In this document: positions 1 through 64,000 of the stretch, piece after piece
Position numbering within the stretch: position 1 is the stretch's first letter
How the letters are laid out: each line of letters starts with the position of its first letter
Source of the DNA: Owenia fusiformis
Taxonomy: Eukaryota > Annelida > Polychaeta > Sabellida > Oweniidae
Assembly: GCA_903813345.2 (NCBI GenBank)
Contig: CAIIXF020000010.1
Coordinates: 10,718,349 to 10,782,348 of the forward strand
Reading direction: 5' to 3'
Length of the DNA stretch: 64,000 nucleotides
Position numbers and translations under genes: made by a program
The notes under the pieces: model-generated
What the model saw: the letters and a program-made list of their open reading frames with translations, nothing else
What the model was told of the DNA's origin: nothing
Databases searched by the model: none

Positions 1-3000
1 CTCCACAAGATTCAGAGCAGCCTACTTGTCAAGGTTGGTAGTTCATTTCAAGACAAACTCAACAGTTAGACTAGACTGTGCAAGACTAGCTGGTTTCTAT
101 TATTCAGAAAATTGCAATGTAGAGCTAGGTTGAATTTTTAATTGTAAGCTATTACCTCTTTTATGTTTTATACTGCCATGTATTTTAACATGGGTGTCAT
201 AGTCAAGGAAAAGTATTATAAAGTCTAGTTTTCCTGATATGAAAAGTCAGAAATTTTTTGAATTTTCATCAAAAATAATCAATGGTCAGGGTATTATAGA
301 ATTCTGCAGGATATGGTATGTTCCTATTGTATAGTATATTTACTGATTATTGATACAATTCATTCTTATGTGCTGTGTTGTAGATGAGATGATGAAAGTT
401 CTAGAGGCTGATGCAGCTGATCGCTACAACAGAAGGCAGGTTGCTAAAAAAGAAGCTGATGAACTCAAAGAGAAAGGAAATGTCGAATTTAAAAATGGAA
501 ACTATGAAGGAGCAATTGAGTGGTACACCAAGGTATGATTGATTTATGGCTTTTCGGGGATTGGTTGTTCCACAGTTTTCAAATATGGTTCCCAAATAAT
601 TTCTGCATGCTTTCTCATTGTTAAGATGCCATACGATAGTAATAATAAAATAATAAAAGATCAGACCATCATTTAATCCTTTGATGCTCAGCTTTATTTT
701 ACAAAAATAGGACTATATTCTTGTTTGTAGCACATACTCACTCAAGTACATAAAATAATGTCTAAACAACAATTATGGAAAATAATTCAGATTCTAAATG
801 AAGGATTTAACTTCTCAAAATAAGACTATAGAATTTTATTATTGAGTATGTGCAACTTGTTGATGCATTTACAGGGTCTAGATGTACTAAAGGACACTAT
901 TGCACTGTGGACTAACAGAGCCCAAGCAAATATCAAGCTTGGCAGATATAAAGAAGCATTACATGATTGTGAGTGGGCATTAAAGGTGAGTTCTCGTTTC
1001 TTATTTTGATGGCCAATTTCAACCAATGCAAATGTATGAATTACGTGTACCATAACATGTGTGCTACTTGGGAATACTATGTACTTAGTAAAAATGATCC
1101 TCTAAGTGAATTCCATATGTTCTATGAGCTTATCAAGCAAGAATATGCACCAAAAAGATTTTAAGATTATTCATTATTTGTGTCTATGTTAATGTGAGTT
1201 GCTAGCAAGTTTAAAACCGGCCTTTAAGTGAATTCCATATGTTCTATGAGCTTATCAAGCAAGAATATGCACCAAAAAGATTTTAAGATTATCTAATATT
1301 TGTATCTATGTTGTTCAGTTGATCATTCTTACTGTAGGTGGATGAAATGTGCTTGAAGGCCTATGTACACCAAGGCAAGGCTAACTTGGGCCTTAAACAA
1401 TATGACCAAGCCATAGAAAGCTATAATAACATAAAAAGAATAGACAAGAAGAAGGAAAATATGGTCAAAGGTATCTACATATTTTGTAACTACATAGTTT
1501 TTATGTCACCACCACAAGTTGTGACATATTGTTATAGTCTCTAACTTTTTTGTGGATGGTGTTTGGCGTCTGTAACAAATGGCTTAAAGTGGCCGGTGTC
1601 TGTAACAAATGACAGGTGGTGATATTTTGCATGTTAATGCTTTATTCATTATTGCAACCATATCTGATTTAATCTGTATGTACTTGTGAATTTCTGCCAT
1701 TGAAAACAATTTCTGAATATTTTGATTAATTGTTGCAAGGGAAGATGAAACTAATGTGAAATGTTTGATATATTTTAATAAAATGCTTCGAAAAATAACA
1801 AATAACTGCAAATAGGAGCTATGGTGTTGAGAGAATATCCTTTGAATATTCATTCCTTTGTAGGTTACATCAATGAAGTAGAGCTTGCTAGGGCATCAAT
1901 GCAGCATGAAGAGGCAGCTAAAGCTTCATTCCAGTCTGGAAACTTGGGTGCTAAGGGTGTAGTAGAACTCCTAGAGAAGCTGATCAAGCCAGGAGAGATG
2001 GCCATTTATTATGCAGGAGGCTGTAGGCTACTGGGTAGTCTCCTAACAGATAGTAAGTGTTAGAGTTTTAAGTGTATTATTAGTGACCATCTAGCAAGCT
2101 CAAATTAGATAATGTGAAATATTAAAAATCCATTTCTTCAAAAATTGCTTAGACTTGAAAATTGCACCTGCTTTTGAATTTGTATTCTAACTGGAAGATT
2201 AGCGCTTGAATAAAAAGCTAATAGACTAGATGCGAGTAGAAATAATCTTGATTTACGTCATCAAAAATTCTAACTTTAGTCAAACTGATGTCATATTTGG
2301 AATCTACATGTAGAATTACATCTAGAAATGTGGTTTTGAAAAGAGTTTATCAACTTTGAAAATTTAATTTTCTTGGAAAATGGGACTTCTAGGTCGGGGG
2401 GATTCCCCATAGGGCCCATGTTTTAAAATCACAAAAAGTGAAATATCTTTTCTTGTGTTGGGCAGATAATATTTTCTTTTACTGGGCATATTTTAATTTG
2501 TAGAACTATCAGATACAAAAGGGTAATATGAAAGGTGAACCACTAAAACTGATGAATATTCAAGTTTAAGGGAATTTTGTAATACCCTGCCATGTTATTT
2601 CCCCCGACTCAGCCTCCTGGTGGCGAAACTGGTAACTACCTACTCACATCTGAGTAATTGAGCTGTAGGATACAAAAGTTTTCAGCATGGATTTAAATAT
2701 TACAGAGTATCAGAGATAGAAAGCAACCTTTCTAGATATATTTTCATACACTGTAGTTGTGGTTCTTTTAGGCTTTAAAGTTGATACTGTTCTTCTTTTC
2801 AAGAAAATCCATTTACTAAGTATATGAGTGGTCATAGTTTGAAGAGGAATATAGCAAAGCCCTCTATCTGATCGTTCACTCCATTTTTCTGTCTATAGTA
2901 GGAAAAAATATTTATTCTTAGTTTTAAAGAATATAATGGTAATTGGTTTTAAAAAAATACATAGAGCTGGCCGGGGAGTGGGTGGTTCCACTGTGAGCCT

Positions 3001-6000
3001 GAAAATTACCAAAATAGCTGCCCAAATCAATAAGGATATTGTTGTGAATTTTTAGTTCTTAAGTCTCTATACCTTCTGATTGGTGAAACATTAAAATAAA
3101 ATGAAAGGTATTCAGAGGTACATGTTTCAAATATGATAATGTATTTCTATTAAACATGTCTGGTATTTGAAGCAAGAAATATTAAAAGGGAGTAGCTTTG
3201 ATAATTGCCCATATATTTGTTCGTATACAAAGTTGCCTTTTTCTAGTTTTAACATTACCTTGTTTAGTTCAAAAATCAAATGTCTTGCTGATGCTCAAAA
3301 CGACAATCAAATATTTTGCCAGAAATATGTTTGACAGACCCATTAACTGCTTTCTAATAATGTTAACAGTCAAGATGCTCTGTGGTCTATTACATTATTA
3401 TTTGATTATAGTAAAATATTAGAAACATTGCTCATAATGTTCAAGCATAGCCAACCTACATATTCCTTATTTGGTAAAATTACATCCTTTGTACATGTAT
3501 ATGTATTATATGTACAGTGTATATGTTTAAGATTGCCTTTATATCATGCATGATTTACAGACTCATCTTCTAAATTGTTGTAGTCTAATTCGTAATTGTA
3601 GCCAAAGGAATGTTATTCTTCCACTAGTGAATATATAAATGGAGTGTAATTTCTTCATTTTAGCATTGGTGTTAGATGATATATCAATTTTAAGCCACAT
3701 AAAGATAAACACTAGAATGTATGTAATAGAGTTTGTGTTATCAACATCTCCATAATGACATTTTTGAGCCTTTAGTTTTTGGTGCCACTCAACATGGAAA
3801 AAGGGGTGGTCTTCAGCTTCTGTACATGTTTTGTATAAAATTCCTAGATCATCACCAATGTGCGTATATGGAAAGTAAATATACTGTTGTAAGTGGTCAT
3901 GTTTTATTATAGGTGTGCCATATATAATACTCGACTTATTTCTATTAGAACCAAATTGAAATTTACAATATCTATGAAAGTCACAATTTGATTTGTAAGT
4001 AATATTAAGGTCATGGCCTGGTAGTTGATATATAACAGCTAAGCAGTCTTTCATATTCCCACTAACACCAATTAAAGAGGTTATAACCCCCCATGTTGCT
4101 TACATTAAAATCATCCATTCTTCGAGGAGAAAAGTTAGACTATAAAGTAACGTTTTTAAGGCAAAGTAACGTGTTTTAAGAATGCCTTCATAAAAAATCA
4201 TACATTCCGGCATGTGTGGGGAAAAGTTAAAGTCCAATAAAGTATACGTAACGTTTTATTGGCAAAGTACTGTGTTTTGAAAATGCTAATATAAAATCAT
4301 CCATTCTTCGAGGAGAAAAGTAAGTCCAATAAAGTAACGTTTTTAAGGCAAAGTAACGTGTTTTAAGAATGCCTACATAAATGCCTACAAAAATCATCCA
4401 TTCTTCGTAGAGTATGGTTAAGTATCATACATAAATGCCTACATAAAACATCATCTATAGTCATGTTTGACTTTCCATAATAACAAAACGAAAAAACGGT
4501 ACTTTTAAAATGTCAATATTTTCTGTCCCTATATCTTGACACTGTTGTTTTGGAATTAGAATTGAGACATCTGACACAGGAGATTGTGTAGGCAATGAAT
4601 AAGGTGTTATACTCTCCTCATTTCCATCATATAGATATTCACCTGCCTTTCTACTTGAGCAGCCCTCATACTCACTGTCTGTTGGGAAAAGAAGTGTATC
4701 CTCTCTCTTCACATATGAAAGACAAATGTCTAGTTTGTTAAAGGGAAGGGCTAGCTTTAAATTTGATAATAAAGATTTTAAACCAGCTGTAGCCAAACTA
4801 AATGATAGATTTATGAGCTTATATTCTCCCTTGGCAGAGTTGAATACTCCAATTGTGTTATTTAAACAGCATTTGTAATCCTCGTTAGTTTGTAATAAAA
4901 TTATATTTCGTTCTTCTTGATTCGGCCTCCCTAAACCATATGAAAAATGTCCATATAGCAACATGAAGAATGTGATGTGCAAAAATGTATCCATTTTTTC
5001 CTAACTTGTCCTTATATATATTCAATATTACTATCTGTTATATTACGCTCTCAAAATTGTTCTATATGGTTTGTTTGGCTGTTGTTAAGTTCTGTCAACG
5101 CTCTGTTTGTGTTGATTTTAAATGTGAGATTTGAAAAGAAACCTGAACAAACAAAACTGAGAATAGAACTTATTATAATGTTTTATTCAGTCTCGTGTTA
5201 TGCCACTTCTATTCTAAATGAAACGAAATAATATTCACTCTTTGTAGGTCATGGTCTCGTAGGCATAAGGTCACAATATTTTATAAAATATAAATATTAT
5301 TCTTATTTTTTTTAGAAAGTACAGTATATCATAGATATAAGATTATCTCATGAAAAATAAAAGTTAAAAGAACTTAATAAAGGGGTATACCACAGTCCTA
5401 TTTGCTGGCCATATAAATAACATACTCCAAATGGCTAGCACCCCTCTGCTGACAGACTATTACAGACTTCTGTGTTGATCTCTGCAATGGTTCTAGGATT
5501 GTTGACAAACACTTTCTTTCAAGAGTCATATCGAGCAATGAATGCAAACATGTTGTCAACAACAACTTCGCACAATATGTGGAAGTCTGTCTGCATAGAG
5601 GAAGTAAAAATTTAGAGCAGGTTCTTTAATGGCTAGCAAAAGAGCCATAAACATGCTACAGTGATGGAACTTTGTCAGCTTATAAGTATGCCAAAAAAAC
5701 ATTTGTCAGACTTCATTGGTTCAAAAGCTATGCATTGTTAATTGGGTTGCATTGCTTTGGTACGCCCTGTATTTAATTCAAAATAAAAATTATTAATATC
5801 ATCACTGAGTTTATGTTCAAAATTGGAATAAAATGTATAGATGCAAGTGAAGCCACAGCATTTTTGCACTACTTGAATGCACATCGTGCACTACATGAAT
5901 CTCCCCTCATACATTATAGCTGACAATAGGACGTTATTCAGAACACATGGTGGACTGTCACTGACAGAGAGCCACCCTACCATACAGAGATGCTTCAATG

Positions 6001-9000
6001 CTAGGGTTCAGAGTCTATCTGGGGAGGGACTGGATCTATGTGCTGCTATAGTTGAGCTGATACAGGCTGCATGCACTGATAATGGTGAGTGGAATTTATG
6101 GAGATGCCCATTTCAATTATACAAGTGGTAACATATTGTTATACTTTTTGTGGATAGTTTTTGGCGACATTCAGTGTCTAACAAATGGCAGGTGGTGACA
6201 TTTTGCCTGTTAATACATTGTTTAACATTTTAAATTGTGACCTTAGTTTCCAGATTGGACATTGTAAGTATACTGCTATACCCACAAGGTAAAACATGAC
6301 TATTAAGTTATGGTTACTATGGTAACACCCTGTGTATGTATATATTTCAGAGGAGAACCAATACGCATAAAATTGATAAAGTTTTGGTTACTATGATAAC
6401 ACCCTGTGTATGTATTATATCAATGGAGAACCAATAAGCATAAAATCAATAAACTTATGGTAACTATGGTAACACCCTGTGCATGTATATATTTCAGAAG
6501 AGTACCAAAAGCATAACATTGATAAAGTTTCGGTTACTATGAAAACACTGTGCATGTATATATTTCAGAAGAGTACCAAAAGCATAACATTGATAAAGTT
6601 TCGGTTACTATGAAAACACTCTGTGCATGTATGTTTTTCAGAGGAGAACCAAAAGCAGATTGTAGTTGTCCCAGGTATATCTGACTCAATGGTGGCATGG
6701 CTTGAGTGTACAGTTAAAGGCACGGTGGCTATCAAGACGCACATCACTCACTTCCTACATACTATCTCACAGACTGATACAGGACGAGTGGCTATCATAA
6801 AGAACTTTGATCTCTCAAGGTACATATATATGCAGGGTTGAATATGCGATATGTTGTGTATGAATTTCAATATGTAAGCCTGTGTGTGAGATGTGAAAGT
6901 TAATTCATTTAGCCATGTAAGATCATAACCCACATATCTGTGTAATTCATTCAGGTTTTATGTGATGACATATGGATATAGTCTCCAACTTTTTTGTGTT
7001 GGTGGTTAGAATTCCTTGTTTGGTGTTTGTAACAAATTACAGGTGATGACATTTTCTATGTTAATGCTTTGTTATCAGTTTAGTATTCAAATATCAATTT
7101 TTGAAGATTATATTAGAAATTGTAAACATTGATGAAAATACAAAAGGACATGGTGCAATTATTGGCAAATATCCCTATGGTCAAAATGAATCATTCGTAG
7201 GTGTAACATGAAGAATAAATGTCATATAATACTTTGGAAAATATTAAAGTGCTCGGACACACATAAGCTGAGATAGGGATCATTTCGTTCAGTAAGGTTG
7301 TATTGACTTACATGGGGCTGTGCACTATTGACTTAACATGAGGATATCAGCAGATCCCAATAGAGGCCATTGGTTTCCATTGATTATCACAGAAATACCA
7401 AAAATACACTATGACCTGAATCGATTGCAAACTTAATAATTTCACAATACGACACAAATGGTTTATCTCATCAAATGTGCAAATATGAAGTTTGCAATTG
7501 ATTCAGGTCATACTTAAAATTAAAAGATTGTACATTTTTTCATCATTTTTTTCCCTACAAAATGGCTAAAGAAAAATGCTCCAAAAACAACTTTTACACT
7601 TATCAAATATCATACAAGTTTGTAAAACCAAAGATTATACTATTATATTTCATTATGCAGTAACATATTTGGATAAGATGCAGGGATGCGTAGGATGTAA
7701 ATGGATTTTGACAGACACAAAAATACTTCCTGGTTTGGAATCTACGCCTCTACACTTCATGATTGAATTATGACCCTTATAAGTGGCCTATACATCAATA
7801 CAGTGCTGAATATAGGTCAACAAGATACTAGTGTGCATATAAATGGAATAATTGAAGCAGAATACTCATTTTGAAAAATCAGATGAATTATTTTTTTCCC
7901 ATGGGGAGAACCCAATGGAGGGTGTATAAGGTCCTTTCTTTTAGAAAGAAATGTGCAGTAAAACCTGTGTAAGTGGAACATCTTTGGTACATCTATAAAG
8001 TGTTCCACTTTGAAATGTTCCTATTATGAGGTGCTCCAGTAACATAGGTGTTCCACTTTACAGGTTTTACTGTATGTGTATATATTTTATTGTTACCATT
8101 TGATTTCCTAGGTTATTGGGAACCCTGTTTGGCCTGGTGAACCTGGGAGATAAGGTAGCTCTGAGCGCAGTAGCCTTGCTCAATAATTTAGCTCTAGAGA
8201 AGGCATTCAAGTCACAAATACGAGGAAATATAGAAGAGGATGTTTTACCAGCATTTGAACAGCTCATGGTGAGTAATCATCTCCTCATTTCAATTATCGC
8301 TAAATTGAGTAATGATGATAATTTAAAAGAATGCTTTGTTAATGTTGGTTTGCCACCATTTTCTTTAAAATGGTTAATCGTAATTCATACCTTGGATCTT
8401 TTGAATGAGATGAAACTATACTCCAAAATAAGAATATGTTTGACAAAATTACTTAGAATAACAAAAATGTGTAAAATAAGTAAAGTTTTACTTACTCAGG
8501 CTTTAGTCTAAGAAGGAATCATTTAAAATTACACAGAAAATTTAAACAATTGGCAGTTTAAATTATACCTTGTATTTTTCAGATTACTGGTACCAATATT
8601 TCACTGTTGCCATGTGTAATTTCCACGGTTACCAACCTATGTGGTGATGTCACAATACGTAAGAAGGTTGGCCACAGAAGGGAAACCTGGAGTGCATGCT
8701 GTAATGTTCTTGTAAGAATTTCAGCATAATCATGTTTTGTTCTTTAATAATATAAGTTTAATTTGAAGAAATAACTCGTTGAAGGAAGAAATGTATCTAT
8801 TATTAATTTGTTGAGATAATTAATAGCTGGTAGCTTGATCCGTGAAACGCTTAAAATAATGACATGAAGAAAGGGTAATGTTCTGTCAAGGTCGAACATA
8901 ACTGGAACTAGCCATAAATGTTACCAATTGTTCACATTTCGAGGTTATTAAAATGTGAGTCAATATGGGAGATGAAAAATTTGGGACCAAGTAGAAGTGT

Positions 9001-11580
9001 TCATATTGAAAGGTGTTCAGATTAAAGAGATTGCTCAGATATACAGCTTTCACTGTATATGATTATAGCTAAACTCTGCACGTATTTATTTTCCAGGCAA
9101 AGTACACACCTACTGTCAGTGCAGAAAAAGATGAGGAAATCATATACTCCATATTAGGACTTTTGATTAACATGACAACTGAAAAATATGATGCGATGCA
9201 AACATTCACAAGACATTTGTGTGAGAACTGTTGTAAACTGGTGCAGTGTGATACATCTAGAATATACGAGAGATCTTATGCAGTACTCAGTCACATATTA
9301 CCTAGCAACAAAGAGGCAGTTACCATGGCAATGGAACACAATATCATGACAAAGATCTTAGAGCATTTACAGGTGAGAATTCTTCCTTCTTAATAACATT
9401 ATATTATTGTCAATTTTTAGTTCATTGAATATTTAGGAATGGTGTCCAAATGTCAATAGTTTTCCCCATATATAATGAAAGTTCAAAGTTGTTAATTTGC
9501 TGTTTATGTTCCAGGACTTTTGATATTTAACATCAACAAAATCCTCCTTTAGCCCCCTCCCCCTACAAAATTAACATTGTTCATTAACAGCTGTCTACCT
9601 GTCTTCGTTTGGACATCTTCTCCAAGGGGCCAAATTGTAGGTAAGAGTTCCCCTCCTTGAATGATTTAGAAATGACATGTATTTCCTGTAAATGGAGTAC
9701 ACTGATTTCCTTTGCAGATGTATTCCCCCGAAAGTGCAATCGTAAAGCATTGCGCCAGATGTCTTCCCGCATGTACCCAGCTCTCCCCTAATGCAGTCAA
9801 TACTATAGTGAACACAAAGAAAGGTAAGAAGAACACACTAGATTTGTCCCTTATATATCAATAAAAAACTGCAAGTTTTATCACTTTTTGAAAACTTGAC
9901 AGTCAATATGGTACAACGAAAATGGGACTTCTGCGCATGTTAAAATTTTTCGTCAAAACTCAACTTTTGTTCAAGTTGATACGATTGTCTTTCGAAATAG
10001 AAACTTACCTCATTCGAAAGATCATAAAAGACTTTATCTATACTGAAAATCTTAGATCCAAACATAGTAGAATACGCCGTCAGTCCGCATTTGATTTTTT
10101 GAAGTGAGTTTCGTAGATCGTCAGATTTCTCCGACTGATATCGGGTTATCTCAAACTGGTTCGTTTATAAATACGAATTTCTTTACCGTTGTAAGGCGCA
10201 TGCGCAAAATTGATTTATAAACCTTATTGGTTGGTGGTTTTTCTCATGCGCATACGTGAAGTCTGATGAACACTTATGACGAAGACCGGAGCAAACATTA
10301 CTAGCTCTTGAACGAAATTCCAAGATTCAGGTCATTTCGCCGTGTTTGCTAAGCGTGTATACGTGAATGACAAGCTGTTTTGAGTAGATCAGGTACCTGT
10401 TTTAGACACAACATTGATTTAGCTTGACATTGATGTGCACATTGGCACTTTTGAGCATGTTAATACAAGTTTTTACACTCTTAGCACGAGACGGGTTTCG
10501 AAAAATCTGTTATCTGATTCACTCGATTATCGTATGGATATGTATTTCTGCTGACATTTCAACACCACATCACATAGAATTACGATGCAGAATGATAATA
10601 AAACACAAAACAACTACTAAATTCCACTTGTTATTTCACAGGAGGTAAAAATGCAAACTGCCTAGATTCTTTGTAAGGGTCGTCAGACATCGGATTGGCC
10701 GCCATATTTGAAATGAAAATATCACTAAATAGAGGTCTGCGCATGTCTCAACATTTCGACTGTTGAAATCAAGACAAAAATTATTATTTTTCATTTTAAC
10801 GCAGAAATATAATTCCAATTTCCTCTTCTAGTCCAAAGATGATTTGGTTTCTTCGGGGTAGTTTTTTTGTCACAACAGCAAGTGGGGACATATTTTAAAT
10901 AGTCTCCAACCTTTTGTTGATGGTGTTTGGCATCTGTAACAAATGGCTAGTAGTGACACTTTGCATGGTAATGCCTTGTTTTTGATGTATCCAGTATTAT
11001 GCCCTTAAATCAGCTATAGTTGCAAAACAATTCATGTTGAATACTCGAGACCAAATCACACATTCATAAATACGGCCTAAAAAATCCTAATTATCTGATG
11101 TTTATCTTTGTTGCATTGAAGGTCTAGGCACGGTGGTTGGTCTGTTAAAGCCCAATGATGAGGCAATACAGGGTAATGCAGCCCTTTGCCTCACACACTG
11201 TACCCAGACACCTGGAGTGGCCAGCAAGCTCACCAAGACAAGCATTATCAAGCATCTCCTCATACTAGCCAGGGATGGACGGAGGCCTGAGCTGCAACAA
11301 AACTGTGCCATATTGCTTGCCAAACTAGCTCAGGCAGACACGAGGTACAACTTCATCTTTTCATGTTTTAGATGCAGTAGGCTACTTGTTTGAAACTACA
11401 TTTCTTTCTCTTAATGAAATCTTACTTCTGGCAGTGTCTCAATTTTTGAAATTTGAAGTAAGTTGTAAGATATTTAAAGACATATTATCTCCAATTTTTG
11501 GTATTTTCAGGCATTTGGAGACACTGAGAGAACTACATGGTATAGAGATACTAGCAGACTGTATGAAATTCATTAAATAA
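1..11580 (+). CDS. TTC12: TTC12: TPR and armadillo-repeat protein, 3' part of the gene
   Basis: Exons, all with AG/GT borders and matching phases: 1-33 (partial), 384-532, 875-985, 1338-1470, 1864-2052, 5920-6084, 6642-6819, 8112-8268, 8583-8711, 9097-9372, 9718-9823, 11122-11344, 11511-11580 (TAA). Together they encode about 638 residues with no internal stop; the N-terminus lies off the window. The first exons form a TPR module (ADELKEKGNVEF, WTNRAQANIKLGRYKEALHD, then KAYVHQGKANLGLKQYDQAI). The rest is helical ARM-type sequence ending HLETLRELHGIEILADCMKF. Order and spacing match vertebrate TTC12, a cytosolic factor for ciliary axonemal dynein-arm assembly, so this is a likely ciliary gene. 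Possible poly(A) signals AATAAA lie near 12318 and 12648. The partial exon 1-33 is less certain because its donor, GTTGGT, is atypical. The largest intron (2053-5919) holds a possible antisense gene. Confidence 0.93.
1102..1290 (+). repeat. 68-bp direct duplication
   Basis: TAAGTGAATTCCATATGTTC through AAAAGATTTTAAGATTA occurs at ~1102-1168 and again at ~1224-1290, almost unchanged, in a TTC12 intron. Confidence 0.9.
1503..1645 (+). repeat. TGTCACCAC dispersed repeat, sense in TTC12 intron
   Basis: Reads TATGTCACCACCACAAG, GTGACATATTGTTATAGTCT, TTTTTTGTGGATGGTGTTTGGC, TGTAACAAATGACAGGTGGT and GCATGTTAATGC. This is the fullest plus-strand copy. Confidence 0.85.
3563..4089 (-). CDS. Possible second exon of the antisense Cys-rich gene
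   Basis: An open frame of at least 163 codons (from Met at 4054) extends upstream to just after a TAAG at 4090, so an acceptor there is possible. It encodes NITYKSNCDFHRYCKFQFG, KTCTEAEDHPFFHVEWHQ and then a hydrophobic run (ITYILVFIFMWL) that could be a membrane segment. The Cys content fits an ectodomain. No clear donor was found at the end of the 4461-4994 frame, so joining the two is only a suggestion. Confidence 0.28.
4105..4460. repeat. Degenerate ~115-bp minisatellite
   Basis: AAAATCATCCATTCTTCG, GAGGAGAAAAGT, AAAGTAACGTTTTTAAGGCA and GTGTTTTAAGAATGCCTACA recur three to four times in the TTC12 intron, between the two antisense frames. Confidence 0.85.
4461..4994 (-). CDS. Possible secreted protein, 177 codons, antisense in TTC12 intron
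   Basis: Long uninterrupted frame in very AT-rich intron sequence. It begins with a good signal-peptide pattern (MDTFLHITFFMLLYGHFSYG) followed by a Cys-containing, Asn-glycosylation-rich region (NNTIG, NLSF). There is a TATATATAAGG stretch about 20 bases upstream of the ATG, rather close for a TATA box unless the second Met (~4964) is used. No family recognised. It may continue in the frame at 3563-4089 after an intron holding the 115-bp minisatellite. It could also be a chance frame or a transposon remnant. Confidence 0.35.
   Translation of the reverse strand: MDTFLHITFFMLLYGHFSYGLGRPNQEERNIILLQTNEDYKCCLNNTIGVFNSAKGEYKLINLSFSLATAGLKSLLSNLKLALPFNKLDICLSYVKREDTLLFPTDSEYEGCSSRKAGEYLYDGNEESITPYSLPTQSPVSDVSILIPKQQCQDIGTENIDILKVPFFRFVIMESQT
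6129..6222 (+). repeat. TGTCACCAC dispersed repeat, sense in TTC12 intron
   Basis: Partial copy: ACATATTGTTATAC, TTTTTGTGGATAGTTTTTGGC, then ACAAATGGCAGGTGGTGACA and TTTTGCCTGTTAATAC. Confidence 0.75.
6300..6641 (+). repeat. Tandem ~70-bp repeats ending in the TTC12 exon acceptor
   Basis: Units of ATAAAGTTTCGGTTACTATG, AACACCCTGTGCATGTATAT, ATTTCAG and AGGAGAACCAAAAGC(ATA). Four upstream units carry a version of the acceptor and first ~15 exon bases; the last unit is the real junction at 6641/6642. Two central units are almost identical. Confidence 0.85.
6957..7073 (+). repeat. TGTCACCAC dispersed repeat, sense in TTC12 intron
   Basis: Diverged copy: GATGACATATGGATATAGTC, CCAACTTTTTTGTG, TGTAACAAATTACAGGTGAT, ATGTTAATGCTTTGTT. 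Confidence 0.75.
7411..7512. repeat. Small inverted repeat
   Basis: TATGACCTGAATCGATTGCA at the left and TGCAATTGATTCAGGTCATA at the right form a ~25-bp stem with one mismatch. The host region (7240-7800) shows nothing else recognisable. Confidence 0.7.
7956..8072. mobile_element. Pogo-like short MITE (CAGTAAAACCTG ends)
   Basis: CAGTAAAACCTGTGTAAGTG and its inverse ending CAGGTTTTACTG bound 117 bp with GTTCCACTT repeats inside. Related degraded pieces with GTGTTCA..TTGAAAGGTGT lie near 8990-9060 and 58670-58840. Confidence 0.75.
10865..10981 (+). repeat. TGTCACCAC dispersed repeat, sense in TTC12 intron
   Basis: GTCACAACAGCAAGTGGGGACATAT is followed by AGTCTCCAACC, GATGGTGTTTGGCATCTGT, ACAAATGGCTAGTAGTGACA and GCATGGTAATGCCTTGTT. 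Confidence 0.75.
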
Positions 11581-14014
11581 CCAAACTAAGAAATGTTTCA
11601 ATGACACACAAGATCCTCTGCTTATCTCACCTGCTTCCCTTGTGAAAAGGGGAAGGGGTTCAGAGAAGGGACAGGATGTCGTAACCAAAAATTCTCCACC
11701 CTCTACTCTAGGCACATGCTGTCCGTAATATCCAATCCTGACAAAATGCATGGGACATGTGAGAATCCTGTCTACTTATTGAATCCATGGGACATACGAG
11801 TTGGTATAGAACATGTAGGAAAAGCTACAGGATAGCAGTCTTAGGACTGTCACAGGGTTATGAAATGTTCCAGGCAAAATACAAGATGGATATATTTGTA
11901 TGGAGACACAATCAACAGGAAACAAGGCATGAACATAACAAAATGTCACCAACAAGTTGCTCACAATATTATGAGTTCAATATTGAGTCAGATTTGAACT
12001 TCTGAGTACTTATAGATGATTTAAAAAAAACAATTGGTCAATTTTAAGCAAGTTGAAAAAGTATATTTTTGACCTTGAGAAGGTCGTTGAAGGCCAAATC
12101 TATAGTCAGATTTGAACTTTTGAGAACTTGTAGATGATTTTGAAAAAAAGTTGAAAGTACCTTTTTGACCTTGAGAAGGTCATTGAAGGTCAAATCTCAA
12201 CTCAGATTTGAACTTCTGATAACTTGTAGATAATCTTGAAAAAAAGTTGAAAAAGCAAGTTGAAAAAGATCTTTTGACCTTGAAAAGGTCTTCTGCCAAA
12301 GTTTGGCATTTAACAATAATAAATCTGGGTTGAGTTAAAACAAAATGTATATGTCTGTAAAAATAGATATATCAGAATTCATATTGCTATGGTGTCCAAC
12401 TTTTTTATGATGGTGTTTGGCAGGTGGTAGTCAGCGTTTGGAGACTGTAACAAATGGCAGGTGATGACATTTTTGTTTTTCATATTGTATTGCTCCACCC
12501 TCATGCACTATGCATATGCTAGTACATGTTCCCATCTTATTGAATTCCAATATGGAAATACAGGATTATTTCATCCTTGGTGTCAAGGGTATTTAAATTT
12601 TTCCATACCTGTGATAGAAGTGAAGCCTGGATTCTTTATTTCTTCAATAAAATACACTGCTATTTATGTCCATTATATGGAGGTACTTCTGATGTGTGCT
12701 GTACTATTCATTTAATGTTATAGATGTAAAATGAATGGTTGGAAACGTGTCTTCATTAAATGTAATGTACAGAATTCCAGACATACAACACATGTCTCTA
12801 GGCATTCTAGTACTTATTAATTTACATAAGAAAAATATAATTTATGCAATTATTTAACTACTGCACTGTTTTATTATTCATTTCCTCATATAGTTCATAA
12901 ATATAATTTATAGATATACATGTAGTAATAAGGAATTAACATATAACATATTTAAAGAAAAACTTATATCCATATTAATATTAATAATAACAACAATTAA
13001 AATAGTTTTTATCACATTCATTCTACTATAGAGATATCTCCCCTATGAGTTGAGTCCAGTCATGATTATCAAAAGCATGATTATCAAAAACAGCAATAAG
13101 TGAGATATTGTGTTCCATGTAATTGAATAAAGAGATATTCTCAAAATGAGCCATTTCTTGCTTCTGTATACTGGACTGTATAAACCTTTTCTGAATATGA
13201 GGAGTCATTCTTTATTCTTTATTTGATGCATCAGCCTCTGTTCATTTCTATGGATGGTAAATCACATTGCACTGTTTTAAAATGAAATACATTGTTTATC
13301 GATTTTAGGCACAGATAAAATGATCCTTACACCAAGATTCCTTCTCTAATATCTACTAACTGAACACATTTAAATGTAAAACTGAACACAAAAGTGGAGT
13401 AAAAATGAGTGAAATAACACAAGCATGAATTAAAAAATCATTTTCTTGATAATAAAAAATAGCAGAACCCTTTCAATAAATGTACTTTATTTTTTATCCA
13501 TTAAAAATTTAATTTTGTGATATGACATTTTTTAACTGAACACTGTGAAATTGCATTAATGAACTCAAAACACAAAGCCCTCTGCAGTTCTATTCCACTA
13601 AATGAAAATGACTGGATATTATTTCAATCCCATGTATCCATGATAATTTATTTTTAAACATCTAGGGGTCCATTTCTTGAAACATATCCATTGTTGGATA
13701 TCTTTGTAACCATGGTGACCATGATGTCATATGAGAACAATAGATAGGCATTCCTTTTAGGAATGCTTTAAGAAATATATCCCACGTATTAAAGCTTTAA
13801 TATTGTGCTCAAAATGCCAACTAGGATTTCGAGCAATTCTATCAGAGCATTGCTTCAGTTCAAATCTATACTATACATACTACTCTGTATGTACGCTTAT
13901 ATAAGAGCCATGTATTATCCTGTTATCGGCCTTCTGTTAAAACATCATAGAACTGCATTTAAAAATAATCCATTGAGTATAAACCAACTGCAATTAGTTC
14001 CCGACTGTTCCTTC
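11581..14014. other. Tail-to-tail gap between TTC12 and AMPD
   Basis: Holds the presumed 3' UTRs, the composite repeat 11930-12480 and AT-rich sequence. No further gene seen. Short frames here lack family similarity or splice support. Confidence 0.7.
11930..12480. repeat. Composite: dispersed-repeat ends around a 110-bp minisatellite
   Basis: The left end (AACAAAATGTCACCAACAAG) is in minus orientation, the right end (GTGTCCAACTTTTTTATGAT to GCAGGTGATGACA) in plus orientation. Between them are three degenerate units of CAGATTTGAACTTCTGAGAA ... GACCTTGAGAAGGTCATTGA. It lies downstream of TTC12. Confidence 0.7.
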
Positions 14015-17000
14015 TTACTGGGTCTGCTGAACACCATTCCCATTAGCTGTTTCATTGAGCTGTGCCTTTGCTGCTGTACATATGGTCTTAAGTTCTTCAA
14101 CGAGTGTTTCGTGTCTGTATGCTACCCTGATATCTGGTACATTAGTCCTGCTAATGTCATTACCAGCTACACCCTCCTTTGTGTAGTTAGGGCCTAACCA
14201 ATGCTGCTTCACCTTGAGGAAATAGCAAATAGGAAGTAGTAAAATAGGAAATAGTAAAATGGGAATTTTTCACTCAGTTTATAAATATAAGATTCAAGTT
14301 TTTACTTCAATTGCAAAGCTAAATTTTGAAGAATATTACTTAATTAATGATTAATTAATTTTACTTAAAAATTTTGTAACCCAAGACTTTTTTTATTTTA
14401 GTTGTTTGGAACATTTCCCTACTCTATTGTGTTGGGTTCTATTGTATTGTATTGATTTAAATTGTACTGTACTGTCCTTTACTGTACTGTACTGTACTAA
14501 ACTGTACTGTACTGTGCATAACTGTACTGTACAGTATTGTGTTATGTTGCAGTGCATACTCTAGAAAGCATGTACTGTACCTTGTGTGAAAATCCACTCA
14601 TGACAACACTGTTCTTGGCCAGCTCACACATGTCACATGATGACATCTTCCATACCTGGGCTGCAATGCTGTATTCTTCCATCAGAGGTTCCTACAAACA
14701 ACAAGCAAATAATTATTTACAGATTTCTACTGAGCAGACTTCTATTTACAGTACATTTATTTAAGAAGTGTATTAACTGACCACAATGAAAACATTTTAA
14801 AATCCAAACCAACCCATTTCATACAATAACCACAATTTCAGCTCATACCCAACCCAACACAACTATTGAAGCAAGATACCACCAAACTAGAAAGCAACCC
14901 CACCATATAAGCTATATATCTTCCCTATGAAACATACCCCGCATTTTGAAGCCCACTCCATGAGAAGCATACATGAAGTTTATGTGCCTAAAAACCTTTG
15001 AATCAATCCTCCAGCTCAGAACACAAGTTCACACTATCAATCAAATACTACTAAACCCAATGAACCATCCTTATAAATAAACCCCAGCCTATGAAACGTA
15101 CCTTAGTGTAATGAAACTGAAGAGGGTCATCTGTAGAGAGGGAGAGGTTCAGACCCCTGGCCAGGAAGTCTGGGAGGGGGTTCCTGTGGTAGTTGAGGAA
15201 CAGGGAGTTATTGCTGAGTGGCGACATTGCGATTCCTATCTGGGCTAGATAGTACAAGTATTGGAGAACAGGGGCCTGCAATGAAGAAAATAATATACAA
15301 CATCTGGAACTCATGAGCTACATTGTGTACAATGACACTATCCTTCACAGAAGACAGTATTTTGCATGTTTTGACATAGTGATTTGGCTTTCCATGAAAA
15401 TTAGAGTACACTGGATTATTTGGTTTTACGGATAGGAGATTTTGCAGACTAGCCCACAAATGACATATCACATGCATGTTTTGGACCCCTAAAATATATC
15501 TCCATTCAGAAAAAAATGTTAAGTATGAATAAAGAATGATTTAGGTCTATGTGAAAAACAACAATGAATTTTAATTTTGCATGAAGTTTCTGTACCCCCA
15601 CATTTCGAACTTACATAGATTTTGTCCATTACCCTATGTAAGTTTGGAGAGGGGTAAAATCAGGGTGAATCAGCAAAACCAAATGAATCTCACCTTTCTA
15701 AGAAGCAGACCATGAGATATGTTCTCTGATAGCATGAACCCTGTAACTAAATGATGGACTGGACCTGCCTCCCCACAATGTGGACGTAGCACCAATGTAT
15801 GAAGACCTCGTTCTCTGTAATACAAAAGTGGTATTTTTAAAGGTTATAGTGAACAAAAAGGGATTCATAAAAGTCGAAACATTTTAATTCTTTCATTTAT
15901 TCATGGGTGGATGGAGGGATGAAAGATGGATGGGATGGGATTGATGAAGGGATGGATGGATGGATTTGGTAGATGCAGTGATGGCATGGCTTTGGTGGAT
16001 GGCTTTGGTGGATGGATAGATGGATGGGATGGGATTGGTGAAGGGATGGATGAAAGATGGATGGGATCGGATTGATGAAGGGATGAATGGATTTGGTAGA
16101 TGCAGTGATGGAATGGCTTTAGTTGATGGATAGATGGTGTGGATGGAGGGATGGATGGAATTGAGGGGATAGATGGAGCTCTATATCCTCTAATATCCTA
16201 CCTTCTGAAGTTGTTGAGAACTGAGAGGTTTGCATAGAGGTAGTAGAGGTAGTAAGAGTAGGGAGGGTTCTCCTTTGATGCCCATTTCTCTGGTAGAGGA
16301 CTCTCTTTGTCAAATACAAGATTCTCTGTCTTGCTTTCATCATCTACTGAGTCAATGCCAGTAACCTAGAATAAATACATTATGCCAGTAAAAAGAGGCA
16401 CTTGTGTTCTAAAAAATCAGATAAGTACATTTTAATGAAAGAATATGATACTTATACAGTTACATGTAATAATGGACATTTATTTCATTTTTTGTCAATC
16501 ATAATTGTGGTGATGAATTACAGCCTTAGTTAAACCTAACCTAACACATGATAGAGTTCACATCAGTTTGTACTGAGGGGATAGATGAAATCCTCAGACT
16601 TCCAATAGTCTATATTGTACAACCTATAATATTACAACTGTACAATTTAAAGGAATTTTTTACCATATACTTACATGCTGCAGGAACTGGTGTAATTGTG
16701 GGTGACTTTTAGGATCATTAGTCACCTCAAACAGTGGCCGGAATATGTTCTCAAGCAGTTCTTGAAAGTTATTCAGAAGCTTTTTGGCCTTGTAGACATC
16801 ACTGAAATGTCAACATAATTGCTAAATACATTTACAGTGAAACATGTAGAGTAGAACACATCTTGAAGCCCTTTCATCTTTCAACTTCAATTATTAATAA
16901 TCAATTCAAAAAATTAAATTACTTCATTTTATTTTAATACCTTCTCAAATCCATGCAAATTCATTAGCTGAAAAATATTCTGAAGGATTTAAAATATTCA

Positions 17001-20000
17001 TTTAAAATGAACAAACTAAAACTGGAAAATAACATGAAAACTCACAATAGCCTGGGTATCTGTATCAGCCATCGTACATTATCGGAGTAGACCTGGTGTT
17101 TTGTGGCCCATATTGCTAGTTTGTCCCATTCGTCAGCACTTTTTCCATATATGGACAGACGATATTCAGCATTCTGGTATTTACTCTCCTCAAGATCTTC
17201 ACAAGTTTCCTAATGAATAAAAACAACAAAATATACAAAATAAAATAAAATGAGTGGACTCAAATTTAAATAAATAAAATGAGTGGACTCAAATTTAAAT
17301 AAAAAATTACATGTTCAGGGCAACTTGTACAAGTACACGGAAATTGAAATGGCAAGATACAATTTATTTTCAAATGTGTTTTGAATTTATGATTAGTTGA
17401 AAGAGCGCACTTTTGAGTTCATCATATGATCTTGCAAAGAAAACCTTGTGTCATGTTAAGAAGGCAAATTCTCAGACCTGGGTTTAGAATGGGACAAATG
17501 GGAACCAATCTGCTCATGGGAGGTCAACTGACTTCCAACACTTAATACAAAGTAATCTATAACACAATAATTTGTGACCCTTTATCTTAAAATTACAGCT
17601 TACCTTGATGACATGTGCAAAGTATTTTCCTCCAATGTAGTTATCAGTTTTGATGAAGATCTCCCTGAGTCTGCTCTCACCAATAGGATTGTACTTAGCA
17701 TTGAACTTATCAAACCTGTGGAAAGTATTTCGGTCCTGGAACAAATAACAAAAAAACATGCTCAAAATTTTCCATGTCATCAAATGTAATTTGTTATTTT
17801 TTTAACATTAAGGCTTCACAGCTATAAACTTTCAGCAGTAATTTGTTGTCAACTAAAATTTTTTGATAATGGCTTATTTTAATTAATGACTTGTTTTAAT
17901 TATAGACGAGGTGTATTTTAATTCAATTACAGCAAAGAGTGATCATTCAAATAAGCATTTTTACTGCTGTTTGGTTATGTTATAAAGTTGTTAACTTTAA
18001 ATATTATGGCTTCACTGCTATATACTTACAGCATGCACATCCAGCATGTCAACACTGAGTTCATAGGGCGTCAGATTCAAACTCTCAAAAACCTAAAAAT
18101 AAATCAAAACTTTAGATCTGTTGAGGATGAATAAATGAATATATGTAAACACAGTCATAGTTATTTGTGACATTTTCTAAACACATTTTAAAGTCTTGTT
18201 GTTTTTTAATAGAATGTACAATAATATTTATTCAAATCCCATTGATTTACAAAAATAATCAAAATTATAGAAAAATGCTCATTCTTTAGGAGTTTCTTAC
18301 GTTCTCCTTTTTTGAAGCATATTAAGGATTTTAATTCAATGTCTCATAATAAGTCAGGCTTTTAATCTCTCAAGATGAAGTAAAAAATTAGAAAGCAAGA
18401 ATATAGTATTATTAGCACTCTACAGAAATAGGAGCAATATCGACAATATATTTGCCTAAAGCATAAACTAACAGGTTGATGTGCATGGGGTTGTTAATTT
18501 ATTCTACTGTTAAGGTATGGAGTGTTGAATTTGATAATGAAGCTGGAATGTCATAATAGGTATCAAGTTCTATTTGAAAGAACTTACCTGAAAATTAGCC
18601 TCTAGGTCAACTTAGTGTTTGGCAATGTTATTCATATAGGCCATAGCGAACCCATCATTAAGTTATAAGGAACATCTATATTAATGTCACACTTTATTTG
18701 ATAAATGTCATAAAATGAATATATTTTCTGAAAAGTTGCTCACCTACTCATAATATTCATAAAATTCGCCATTTAAGTGTTCTCATTAAAAATGAGAATA
18801 ATGAAAATGTTTTACTTGGATTTTTTCTGAAAATATATGTATTGACAAAGGTTTCTCATTCCTCAATCAATTTGATTTACCGGTATCAAGGATTTTTATG
18901 ATCCTTTATCAGATTATGTCAAAAATATGATGATTCTGAACAGAATCTCTATAAATGATGCATCTTGTTCTATGTTAAAACTAAACACATTCAACACATC
19001 GTAACATGCCTCTGCCTTAACTCTTACCTGTTTAAGGGTAAGCTCCACTCCTTCACGATTTTTCGTAACAATGTCTGTAGGATTGCGTTTTACTGTACTT
19101 TTGATAAAGCGTAATAAGTGTTTTTGATTCATACAAGATGAAGCGTGTACGTGAGTGTCCACCTGTTAGATAAAAACACACAGGAAAAAGCAGGTTAGAT
19201 ATAGGATCACACTGAAGTTAAAGGCACACGCTTTATCCCAAACTCCTGTTAGGTTTGTTAGCTAGGATGAGGCGGGAGTGACAACCACACATGTCAACTC
19301 CATCACATGTTACTTTAGGCTGGTAAGATAGGGAAAGATAGAAGTTAAAGCCACACATTTAATTCACTCTCTTGCAACCTAAGGCTAGGGTAATGAATTA
19401 TTATGTTTTTAGCATTACAACATTTATTTTGACATGTTGCAGAAGTATGGTGGGATGTAATTTGAAAAAAAAAATTCCTCAAAATGACTAAATAGGGATA
19501 TAAGGAGACACAATTCTAATCACATATTGAGTAATTATGTGGTTTTAAAAGATGGAAAGAAATATGCTGAACATGTAATTAATTTACCCTAGCCTTTAAT
19601 CAACAAAAATGTTCGGCTGTTAAAATATAACAGAGAACATTTTTAAAAGAATAAGAGAGAGGAATGAAGCTTGCCTGCACAGGAGGGGAGAACCCGTAAT
19701 GCAATATTAACATTGCAGTATGGTTAACTGTTTCTGTAAGTGAGGTTAGATTACTCAATACAAAACCAGAATGACTACTTGTGATTCTGTGATACAATCA
19801 AGATGACTTGGATAAAGCACACTTGGGATAACCATGATGCCAAAATTCACTCTGGGTTGACAGATTTAGTTGGCCAAGTCCAGGTTCAATCAAAGTAATA
19901 ACCAATCTTCCCTACTGATTCTAAGCCTCGATTACTTCATCCTAGTCCATATAAGAAAAATGACAACAAAAATCTCAAGTGTTCAATCGGTTTTGTATCC

Positions 20001-23000
20001 TCAGAAACCTACACAACCTTACTTCTTTCAGCGAGAGCTCATGCCCAGATGGATCCATATACGCCTTGTCTTCAGCATATAATTTCACAGTTTTCTTAAT
20101 AAACCGTAATAGATGCTTCTGGTTCATACATGACGAAGCATGTATATGAGTATCAACCTGGGAAACACACAACTAACATAAAATGGAGAAATATTTCATC
20201 ATTTCAATAGCAAGGTCAGGTTTGGTGGATTGGCAAAATTTTTTCATCCAATATCAGAACAACTCTAGACTGATTGCAAAAATGCCTACATGCCGATTAG
20301 TGGATTTCAATGCTAGTATCCTCTAGGGGGGGGGAGGAGTTACTGAGATGCTAAGCCCATAAAACATAAGTGATAGAGTAATGGCAAAAATGATAGACTG
20401 ATTGTGTACAATCGTTCACGTTTTTTTAAATCAAAGTAATCATGAAAATGTGTTGTAATTGTATTGTTGTAAATGTATTGTGTACAATGGTTTATGTTTT
20501 TTTTAAATTAAAGTAATCACGACCCCCCCTCCCCTGTAAATGTCAGACTTACTTTAAAATTTAAAAAAATAGAAAGTACACACTGCAAAAAAATAATGCA
20601 GATGAGACACCATGCCCGAAAGGATAATATGTCATTGGCTTGGTTTTTATAACTGACAAAAATTCACCACTAATCACTGTCATGGTTAATAAATGATATA
20701 ACATAAGGTACCAGTATTCCACAAAACAAATATACGAGGGGCGATCAGGAATTTCTGGACCGTTGGCTCTATTTTTGCCATTTTTCATCCTTTCTTAATA
20801 TTTTTTTCACACAATGTAACCCAAATAAATAGGATCACACCATGAAGATTCCATTGTTCTTTGACATCATTATCCTATTATTTTTGTTACCATGGTAACT
20901 GATGACGCAATAAGGTGGGGCTCGCTATTTTGTACTTCGATTTGCTATAAAGAAAACCATGAAATTTCAAATAGATTGTAGTTTTAGCTTTTTCAATCAG
21001 AATTTAAATTGAATGACAGGTGATTTCAAATCAACTTAACTGAATGAAAGGTGCCCTCGGTGTCATCATGGTTCTCCAAAAGTGACTTCAGCACACTATT
21101 CGTAAGGAGAGGGGGCTGGAGTTCTTCAAGAGAATTCGTCTAAACAATGATAACGCACCACCCCAGAGAGCGAGCCTCACACAAAATGTTATTGATTCCA
21201 TTGGTTTTGGCCGTGTACCACACGCATCGTATTCCCCAGACTTAGCTTGCTTTGATTTCTATCTTTTCCCCACAGTGAAGAACAAATTACACTGAACAAG
21301 GTATCAACTTTGAAGACAGTAATATAATAAGATCATTTGGGAATTGACACGCCAATGTTACAAAGTAGGCAAAGATGGCCTGTATCGCATCTTTACGGAC
21401 CGGGTGAAAATTAAGGCATAACAATTAAATGCTTACAAAATGCTGGTAACTTCTTTGAAGGATTATGGAATAATAATTACAGTTACAATGAACATTAATG
21501 CATATACTTAATGAAATAATACAATCTATTACAGTATGTCACATATTCAGCAATGAATACAGTGTCTAAACATCATATGAAATTACTGTTGATTTTTCAA
21601 ATTTGGTACTTTTTCTGAGCTCCAACTCATTGCGTCACCGATTACCATGGCAACAAAAATAATAGGATAATGATGTTGTTGAACAATGAAATCTTCATGG
21701 TGTGGTCCTATATATTTAGGTTATATTGTGTGAAAAAAACACTAAGAAAGAATAAAAAAATGGCAAAAATAGAGCCAACGGTCCAGAAATTCCTGATCAC
21801 CCCTCGTATATATCGGAAGCTCACTCAGTGTTCTTAAATGACCCCCCCAAATGAGGATGCTGCATTTCTACAGCAGGTAAAAAACACTACGTTTAGTTGC
21901 TCTATGCAGTATGAAAATACACAAAAAATTCAATCAGTCAAGATAAACCCCCAAATGTCTGCAAAAAAAGCATGCGAAAACTTAAGTGTGTCTTGATATT
22001 AGTCAGGTACATGTATAACTAGAAGTGGGTGGGTGGGTTTTTTAAAATGGCCTGTTTTCAATACAGGAGCCTTACAGCTTCACTCATTAATTTATTCACA
22101 TGCTGAGTAGGGGGGGGGGGTGTTGCGGCTTCAATCCATAATCAATAAATAAGGTTTGACTTATTTAACTAAATGGAGAACCACCATCAATCATTAACAC
22201 AAATCAATTTCAATATTCGTTTTTTCAACACCAAGACCCTATAAACTCATGAAATTGAAATGTAAACTGGAATGGAATGTTCAGCGCAATTAACCTGAAA
22301 GGAAATAAAGCAAGGTACTCTGTGTTAATCACTGGATATAACGAAGCTCACTGCAAAGCACATGTGCAAAAATGCCTCACTTACACACATGGTGATCATA
22401 TATAAAACCTTGCCACATTTTGCCACATCTTGCCACATTCTGCCACAGTCATATTACAAGAGTGAAGTTTTAAATAAAACCTCACAAGCATTCACTTCAT
22501 TGTGATTTCACTTCGCAAGGACCACATACATGACCACCATGGTATTTCAGTAAGGCCAACAGCATTGATGCCACACTTCATAAGTGCTGATACCTCACTA
22601 AGAGTCATTTCCTTGCCAGTACTTGGGTCTAGATAGGCAGTATCACCTGAATGACGCTTCATTGTATGTTTAATGAAGCGAAGCAAATGTTTCTGGTTCA
22701 TTGCTGATGCAGCATGGACGTGAGTGTCCACCTAGAACATAACACAGCCAGCTTTGCAACACGTAACATGCATACTGATCAGTTAACATAAATAGACATG
22801 TAATTTCTGTATTTAATCTCTTGAATACAAAAACAATGATTAACATATATTACAAATAACATACAAGGGAATCCAAAGAGACAGACAGGTCAGCAAAGAA
22901 TTTTTCATAAAGTTTCACAAAATATTTATCCAATTTATTCAAATTATGTTTTAAACCATATAGGGCTTGGATTTTCCCCTCATTAAACACTATATGGAAG

Positions 23001-26000
23001 ATGTTCTGATTCACAGTGTTGGAGAGGTTATGAACTAATTATTTAGCAAATGAGACAATCCTAAAGAAGGCTCTCTGCCTGCTTTAATTCCACTAATATC
23101 CAAGGAATTCCCTCCATTGAGCTTTGAAATAATACACAGATAAATGTAATAACATAATAAGGTAACACCATTCTAGGTAGATTCGGAGAAAGAGCATCAT
23201 TATCAATATAATTTTTGATTGTAATTTCTCAATCCCTCTGATTCTACCTTCAAAGTATATAATCTTTAATTTTTAAACTGAGCGATATTTACTATTATAC
23301 CACTCTAAGTCCAATTACAGTTGTATAACATGGGTCTATAACAACGATATACAGTGGAGAGTGGTATATCGTCATCGTATACAACTCCTCCGTATACACT
23401 CCAGCGTATACCACTGTAGAAGTGCATTCTGGGAACTAATGAATATAGACTGACGAACAAGGTGTATATTTTGTTACACAGACTGTTGTGTCCCTCGAAT
23501 GGGCGGAGTGAATAAGGAGTTCCGACACTTCAAAATTTTCATAATTTCCTAAAATCAAGTGACGTCATAAATGGTTCCGGCATGATTTGCTAGAATCAAG
23601 CCACGTCATAAATGGTTCGAGATCAACATCGGCATTATTGAGTTGGCTATGGGATATTTTTATGGTTTTTAATTGTTATGATTGTATTCGAATCAACTGT
23701 AATTGAACTTAGAGTGGCATGATAAGATTATAATGGTTAATTCTGTATATCGTGCATTTTATACTCTCGAGAGAATATAATATATTCACTCGTTCGCTAC
23801 GCTCACTTGTGAATATATCATATACTCACTCGAGTATAAACACGATATACAGATAGAACCATTATATAACCTCATATTATTCAATTTTATATGAATACAT
23901 GTATTTATAAATACTGTAAGTATATTGGAAATAATTCAACGATGCTGACCTTCCTTATGTTATAGAAGTCTCTGTGTGGAACTTCCTTCTGAGCTGCAGA
24001 TTCCCTCAGCTCATTCAGCAAAACATGGAGCTGGTACTTTGAGGAGAGATAATTGAGACGTCTGTAGCAGAATGACTTCCTAGAATTGGATTTAACATTG
24101 AAAATAATTGAAGAATAAAAGAATTAAAGAATCAAATTATTCACATTAATAGGTATTATTTAATTGGCTAAGAGTATTCACATTGCAATGGCTACAGTTA
24201 GGAAATGCATTGGCTAAAAGTGTTTATACCACTCTAAGTCCAATTACAGTTGTATAACATGGGTCTATAACAACGATATACAGTGGAGAGTGGTATATCG
24301 TCATCGTATACAACTCCTCCGTATACACTCCAGCGTATACCACTGTAGAAGTGCATTCTGGGAACTAATGAATAAAAAAATCATGAAAATTTTCATGATT
24401 TCCTAGAATCAAGTGACGTCATAAATGGTTCCGGCATGATTTGCTAGAATCAAGCCACGTCTTAAATGGTTCGAGATCAACATCAGCATCATTGAGTTGG
24501 CTATGGGATATTTTTATGTTATGATTGTGTTCGAATCAACTGTAATTGAACTTAGCGTGGCATAATAAGATTATATAATGGTTCATTCTGTATATCGTGA
24601 ATTTTATACTCTCGTGAGAATATAATATATTCACTCGTTCGCTACGCTCACTTGTGAATATATCATATACTCACTCGAGTATAAACACGATATACAGAAA
24701 GAACCATTATATAACCTCATATTATATTACATTGGTGATTGGGTAAAGGGATTTATATTGTATTGACTAAGTGTTAACAGTGTAGTGGATAACTGTTATA
24801 CATGTATACACAACAAGGACATTGGCTAAAATTATTTACAATGCACAGGAAGAGTTATCAATGCAATAATATTTCTGAAAATTGAAACAATTGTAAATGA
24901 TAAGATTGATTTGATGATGTTACTATGATTCAATCATTAAAGCCAATTCATTCAAGTTATTGCATGCAATTCAAAATATTTTCAAGATATAACCTCCTGG
25001 CTCGTGATACTTACAAGGGACCATCACTGATAAAAGCTAGCAGCATATTCTGTTCCTTTAGAAAATCTTGTAGTTTGGGATATGGAACATTAACTGGCTC
25101 TTCTCTAGCAAAGGTATCGCTATTCTTGTAGACCTTATATACACCATCTTGTATTTTGAACTTGCATCCACAGTCGTCCAAAAACTCCAGTTTAAATGGG
25201 TCACCTGCTGTAGACGGGGGGTGAATTGGATGGTCTGAAAACATAAATAGGATCTTTAAATACTTGGAAAATTTTAGAAATGTGTTTCAACATTTCATCT
25301 TTAATGATTATATATTCCATATGATAATATTAGCTTGAATCATTTAATATATCATAACAATCTAAATCCTTTACAATTAGAAATGTGATTATTCTCAAAA
25401 AAGCAGGGTATATGTGTGTTTAAATGTATGTATTAAAATGAATGAAGTAAACCAAATCACACAATATTTGAATGTAATAATGAGTACACACTGGCTTACT
25501 GGACACAATACAGTTAAAAAATTGATGATTCATAGTGGAAAATGTTCATGCCAGTAGCGGGATGTGTCAGGTCTACCTGGTGTGGAATAGAATAACAGAG
25601 AGTATTGGAACCACAACTGATTATTATTGTATTAGGTGAATGATGATTAATCATTACCATGCTGTTTTAAAAACAATGAAGAAATTTGTTTATACTCTTT
25701 TACCAGGCACTTTGTTAGAATAGGGGGATGTATATCACAATACAATAGTTATTTGTGTGGGAATAAAATTTCAATAGTAAAGATAAAATAAAAAGAGATA
25801 AGGTAAGAAAAAGAAGTGGAAATTCAACAGCACTCTCATAACGCTGGGGGACATCTCTGACCATAAAATGTATACCTCTACCATCCACTGATCCTGCTAA
25901 AACAATTTCAAAACTCAATGCCAATACACTTGACAAACACAGAATTTAAAAATTGAGATGCATAATTAAAGGGCATATTCTCAGAAGTTTAACAGAATAA

Positions 26001-29000
26001 AATTGAGTGCCTTAAAGCATTCATAGTACATGTACTATATTAACGTAGCATTTTGGATTGTCTTGCACTGTCTTAATAAGAATGTACCAAGATTGCAATA
26101 TAGAAGAAATATACAAAGTTTTGTATTTTTTGATTTTCTACCTGCAATGCTCTTCATATCTGCATGAATACAATCTTTGGCAATGAATTCATCATAACTG
26201 TGTCTTTCTTCAAAACCTTGGAGAAATCTGCTTGCTGTCTTGCAAAATGACTGTAGGCCTATTGCCATATACTTTTCCCGTATCATTAAGGCCTTCACTA
26301 ATGCTTCAGATGCTTCTTTCAAGTCTTCCAATGGTACCTAAAATTCAATAAATAAACATAAAAAATAGTCAATCCCATGAAACAAAATGTCAATGACCAA
26401 TGGCAGTAAAATCTGCCAGCCATCATTTCTGATAATAAATAAAGAATCCAACAGCCATTTTATTTATCAGCTTTTGAGCACTTGATTAGGGCATATCATT
26501 CAAATTATGAAAAATTATCCTATAAATGCTATTTAAGTTATCTCCTGGATGGATAAGAGTGGGAACCAGTTTTATATCCCAAAGAACTTCATTCGAAAGG
26601 GATAATGAATCAAAAAGCAAGGAATCAACATCAATATTCACTGCAACATCAAATATTCAACATCAAAAAACACTGCAACAATGAATGATTTAAATTGTAT
26701 TTAATAATATACCCCTATATAATTATCTGGTTTGCCCAAATTGCCCTAAATACTCTTTAACTAAGAATAAAATATTACTTATATCTATTGTTATATTGTT
26801 ATATATTGTTATAATCAAAATTTCAGCATTGAAATTATCTATGTAATATCAATAAGATGTGAACATGGCTGATGAGAAAAGATTTTGGGTATTGTGCAAA
26901 CATATGATTTGAATTTCATCACATTTCATTACCCCTACATCCTCAATATGTTCTTTATGGTGCACTATCTGCATTCGTTTAAAAAAAGGAAAAATCTCCA
27001 GATCATCTGTTTCTTCTTTGGGTAAATGCTCTATGGGGCCACCGGCGCTGGTATCTGAGCCTGAACCCCTGAGATATGCCATACTTCTCTTTTTTATTTA
27101 ATTAGCTATGCCTTGTTCTCATGATCACATGATTTATACAGCTTCTCTATTATCTCCATAGCAACAAAGTAAATGTAAATGTGCATCACAATGATATTTT
27201 TGAAATGTGATGGTTCTTGGAAATATTTCATCATTGTCTCCTATGTTGATTAGAGGCACTCTTTCATTTCATTCACCTATTGGCTATATTGATTGCTTTC
27301 CATAGGAAGTATTACTTTCTAGTAGCATCCGATTACACTGCTTTTATTATTCCATATGATTAGAGTGAATGCAAATATCATTTTCTTGCTTCAAAGTCAC
27401 TCAATGTCAATCCTACAAGAAACTGTGAAGCAATATCAACCGTGTAAGTAGTACCTGGGTATGTTTCTCTACAGTTCCACTTAGGTTCCGTAGTCTTCCA
27501 AAAATCAATATCTATTGTAGGCAATATGATATTCCCGAGACATGAAATTCCAATTTGAAGCTTTATTGTTATATAACAAATACGTTGTGTGGAAATTATG
27601 GGTCTTATTTAATTTGAATTAACAATTATTATGGACACCATGTCCATGTTCTCCTTATGGGCTGAACAGGTAAAAATATCTTTTAAATATTTGTGTTTTA
27701 GTACTATATTTTTTTTGAAAGAATAACAAAAAATGTTAAAGAATCTATAAAGTAAAATAAGGGCTATTATAAGGGCTATTATAAGGTTTGTTGATTTTTA
27801 AATCAGATGGTATAATTATTCATCTAAAGCATTGGACTGGTTCTTTTTACAATTAATATTATATTATGTATAATATTCTATTCTATATTATATTGTGTAT
27901 TAAGTAAAAAGTAATATCAATCCTACTGACAAACCATATTTTTGCAATACAACTGACTAGATAATAACTGTACCAGGTATATGATATGAAATGAAACATA
28001 TTTGTTACGTGTTCATAATACACATGTAAATAACTGTATAGTGACCCATGTGTCGGAGAGACTGACATATATAAGAGTCAATAAAAGAATAAGCAATATC
28101 AATCTATTTGCAGAGTAATTTGACTATTATTCCTTCCATATGATAAAAATAATGAAAAAACAAAATAGATCATTTCAATAGCAACAAGGCATTAACATGC
28201 AAAATGTCACCACCTGCCATTTGTTACAAACACTGAACACCAGACATCACGACGAATGGTGAACATTGTCACAAAAAAGTTTGAGACCATAACAACATGT
28301 CACCACTTTTGATGGTGACATAAAAAGGGATGCTTATCACATTGTGAAGAACCACATGTTAACAAAACTATACTAAGTTTGGTTACCGATTTGAATATTA
28401 CAATTCTGTGTAAGAAATCCAAATCAAAGGCATCAACAAAAACCCTGGCACATATTTCATTATGAAGTATTTAGCTGTTAAGATGACCTCTAGATAGGTT
28501 ATTGAAATTCCCCATGAGTTGATATATCATGCCAGTGGGACTATAACAATTTATTATATCATTAGAATGCCTCTCACTTTCTTATTGGGTAATAGCTGCT
28601 CCGAATGATCTAATTTTGTACATATATTCATAATGGTAGAAAACTCTGAATATCATGCCATTTAGGCTGTGGCAGACAGAGGAAAACATAAATAGATTAT
28701 CCTATATGAGGTTTAGGATATTGGAATTATCCTGAAGCCAATATAATATACATGTAGATAAAATAATAATCATACCATCCAAGAGATAAACACGATACTA
28801 TGAACCAAACATGGGACGATTTGTTTATCATATACAGTACTATATGTTATTTGTTTATTCATTAATAGTTGAACATTTTCTAGGAGTGTTTGGCTAATGC
28901 TTATAATTATGTGTTTCTTCAAAAGACCTTTATTGTTTATATAGTTATTACATGACTGTGTTTTTCACTATTTTAAATTTTTATGAAACATTTCTTATCT

Positions 29001-32000
29001 ACCTTGTTAATCCAGAATGTAAAATGTTGACTGTGTCCACTAAAATGCCGTTAATGACTTACCCCACTGTTATCCTCTCCACTTATAGAGACTCGCTGGA
29101 ATAGAATTTCATCATCTTCCACCTGTAACCTCTCAGTCTCCATTGCTTGGTAGGCACGTTCACTAGTCTCATTGCTTTGCTGCTGTTGGAACCTGGGGGT
29201 AATAGAAGCACATTCATAATTGGATAGCACAGATATACACTCGGCTTATTGGAACATTGATAAAAAAACATGTCTCATTTATCACATCTAAATCCTTGGT
29301 GATTTGATCAGAAACTGGGTTATTGTAGATTTATATGGCATGGGGGCATGTTATTTGGAACTTGAATCATGAATTATATAATACAGGGTGACCTAATAAA
29401 ATGCAACCCATGAGTAAAATTAACCTTTAGCATGCTACCGGCGAGCGTAGTCGCCCGTGCTTAACAATCCCCGGCAACTGCCGGCGACTCCAGTCGAATT
29501 TAAACTTTCAAAAATTTAACTTTTTCCCGCCGGTCTTATGATCCAATCAGATTGCCCGATTTATTTAGTCCTTACGTGGGGACTTCCTGTTGACCTAGAA
29601 ATGGCGATGTTTTGAAAAATATTTCTCAATTCAACGATTTAAACAGTGTTTAAGTCGTTTTTAGTGAACAAATCATACAAAATGGCGGCCAAATACGATC
29701 ACAACGAACATGTGGAGGAAATGGATCGCGATTTCGAGCTCTTTATGCTCTTGGAAGCCGATAATGGTCATCGAAAATAGAAACTAGAATATTTTCTGAA
29801 CTGAAAAATGAACATTCGATCGCTGCAAATTCAGTTTTGGATTCTGACCAGACGTTGAATCTCCACAGGGGCGAAGCGGCGGATTCCGGAGGAGTATTCA
29901 TGGTATATTTATGCCCAGTCCTGTTTATTTATGTAAAAAATTCATGAGAACATTTTTTTCATGAGCCAGGCCAATGTATCTTCTCTTTGTGAAAATTTTA
30001 TCCAGATTCATTCAGTAGTTATTGAGATATTAATTATTTAGTCCAGGCATATCATTTTTTGCACTCTTTGAAAAATAAGTCAGTCGCGTGGGATATATTT
30101 GCTGAATTAAGTTAGCATGCAGAAGGTTAATATAACTCATTCATATTGTGAGTACTTTGTGAAAGTTGGCAGAAGTAGACCTGAAGATATACCTGTGTTG
30201 ATTGGTAAGTTTCAAACATACAAGTAATATTTAAATCTAAGAAGGTTATACTAATTTCAAATCACACACCAAGTATCATCAATCCTGCTTTGGCCTATAC
30301 CAGAAGTTGATGGACAAAATCATTTGTAACACTAATACCAGTGATCTCCCCATGTCACTTTTACCGGGGGCTCCCCCTACTTGAAACCAAAGGCCCCCCA
30401 GTTGGCATCTGCACTTCAACTTCTGATTTAAAAAATGAGTGAAGTAAGCACCTACACAGAGATATTGTGAGCGTAGCGAGTGCTGATTTTTTCAGACTTG
30501 AAATCTTGCACCCAGTTGAAAATTTTTTTTGGGGAGAACACTGAATACCATTCATAAAATCAGCATTGTATGAAGAGTATGATGAAGGATACTTTAAGGG
30601 TAATGTGTATTAAAGAAATTCCCAAATTCCTTACTTTTTGGTAAAAAATGACAAAAATAATAGTGAAATGCACTTTCTTTTAATCTCAAAGTGGTTGAAC
30701 ACGCTATATGAGAATTTAATCCAGAGGATGCCATCATTACGACACATTTATTTTAAAAATGGATGGTTGCATTTTTATGGGTCACCCTGTATTTATATTA
30801 CTCATTTAGTATTTATTTAATATACTTAATTTGAATAATTTTATATCCAACATCAAAGTTTTAAAATCAGTCTCAAAGAAGATTCTTGTTCAAGGGTTTT
30901 GTTTTCAATATACATTAACACTCTAGTCAAGTAAAATTCAGTTATTGAATATTTGTTGAATGTATCGGATACATGTAAGAAACGATTCATTTACAACACA
31001 AGATCAAATTATTTGATACATGTCTTAACATGATAAACATATGAGAGCCAAAAAATAAAAATTAATATAGCAGTAGAAACATGATGTAAAACAAGGCATT
31101 AACATGACACAATGTCACCAACTAGTTGCTCACAATATTATGAGTTCAATCTTAAGTCAGATTTGAATTTCTGAGAATTTGTAGATAATTTTGAAAAAAC
31201 AAATTGGTCAATTTGAAACAAGTTTTAAAAATACCTTTTTGTAACATATTTCACATTGAATGTGAAATCGCAAATCTAAAGTCAGATTTGAACTTCTGAG
31301 AACTTGTAGATGATTTTGAAAAAATGGTCAATTTGAAGCAAGTTGAAAAAATACATTTTTGACCTTGTGAAGTCAATGAAGGTCAAATCTTTTTTTACCT
31401 TCAGAATGTCATTGAAGGTCAAATCTATAGTCAGATTCGAACTTTTGAGAACGTATAGATGATTTTGAAAAAAAATTGGTCAATTTGAAGCAAGTTGAAA
31501 AAAGATCTTTTTGACCTTTTATGACCCTGAGAAGGTCATTGAAGGTCAAATTTAAAATATAACCAAGCATATAGCCAACCACCAACTGCCACCCGCCGAT
31601 CGCCTACCACCAACCGATGCCATAAAAAATGGAGACCATTACAATATGTCACCACTTTCTGGTGGTGACATAATAATGTTTTAAAGTTCAGGAGCTTAGA
31701 TTGATCTCTATTATTCCAGTTTATAAGACTCCTTATCTATACCGCTAGTGTATGGTCTGTTTGGACCAACACACAACAGCCTTGAGTAGGTATCATAAGT
31801 ATCTATCACATTTTCAAAGATGATTTTAGAATGGTTTAGAACTGGAACACTTACAAAATGTCATCAAAAATATCATCTCTGATTTCTTAATCTAATGGTG
31901 CCATTTATCGTAATTAAAGCTAGAAGCTTTCAATTAAAGTAAAGTAATATTAAGATTAAGCCAGCAGCTACATAATCAATAAGAATAGATGAATGAATCT

Positions 32001-35000
32001 CTAAGACAACAAAAATAAATATAACCAACCAAGATATAATATAACATATTCAAACATGACCGTGCTCTATTCGAATTTCTCAACCAATCAGAATGCAGCA
32101 TAGCCAATATAGAACGTTCTCTAATTCTCCATAGATGCACGACCTAGCTCTATTCAATCTGCAATTTGCATTGTTTTGAGTGACGTCACATCTCAGCTGC
32201 ACATCTGGGGCTCTGTCCGGGGATAGCTGTTTTTTTTACTCCCTCCGTAACTAATGTAACTATATTTATTTTTATTTTATCAACACCCATGTTTGCATAC
32301 ACCGTATAAAATCTAAAACGGAGAGTAAAATAGAACAGCCCAAACAAATTCTAAATTTTTTCCGGCCGACTTCAGAATCTTGACAGCATGCGTATTCTTC
32401 CTTCATGCCCGTTCCACAGACACGGCTTTTACTAATTTAGTGTTTGAATCGGAATAAATAATGATAGGCCATTCAATATGGTGAAATTCAGCACTCGTTG
32501 GACAGAATGTTAGTACAAATGCACTCACCTTCGGTTCGTGCTTTGTACAACATTCTGTCCAACTCGTGCTGAATTTCACCATATTGAATGGCCTATCATT
32601 ATTTATTCCTTAAATATATTTGCAAGGTAAATCAGTATAGCACAGAGCTAAGAACATTGAAAAAATAGTTTGGAATAAGCCTAACACCATCTTTTAACCA
32701 ATACAAGCTTCATGCCAAAGGAGTAAATAAAAAAACATGCTCTGGAGACTATGTCAGTATCATCACCCTTGGTCAAAGTCATTAGAGCAATTATAGGTCC
32801 ATAAAAAAAATCTGGACATGCAGTATAGATAAAAGACATGAAAATTATAAGATTACTGCAGTTTTCTTTCAAATACATAAGAGTAGAGAAAATCCATATT
32901 AATATAATCATAGAGGTAATAGAAAAACATATAATTTCTTTTCACATATTATATTATTTTCATTTCTGAAATCTATTATAATGCCGTGCACAAGTCCATA
33001 AAACGACTGCCTATAGATAGCTTTAATCAGGCTACTCATCAAAATGTAACTTTATAAAGCTTCAATTAGTCATGCTAGAGATACATTGGCCACTCAAGAG
33101 TGATAATATCTCCATAGATTCCTCAGTATCCCAGTGAATTAGATAAATGATATAATGAATACTACATTGGCATGTGATTGTTATGAACAGGGATGGAGTG
33201 CTGAATTTCAGCAATTATTACTCACCTCACATGGAAGGGCAGTCTAAGATCATACAATTACAATATATTACAATTACAATACAACAATTTTGGGATTCTT
33301 CATTTTTATTTTTCCCATTCCTTGAAATTAAGGCTGGATTAGTGAAGGGACTTATACAGACAAACATTCCACACAAAAATGATTCCTTTTTGATTTGAGT
33401 CTGACTAATTTAAAATAATCTGCTTCAATTATAATGAATACTTTCATGCATGTACGTACATACTTAATGTTGGACATCCATTTGTAGAGCACTTCAAAAT
33501 GGCAGTTTGTAAAAGTTTATGTATATTTATGATAATAGCAAACTCCAAGAGACCAGAAAAATCTTTCAAAGTCTATGATAAGTGTGTCATACAATAATCC
33601 ATATTCTATATAATAGTAAATATGAAAGATTATTTTCAAAAATGGATGAATGAGTAATTGGATTTAGTGCATGATATTATACAATCATGCAACAAGAGAT
33701 TTACATTAAATCTACCTAAAAGCCTGTCCTGAAGATTAAACATCATAGCCCATGTAAATTACAACATCTATAAAACAATCCCAACTCACTCTTTGTTAAA
33801 TGTAAGTCCACCAAGGTTTCCAAGTAAAGTCCTACTTTCACTGAATGCATGAACAGATAGTAGAAAATACACTACACATAAGTTAAAAATATTATGTAGA
33901 TCCTCAGATTATTTTGAACTGAAGTCTGAATCCAAGAAAGAAATCTTGCCTGGAAAAATTGCTTGCTTGTTGTCACATGGTGACACAACAAATTAAGATG
34001 AGGCATTAACAGGCAAAATATCACCTGTCATTTGTCACAGATGCCATCCACCAAACACCAACCACTGAACACCTTCCACAAAAAAGTGAGGGACTATAAC
34101 AATATGTCACCACCAGAAGTGACATAATAAATCAAAAATGCTACTTTTGAGGTAATTTTTTCAATTGATTGAGCATGAATTATTACTGTATAACTTACCA
34201 AAATGTTGAATTGAAAAAAGCCATTAAATTCCAAGAGTGTGCAAATCCTTATTTGAAAATGTTCCAGTTAGATCATGTCAATTTCTATGATTTCCAAATA
34301 ACTTTTTGTATCAGTCAATTGTATCATATATAAAAGTAGATCACATCTGTTGACTGATATAACAAAACCTATTTTCTGGCATATTGCTAAAATGTGATAA
34401 TTACATTCTATTAACTGTGAACTTTTACTCCAGAGCATCTGCAGAGTTATGTAATAATACTGAATTATATTAATATATATGACATCATCAAACTTCCAAA
34501 AAATCCATTTACAATTGCAAAATATTTATCAAACACTGATAAAACAAGCCATCAAATTATTTTTCCACTATTCCTATTTCATAATTATCATAATTCTGAT
34601 AATATTTATTGGTTCCAAAACAATTTCAAAACCATATCAATAAATGCTCTCTTTGTACACAGAACAATAATGACATCAAATGAGATCCCAATACTTCAAT
34701 CCATAATAGCATCAGGTTACATACCATATGACATTTCCTTAAGATATCAAGAAATGGGATAAGTTTCATGAAGGGTCAAATATCATGTATACAAATCACC
34801 TGGTCATTATACCAGCTAACAAGCTAGCTGTTTTAGATCTCAGACATACAAAACAGTGAAATACTCACTAATTACCAGGTGCTTGATGACTTACAAATAT
34901 ACATTACTACAAGTACAAGTAACAAAATGGATGCTTCAAGAAGATTAGACTGACTACTATGACCCTAACAATGGTTATAATACAGTTATTTTGGACATGG

Positions 35001-38000
35001 CTTATTCCTTTAGTTTATTAGTCATCTTGGGCTAAGATCTGAAATGTTTCATTAAAACAAAAGTTTAGAACCTAGTACCTTTGCTATAAGATGAAACCTT
35101 TCATTAAACAAGACAACAAGATCAACATCAGGAATCTGGTTGTTTCTTTCATGCATTGTATTATAAATTATAATGACATGATGACGTATCATATTATGAA
35201 AAATCAGTAAAATCCATTTTTGCCATCTTCCTACTTGAACGGATAGTCATGGTTCCAAATGAGAGTGTGCTAATGAGACACTGTTTTGTACGCCAGTGAT
35301 CTCTATCAATCAGCAGATCTAAATCAATAATATACAATTTGTTCTGTATGCTACATATGTACATGTATACTAATAACAGGAGTAATGACATATATGCTAA
35401 AGATAGACCTCGATCAAATATTTAGATGTAGCACTAATTATATTAATGGTAACAACTCGAGGATAGTAAATAATCACGGGATGTCATCGCCTGATTTGGT
35501 CAATGTTAGGGAGCAGGTCGTTTTTACAATAAATTTCAATATTTTCACACAAAATATTTTTTTACTGAAAAACTGCTCATTCGCAGAGAAAATGTACTAG
35601 CACATGCAATGACAATGTCAATCACGCTTCTGTACGAAATTCGGCGGAAGTCTTTTATAATCTAATACGAAGTTACTAAAAAAGGCGCGAACGCCCTACA
35701 CTCAAAATGATCGTTTTTCCATTATAACTTTTTAACGTAATTTAACGAAGGCTTCTAATTATTATCCAAGATAGTCTAAATACCGATTAAAATATTTCTT
35801 ACTTCAAACAGATACGCCGTCTTTTATTCAATTTTTTAAAAAATAATAAAAAATAACTCTTGTCAATGTTAGGGAGCAGTCAATGTTAGGGAGCAAAATG
35901 ATTTTATCAGAATATTAAAAATGTAGCAAATGGCCATTTAAAATATGTATGGCATTTATAAACTAAACAATATTGTTTGAATGATTATTTTAAACCCCTT
36001 GCCTTAACAAAATTTAACAAAATCGATAAAAAAAATTGTTTTGCATTTTTGTTATCTTCAGAAAATGGACTCTCAAAGATTTTTGACGAAGGAAAGTTAA
36101 TTATTATCATGGATAATCTCAGTACATATTGAAATATTTCTTACTTCAAACAGGTACACCTTTCTTTAATTTTTTTTAAATAATAAAAAATAAGTATGAT
36201 CAATGTGGCGGAGCAAACAATGCAGTGGGGCGAAATGGTTTTATCAGAATATCAGAGTAATTGGCCTTTACAAACATGTATGTCATTTATAAACTAGACA
36301 AGATTGTATGATTGTTTTATACCCCTTGGTATAAACCTTACAAGCATACAGTATTGCTCAGCACAATATACACAATTTAACCAGATACAATAATTACATG
36401 ACATCTCCCTTTATTCATGATATTGTATTTAAATAAATGAGCTCATCTTTGTATATAAATTATTGTTTTGAAATAGACCGGTAACACTTAAAGAAAGTCT
36501 AAAACTTTGTCCAATCATATTTTAGAAATGTTAGAATAATAAAACATTTTGGGACTTCACACATTTTCAACCCAACCCTACCTTCACGAGGAAAACATTA
36601 CTCTGTTTGACAGGGCAGTGTAGTCATAACAGGCTAGTCAACTGACATGAGACAGGAAATAAACACATTTCTCTGATCGAGTTGATATCTCCAATTTCCA
36701 TGATTTCAGATTTCAATGATACTGCAATTTTGTTTGGCTGGGAACTGACCAATGAACACTCTGTTAATTAATCAGTAATTACATTGTAAATACGAGCGAC
36801 TGTTTTTGCGTTTCAATCGAATTCATTTCTAATACATTTCTTTGTGGAGATGATTCATCAGGAGCGTTAATTGCTACATAAAGAGACGCTCGTAGTTTGT
36901 TTGCTTCATGGAGTAAAAATAAAAATGTAAGTTTAAAATTTAATTTAAATCGAAAGTTTGTCGAATTATGACACTATTTAGTTGAATATTTTATGAATAT
37001 TTTAATGCATATAATACTCATTGTTAATCAGGCCACGCTAAACTTAGCGAGAAGTTTGTTTAAAATGACGAGCAATAAACCAAGAATCGTATTGTCTCTG
37101 AATGCTGTCTTTCGTTTAGTGCTTCTGCTGAAAATACTGGTACATCCCCGGGACTGTGATACGTGTGATTTTCGACTATATCGGTGAAAAAGCTCGGTTC
37201 AGCATATTCATTAGCGCATGTTACAGTAAATATATATCACCCCCCCCCCCCCACAGCTTGACTTCCATTCTCAGCAAATAGTTTTACTTATTTTCATGGC
37301 CATAATATCCCGGTGTGATCGGGGACTTACCCTGTAGGTTTACATGTAACTACCATGATCAGCAATCAATTGGTCAAATTAATCTGTAATTTATTTTCAA
37401 TTTATAATTTTTCTTTTAGAATGGCTTTCGTGTGTCACTTTTGCGGAGAACATTTTTCATCCAACTACAATATGCATAGACATACTATGGATAGACATAT
37501 GGTAGACGCTGTGGAATATAATTGTCACACTTGTGGTAGCAAGTTCAAAAGGAAAGATCATCTTATTCAACATATGATGGTGCATAACTCTAGTGATCAT
37601 AAGAATGTGTACGTATGCAGCAAATGCCCAAAACAGTTCTCTAGGAAAAGCTGTTTGAACAGGCACGAGATGACCCACAAGGACTCTGAGTTCTTTTGTG
37701 AGACTTGCCAGGACATGGGATCAGATATGGAGGGCACACGCTGCTTCAAAACAAAACATTACTTAAACGTTCACAAGAAGCTTGTTCATGGAAACACGTT
37801 ATTCAAATGTCCACATTGTTGTAAGGAGTTTAAATACCGAGCAACCTTACAACGGCATATTAAAACGAATCATTCTTCAAACATGTAAGATAGCGTAATA
37901 AATGCGCAGCTGCAGTTGCTAGCTAGCTCATGATCTAGTAGCATGAAATGTAATGTTTTGTTATTTTAAAAATTATGTCTCCCCTGAACTGTAAATTTCA

Positions 38001-41000
38001 AAAATATTCTCAATAATTCCATGATAATTCATTCATATAATTACTGTAGTACATTGGAAAGTGAAATAAGTAGCTTGCACGGTGGATATGGATGACGCAG
38101 TCCAGCCACGTACTGTATGTGTAATCCCAGGTTAATATATAGGGTGTCCCCAAGTCTGCAAGTGAGCCGCTTTTTGACAATTAAATTCATTCAAAACTTA
38201 AATAGTAGCCTTAAGCCCAGTATACACCAATGGGGCAAAATCCCACTTGCCCATCGAGTCCGATCTTGCCCTATCGAATCCGAACTTGCCCCAATGAGTC
38301 CAACGGAGTCCCATGGTTGATGACTTTGCCCCATCAAGTCCCAACGTGCCCCATCGAGCCCCATGGAGTCCCATCAAATCCCACCTTGCCCCATTGGTGT
38401 ATGTTGGGCTTCACATAACATGTGACCTGATCGGAAATCCCACGATGCCCCATGGAAAGAATGAACATGTTCATTCTCGATGGGGCAAGATGGGACTCCG
38501 TGGGATTTTGCCCCATCCTGCCCCATCGAATCCCATCGAGTCCAACGTGGGACCTCATGGGACTCGATGGGGCAAGATTATTGGAAGTTGGGGCAAAATC
38601 CGACGGAGTCCCATTGATTCCCACGGACTTCATGGGGCAAAATCCCAAAAGGTCCCACTAGGTCCCACGCCATGTTAAGTCTATGGAGGTCCCAACTTGT
38701 CCCATTGGTGTATACCGGGCTTTAGAGTATCATTAGCAAGTGGTACACATATAACAGAGATCGGTTATATACTGCATTGTCTGAGTATTGACAAATTGAA
38801 GTATACGTGTAAAAATCTACTATCATACATGTAACTGCGCAATGAGCCCTTCATAGCGTTTGTGCCAGCTATCAGGTGATACCCGGTCGTAAAGATAAGT
38901 GCGAGACTAACTCTCTTACTTTAATACTAGGAAAATATCAAATCATAGAACTGAAGGATGTCGGAGATTTCTCAAGCCTATATATCAGTTCAGATAATTT
39001 ATCATCCACAATTTAGGATTGTGAACTGATGACATCATCAAAAAGTGTATATAACGATACATCCATTCATTTACAGTTAGAGGTCAACGAATAAACAAGG
39101 AATGGTTCGCATCTAAATATTTCTAAAACGAACGTAAACAGGATTTAGCTGAAAATAAAAAATGCAAAATAACCTTTTCAATGATTTTCTTACAATTTTA
39201 ACGCTTTCCTCCCCAAAGGGTATCAAATAATCATACAAACAAAATTGTTCAGTTTATAAATGCCATACATATTTTAAATGGCCATTTGCTACATTTTTAA
39301 TATTCTGATAAAATCATTTTGCTCCCTAACATTGACTGCTCCCTAACATTGACAAGAGTTATTTTTTATTATTTTTTAAAAAATTGAATAAAAGACGGCG
39401 TATCTGTTTGAAGTAAGAAATATTTTAATCGGTATTTAGACTATCTTGGATAATAATTAGAAGCCTTCGTTAAATTACGTTAAAAAGTTATAATGGAAAA
39501 ACGATCATTTTGAGTGTAGGGCGTTCGCGCCTTTTTTAGTAACTTCGTATTAGATTATAAAAGACTTCCGCCGAATTTAGTACAGAAGCGTGATTGACAT
39601 TGTCATTGCATGTGCTAGTACATTTTCTCTGCGAATGAGCAGTTTTTCAGTAAAAAAATATTTTGTGTGAAAATATTGAAATTTATTGTAAAAACGACCT
39701 GCTCCCTAACATTGACCAAATCAGGCGATGACATCCCGTGATAATATGAATGGAAATAATAATGAATTTGGAAACAAGTATCAATAAGTAAACTCATTAT
39801 TTATAAATAATTAGCAATGTTTATCTCCCAGGTAAAAATTAACAAGCCACTTTACAAAAAAGGATTAAACATCTAAACATAAGTTTGTGATATTATGTTA
39901 TTGAGTTTTATAATTTCTATAAGTTAGTTGATTTATCATCATTAAAATAATTGAGTATGAGAATTTCTGTGAAAAATGCTTTTACCGCAATTACTCGGGG
40001 TGGAAGGTGTGAGAATAGTGCAAAAAATGACTTTATGAGCTGGATGGAATTTCTGAATATTTTTTATTCTATTAGGGTGTCCTGCATAAGGGATTTCGCC
40101 TGCGAAGTATATAACTCTTGCGAACATATCTAAATACTGGTCCGAAGAAGACATACCTTGAATTTTTTAGAAAAAAATTGGCTAAAAATGGAAACTACAA
40201 AAAGTCAAAATGTTCAACTCAAACAAATTTCTAGCTATCTAATATTAACACTATGTATTATTTAATGTTTTTCAGATGTTTCAGGACCTTCATGAGTGTA
40301 CTAGAGTCTAGAAATAAAATAATTAAGGACAAAATTTGGCATTTTTCATCATTTTCGTTTTAGGCAGTAACATATAGTTCCTTATATCTTGAGTTTTATG
40401 CTGATTGGTTATTGCATTTTTGATTAAATCTGTTCTTGTACATGTCTCCTTTCATTTAAGATACAAAAAATTCATATTGGACCACCAATGGTCATATTAG
40501 AGCTTTCAGATCTCCCCTACCCCATTTATTATGAAAGATTACAGAAAAATATGAAAAAGTAAAACAACTTGAATTTATCAACTTTAACAATGTTGTAGCT
40601 ATTCTATATCAATATTATGTGTTATTTAATGTTTTTCAGATATTTCGGAACCCTTATTGGTATACTAGTGCCTAGAAATGAGACATTTAAGGACAGAATT
40701 TGGCATTTTTTTTATCATTTTAGCTTTCAGCAGTAACATATAGTTCCTCATATCTTGAGTTTTAGGCATACTGGTTGTTGCAATTATGATCAAATCTGTT
40801 CCCGTACATGTCTTCTTCCATTTAAGGTATAGAAAATGTACATTGGACCACCGATGGTCATATTAGAGCTTTCAGATCTCCCCTATCCCATTTATCATGA
40901 AAAATTAAAGAAAATTATGAAAATATAAAATTACTTGAAATTATAAACTTTGACAAAGCTGTTGCTATTCTATATCAATAGTATGTGGTATTTAATTTTT

Positions 41001-44000
41001 CTAAGATATTTCAGAACCTTTATTGGTAACCTAGTGCCTAGAAATGAGACATTAAAGGACAAAACGTGGCATTTTTTTTACTATTTTCGCTTTCAGCAAT
41101 AACATATAGGTCCTTATATCTTGAGTATTATGCTGACTGCTTGGTGCAGTTTTGGTCAAATCTGTTCTTGTAGATGTCTTCTTTCATTTAAGATATAAAA
41201 AGTGTATAGTGGATGACCCATGTTCATAGTAGAGCTTTCAAATCTCCCCTACCCCATTTATTAGGAAAAATAACTGGAAAATATAAAAAAGGAAATAACT
41301 TGAAATTATGAACTTTTCCAAAGTTGCAGCTATGCTATGTCAATATTATGTATTATTTAATGTTTTTCTGATGTTTCAGGACCTTCATTGGTATTCTAGT
41401 GCCTAGAAATGAGACATTTAAGGAAAACTTTTCATTTTCTCTTTCAGCAATAACGTATAGGTCCCTATATCTTGAGTTTTATGCTGACTGGTTTGTGCAT
41501 TCTTGGTCAAATCTGTTCTTGTCCATTTAGGATATAAAAAATGTATATTAAATTGGACAACCAATGTTCATATTAGAGCTTCCATATCTCCCCTGCCCCA
41601 TTTATAATGTAAATGAAAAAGTAATTTCAAATCATAAACTTTAACAAAGTTGTAGCTATTCTCTATCAATACTATGTATTATTTAATGTAACCTTCATTT
41701 GATTACATGTGTCTAAAGTTTACGGACAAAATTTGGTATTTTTAGCATTCTGCTTTTAGCAGTATCATATAATTTTCCACAATTATAATTCTTTGATGAT
41801 AGATTGATATATGTTTTTATTGAATCTATCTTCTTTGATTTAAGTTATAGAAAATGTATGTAAGACAACGAATATTTTTATTAGAGGGCTAAGATCTCCC
41901 CTCCACCATTTAAGAAAACCAACAAAAATAGAATGAAGAAATATGACCAATTTTTCACTTTCAGCAATAGTTGCTTATATTTTTAGTTGAATGGTGATTA
42001 GTTGATATATTTTAGATCATATATATTCAATTACTTGTCTTGTTATCTTCAAAGCATAGACAATGTGTTTTAAACACAAATGTACATATTCGAGATAAAA
42101 TTACTACACTACCATATTTTTAAAAGATTACTCAAAAGCAGAATAGTACAAAATAATTTTGTAATTTCACATTTTACTCTCATATGAATCAAAGAATATG
42201 TCTATTTGTTAACATGATTGTTCACAACTCTCAAACGTAATCCAGCAACAGCCTGATTTTTCAAATCTCCCTGGTTCTATGTTAGAGCTGCATTTCAGTC
42301 ATTTTAAATGTCTAAGTTGCTCATGACAACACAAGCTATATTCAGATATGTAAGATCTCTAAATAATTTTATAGTTCTGAGAAACTCATCCTAAAATATT
42401 GTCCAACAATGTGCACTTTTATCGTATGATCTGTAAAATGAAGCCCTCTGATTGGTCAGTTCTTGTGCTGTACCAATCTGTATTGCTACTGAGGTTGTCC
42501 CCGTTGATCATCTCTGTCGCAATACAGAAAAAATATTGGTACGAAGGGGACAATCTCAGGAGCAATACAGAGGATCACACGATAAAAATGTTATTGAATG
42601 ATTTGAAGTGCAATACAGGATATATTCTGTCTCGATATTCTGTATTGGCACTCGACTTCGTCTTATTTCAATACAAAATTTCTCGAACAGAATATATCCT
42701 GTATTGCACTTCAAATCATTCAAGAAACTTTAAGAGCTCTTTTTAACTCTCATCCTTCTTTGCAATCAACATTCTGTATCAACAGACTGAATACAAATTC
42801 GCTTAACATTGAATTCCTTTGTCTTGTCTGCGGCACTGTAGTAACCATGGGCCATAAGGAGAGTGTCAACTTTTTCACGATCAGTATTAAATAGATTGTC
42901 TATAAGTTGCAACTATCATAAGTGAAATTCAACCCATTTTAAAGATACAGTAACATTGCTTCACAAACCAAAGACAATTAACTTACCATTTTGTAATCCT
43001 TTCCAAAATCATCTTCTTGGTTGTTCTTCATTTCACAATGTTTGCATTTACCAAAATATCCCCAAGCCCATTATCCTTCATGAACTTCCTAATTACACCA
43101 CCCTTAGGTGTAATATCGAAATCACCAAGCCTTTGACAACATTGCAATTGATATGAAGCAATTCAACCAATATGGCTTGATCACTGGTTATATGACACAA
43201 CTATTATATATTATATAGATTCATGTGCAGTTTGCAACGTATTATTACCAGAAAAGCCCTATGGTCAAAGCTACAGAATACCCGCCCCATTTGCAACTCG
43301 ACTTTAAATGTCTATTTTTAGACTTGTATACTCATGAAGTTCCTGAAACATCTGAAAAATATCAAATAATACATAGTATTGATCTAGAATAGCTACAACT
43401 TTGTTAAAGTTTATAATTTTAAACTGTTTTTTTTTTATATTTCAAAAGAACAGATTTGATCAAGAATCCATCAACCAACCAGCATAAAACTCAAGATATA
43501 AGGAACTATATGTTATTGCTTACAGCGAAAATGATGGAAATGCCAAATTTTGTCCTCAAATGTCTAATTTCTAAACACTAATATACCAATGAAGCTCAAG
43601 AAACATTAAATATAACATTCAATACCACATTATATTGATATAGAACGCTACTTTTTTTTTATTAAAGTTTATAATTTGAAGTTCTTTAATTTTTTCATAT
43701 TTTCCGCTCATCTTTCCTAATAAATGGGGTTGGGGAGATCTGAGAGCTCTAATTTGAACATTAGTTGTCTACTATACATTTTCTATACCTTAAATGGAAA
43801 AGAACATGAACAGATATATATATAATCAAAAATGCATCAACCAGTTGGCATAAAACTCAAGATATAAGGAACTATATGTTATTGCTGAAAGTGGAAATGA
43901 TGAAAAATTGATGAAAAATGCCAAATGTTGTTCTTAAATGTCTAATTTCTAGACACTAGTATACTAATGAAGGTCCTGACACATTAAATATAGCATTCAA

Positions 44001-47000
44001 TAACACATAAAGAATGGTTACATCTTTGTTAAAGTTTATACTGGTAATTTGAAGTTATATTTTTATATTTTCCGGTCATCTTTTCTTATAAATGGGGTAG
44101 GGGAGATCTGAAAGCTCTAATATGAACATTGTTTGTCCACTATACATTTTCTATACCTTAAATGGAAGAAGACATGTACAAGAACAGATTTAATCAAAAA
44201 TGCATCAACCAGTCAGCATAAAACTCAAGATATGAGGAACTATATGTTACTGCTGAAAGTGGCATTGATTAAAAAATGCCAAGTTTTGTCCTTAAATGTC
44301 TCATTTCTAGCCACATGAATAGCAATAAAGGTTCTGAAAAAGCTTAAAAACATTAGATAACACATAATATTGATAAAGAACTGCTACAACTTTTTTAAAG
44401 TTTATAATTTCATGTTATTTTATTTTTTCATATTTTTCGGTTATTTTCCATAATAATTGGGGAAGGGGAGATCTGAAAGCTCTAATATGAACATTGTTTG
44501 TCCACTATACATTTTCTATACCTTAAATGAAAGAAGACATCTACAAGAACAGATTTGATTGAAAATGCAACAACCATTCAGCATTAAACTCAAGATATGA
44601 GGAACTATATATTACTGCTGAAAGCCAAAATGATAAAAAAATGCCAAGTTTTGTCCTTAAATGTCTCATTTCTAGCCACTTGTATACTGATAAAGGTTCT
44701 GAAATATCCTAAAGACATTAAATAATACATAATATTGATATAGAATAGCTACAACTTTGTTAAGGTTTATAATTTCAAATTATTTTATTTTTTCATTTTT
44801 TCAGTAATTTTCCATAATAAATGGGGTAGGGGAGATCTGAAAGCTCTCATACGAACATTGGTTGTCCACAATACTTTTTCTATACCTTAAATGGAAAAAC
44901 ACATGTACAAGCACAGATTTAATCGAAAATGTCACAACCAGTCAGCATTAAACTCAAGATATAAGAAACTATATGTTATTGGTGAAAGTGAAAATGATTA
45001 AAAAATGCCAAATTTTGTCCTTAAATGTCACATTTCTTGACACAAGTACACTAATGAAGGTCCTGAAACATCTGAAAAACACCACATAACATATAATATT
45101 GATAAAGAATAGCTACAACTTTGTTTGAGTCGAACATTTTGACTTATTGTTGTTTCAATTTTTAGCCAATTTTTTCTAAAAAATTCAAGGTGTGTCTTCT
45201 TCGGACCAGTATTGAGATATGTTCGCAAGAGTTATATACTTCGCAGGCGAAATCCCTTATGCAGGACACCCTAATAGAATAAAAAATACACAGAAATTCC
45301 ATCCAGCTCATAAAGTCATTTTTTCCTTAACGGAGCCTCTTAGAAAATTTTCCACCCCGAGTAAATATTATGATTTTGTAAAGGTACAAGTATTATGTAA
45401 AAGACAACTTCATATAGTTGTTTACGTTAACAAAACACAAGTAATAAACAAATACTGTATAGTGACCCAAAGCGATAAAAGTGATGATTTTTGTAATTTC
45501 ATGTCTGAACTTAATTCATTTCAGATTTTTAATGAGAATTTGAAATTGAGTATGTTGTAATTCATCGACAGAAGTCAGAATATAAGTGCAATTGCACATT
45601 TTGATAATTTTCATGATGAGGTGTGGTTTGCATTTCAATCTTGAATCCCATCACTCTTACAAACATCCAAAACTAAAAAATAATAGAGAAACATTTGTGT
45701 TAATGATGTTGAAATCTGGGTCTAAAAACCTGGGTATTCATCAGTATTTAATGACCACACTTTTAGTTTTAAGGACAAACGGTATTGAGGTATAGATAAT
45801 GCTGTGATCATAATCTTCAATATTAATGAGGAAGAGCATCATTGCTTTCCACTGGGCCTAGAGACGGGTATAACAACTGAAACCTTGCGAATCAAGATGG
45901 AGGAAAATGGCTAGTGATAAAATTGGCAGTAATGGATTTTTTCTACTTTTGAACAAAACAACTGCTCTTCACAATAGCTTGATGTTAACTACACTCTTTA
46001 ATACTGAGTGTAATATTAGACTGAAGAATCATTCCATTCCATTTTCTAGCTAAAAGAGAACAATCCATTCTAAGAAAGTTTGTATAGTGGCTTTAATTGT
46101 CTATAGCATTGTTTAATCAATGCAATGGTGAAACATGGTTTTTAAAGCATGAACTATTTATGAGCACTGCTAGGCTATACTAACTACACTGTACATTCTA
46201 AAAGCCAAGGGTATTGGAAAGTCCATCTTAACTTTCATCTATGGCATGCAAGGTATTTGCTCAAGCCAAGTAGTTGCTGCAATGAAGGACTTCCAGACCC
46301 ATTGAACTGATAAACCTAAGGATGAAGATAAAGTGCTATTCTAAGAGAATACCAGGCCCAACGAAAAACAAATTTTCAATTAATTTCAAAACTTGATGAA
46401 ACTCTGCCTTACAGTATTTCCAGATCCATTAAGTGTTTCCAGGCCTAAGAAATTTTAGGTTAAAAATGGCATTGAATCGAGTTTCTTCCATCTTAATGCC
46501 CTGTTATATGTGTGAGTATGTGGTAGTACTTATTGTATAGATAGAGGGGGGCCACACAAGCATTGTAGATGCTGAATAACATCCAGACTAAACAGGAAGT
46601 AAGTTAATATAAACAGACAATCTGCTAAGGTTAAAAAACTCTTGTATGAAGACAGTGTATCAATTCTGTCTACCTTGATGCAAAGCTATGAAAATACTGA
46701 GATTCTTAAAAATACTTGCACACAGTTAAAATCCAATTTGCATCCAGTCAAAATTCTAGTTGCACCTAACTGAAATTCCATTTGCACCCAGATCAATTTC
46801 TAGTTGCATCCAGTTGATGTTACATTTGCACTCAGTTAAAATCCCATTTTATCCACTTGTAATTTCATTTGCTCCCAGCTGAAACATTTGCACCCAGTTA
46901 AAACTCTATTTCATTTGCATCCAGTTGGAGTACCTTTTGCACCAAGTTGAAATACCAAATTTGTTCCCAGCTAAAATTCCATTTCACCCAGTTTAAAATT

Positions 47001-49491
47001 TGAAAATCATAAACCCTTTGTATATTTTGACCAGATTTCCCAGTCAGAATAAGTAAAATGAAAAGGTTGAGCCAGATCAGGGAAAATAAATACTGTTAAA
47101 TATAGAAAGATCTTCAATGAACTTACTTGACATTTAACTGTCTCTGAATCTGTTGTTCATGGAACTGTGTCTCCTCTATGGGACATTGTGGTAGTTCATA
47201 GGGAGCAGCTATTTCATGTTCAGCACTATCATCTCGTCCTCCAATACCATTCGCCTGTGAAAGCACTGCACCTAAAGAACAGGATAACAAGGCATCAACA
47301 CACAAAATGTCACCACCTGTCATTTGTTACAGATGCTGACAGCTGAATGACAATCACCAACTGCTGAACACCACTTACAAAATAGATGAAGACTTATGCA
47401 ATAGTGAAACTAAACTGCTTACCTGCAATCTCTTGAAAGCGCTCATCCATGGGTGCTTGCTTGAGTCCCGGGAACTTCTTACTATGGCTGTATATAGCTG
47501 TTGGAGATAAAGGGGTAGAGGCAAGGGAACTGTTGCTACTGCCTGGTCTTGAAGCATCTACCTGGTCTAACTCTGAAATATAGAGAGAATTAAAGCATGT
47601 TAAATTATTTTGTACATGTAACTTTTGGTGCTACTTCATTTCTATCGCGCCTAGAAAAGTGCTATATTGTCGTTGTCTTGTGATGATAGGTCTGCATTTG
47701 TCAAGGTGGGCAGGCGGACGGATGCCATCTCTTATATCTCGTTTATTGAAAAATTTGTTATTGTTTATTTGCTGATTGCAAAATGTACCTCAAACAGTAT
47801 CTCTAGGTTGGCTAGTCTCTATATAATACAGAAATTGGATTGTTCCATATTTAGATTTGTTTACCTAAGAACCTAGGGTCTGCTTCCCTCATTTACTATC
47901 AATTGTATTATTTTCACTCCAGTTTATCAATATTTGGATGATTTAAATGTTTTAATGGTGATATGATAAGATCTTAGTCTTGCTCCTAAGCGCTGAAAAC
48001 AAGACCCTGTTGTTGAAGATAATAGGGGGAGACAGAGTCTTGAAACAAGACTAACATATCTCAGTGATCTCAAATGCATCTTATTTGACCTTTTATAGGA
48101 GTGTTAATGAGAAAGGATTCTGTATGCTACCGGTAGGCAGAAAGTATCATGACTACGTTTTCTGATTCATTTTGATTCTGATTCATTCTTCTCCATCCTC
48201 CAAACACAGGCCTCCAGAATGTGTACCTCTTTGGAAGAATGCAGTGGATGATGTCTGGAGCCCTGCATTAAAAGGATGCATCCTCTCCATCTCTGTCCTT
48301 CTTCTATGATACAACAGAGAGAGAGATGCTATGAGTATCAGAATGATTCCGATTGGAAACAGGCAATAAAAATCATCTCTAAAGACTACATAGTCAGAGT
48401 GAAGCTCTCATGAAGGGTACTAAAAACCATGCAGGTGCAGCTACTTGAACAGCTCTAGTTATCTCAATAACAGCCACTACAGGAAGTGACTAGATATGGA
48501 ATAGAAATAAATCAAAACTTCAAAGTTAGAGTTCAGAGTGTAATCGTAATATTGTTTGTTGTTTGGTTGATTACCCAATTCCTGGTTCTAGAACATGTAA
48601 ACATCATTTTTCATTGGAGTTTCATATATTATGTAAATAAGAGTGTTTATAACAACCACATGTATCAACCATTGTTGCATGAAATAATCAAGAATCAACC
48701 AAACAACCACCATCAAAAATCAAAAATTTATCATCAATCAACACCATTTATGTTCACATAATCAACGAGAAAACTCCATGAAGAAGCAATACCAACTGAA
48801 AAGTACTGAATAGTTTCTCAAACATTAAAGTTTATTTAGCTATATTGTTCGCAATAAGATTTCATATATCTATAAAGTAGGTACCGTTGTTTTATTTTTC
48901 ATTGTTGCTGTTTGTGCTTTTCATTGTAAAATATGAATATTTAGAAAGTAGAAGCCTGTAATATCTAGTCCATCATGCATACAATTTGAATTATTTTGGC
49001 TATTATATTTCTATAGTATAGTCTCCAAAGAATTCAGTATGTATGTGCATATTAACATTTATGTATGCAGAATTGAATGGCTTAAACAATGATAGTTCAC
49101 AAAAAGAAATCAAGAGAACTAGTTAATAAATCTATAAGGCTTTAGGTAACTGGATCATTTGCTAACATGCCTAGTGATGAGTCATCCAGAATTACATAAT
49201 ACCCTTGGTATAGTCTTAAATTTGATTCCTAAAAGATCCACCACCTGCCATTTGTTATGGACATCAACCACTGGATGTTGAATACCAACCATCGAACACC
49301 AACTAGTGACCACTGTCCACAAAAAAGTTCAAGATTATAACAATATGTCACCAGTTTTGTTGGTGACATAAAAAACATCACTTGCCTAGCTGAAGTTTAA
49401 GATTCTTCTCTGTGGAGATGAGTGAGAGGCGTGAACGTTTGGCCGCGATAGGACTTCTCTCAGGGCTTGATCCTCCAGGTGAACCAGGCAT
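14015..49491 (-). CDS. AMPD: AMP deaminase, full-length gene with alternative exons
   Basis: Hydrolyses AMP to IMP and ammonia (purine nucleotide cycle, cytosolic). Exons in transcript order: 49491-49386, 47572-47423, 47271-47127, 29192-29063, 26337-26142, 25234-25015, 24079-23950, then one of three alternatives (22731-22594, 20157-20023 or 19162-19028), 18092-18030, 17735-17604, 17209-17046, 16801-16675, 16365-16202, 15814-15694, 15275-15102, 14691-14581, 14212-14015. Phases join without a break: 2466 nt with a 135-nt alternative, giving 821 aa, in the size range of long animal AMPDs. Family motifs are [27 protein letters not shown], HxHA plus [51 protein letters not shown] and [11 protein letters not shown]. 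Exon 1 ends in a GC donor (GCAAGT). The N-terminal ~170 residues are low in complexity and poorly conserved, as is usual in the family. It is convergent with TTC12. Only one AMPD locus is visible, so I do not assign it to a vertebrate paralogue. Confidence 0.96.
14455..14545 (+). repeat. ACTGT pentanucleotide microsatellite
   Basis: Repeated TGTACTGTAC units, interrupted, immediately downstream of the AMPD exon 14691-14581 on its transcribed strand. Confidence 0.9.
15895..16175 (+). repeat. GATGGATG minisatellite with a higher-order unit
   Basis: GGATGGATGG tracts alternate with TTTGGTAGATGCAGTGATGG and GGATGGGATTGATGAAGGGA, giving a ~120-bp higher-order repeat. It lies between two AMPD exons. 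Confidence 0.9.
19028..19162 (-). CDS. AMPD: AMPD alternative catalytic exon C (45 codons)
   Basis: Third tandem version, 135 nt and phase 0 on both sides, with a CAG acceptor and GTAAGAG donor. It encodes [25 protein letters not shown], then a tail ending VELTLKQ. The next constitutive exon (18092-18030) begins [12 protein letters not shown], so all three versions splice to it in the same frame. The three differ mainly after residue ~21, in the surface tail rather than in the metal-binding core. Confidence 0.93.
20023..20157 (-). CDS. AMPD: AMPD alternative catalytic exon B (45 codons)
   Basis: Second tandem version, 135 nt and phase 0 on both sides, with a CAG acceptor and GTAAGG donor. 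It encodes [25 protein letters not shown], then a tail ending HELSLKE. A degenerate mariner element (20735-21806) lies between this exon and exon A. The open frame stops only after the donor, and the family-invariant residues are intact, so this is not a decayed duplicate. Confidence 0.93.
20735..21806 (+). mobile_element. Degenerate mariner-family transposon
   Basis: 1072 bp between TA dinucleotides. Its ends CGAGGGGCGATCAGGAATTT and the inverse match over ~50 bases, continuing into a subterminal inverted region. It lies in the intron between AMPD alternative exons A and B. Confidence 0.9.
21143..21295 (+). pseudogene. Mariner transposase fragment (DD34D C-terminal part)
   Basis: Reads [17 protein letters not shown], then [20 protein letters not shown] and VKNKLH before a stop. 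DNAP and YSPDLAxxDFxLFP are the mariner catalytic-region signatures. The N-terminal half and the start are missing, so the copy cannot make a transposase. Confidence 0.9.
22594..22731 (-). CDS. AMPD: AMPD alternative catalytic exon A (46 codons)
   Basis: First of three tandem versions of the exon that follows FYNIRK. It has an acceptor ending TTCTAG and the donor GTATCAGC, is phase 0 on both sides and 138 nt long. It encodes [25 protein letters not shown], then a variable tail ending EMTLSE. It keeps the HxH metal ligands but has Ala where the other two copies have Cys before MNQ, and it is one codon longer. It is the most upstream alternative, about 1.2 kb from the shared donor at 23950. Confidence 0.92.
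23295..23881 (+). repeat. Duplicated palindromic MITE, copy 1
   Basis: The TIR pair CACTCTAAGTCCAATTACAG and its inverse spans 23301-23716. A second hairpin follows (ATAATGGTTAATTCTGTATA and its inverse, with TTCGCTACGCTCACTTGTGA at the loop). It has ~100 bp near 23445-23545 that copy 2 lacks. Confidence 0.85.
24224..24724 (+). repeat. Duplicated palindromic MITE, copy 2
   Basis: Same two-module structure and orientation as the copy at 23295-23881. The two copies flank AMPD exon 24079-23950. Confidence 0.85.
26933..27082 (-). CDS. AMPD: Probable alternative first exon of AMPD
   Basis: Fifty codons from ATG ([15 protein letters not shown]...) to a GTAATG donor, ending IEDVG in phase 0. The regular exon 29192-29063 ends EDNSG, also in phase 0, and both would join exon 26337-26142 ([13 protein letters not shown]). 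The segment [14 protein letters not shown] resembles [12 protein letters not shown] of the regular exon at the same distance from the junction. Transcripts starting here would give a protein of about 694 aa without the long N-terminus. There is no acceptor-like tract just before the ATG, which suggests a separate promoter. Inferred from sequence only. Confidence 0.72.
28184..28325 (-). repeat. TGTCACCAC dispersed repeat, sense in AMPD intron
   Basis: Full copy on the minus strand: starts AACAAGGCATTAACATGCAA on the plus strand and ends GGTGACATAAAA. Confidence 0.85.
29384..30789. mobile_element. TA-flanked TIR element (CAGGGTGACC) containing the piggyBac copy
   Basis: The left end TACAGGGTGACCTAATAAAA and right end TTTTATGGGTCACCCTGTA are inverse, and GCAACC follows on each side. 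TA flanks and CAGGGTG termini suggest a Tc1/mariner-like MITE. The piggyBac element sits inside it, so it inserted later. Confidence 0.75.
29424..30126 (+). mobile_element. piggyBac-type non-autonomous element with TTAA ends
   Basis: 703 bp flanked by TTAA on both sides (29420-29423, 30127-30130), with TIRs CCTTTAGCATGCTA and the inverse TTAGCATGCAGAAGG. Inside, ATGGCGGCC at about 29681 opens a short acidic frame ([20 protein letters not shown]...) that stops after about 32 codons and looks like the N-terminus of a piggyBac transposase. It has higher GC than its surroundings. Confidence 0.85.
31093..31680 (-). repeat. Dispersed repeat with internal minisatellite, sense in AMPD intron
   Basis: Both ends are in minus orientation (AAGGCATTAACATGACACAA and ACCATTACAATATGTCACCAC). 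The interior has about four units of the same AGTCAGATTTGAACTTCTGA / GACCTT..AAGGTCATTGAAGG minisatellite as 11930-12480. Confidence 0.8.
32451..32609. repeat. 159-bp palindrome, ~65-bp arms
   Basis: GGAATAAATAATGATAGGCC and the following ~45 bases are repeated inverted at 32609, with a ~25-base loop (CACTCACCTTCGGTTCG). It is a hairpin MITE in an AMPD intron. Confidence 0.85.
33965..34130 (-). repeat. TGTCACCAC dispersed repeat, sense in AMPD intron
   Basis: GTTGTCACATGGTGACA, AGGCATTAACAGGCAAAATA, TCACCTGTCATTTGTCACAG and TATAACAATATGTCACCACC mark a complete minus-strand copy. Confidence 0.85.
35475..35965 (+). repeat. Left terminal inverted repeat of the zinc-finger element
   Basis: Near-identical inverse of ~39250-39740. 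Contains three direct copies of TCAATGTTAGGGAGCA, at ~35500, ~35863 and ~35880. A diverged second copy of the inner part lies at 36120-36310. Confidence 0.9.
36780..36926 (+). other. Probable 5' untranslated exon of the zinc-finger gene
   Basis: A consensus donor, GTAAGT, follows position 36926, and the matching acceptor is 493 bases downstream at 37419, one base before the zinc-finger ATG. An upstream ATGGAGTAA gives a two-codon open frame. The 5' end given here is approximate, because no transcription start can be seen. Confidence 0.45.
37421..37888 (+). CDS. C2H2 zinc-finger protein, 155 aa, inside a TIR element
   Basis: ATG follows an acceptor (TTTTCTTTTAG at 37419), so the start is set by splicing. 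The protein is almost entirely fingers: [50 protein letters not shown], an irregular CETCQD...[16 protein letters not shown], and [17 protein letters not shown]. The linkers are not the TGEKP type. A poly(A) signal AATAAA lies 9 bases after the stop (37897-37902). No KRAB, BTB or other effector domain is visible. The gene lies in AMPD intron 3, opposite in strand, and between two near-identical inverted repeats (35475-~35965 and ~39250-39740), so it is probably mobile-element cargo. Its role is not known; DNA binding is the family inference. Confidence 0.85.
   Translation: MAFVCHFCGEHFSSNYNMHRHTMDRHMVDAVEYNCHTCGSKFKRKDHLIQHMMVHNSSDHKNVYVCSKCPKQFSRKSCLNRHEMTHKDSEFFCETCQDMGSDMEGTRCFKTKHYLNVHKKLVHGNTLFKCPHCCKEFKYRATLQRHIKTNHSSNM
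38213..38723. mobile_element. Nested fold-back element with ATGGGACTCGATGGGG-type repeats
   Basis: Ends AAGCCCAGTATACACCAATG and its inverse at 38723. The interior is a dense array of short sense and inverse repeats (CCCATCGAGTCCCATGG and relatives). A further copy of the end near 38390-38412 suggests two joined units. Open frames here are artefacts of the repeats. Confidence 0.8.
39250..39740 (-). repeat. Right terminal inverted repeat of the zinc-finger element
   Basis: Inverse of the left arm. TGCTCCCTAACATTGA occurs three times (about 39324, 39340 and 39700). One substitution was noticed near the GCCGAATTT motif. Confidence 0.9.
39942..40154 (-). pseudogene. Diverged mirror copy of the outward frame in the left arm
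   Basis: Shares [20 protein letters not shown] and [10 protein letters not shown] with the right-arm frame, then differs through an indel-like change (CTILTPSTP against [12 protein letters not shown]) and ends in unrelated sequence. Confidence 0.3.
40240..42050 (+). repeat. Tandem ~365-bp repeats, left arm
   Basis: The marker AGATCTCCCCTACCCCATTT or a close variant recurs near 40511, 40881, 41243, 41589 and 41891. Spacing falls from ~370 to ~300 toward the centre as the units decay. Confidence 0.85.
42594..42723. repeat. Near-perfect palindrome at the fold-back centre
   Basis: TTGAATGATTTGAAGTGCAA and the inverse flank a short loop, with CAATACAGGATATATTCTGT on both arms. A second inverse pair (TTGCTACTGAGGTTGTCCCC and its partner) lies just upstream at 42483-42570. 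It looks like a nested MITE. Confidence 0.75.
43300..45120 (-). repeat. Tandem ~365-bp repeats, right arm (inverse)
   Basis: The inverse marker AAATGGGGTAGGGGAGATCT recurs near 43733, 44101, 44467 and 44831, spaced 364-368 bases. The units are reverse complements of the left-arm array. Confidence 0.85.
45219..45560 (+). CDS. Unknown 113-aa frame reading outward across the right end of the fold-back
   Basis: ATG preceded in frame by TGA two codons upstream. It encodes [20 protein letters not shown], then a segment rich in K, V and N ending LKLSML. The first half lies in the fold-back arm; the second crosses its end at 45364. The left arm carries the same start reading outward on the other strand. 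The opening loosely recalls short N-terminal modules of invertebrate BEN-like proteins, which is only an impression. Confidence 0.25.
   Translation: MFARVIYFAGEIPYAGHPNRIKNTQKFHPAHKVIFSLTEPLRKFSTPSKYYDFVKVQVLCKRQLHIVVYVNKTQVINKYCIVTQSDKSDDFCNFMSELNSFQIFNENLKLSML
46715..46990. repeat. Degenerate ~25-30-bp minisatellite (TTTGCACCCAGTTAAAATTC)
   Basis: About ten diverged units of TTGCACCCAGTTAAAATTCC in AMPD intron 3. Single related units are seen near 30505 and, inverted, at 50150-50250. Confidence 0.8.
47285..47395 (-). repeat. TGTCACCAC dispersed repeat (truncated), sense in AMPD intron
   Basis: AACAAGGCATCAACACACAA, ATGTCACCACCTGTCATTTG and ACCACTTACAAAATAG are recognisable; the far end is missing. 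It starts about 14 bases upstream of the AMPD exon at 47271, within its acceptor region. Confidence 0.75.
49235..49375 (-). repeat. TGTCACCAC dispersed repeat, sense in AMPD intron 1
   Basis: CCACCTGCCATTTGTTATGG, then AAAAAAGTTCAAGATTATAA and CAATATGTCACCAGTTTTG, in minus orientation. It ends about 10 bases from the GC donor of AMPD exon 1. Confidence 0.8.
49384..49386 (-). other. AMPD: GC-AG intron donor after AMPD coding exon 1
   Basis: The exon ends CTTCAGCTAG and continues GCAAGTG, so the donor is GC rather than GT, with otherwise perfect consensus. The phase joins exon 47572-47423 correctly (codon GAG across the junction). A copy of the dispersed TGTCACCAC repeat begins about 10 bases inside the intron. 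Confidence 0.75.
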
Positions 49492-52400
49492 TTCAATGAT
49501 TTTTCGTGATTTTTTTAACAACAAACTGATCTAGTTGATGCAAGCAGGTTCTTTGTGGTTATAAACTTTACGACACAACGCAATATCTTAACATCAACAG
49601 GTTCAATAACACAATATCTTCTACACCTTCTATTAACGACTGGTATCTTGAGTAAGCAGTATATTCTCGAAAGTGCGTAGAAGTGTCAGAATCAATGTTA
49701 TGACCATATGAATATAAACAAGAAATCCAGCCTCTCCGACTCTTGTGAATATAAAACTAACTTCACAGGTTTCAAGATCATTCTAAATCATATCAATGAC
49801 CTTTAATACAAATCATATACTAAAACAATATAAGTTTATATTAATGGGTAACAGATGTGATTTTAGGGTTAAGTTGATAAATCATGACAAGAATGTATTG
49901 CGTAAGTCTATGTAGCATTTGCAAAGGGAATATAGTTCAACTGAAATTCAAAGATGGCAGATGTTTATAGGTAATAACTAACTGGGTTATTCTGACTTAA
50001 CAAATCAGCTAACTGTGTTCCCTATCTGATCACTACCAAATCAGCTGATTGTGTTTATATTAAGAGTCTTACAGCATTTCTCTCCCTCTTATAATCAAGG
50101 CACATGGTGAACTATGTCGCACTCATGAGTGTTGTCTACAGGATTTGTTCTCAAGTAGGTGCAAAGTTCTCATTTTCACAAGTCAGACAAGTGGGTGCAT
50201 TTAGATTTTCAGGTGGGTGCAAGCCTGTTTTTAAAATCTCAGGTGGGGAGATTGCTAATATTTATAAATTTGAATGGCTGAGCTCAAACTTCTACAATAT
50301 CATGATTATATGATTATTATATTGGATAAGATTCCATATTGCTAAATGCAGATTTTAAGATAAGAATCTGAAAATGATGATGAGGATGTAATGATGATGT
50401 AGATCATCAACTTCAGTTAGAGTCATTCTAAGTGAAGCGGTTTTCTTTTGCATAGCGAAACTTTTGGAATCAAGATTCAACTTTGTTTAGCTGAAATTGG
50501 AGGTTTATCGAAAACGAAAGAATTGCGGCAACCATCTTGAATGAAGCTAACTGCAGTTAGTCATCCAGCTGTGGAACAGTGAAGGACAACCAAGAAAACT
50601 GGAAATTAATCCATCAAACAGTATGCCTGAAAACATGTATATTTATACATTCTTTACACAAAACTGAAAGACTTAGACCATGTATGGAATGTCCAAATGA
50701 GTCATATCATATACATGAAAATAAGACTTCAGATAGGAAGCCAATACTGTCTGATCATGCAGATATAAATTTAAAGGTATATTCCTTGCCAAACCACCTC
50801 TCTCCTAATATGGTAGCTATTACCATATATATACTTTCCATGTAGAGCAAAACACCATCATGGAATACCATGGCACTCTCTTCTTGCATCATAGATCGAC
50901 ATGGACACTGATATAGGGCACTTTCGATTTAGAATTGGTGGAAGCGACGGACGAATCAAATGTGTGATTTAACAACAGTGTAATAAACAATTTCTGATCG
51001 CAAGGGAAAAGGTCCTTGCAAAGTCCTAAGTATTCACTTATTTCTAACAGATCCTACAAATTACTTTATATTTTTCATATGAATGAATTCCTATAGCATT
51101 AGAAATAAACATCTTATAAAATATGGTGAATTTAATCGGTAAGAAACATGAAGAAATTAATTTTTTTTAAAGAACATCAACTTTTTTGAACTGAGGTTTA
51201 GGTCCTTAAAATTGAGTAGTGGTCCTTTAGGACCGGGAAAATTAATGTGAAGTGGTCCTGGAGAAATGTTAGTCGACAACTTTGGACTTAGTCACCGTCA
51301 GATAAAGTAAAATTTTTAATAAAATCTTGTGAATAATGCTTTATATAGTGTACATGTACTTGCAATGAGGACCACTAGATTTTATATGTTGGTCGCAAGT
51401 ATGCAACCAGGTCAAGTGCTTTCCAAAACCTCTGAGCTGAATATTCTTTTTCAATTTTGTCTATGATTTAATCCTTCAAAAAGTCTCTTCTTTTATTCTT
51501 AGCTGATAAGCACTGAAGATATTTTTGCACATAAAGTAAGGACCAGTTGTCAAGAAGTGATTTTGTGCTACTTTCCTATACTGTTATACCAAGGGCGAAC
51601 GTAATACCAGTGTGTCGGATAAGCGGTCGCCATTCGCCAAATGCCATCAGAAAATACATCTGGCGAACAGTTTTGATGGAGCACTTGCCATAGTGGCGAT
51701 CTGGGATAAAATCAGACTTAAATACCCGAAGATAATGGCATATTTCTGCCAAGGAACTCACCGAGATCGAAAATCCGGAACATCCGGATATTCCTTATTG
51801 ATCGTTCCCGAAATGTTTTCTATCATGAATTCTGATTGGCTGTGCTCTCGATTTCTTTATTCGAGAGTTCTGATTGGTCGAAGAGATCAGATGCGCATAA
51901 AAACTGCGCAGAAGCGATCACCGAAAAAATATTTTTTAACTCGGACATTTCCTTCTCCATTCATCAAAATATTGGTTTAGTATAATGTGGAAAGCACGAA
52001 ATGATAGATGTTTATCGTGATGATGCACTGAATTACAAAATGCGCCACTTTTTCCGCATTTTAGTGTAAGTAATGATGAAGTACTCTATTATCGCCCGCT
52101 GACTTCTTTCGGAAATTATTTTTTCTGTGTATTCGGTAATAATACTTGGTTATTCCTTGATATTTCTTGAACTTTGTGAAGCGGGGTGAATGGTTATATG
52201 GGGTCGGCGCTAAAAACGGCGATTACTGTTACTAAGCAATGTGTATTTTTTGTTCTTCATTAATTTTTCTTTTTTAGGATCTATAGGGCCTAAAACTTGA
52301 CTTTTATGAGGAATATCATGCTCAGTTTGCAAAAAAGAGGTTCTAAACATCAATAATTTTCTGGATGGGGAATGCTACCCCCCCCCCCCCTAGACTATAT

Positions 52401-52733
52401 CCTATTTAGTCAGTCTGTTGGATACATACTACCCCCCCCCCCCCTCCACCAGTCCATGATACATTATAATCATCATCATATTAGTACATTTTTATATTTC
52501 AGATTTTTAGTTTTTTGTGCAATAAGCCTGTGCAGTCTTGTAATTTGAAGAATTTCAGCCATGTTAATCTGAAAATAACATGGCAGAGAAACATCCAAAT
52601 ATAAGAGGCCACACACTTTATAAGCCAAACTAGAAGCAATCCAAGATATACAAATGTCATTCATGTACATTATGAATATACTTTTCCATATAATATTGCA
52701 CAATGGTCTCCCAATTTCTTATTTTTTGGTGTT
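49492..52733. other. AMPD upstream region and gene-poor spacer
   Basis: 49492-49800 is the presumed AMPD promoter and 5' UTR; no TATA box is evident. 50000-52700 contains a reversed GGTGGGTGCA minisatellite (50150-50250), poly-C runs at ~52378 and ~52432, and otherwise unrecognised sequence. A 122-codon frame at 51612-51980 has no family signature. Confidence 0.6.
52488..52700 (+). repeat. Dispersed repeat (AATAACATGGCAGAGAA), copy 1
   Basis: TTTCAGCCATGTTAAT, AATAACATGGCAGAGAAACA, AATATAAGAGGCCACA are shared with 59147-59335. Family unknown. Confidence 0.75.
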
Positions 52734-53300
52734 ACTAAATACCACCTAGGTGTCCCCTTGGGCACCTGGATTTCTAATTCCATTTAAAACCACGTACACA
52801 TTTTAAATATAGTATTATCTCCTTTGTCATATTAACTTGACATTAATAGGCTTGAAATAATTATTTGTAGTCGAGAATATAGCAAAGAAGATTCGAAAAT
52901 AAAATGTTAAAAGTTTTATTGTGTTAGAAAAATGGGCACCTGGAAAATTTTGCTCATATGTATGGTTACTTATTTGTAGTAATAAAACACCATTTATGCT
53001 AAAGTGTGCATTTATATTTGAAATATATATATTGTTCTTGTCTATGTCTATGTCGATAATCTGCAAAAGGCTAATAAGCCCATATAAAGCAGATATATAA
53101 TTTAACAGTGATAGAATTTGAATAGAATATAATTTAAAACCTTAACATTTAAAAATAGATCTATGGTTTGCGAAATACCCTGGGGTGACTGTCAGGCTAC
53201 CGCGTTGACATCACCCCTCTTTACCAGTAGTGCAGGCTTGTTGCTGTGCACTTGGGACCTTTTACATTAAAACATAGATCTATATTAAAAACACACCTAT

Positions 53301-54238
53301 TTAATTGCAGTTATTGACATAGGCATAGTATGATGATTTAAAACTACTTAGACTGTCACAGTCTAAGATGTCACCAGGTAGAGTGTTCCATTTAGCTATT
53401 GTCCTAGGGAAATAGCTAAATTTGTATGCATCCGTTCTAGTTGATGGTTGTATGAACTTAGAAGGATGATACAGCCTAGTGTTGGTATTGATCTGTTGGC
53501 GGAAGTATGGAGGCACGTCGATGGCTGCAAGGTTTTGCTTTCCTTTGTAGAAAAGGAAAACTCTAGCAGCCTCTCGACGCTCCTTCAGTGGCTCCCACTG
53601 TAGGTCTTGAAGAGCTTTGGTGACGCAGCCTGGTTCCCTTGAATGACATTTGGTTACAAACCTGGCTGCTCTTCTCTGTACCTGTTCCAACATATCAATA
53701 TCTTTTTGTCGGTATGGGTCCCATGCCGAACTGGCATACTCTAAATTAGGCCGGACAAGTGACTTATACGCCTGAGCCTTCACTTTTTCAGGGCATTGAT
53801 GGAGGTTGCGCCTGAGAAATCCAAGCACCTTATTGGCTTTGGATACAATAGTTTGAATATGTGTAGTCCAGCGTAAGTTGTTTGTGATGTCAATACCTAG
53901 GTATGGGATGTGTGTTACCGACTTAAGGTTTTCCCCTAGCATGGTGTAATTGTGAATGATAGGGGATTTACCTTTGTGAATATTAAGCACATAGCATTTT
54001 GATGGATGGAATTTCATTTGCCATGTTGATGCCCAGGAGACCAGTTTATCTAGATTCTCCTGTAGTGTTAATGCATCTTGCTTGCTTTCGACTGTCATGA
54101 ATAAAAGGCTGTCGTCAGCAAATAGTTTAAGGCTTAAGTTGCTAAAATAGTGACTTTGTAGCATTTCATAGTGAGCAAATAATGAAATGTTATTCTTACA
54201 AATGACTTTTTTGACATCGATCAAAATTTTCAAGACAA
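53301..54238 (-). mobile_element. Non-LTR retrotransposon fragment, reverse transcriptase C-terminal part
   Basis: Open frame with LKLFADDSLLFM (catalytic FADD), WQMKFHPSKCYVLNI, HIPYLGIDITNNLRW, LVRPNLEYASSAWDPYRQKD and LEQVQRRAARFVTKCHSREP, the usual order in Jockey/CR1-type LINE reverse transcriptases. The endonuclease and N-terminal RT are missing. The formal ATG of the frame (54266) comes from the adjoining MITE TIR and is not native. The frame has no stop from FADD to its end, so the copy is young or the frame was kept by chance. Confidence 0.9.
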
Positions 54239-54514
54239 TTAGGGCGAAGGGGTGTAACGTCGACATCGTTTTGGGGTAACTTCGACATGTGGGGTAACTT
54301 CGACACCTTGTTGTTTATTTGCTCTAATTTCCGATCTAGGGGAAAGCCATGTTTTTTTTCTCGCATGAATCGAGATCTCGCGAGATTTTAATTTTTCCAG
54401 AAATCAAACATGGCGGAAAACGGAAATTCTACTTCTAATACGTAAGTGTCGAAGTTACCCCGTCCATTATGTCGACATTACCCCACACGTCGACATTACA
54501 CCCCTTCGCCCTAA
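54239..54514. mobile_element. 276-bp MITE with TIR TTAGGGCGAAGGGGTG
   Basis: Begins TTAGGGCGAAGGGGTGTAAC and ends with its reverse complement. Subterminal GGGGTAACTTCGACA motifs are repeated on the left and mirrored (GTCGAAGTTACCCC) on the right. It carries no coding capacity and abuts the truncated LINE, so it probably inserted into it. Confidence 0.85.
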
Positions 54515-54681
54515 AGATATCATAAACAAACAGAAATATTTACACAAGTTCCATGTAAATACTTTATTATGTACCATATTAACACTTGGAAAAATGTTAT
54601 CTTGAAATAAAGTAGTAAAATATGCCAGTAAGGCATTTCAATGGGGACACCTAGGTGTGGGGCACCTAGGTGGTATTTAGT

Positions 54682-56835
54682 ACAACCCTTATTTTTGCCG
54701 TTCTACTTACGAAATGAAGCAGTGAAATGGACTCTAAATAAATGATGAAGATTGATTGTGATCACTGTGCAAAGATCTTTAAATGGACTGAGCATATGTA
54801 TATATCCAAAGCCGTCTTTCTAGAGACGGGTTTGTGCAAGTTAAGTAAGACTATGCTTAGCTAATACTCACCAGCTTTTTTATTTGCAGACGTCGAAGTG
54901 TCCAACTTTTTAGAGACGTCAATTTTAGCCAATTTACACGGACTTCCAGACATATTGGTATGCTTGTTTCCAAATTAATTACTAACACATCAACTTAAAC
55001 GCATGCAATATTTGATTTCGTTGGAGTCTTGGTTCTATTTTAGAATAAATGTCAGAATCAATATTTTTTAATCGGCGGCCATTTCTTGTTTTTCTTTGTA
55101 TAGTCTCAAACCAAATGGTTTCATGAGTAATCATTATTACCTTTTCAAAAACACTGAACGAAAATCGAAGCAAAACCCGGGAATATATTACAACATCATC
55201 ATAACTGAGACCAGGCATGAGAATAGGCACTTAAAAAGGAAACACAAGTGCTGGATTATATGAAAGGCAACTCTCCTCTTAATGGCCGTAAATGACATCA
55301 ATTGGATGGGCCACAGGTTTTTAAGAAACTCATATAAGGCTCGCATTGTTAGAAACCATGATGTTTTATCTCACAACGAAAGAAGGAATGTATCTGTAAT
55401 ACTGTGTGATATAAGGGAGCTTCAAACAAAGTAAGCTTTACACATTATGGACAAATAATAGGGAGTTTAAGCTTGCAATGTTTTTCACAACGTGAACGGA
55501 AAATATTTAAGCGATGCATTTGTATGGGCAATTGGTCATACATATAGGACATAGATTGACGTTTCGATTTTATATGCAAGCTAAACTCCATAACGATGCA
55601 AATTCTAAGAATTTGTAGGTTCTGCCTGATCATTTGTATTTGATGAAACATAGATTTGCCCATATGAGTATTTATTCAATCTCAACTCATGATTGATGAC
55701 CCATTTAGCAAAATGACTATTAATTCCTTAATCCACATATTTACCCTCTTGGTGGCTATTTTGATAATATACTAGGTCAAATTGCAATAACTATGGATAG
55801 AAATCCAATGCAAGGTGACCTGGCCTCTAAAAATGTAACTTTTGGGAATTTATATGTGACAAATGACAATTTTGAAACTTTAAAAGTGACAAACGGGGGA
55901 CAAACGAGACCTCACTCCCCCTCTTGGAGAGCCCTCATGCACAGACTCATATGTTGTTAAAAGTGATACATTGTATTTTGATAATGATTCAATTGCAATC
56001 CTGTAATCAGTATGGACTCCTTTTATCAGGATTGCCTCAGGTGAACAGTAATTTTCAGCAATTATTGACAAATAAATGGGTGATTCTATAGGCTCACAAT
56101 GGGATGTCAAAAACATCAGACTTTAATTTTGTACTTTTAGGAAATTAATACTGTACTAATGTAGCCCAATTTCAATATATATAGGGTTAACATTTTGCTC
56201 ATAAGCTTCTATCCTTATCAATTTGAGGGTTGCAGGAACAGAAGCAAGTCATTAATTAAATTAAGATATTTACCAGAAATAGAGACTAAATTTGTCTTAA
56301 ATAAGATGCCCATGTTGCTGTTGAAAATCAAAATCCCGCACTATTTTGACATTTAACAGTTTAAGAAGCACTTTGATAAACAGTTTTGAACTGGATTGAA
56401 TCCTGTTCAAACTTCCAGATTCAGTAGAGTATGTTATGATACCCATCTATATAGTGAAATGACATTAACCAATATTTTGAGATTTTGAGATAAATTTAGT
56501 CTCAATTCCTCCCATTCAATCATCTCCTTTTGATCTCTAATAGTATATATAAAATAAAGAACATGATTTATGTTTTCTTATTTATTAAAACACTTCTGTT
56601 ACTACTACATGTGAAGCATGCACAATGTCCCGAGAATAACCCTACATATTAATGAAAACAAGAGTCTGATCATTCCTACATTGCGCTCAATCTAACACAG
56701 TATATTGTACTCAAATTTTGGCAACCTCTTTGTTGAACTGGTTTCACAATCACTGAACATCGTATATAAATTAGTGTCTATTTGTATGCTATATTACATA
56801 AGTCTGTAGCTAGAATTTTCCTAAATTGTTGTATG
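54682..56835. other. Spacer between the TIR composite and ATP5PF
   Basis: Mostly AT-rich with nothing recognised, apart from two short exon-like frames at 54742-54958 described in the findings and the ATP5PF 3' UTR and poly(A) region near 56578-56835. Confidence 0.55.
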
Positions 56836-58603
56836 TTACATCTCAAAGTATGGTTTGTTAGGGTCATCTGCCTCAGATTCAGAGCTTGTAAGGTTGACAA
56901 GGGGGGTAACATGGGCATCAGCACTCTCCTTTGACACCTCAATTCCTGGGGGCTCCAGAGGGAGATCTGTAACAAATGCATCATAAATATAATCAATAAG
57001 GGATGAAACCTGAAAAAGTGTTCATTATGAAATACCCTCCAAAATCAAAATGTAAGGAGCCATCATAAAATTCTTTTAGTTGTGAATATTTCGAGTGAAA
57101 TCTCTGATATCTGGTATCACTTGTATATAGTAGGGTAGGGCCGTGCCATTTGACCAAAATCGGTCCAAACCTCAAACTGTTGCTTGAATACCGTTATATG
57201 GAACTTTCATATCATATTCCGAAGGGTTTCAGAACAAACATCAGAACTGTGTTAAATATATATGTGTATTAGTCACAAAAATATAATAAATAGCGATGAA
57301 ATCAAGTTTTCTTTTGATTCGAGAGTATGACCTTCATTTTTCACTGGAAGTAGGAACGAGTCATGTTGCGTGTACATTTCATATATATATTTTCGTGTGC
57401 CATCTAGATAAAAGATCAGTAGTTATTAAGTTTACTTTGGAGTTTTACTTCCCATCGATCAAAACAAATATAAAATGATGTGCAAATTATGCCAAGACAC
57501 TGTCGTATCAACTTATCAAGCAGGTTCGTTTCTTTTTGTTTCATTACGTTTGTGGTTCGAAAAGGGTTCTGAAAGTTCTAATTCTGTGAGAAAAAGTTCC
57601 TATTCCAAACCGTCCAAACTGATTCCTGACCAGCCCTAGTGTATAGCCACAGTAAATTTTTCATGTGAAACATATCTTTTTTTGTTTTTATAAATGGTAG
57701 CATATTATTTACTGATTTCAGAAATAAAAAATAGAGAAGTGTTTGATAGCTTTGGTAACTTTATTTTCTTATTATTATTTCATATTACTACATTCCAGGA
57801 AAAAAAAGCTTATTAAATAAAATCCATGAAATAGAAAACAATGCACAAACATTTTATACCATCTTACCTTGAAAGTTTAAGGCTGGGAATTTAGTCATAT
57901 CTTGACCCTTGGCATTGTAAACTCTGTCTATTTTTGCTAACTGTTCATCTAGTTGCTTCTCTACATCTGGGGAGGCTCCTACCAGTTTACCTCCAGCTGC
58001 CCTATAATACAGAGTAATAATAAAAAAAATTCAAAAAAGATCCATGAAATCTAATCAATTTATTTTGTATATCCTAGTTTCCTAATATCTATATTATTAA
58101 AGAATAAGCACACAAATATTACAAAAACTGGAATAAAGAACTTTTGGGATTATTGAAAAAAAAATGGAGTGATATGCATCCAAAATATTTTAAATTGAAC
58201 AATTTTAAGAAAGGTTGCTTCTGCCGTCAAAGAAATTTTGATTCTTTTTACCAACCTTCAACATATTCTGAATATATACATACATATTCTACCAAACCAA
58301 CTATAGTCAATTGTGTAGTTTATATTCAAAATATATATCATGTTACAGATAGGTTTGTTTGAAATGTTTCTGATGTGTGTAACTGATCATGACATGGCTC
58401 AATAGTTTATAGCAAATTAACTAGTAAACTTACTTGCTCTGTTTTGAATAGTCTCTAACTTTTTCTAAGAATAATTGTTGAATAGGATCTAGGTTGGCCT
58501 GTGCTTTTTGTGTGACGACAGCGCTGACTCCCAGATTTCGTGAAAACTGAGTTCGCACACACTGCCCAGCCTGGCTGACCTTCAATAAAACCCTAGTCAG
58601 CAT
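56836..58603 (-). CDS. ATP5PF: ATP synthase peripheral-stalk coupling factor 6, mitochondrial
   Basis: Exons 58603-58434, 58001-57868 and 56966-56836 (TAA) join in phase to give 144 aa. The N-terminus (MLTRVLLKVSQAGQCVRTQF) is basic, lacks acid residues and looks like a mitochondrial presequence. The mature part has the F6 signature LDPIQQLFLEKVRDY, then DVEKQLDEQLAKIDRVY and DMTKFPALNF. The last exon adds about 43 mostly acidic residues (LPLEPPGIEVSKESA ... PYFEM), making the C-terminus longer than in vertebrates. The first coding exon begins at acceptor 58612, eight bases before the ATG, so a non-coding first exon must lie upstream, probably near 59.96 kb. AATAAA on this strand near 56578-56584 is a likely poly(A) signal. 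F6 links the peripheral stalk to F1. Confidence 0.93.
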
Positions 58604-58837
58604 TCTGAAATCTACAAACAAAAAACAAATTGTAAGTATTCAAGTTATTGATCACGCAATCACACTTTTTACTTTACAGCTAAAGCTGTCTTATCCAAAC
58701 ACCCCTGGGACTTCTTCAGATAAGCAGGTGTTCATATTTCAAGGTTTAAAAACATGCATTCCAGAGGGATTTAACAAATTTAGGACTAAGTTAAAGTGTT
58801 CATTTTGAAAGGTGTCTATATTACAGAGGTGTTAAGG

Positions 58838-58905
58838 TATAAACATGCAAAGTATCACCACATCCTGTTATCTGTTACATTTGTTACAGACACCGAACAA
58901 CAACA
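58838..58905 (-). repeat. TGTCACCAC dispersed repeat fragment upstream of ATP5PF coding exon 1
   Basis: ACATGCAAAGTATCACCACA, TGTTACATTTGTTACAGACA and CCGAACAACAAC match one half of the family in minus orientation. It lies in the presumed first ATP5PF intron. Confidence 0.65.
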
Positions 58906-59146
58906 TTATAACTAAATTCAAAGTTTGAATTTTTTTTTAGCTTATAAGACCCAAAAACATATTCATATACGGCAGAATATTTAACATACAGGGATTTATG
59001 ATTCGCGTAAGGCTGCAACACAGTGGAAGTCTAATAGACAAAGCCCCGAATGTAAATATGTGCCAAATTCTCATACATTATAAAAAAGCAATCAAATGAC
59101 TATATTGAAACAGTATATGAAAAAATGGAAACATATTTACAAGTCC

Positions 59147-59335
59147 TAACTTTTGTATATTTCAGATAGTTGATAATGCACTGCAAAGCTGTGGCCTTTT
59201 ATAATTTAGGGAGTTTCAGCCATGTTAATTTTTTCCCAAAATAACATGGCAGAGAAGCATCAAAATATAAGAGGCCACAGATATTGTAGTTAAACTAAAT
59301 ATACAAAAGTTATAACATGTATAAATGTTTCTATT
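59147..59335 (+). repeat. Dispersed repeat (AATAACATGGCAGAGAA), copy 2
   Basis: Same order and spacing of motifs as the copy at 52488-52700. It lies between ATP5PF and its presumed first exon. Confidence 0.75.
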
Positions 59336-59883
59336 TTTACATATTCTGTTTCAATATGGTCCTTTACTTGCTTATTTTTTAGATTCAAAGTAGTTCCAAA
59401 CATTTAAAATTTTACTGTAATCACAAAGACAATTTATAGGGATACTCGAATGACTGTAGTCCAGGAACCGGAAAAAGCCTGGGCCTGCCAAACATAGATG
59501 CCGACAAGATTATTTTGTAGTAGGATCAGTAGCTCAATAAATATTCCACAAGATGAGACACCTACTCTTGCTCTGGGGCACTTGTCTGTCTAAATATCAT
59601 TGTAACTCTGACGTCACATTTATGAATTCATGAAAGCACCATTCAGATTTGGACAGACAAGAGCAGCACGCCGATAAAATACCACTATTTTGGTCTCTTA
59701 TCAACGCAGGGTGGCTTGTATACCATTCATTAGTAATAATAAGAAAGATAAAGAATAACAAGATGCTTCGAATGAGGTACAGGCATGTCAACTTGGGAAC
59801 ACCTAACATGAGTGACTTACAAATGTTGAACACCGGGGTAGATCTATTCGAAAAAAATTCGTGACATACAAAGTATCCGCATG

Positions 59884-60711
59884 TACTATTTTTTTCAAGG
59901 CCTGTCTGCGTCGCTAACATGCTAAATATAAGAGTTAGCTGACGTTTGGGAGTCTGACTTACCTTCTAAAGGTTAGAACCCGAATCTTAATGAAACTATA
60001 TCACCTTTGTTGCGTCGATGATGATGCATAATAGCATTTGATAGAAATTAGCGTAAATGCTTTTCCGACTTTTTCATTTTTCATCAATGTTGACCTCCGG
60101 GAAGGCGTTGTAGTTATCACGAAATAACGCATTGACCCTTGAACTTTACTTTGTTGACGTGTCAACCAAGCATGTCTGGTGTGAAAATTAAAAGAATATT
60201 AAGCAATGTTCTACATCCGCCAAGCTAAGTGAAGTAGTCAATATTAAAAATTACCAATTTCAAGTGAAGTACGCAACGAACGAAACTGCGTGATCTACAC
60301 TCCCACTATTGGTCTGAATGAAATGCTACGTAGAAATATGAGCCGTCTGCTGTATTAGTCGATTAATAGAGAAAGACCTGTTGGTGATGCTTTATAATTT
60401 AGACCAAAACATTGAAGAACAAACGAACCTGTAAATCGTGAAAACAACGAACAAATATTCGGTTTTCACATATGTTCGGTAATTTTTCGTATTGAAACTT
60501 CCGGAACTTACAAGGAAATCATTCATTTTCTCGATCCATGATTTACCTCTTGGATGTTGTGGCAAATGCTCCATGGTTGACGGAACAAAGGTGATATGGT
60601 TTCATTAAGATTCGGGTTCTAACCTTTAGAAGGTAAGTCAGACTCCCAAACGTCAGCTAACTCTTATATTTAGCATGTTAGCGACGCAGACAGGCCTTGA
60701 AAAAAATAGTA
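59884..60711. repeat. Inverted duplication around the ATP5PF 5' region
   Basis: ~135-bp arms (59884-60018 and 60577-60711) with about one mismatch and a 558-bp spacer. Each arm contains TAACCTTTAGAAG then GTAAGTCAGACTC, a donor pointing away from the spacer. Confidence 0.85.
59962..60150 (-). promoter_or_regulatory. ATP5PF: Probable ATP5PF non-coding first exon and promoter side
   Basis: On the minus strand the sequence reads CTAACCTTTAGAAG followed by GTAAGTCAGACT, a strong donor at about 59962. It could splice to the ATP5PF acceptor at 58612. It lies in the left arm of an inverted repeat whose right arm has the same donor facing the other way. The 5' boundary is a guess. Confidence 0.4.
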
Positions 60712-60904
60712 AAGTCTGAACGAAATGCAGGAATGTGGAATATTTATTGAGCTTCTGATTCTCCTACAAATCGGAATTTTGCTGACATCTATGCTGCCAA
60801 AGTCCAAAATTTCAAGATCTTGAAGTTGAAACTTGAAGATCAGGTGGACAGCAGTAGTCATATAAATCCGACCGTTGTATGCTGTTCTTCGATATTCCTT
60901 GTTC

Positions 60905-61650
60905 TTATTTGGATATTTATTTTTTATCATTTTCTTTGCATACACCGTCGTAGATATTATATGGAACAAATTGCGGTAAACGCTTTTCTGGCCTGTCTCG
61001 GTAACCATAGTTACCATACTAACCAAAGTCACACAAATTATCGAGTAATTATTTAGTTCCAACATTAAAGTGTTAAATCTTACCTTAGACATGTAAAACG
61101 CTTGATAATTGACGAAATATGATCAATTGAATTATATTTTCATTATCGCCCGCCATGTTGCTGAATGCTGTTTCCGGTAGTCTAAATGTAAAACATGTAT
61201 CGAAACGGAATCATAATTATTTATTACACAGAGATCGATTCCAAAGCCGTTCTCTTACTTTTCTCATTTTGAAACAATAACTTTTCCAAATAACTTCCCT
61301 TCTTAACGACACTGCTTCCCTTTCAACTGAATCTTCGTGTAACAAGTACTTATGATTTCGTTTGATATAGTTTTACATCTAGACTCAGATTAACCCGGAA
61401 GTGACCTTGGCATGGCAAAATGAAAAAATTTTAAAATTCAAGCGGCATGCTTATATTTCTTCAATTACCAAGCGTTTTACGTGTCTAAGGTAAGATTAAA
61501 TACTTTATAGTTGAAGCAAAGACATTTATTTATCATTTGTGTGAATTTGGTTGGGTAGACAGGCCAGGAAAGCATTTCCCGCAATTTAGATGCGCGGAGT
61601 GTGTATGACCCTTGTATGCAAGAAAATAAGAAAAAATAAATATCCAAATC
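60905..61650. repeat. Second, older inverted duplication with outward donors
   Basis: Arms ~60905-61120 and ~61465-61650, clearly diverged. They share CAAGCGTTTTAC(A/G)TGTCTAAG then GTAAGATT, and AATAAATATCCAAAT. The left arm reads ATGTCTAAG before the donor on the minus strand; the right arm has GTG instead. The spacer holds an ETS-type CCGGAAGT at ~61395 and TTTCCGG near 61170. Confidence 0.75.
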
Positions 61651-62342
61651 AGAAAAAATAACAACTAATAACATCATACGAGGGTCAGATTTATATGACT
61701 AGACAGCAGATTCGAGATAGAATTATAATATTCAATTGCCAATTACATGTCTTTCACAATTACAGATCAGTACGAAACATGAAAATATTATTCTTTACAT
61801 AGTTGAAGATGTGTTTTTTGATAAAATTATTCAGAATCGTTAATCATAGGCAATGCTATTTAGATAGAAATACCTGATTTATATATTTTCGAGCTTCAGC
61901 CAAAATGGAGGACGATCTTCTCGCGGCGATATGCGAGAGTTGAATCATTTTGAATACAACTTGTAATTCGTTTATTGCACATACAAAAGCAATATCTCGT
62001 CAAAGCAGGGAATAAATAGGCTATTGAATAAATTACTTTTATATTTTGATTTTGTTTGAACCTCTAGACAATATTCTAGATAAAGTTAATTAGTATCTCG
62101 CAGAGAATGACACTCCCTTCTGCATCATAAGGGTCACGTGACACAGCCATTTCCTGCAGGGAGCTTTGTCTGCATTTCCTGTTGGAAAAACATCGATTAA
62201 ATCCAGATTTTACGTTCACTACGCAAAGTATTAGTCTTGTTTACTACTTGGAATATTGGCCAGTAATTAGGTGAGTTGATCAAAATAAACGTTTGTGCAA
62301 TTAATAGCCAGGAATGTGTTGAAAACCAGTGAAATTCATCAA

Positions 62343-62448
62343 ATGTTTATCACGTTTCAAAAGCATCCGGCGGAAGTAAAATTTGATTATTTACTTCAAA
62401 AAGCAGACAACAATGTTTTCCATGGTCGAACGACATTACAAGAACTCG
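62343..62448 (+). CDS. Possible first coding exon of an unidentified gene
   Basis: ATG at 62343 opens 35 codons (MFITFQKHPAEVKFDYLLQK, then ADNNVFHGRTTLQEL) ending at a donor GTAAAT in phase 1. The composition (K, E, Q, D, L with few Cys) looks like real protein, and read-through stops within seven codons of the donor. No matching downstream exon could be identified before the window ends, and the family is not recognised. Confidence 0.4.
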
Positions 62449-64000
62449 GTAAATGGATTATCTATCATTAATTATTAATTATATGACACGATATTGTCTG
62501 GATGGCGTGATTTAGGCCGCCATATTGAATGAAAATTGAGCAACGTCTAACAAGGATGTTGTTTGTTCAGTTCAAGAGTTTTGAAATTACTTGGAAAATT
62601 ACCATGTTCTCCTTAGTTGCACCTGTTGACTATAGTTTCAAATTGAAATATATTTATATGATATAGTAGTCAATTGAACTGTATTATTTGGGTAAATCCA
62701 CTTTTATTTCCACACTATTTGTTTTTTATTTGTAAGATTTTATGTAGAGCTAGGCATAGAGGGAAAACCCTAGTATGTATCCAACAGACCGAATATAATA
62801 TTCGGTCTGTTATGATTGATATATTTCCGGTGGAAATCTCGGTGAAATTTTTTGCACATAAATTTCTCGTTTATTACAAGAATGTTCACCTTGAAAATTG
62901 GTGAATATGTTGAAGAGATGTTCATCTTAAACTAGAAGCAAAAATATTTGTATAAGGCGGGTACAAGTTGATATAAAATAATGAAATGTTCAGACTCACC
63001 AAAACTTCAGGATGTGTTTATAAGTACATCGCGAAATCAATGTCAAGGACGTTTGAGTTCACGAGATCCAAACGAGATATGCAAATTTTGAACTTTGACA
63101 ACACATGACCACTTGATTACCTCGGCCTTCTTCATGAATATTTCCGCTCTATTTACTATAAATGAAGAAAATTAATCGGGATAATGATAATAAATGACTA
63201 GATCTAATAAATTCCCGCACAAATGGAATTTATCAACACGCTTCCGTCCGCTCCACGTGTTATTTGTTTACAAATAGACTGACGTCACTGGCTAAATCTC
63301 GTTTATCGTGAGAATTGGCATTGCCAAAATGGCTTGACCTAATCAATGGCTTCGCTACAAGAAGCGTCTGTACATTTTATGAATATCTTCAGTAAGAGGA
63401 CAATATACGAAAAAATAATATTGTAAGTACTTTATAAGGTAATCATTTTATCATTTAACAAACTTATTTGTAACATTTATACAACACCACATTTTACAAT
63501 AGGTGACTTACAGTCTGAATATTTATTCAGACGAAGGATACAGTCTAGGGAAAACCCCAGAGCTTAGATTAGAAGATGACTGACATAATTACGTCTCTTG
63601 CTGACCACCTTTGTTTGTTAAAATGTTTACTGGCTAGTTCCCGAATACTACACATTGAAGTGACGTTAAATCGACATTGGTATATTCCTTACGTCACTCT
63701 TTATCTTGAGAAATAACAAACTTTGATATTCAAAATATTATTTGAAGCATTTTTAGAAAATATTGAAACCACCATTGAATTATGTCATTTGTCTGTCAAT
63801 TTGATCAATCATTGATGATGTCTTCTCAATACACAACCGGGTCGGTTTTCACGTCTGTTTGCGCAGGTTTGACTTCCGGTTTGAGAAAGCTAGCTCCCAA
63901 GAACGTCATTTTCGCAGTTAGTCTTATTCAAAAATTATAGTTTATTTCGATAATGGTGTTTCCAGAAAAGAATTAAATTGCAAACATTTTATCAAGCATA
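62449..64000. other. Right end of the window, no exon recognised
   Basis: Would be the first intron of the candidate gene starting at 62343. A donor-like GTGAGTC near 62994 on the minus strand and a CCACGTG box near 63255 are the only signals noted; neither supports a gene. Confidence 0.5.

What the first reader, a model, noticed from the sequence alone, without database searches (positions are those of the whole stretch)
19028..22731. Three tandem, apparently mutually exclusive exons for the catalytic metal-binding segment of AMP deaminase
Seen: three exons, each with intact splice sites and phase 0 on both sides (138, 135, 135 nt), encode alternative versions of the segment with the HxH ligands and [11 protein letters not shown]. 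The core is strictly kept; the last ~24 residues differ strongly. All would join the same upstream (FYNIRK) and downstream (VFESLNL) exons in frame. Known: AMP deaminases have one such segment, and vertebrates vary the enzyme with three paralogous genes. Inference: exactly one exon is chosen per transcript, giving one gene several active-site versions. Including two would duplicate the metal-binding motif.
Basis: partly seen in the sequence, partly recalled or inferred. Interest (0 to 1): 0.9.

Follow-up and report, generated by a model that had tools for sequence, protein, structure and literature searches.

The report
Three swappable AMP deaminase zinc-site exons
An invertebrate's AMP deaminase gene carries three old, intact versions of the exon holding two zinc-binding histidines, so the animal probably makes three forms of this energy-balancing enzyme by choosing one exon per transcript; no RNA was available to prove the choice.

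Summary
On the minus strand, one AMP deaminase gene has three tandem homologous exons: A 22731-22594 (138 nt), B 20157-20023 (135), C 19162-19028 (135). Each has AG/GT borders, is phase 0 on both sides and encodes VDTHxH...[11 protein letters not shown]. No other exon of the gene has a second copy in the window, and a profile search found no second AMP deaminase locus. The copies are neither recent nor decaying: synonymous sites are saturated (pS 0.77-1.11), yet 18-20 of 21 core residues agree pairwise. Proteins joined from exon e3 onward score alike as AMP deaminase (955, 956, 964 bits; cut-off 726). The tails agree at 8-12 of 24, like human versus Arabidopsis (8 of 24); the tail varies among AMP deaminases anyway, so divergence alone does not prove altered function.

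One exon per transcript is the best reading, because two copies would duplicate the zinc-ligand segment. I found nothing that enforces it: double inclusion and skipping stay in frame, and no excess intronic pairing was seen. The same genome's COQ2 carries the published coq-2 a/e exon pair, a direct precedent. Known kind; I found no report for this enzyme.

The parts
22594..22731 (-). Alternative exon A, 138 nt, phase 0/0: [46 protein letters not shown]
   Evidence: donor GAG|GTATCA, 5 of 9 matches to consensus, U1 duplex -5.8
20023..20157 (-). Alternative exon B, 135 nt, phase 0/0: [45 protein letters not shown]; core identical to human AMPD2 (21 of 21)
   Evidence: donor GAA|GTAAGG, 6 of 9, U1 duplex -5.0
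19028..19162 (-). Alternative exon C, 135 nt, phase 0/0: [45 protein letters not shown]; strongest donor of the three, CAG|GTAAGA
   Evidence: 8 of 9, U1 duplex -11.0
23950..24079 (-). Common upstream exon (e4), ends FYNIRK, donor AAG|GTCAGC (6 of 9)
18030..18092 (-). Common downstream exon (e6), [21 protein letters not shown], 63 nt
25015..25234 (-). AMPD exon e3 (start of the region aligned to human AMPD2)
26142..26337 (-). AMPD exon e2 (N-terminal region; profile match below cut-off)
29063..29192 (-). Probable AMPD exon e1 (N-terminal region; 5' end of gene not determined)
   Evidence: open frame and splice sites only
17604..17735 (-). AMPD exon e7
17046..17209 (-). AMPD exon e8
16675..16801 (-). 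AMPD exon e9
16202..16365 (-). AMPD exon e10
15694..15814 (-). AMPD exon e11 (HCGEAG motif)
15102..15275 (-). AMPD exon e12 ([11 protein letters not shown] motif)
14581..14691 (-). AMPD exon e13
14015..14212 (-). AMPD last coding exon e14 with stop codon

Best explanation
This is a three-member cluster of tandem-duplicated, mutually exclusive exons in the only AMP deaminase gene found in an invertebrate genome that also carries the COQ2 a/e exon pair of rhodoquinone-making animals. SHOWN: three intact, splice-competent, in-frame versions of one exon, old and kept by selection. INFERRED: each mature mRNA carries one of them, so one gene makes three enzymes with the same zinc-ligand core and different following loops. 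The likely function is tissue- or condition-specific tuning of AMP deaminase (regulation, subunit contact or stability) rather than a change of chemistry. The splicing choice would rest on protein regulators acting on middling splice sites (the shared upstream donor AAG|GTCAGC and the donors of A and B are weaker than that of C) and possibly on UGUGUU elements next to all three acceptors.
For: Exon anatomy and open joined frames. Saturated synonymous sites with 18-20 of 21 core residues kept, against a maximum of 14 kept in 5000 neutral simulations at 0.5 substitutions per site. The three forms joined from e3 onward match TIGR01429 far above cut-off, 955.1, 955.5 and 964.0 against 726.3 bits. 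PF19326 matched over its cut-off at this locus only. None of the other 13 exons has a second copy in the window. TGTGTT lies within 45 nt upstream of 3 of 3 alternative acceptors and 0 of 13 others; on 5-mers, 3 of 560 acceptor triples, this one included, share two or more exclusive words. Precedent in the same genome: COQ2 has tandem exons of 131 and 134 nt with the published Phe-to-Leu and Ala-to-Ser pair. Two copies in one protein would repeat the zinc-ligand segment in a TIM barrel (barrel fold: PMC3042610).
Against: No transcript evidence. Double or triple inclusion and skipping leave the frame open, 0 internal stops in 5 of 5 combinations tried, so nonsense decay would not clear errors. 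No clear pairing between introns: in 6 intron pairs, 2, 12, 17, 12, 13 and 17 of 25 shuffles were as good or better. No steric, U12 or distant-branch-point signature. Weak donors are not special to the cluster: 7 of 12 common-exon donors match at 5 or 6 of 9. The acceptor motif was chosen after looking, its 5-mer TGTGT occurs in 28 of 181 pyrimidine-rich pseudo-acceptors, and it may be inherited from the duplication itself.
Confidence: 0.8

Rival explanations
1. Only one or two of the copies are used; the others are silent remnants of exon duplication on their way to decay.
For: Exon A has the fewest donor matches of the three (5 of 9), though by U1 duplex energy B is slightly weaker (-5.0 against -5.8). 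A replaces a Cys that B, C, human AMPD2 and Arabidopsis FAC1 share by Ala. No RNA.
Against: Synonymous sites are saturated for all three pairs while the core stays 18-20 of 21 identical; dead copies of that age would not keep it. All three keep frame and splice sites.
Confidence: 0.1
2. The exons are alternative but not exclusive: some transcripts hold two or three copies, giving a protein with a repeated segment.
For: The combinations tried remain in frame and nothing found in the introns forbids exon-to-exon joining.
Against: The segment begins with two zinc ligands of the barrel (roles recalled); a 45-residue repeat there should unfold the enzyme (inference from the fold, PMC3042610). No AMP deaminase known to me (recall) has such a repeat; the two solved sequences matched do not.
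Confidence: 0.07
3. The choice is real but functionally neutral: the tail is an unconstrained loop and the isoforms behave alike.
For: For form B the tail is the least conserved 24-residue stretch in the 469 compared columns against human AMPD2 (6 of 24; 2 of 446 windows are as low, both overlapping it; the less conserved start of the alignment, query residues 2-100, was left out of this count). The ice worm paper notes a length-variable loop between strands 2 and 3 (PMC3042610), which by my numbering conversion falls in this tail.
Against: Three copies have been kept intact past synonymous saturation, which neutral redundancy does not predict.
Confidence: 0.15
4. Assembly or haplotype artefact (collapsed alleles or misjoined paralogues).
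For: None found.
Against: Copies differ at 11-13 of 21 third positions in the core, lie in one 37 Mb contig, and no other AMPD locus was found to lend them.
Confidence: 0.01

Closest known systems
coq-2 exons 6a/6e (nematodes and other helminths, annelids, molluscs), PMC7434440
   Same: Tandem homologous exons of near-equal length, chosen one at a time, in a metabolic enzyme; they swap a part of the protein close to the substrate (passages). The pair is present in this same genome.
   Different: Two exons, not three. There the swap changes two residues near the substrate and shifts which quinone is made; here HxH and [11 protein letters not shown] are the same in all three. There 134-nt exons (131 and 134 here) would shift the frame if both were included; here nothing shifts.
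OGDH exons 4a/4b, PMC7969005
   Same: Mutually exclusive duplicated exons tuning an energy enzyme (calcium response) (passages).
   Different: Exclusion there is enforced by distant branch points in a short intron; no such sign here (AG-free zones of 20, 15 and 49 nt before A, B and C, introns of 2436 and 860 nt).
PKM exons 9/10 and KHK exons 3A/3C (recalled, no call)
   Same: Exon pairs that swap a segment of a metabolic enzyme by tissue.
   Different: Vertebrate, two exons, unrelated enzymes.
Vertebrate AMPD1, AMPD2, AMPD3 (named in PMC12246493, passages)
   Same: Three versions of AMP deaminase in one animal.
   Different: Made by separate genes, which differ along the protein and most in the N-terminal part (paralogue comparison recalled; N-terminal divergence among homologues in PMC12246493 and PMC3042610); here one gene varies only 45-46 residues.

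Membership tests
AMP deaminase (TIGR01429, PF19326) | Match above the curated cut-off | tested here: met
   A, B, C forms joined from e3 onward: 955.1, 955.5, 964.0 bits against 726.3
AMP deaminase (TIGR01429, PF19326) | Zinc-site motifs HxH, HCGEAG and SLSTDDP present | tested here: met
   Present in the joined proteins; aligned to human AMPD2, and to Arabidopsis FAC1, where HCGEAG reads HSGEAG; their roles are recalled
AMP deaminase (TIGR01429, PF19326) | Deaminates AMP | not testable with these tools
   needs protein
Mutually exclusive tandem-duplicated exon cluster | Neighbouring, homologous exons of similar length | tested here: met
   138, 135, 135 nt; tblastn E 6e-13 to 5e-17 between them
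Mutually exclusive tandem-duplicated exon cluster | Same reading phase, each joins both neighbours in frame | tested here: met
Mutually exclusive tandem-duplicated exon cluster | Splice junctions from every exon to the flanking exons | not testable with these tools
   no RNA reads
Mutually exclusive tandem-duplicated exon cluster | No exon-to-exon junctions unless these shift the frame; criterion of PMC5740500 (passages) | not testable with these tools
   joined frames stay open, so only reads can tell
RNA-structure (docking/selector) controlled cluster | Intronic sites that pair beyond chance | tested here: inconclusive
   6 intron pairs, none clearly beyond 25 shuffles each, best 2 of 25; single species, low power, two repeat stretches masked
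Steric or distant-branch-point cluster (OGDH type) | Very short intron, or long AG-free zone before the second acceptor | tested here: not met
   introns 2436 and 860 nt; AG-free 15 nt (B) and 49 nt (C)
U2/U12-incompatible cluster | One exon bordered by U12-type sites | tested here: not met
   no U12-like branch site in the last 40 nt of 4 introns; the four donors read GTCAGC, GTATCA, GTAAGG, GTAAGA (consensus recalled)

The most novel reading that the evidence does not exclude
The AMP deaminase switch is part of an oxygen-dependent splicing programme in rhodoquinone-making animals: together with COQ2 exon choice, it retunes adenylate breakdown and purine-cycle fumarate supply when the animal turns to fumarate respiration.
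Probability: 0.08. Interest if true: 0.85.

Novelty: new member of a known kind. Interest (0 to 1): 0.52.

Why it matters
AMP deaminase helps to set how much adenylate a cell gives up when energy is short (general knowledge). Vertebrates have three genes for it; this animal appears to vary it inside one gene by swapping the exon that begins with two zinc ligands. If RNA confirms it, the three natural versions give a clean way to ask what the variable loop after the HxH motif does, since the rest of the protein stays constant. With COQ2 in the same genome it would be a second energy-metabolism enzyme built this way.

Tried and rejected
Second AMP deaminase gene: PF19326 gave 16 matches, 15 in this gene and one of 12.2 bits elsewhere, below cut-off. 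PF00962 matched two places outside the window (4 candidates scored); the AMPD exons themselves did not ring there, so that search says little, and I did not look at those two places further.

Fourth exon copy or duplicates of other exons: none in the window. The best stray hit (exon B, E 0.016, 30978-30859) is open but lacks HxH and MNQKHLL.

RNA pairing as the exclusion device: six intron pairs, nothing clear. I masked 20730-21811 and 23290-23870 (repeat-like) before that test.

Steric hindrance, distant branch point, U12 sites: no sign. Rfam: no match at gathering score in the window.

Species: no COX1 match, no haemocyanin-domain match (no control rang, so uninformative), no haemerythrin match (controls rang in 7 of 14).

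Papers: no paper holds both 'AMP deaminase' and 'mutually exclusive exons'. 'AMPdeam' with 'mutually exclusive' gave one goat survey, seen in the listing only. Searches (5 of 5 listed; 2 of 2; 12 of 208; 12 of 14) showed no title or abstract start on this. PMC11016001, PMC6164516 and other AMPD papers in the listings were not opened, except PMC3042610, PMC4101493 (passages) and PMC12246493 (passages). 'AMPD' does not occur in the main text of PMC5740500 or PMC9741552, nor 'AMP deaminase' in PMC8659336. Searches (20 of 132; 15 of 70) supplied precedents. Most subscription papers are not held, so this is weak evidence of novelty. The FAC1 structure paper is not held.
Full report
OBSERVATION. The window lies in an unnamed 498 Mb genome, contig C10. 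The minus strand holds one AMP deaminase gene from about 29192 to 14015. Its exons were placed by profile matches and by reading splice sites. Three tandem exons, A (22731-22594), B (20157-20023) and C (19162-19028), each encode the segment VDTHxH...[11 protein letters not shown] plus a tail of 25 (A) or 24 (B, C) residues. All have AG and GT borders and phase 0 at both ends. Joined with the other 13 exons, A, B and C give open proteins of 688, 687 and 687 residues; the first exon is tentative and the 5' end of the gene is not settled.

NOT CHANCE, NOT RECENT, NOT DEAD. In the 21-residue core the pairs share 18 (A-B), 19 (A-C) and 20 (B-C) residues, while synonymous sites are saturated (pS 0.86-1.11 in the core, 0.77-0.93 in the tail, Nei-Gojobori count; dS not finite). 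In 5000 neutral simulations at each of four rates, the best kept 14 of 21 core residues, and 11-15% stayed free of stops. Stop-freedom alone is thus weak evidence; core conservation is the strong one. The three forms joined from exon e3 onward (579, 578, 578 residues) score 955.1, 955.5 and 964.0 bits with TIGR01429 against a cut-off of 726.3.

CORE AND TAIL. HxH and [11 protein letters not shown] are the same in all three. B's core equals human AMPD2 in 21 of 21, C's in 20, A's in 18; A has AASA in place of ASSC. The tails agree at 12 (A-B), 8 (A-C) and 9 (B-C) of 24; human AMPD2 against Arabidopsis FAC1 gives 8 of 24; A, B and C against human give 9, 6 and 8. One residue of A was left out to compare them. 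For form B I compared 469 columns of the alignment with human AMPD2, from AAQKE onward; the start of the alignment (query residues 2-100), which is less conserved, was left out. There the tail is the lowest 24-residue stretch: 6 of 24, with 2 of 446 windows that low, both overlapping it; 315 of 408 columns after the exon are identical. So within the catalytic part the exon combines one of the best conserved pieces with the worst conserved one. The ice worm paper (PMC3042610; the text, no figures) reports insertions at position 129 in clitellate AMPDs and a loop T129-G131 between strands 2 and 3. By my conversion (its residue 188 is Arabidopsis 480; the HxH numbering of FAC1 is recalled) this falls in the tail. 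In a paper on human AMPD1 (PMC12246493, passages) an inferred salt bridge at the dimer interface joins K287 and D361; by my count, with recalled numbering, these lie in the upstream and downstream exons, so the swapped piece sits between two subunit-contact residues. Both placements are inferences.

ONE GENE. PF19326 gave 16 matches in the genome, 15 at this locus and one of 12.2 bits elsewhere. Weak matches can be missed in G000, so a divergent second gene is not fully excluded. Of the other 13 exons none has a second copy in the window (best stray hit E 0.09); the best stray hit of a variable exon, E 0.016 at 30978-30859, lacks the motifs.

HOW THE CHOICE COULD BE MADE. The shared upstream donor (AAG|GTCAGC) matches consensus at 6 of 9, A's (GAG|GTATCA) at 5, B's (GAA|GTAAGG) at 6 and C's (CAG|GTAAGA) at 8; U1 duplex energies are -5.4, -5.8, -5.0 and -11.0. 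But 7 of 12 donors of common exons also match at only 5 or 6 of 9, so this is not special to the cluster. TGTGT lies within 45 nt upstream of 3 of 3 alternative acceptors and 0 of 13 others. Across all 560 triples of the 16 acceptors, 21 have at least one exclusive shared 5-mer and 3, this triple included, have two or more; with 6-mers 17 of 560 have at least one. The motif was chosen after looking, 28 of 181 pyrimidine-rich pseudo-acceptors in the introns carry TGTGT, and the copies are homologous, so this is only a lead. Exclusion by frame is ruled out: skipping, A+B, A+C, B+C and A+B+C all stay open. Exclusion by steric limits, distant branch points or U12 sites has no support. A search for pairing among the four introns found nothing clear; 2 to 17 of 25 shuffles were as good in the six pairs.

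PRECEDENT IN THE SAME GENOME. UbiA-family matches led to COQ2 on contig C2 (gene name judged by eye from the translation). It has two tandem exons, 21738589-21738719 (131 nt, LTLNWG...YSHQ) and 21742219-21742352 (134 nt, MTFNWG...YAHQ). Phe to Leu and Ala to Ser are the two changes that the coq-2 paper reports at Phe204 and Ala243 in all e-form exons it examined (PMC7434440, passages). The spacing fits: 39 residues in form a, and 38 in form e, which is one residue shorter (my count). That paper finds the e-form only in animals known to make rhodoquinone (helminths, annelids, molluscs), and also mentions mrp-1 as a further mutually exclusive case in those groups. So this animal is probably a spiralian, and metabolic-enzyme exon swapping probably already exists in its genome (again without RNA).

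VERDICT. A real, ancient, three-member tandem exon cluster in the only AMP deaminase gene found. One exon per transcript is very likely (0.8) but untested. The kind of system is known; I found no report for this enzyme in the open-licence library searched (listings only). Whether the isoforms differ in function is open, because the varying tail is the least constrained part of the catalytic region compared.

Noticed in passing
G000 C2:21738589-21738719 and 21742219-21742352 (L017): COQ2 of the same genome has the e-type and a-type tandem exons known from rhodoquinone-making animals, with the diagnostic Phe-to-Leu and Ala-to-Ser changes.
   Followed up: partly
window 20730-21811: A roughly 1.08 kb element with near-perfect 56-nt inverted ends (98%) and 152-nt arms 84% complementary sits in the intron between exons A and B; it looks like a DNA transposon.
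   Followed up: no
window about 24720-24260 and 23870-23290: Copies of the same palindrome-rich repeat lie in both introns flanking the common upstream exon e4 (seen by eye).
   Followed up: no
window 53301-54314, minus strand: Open frame of 337 codons that reads like the end of a LINE-type reverse transcriptase (judged by eye).
   Followed up: no
window 37319-37888, plus strand: Open frame of 189 codons with several C2H2 zinc-finger repeats (judged by eye).
   Followed up: no
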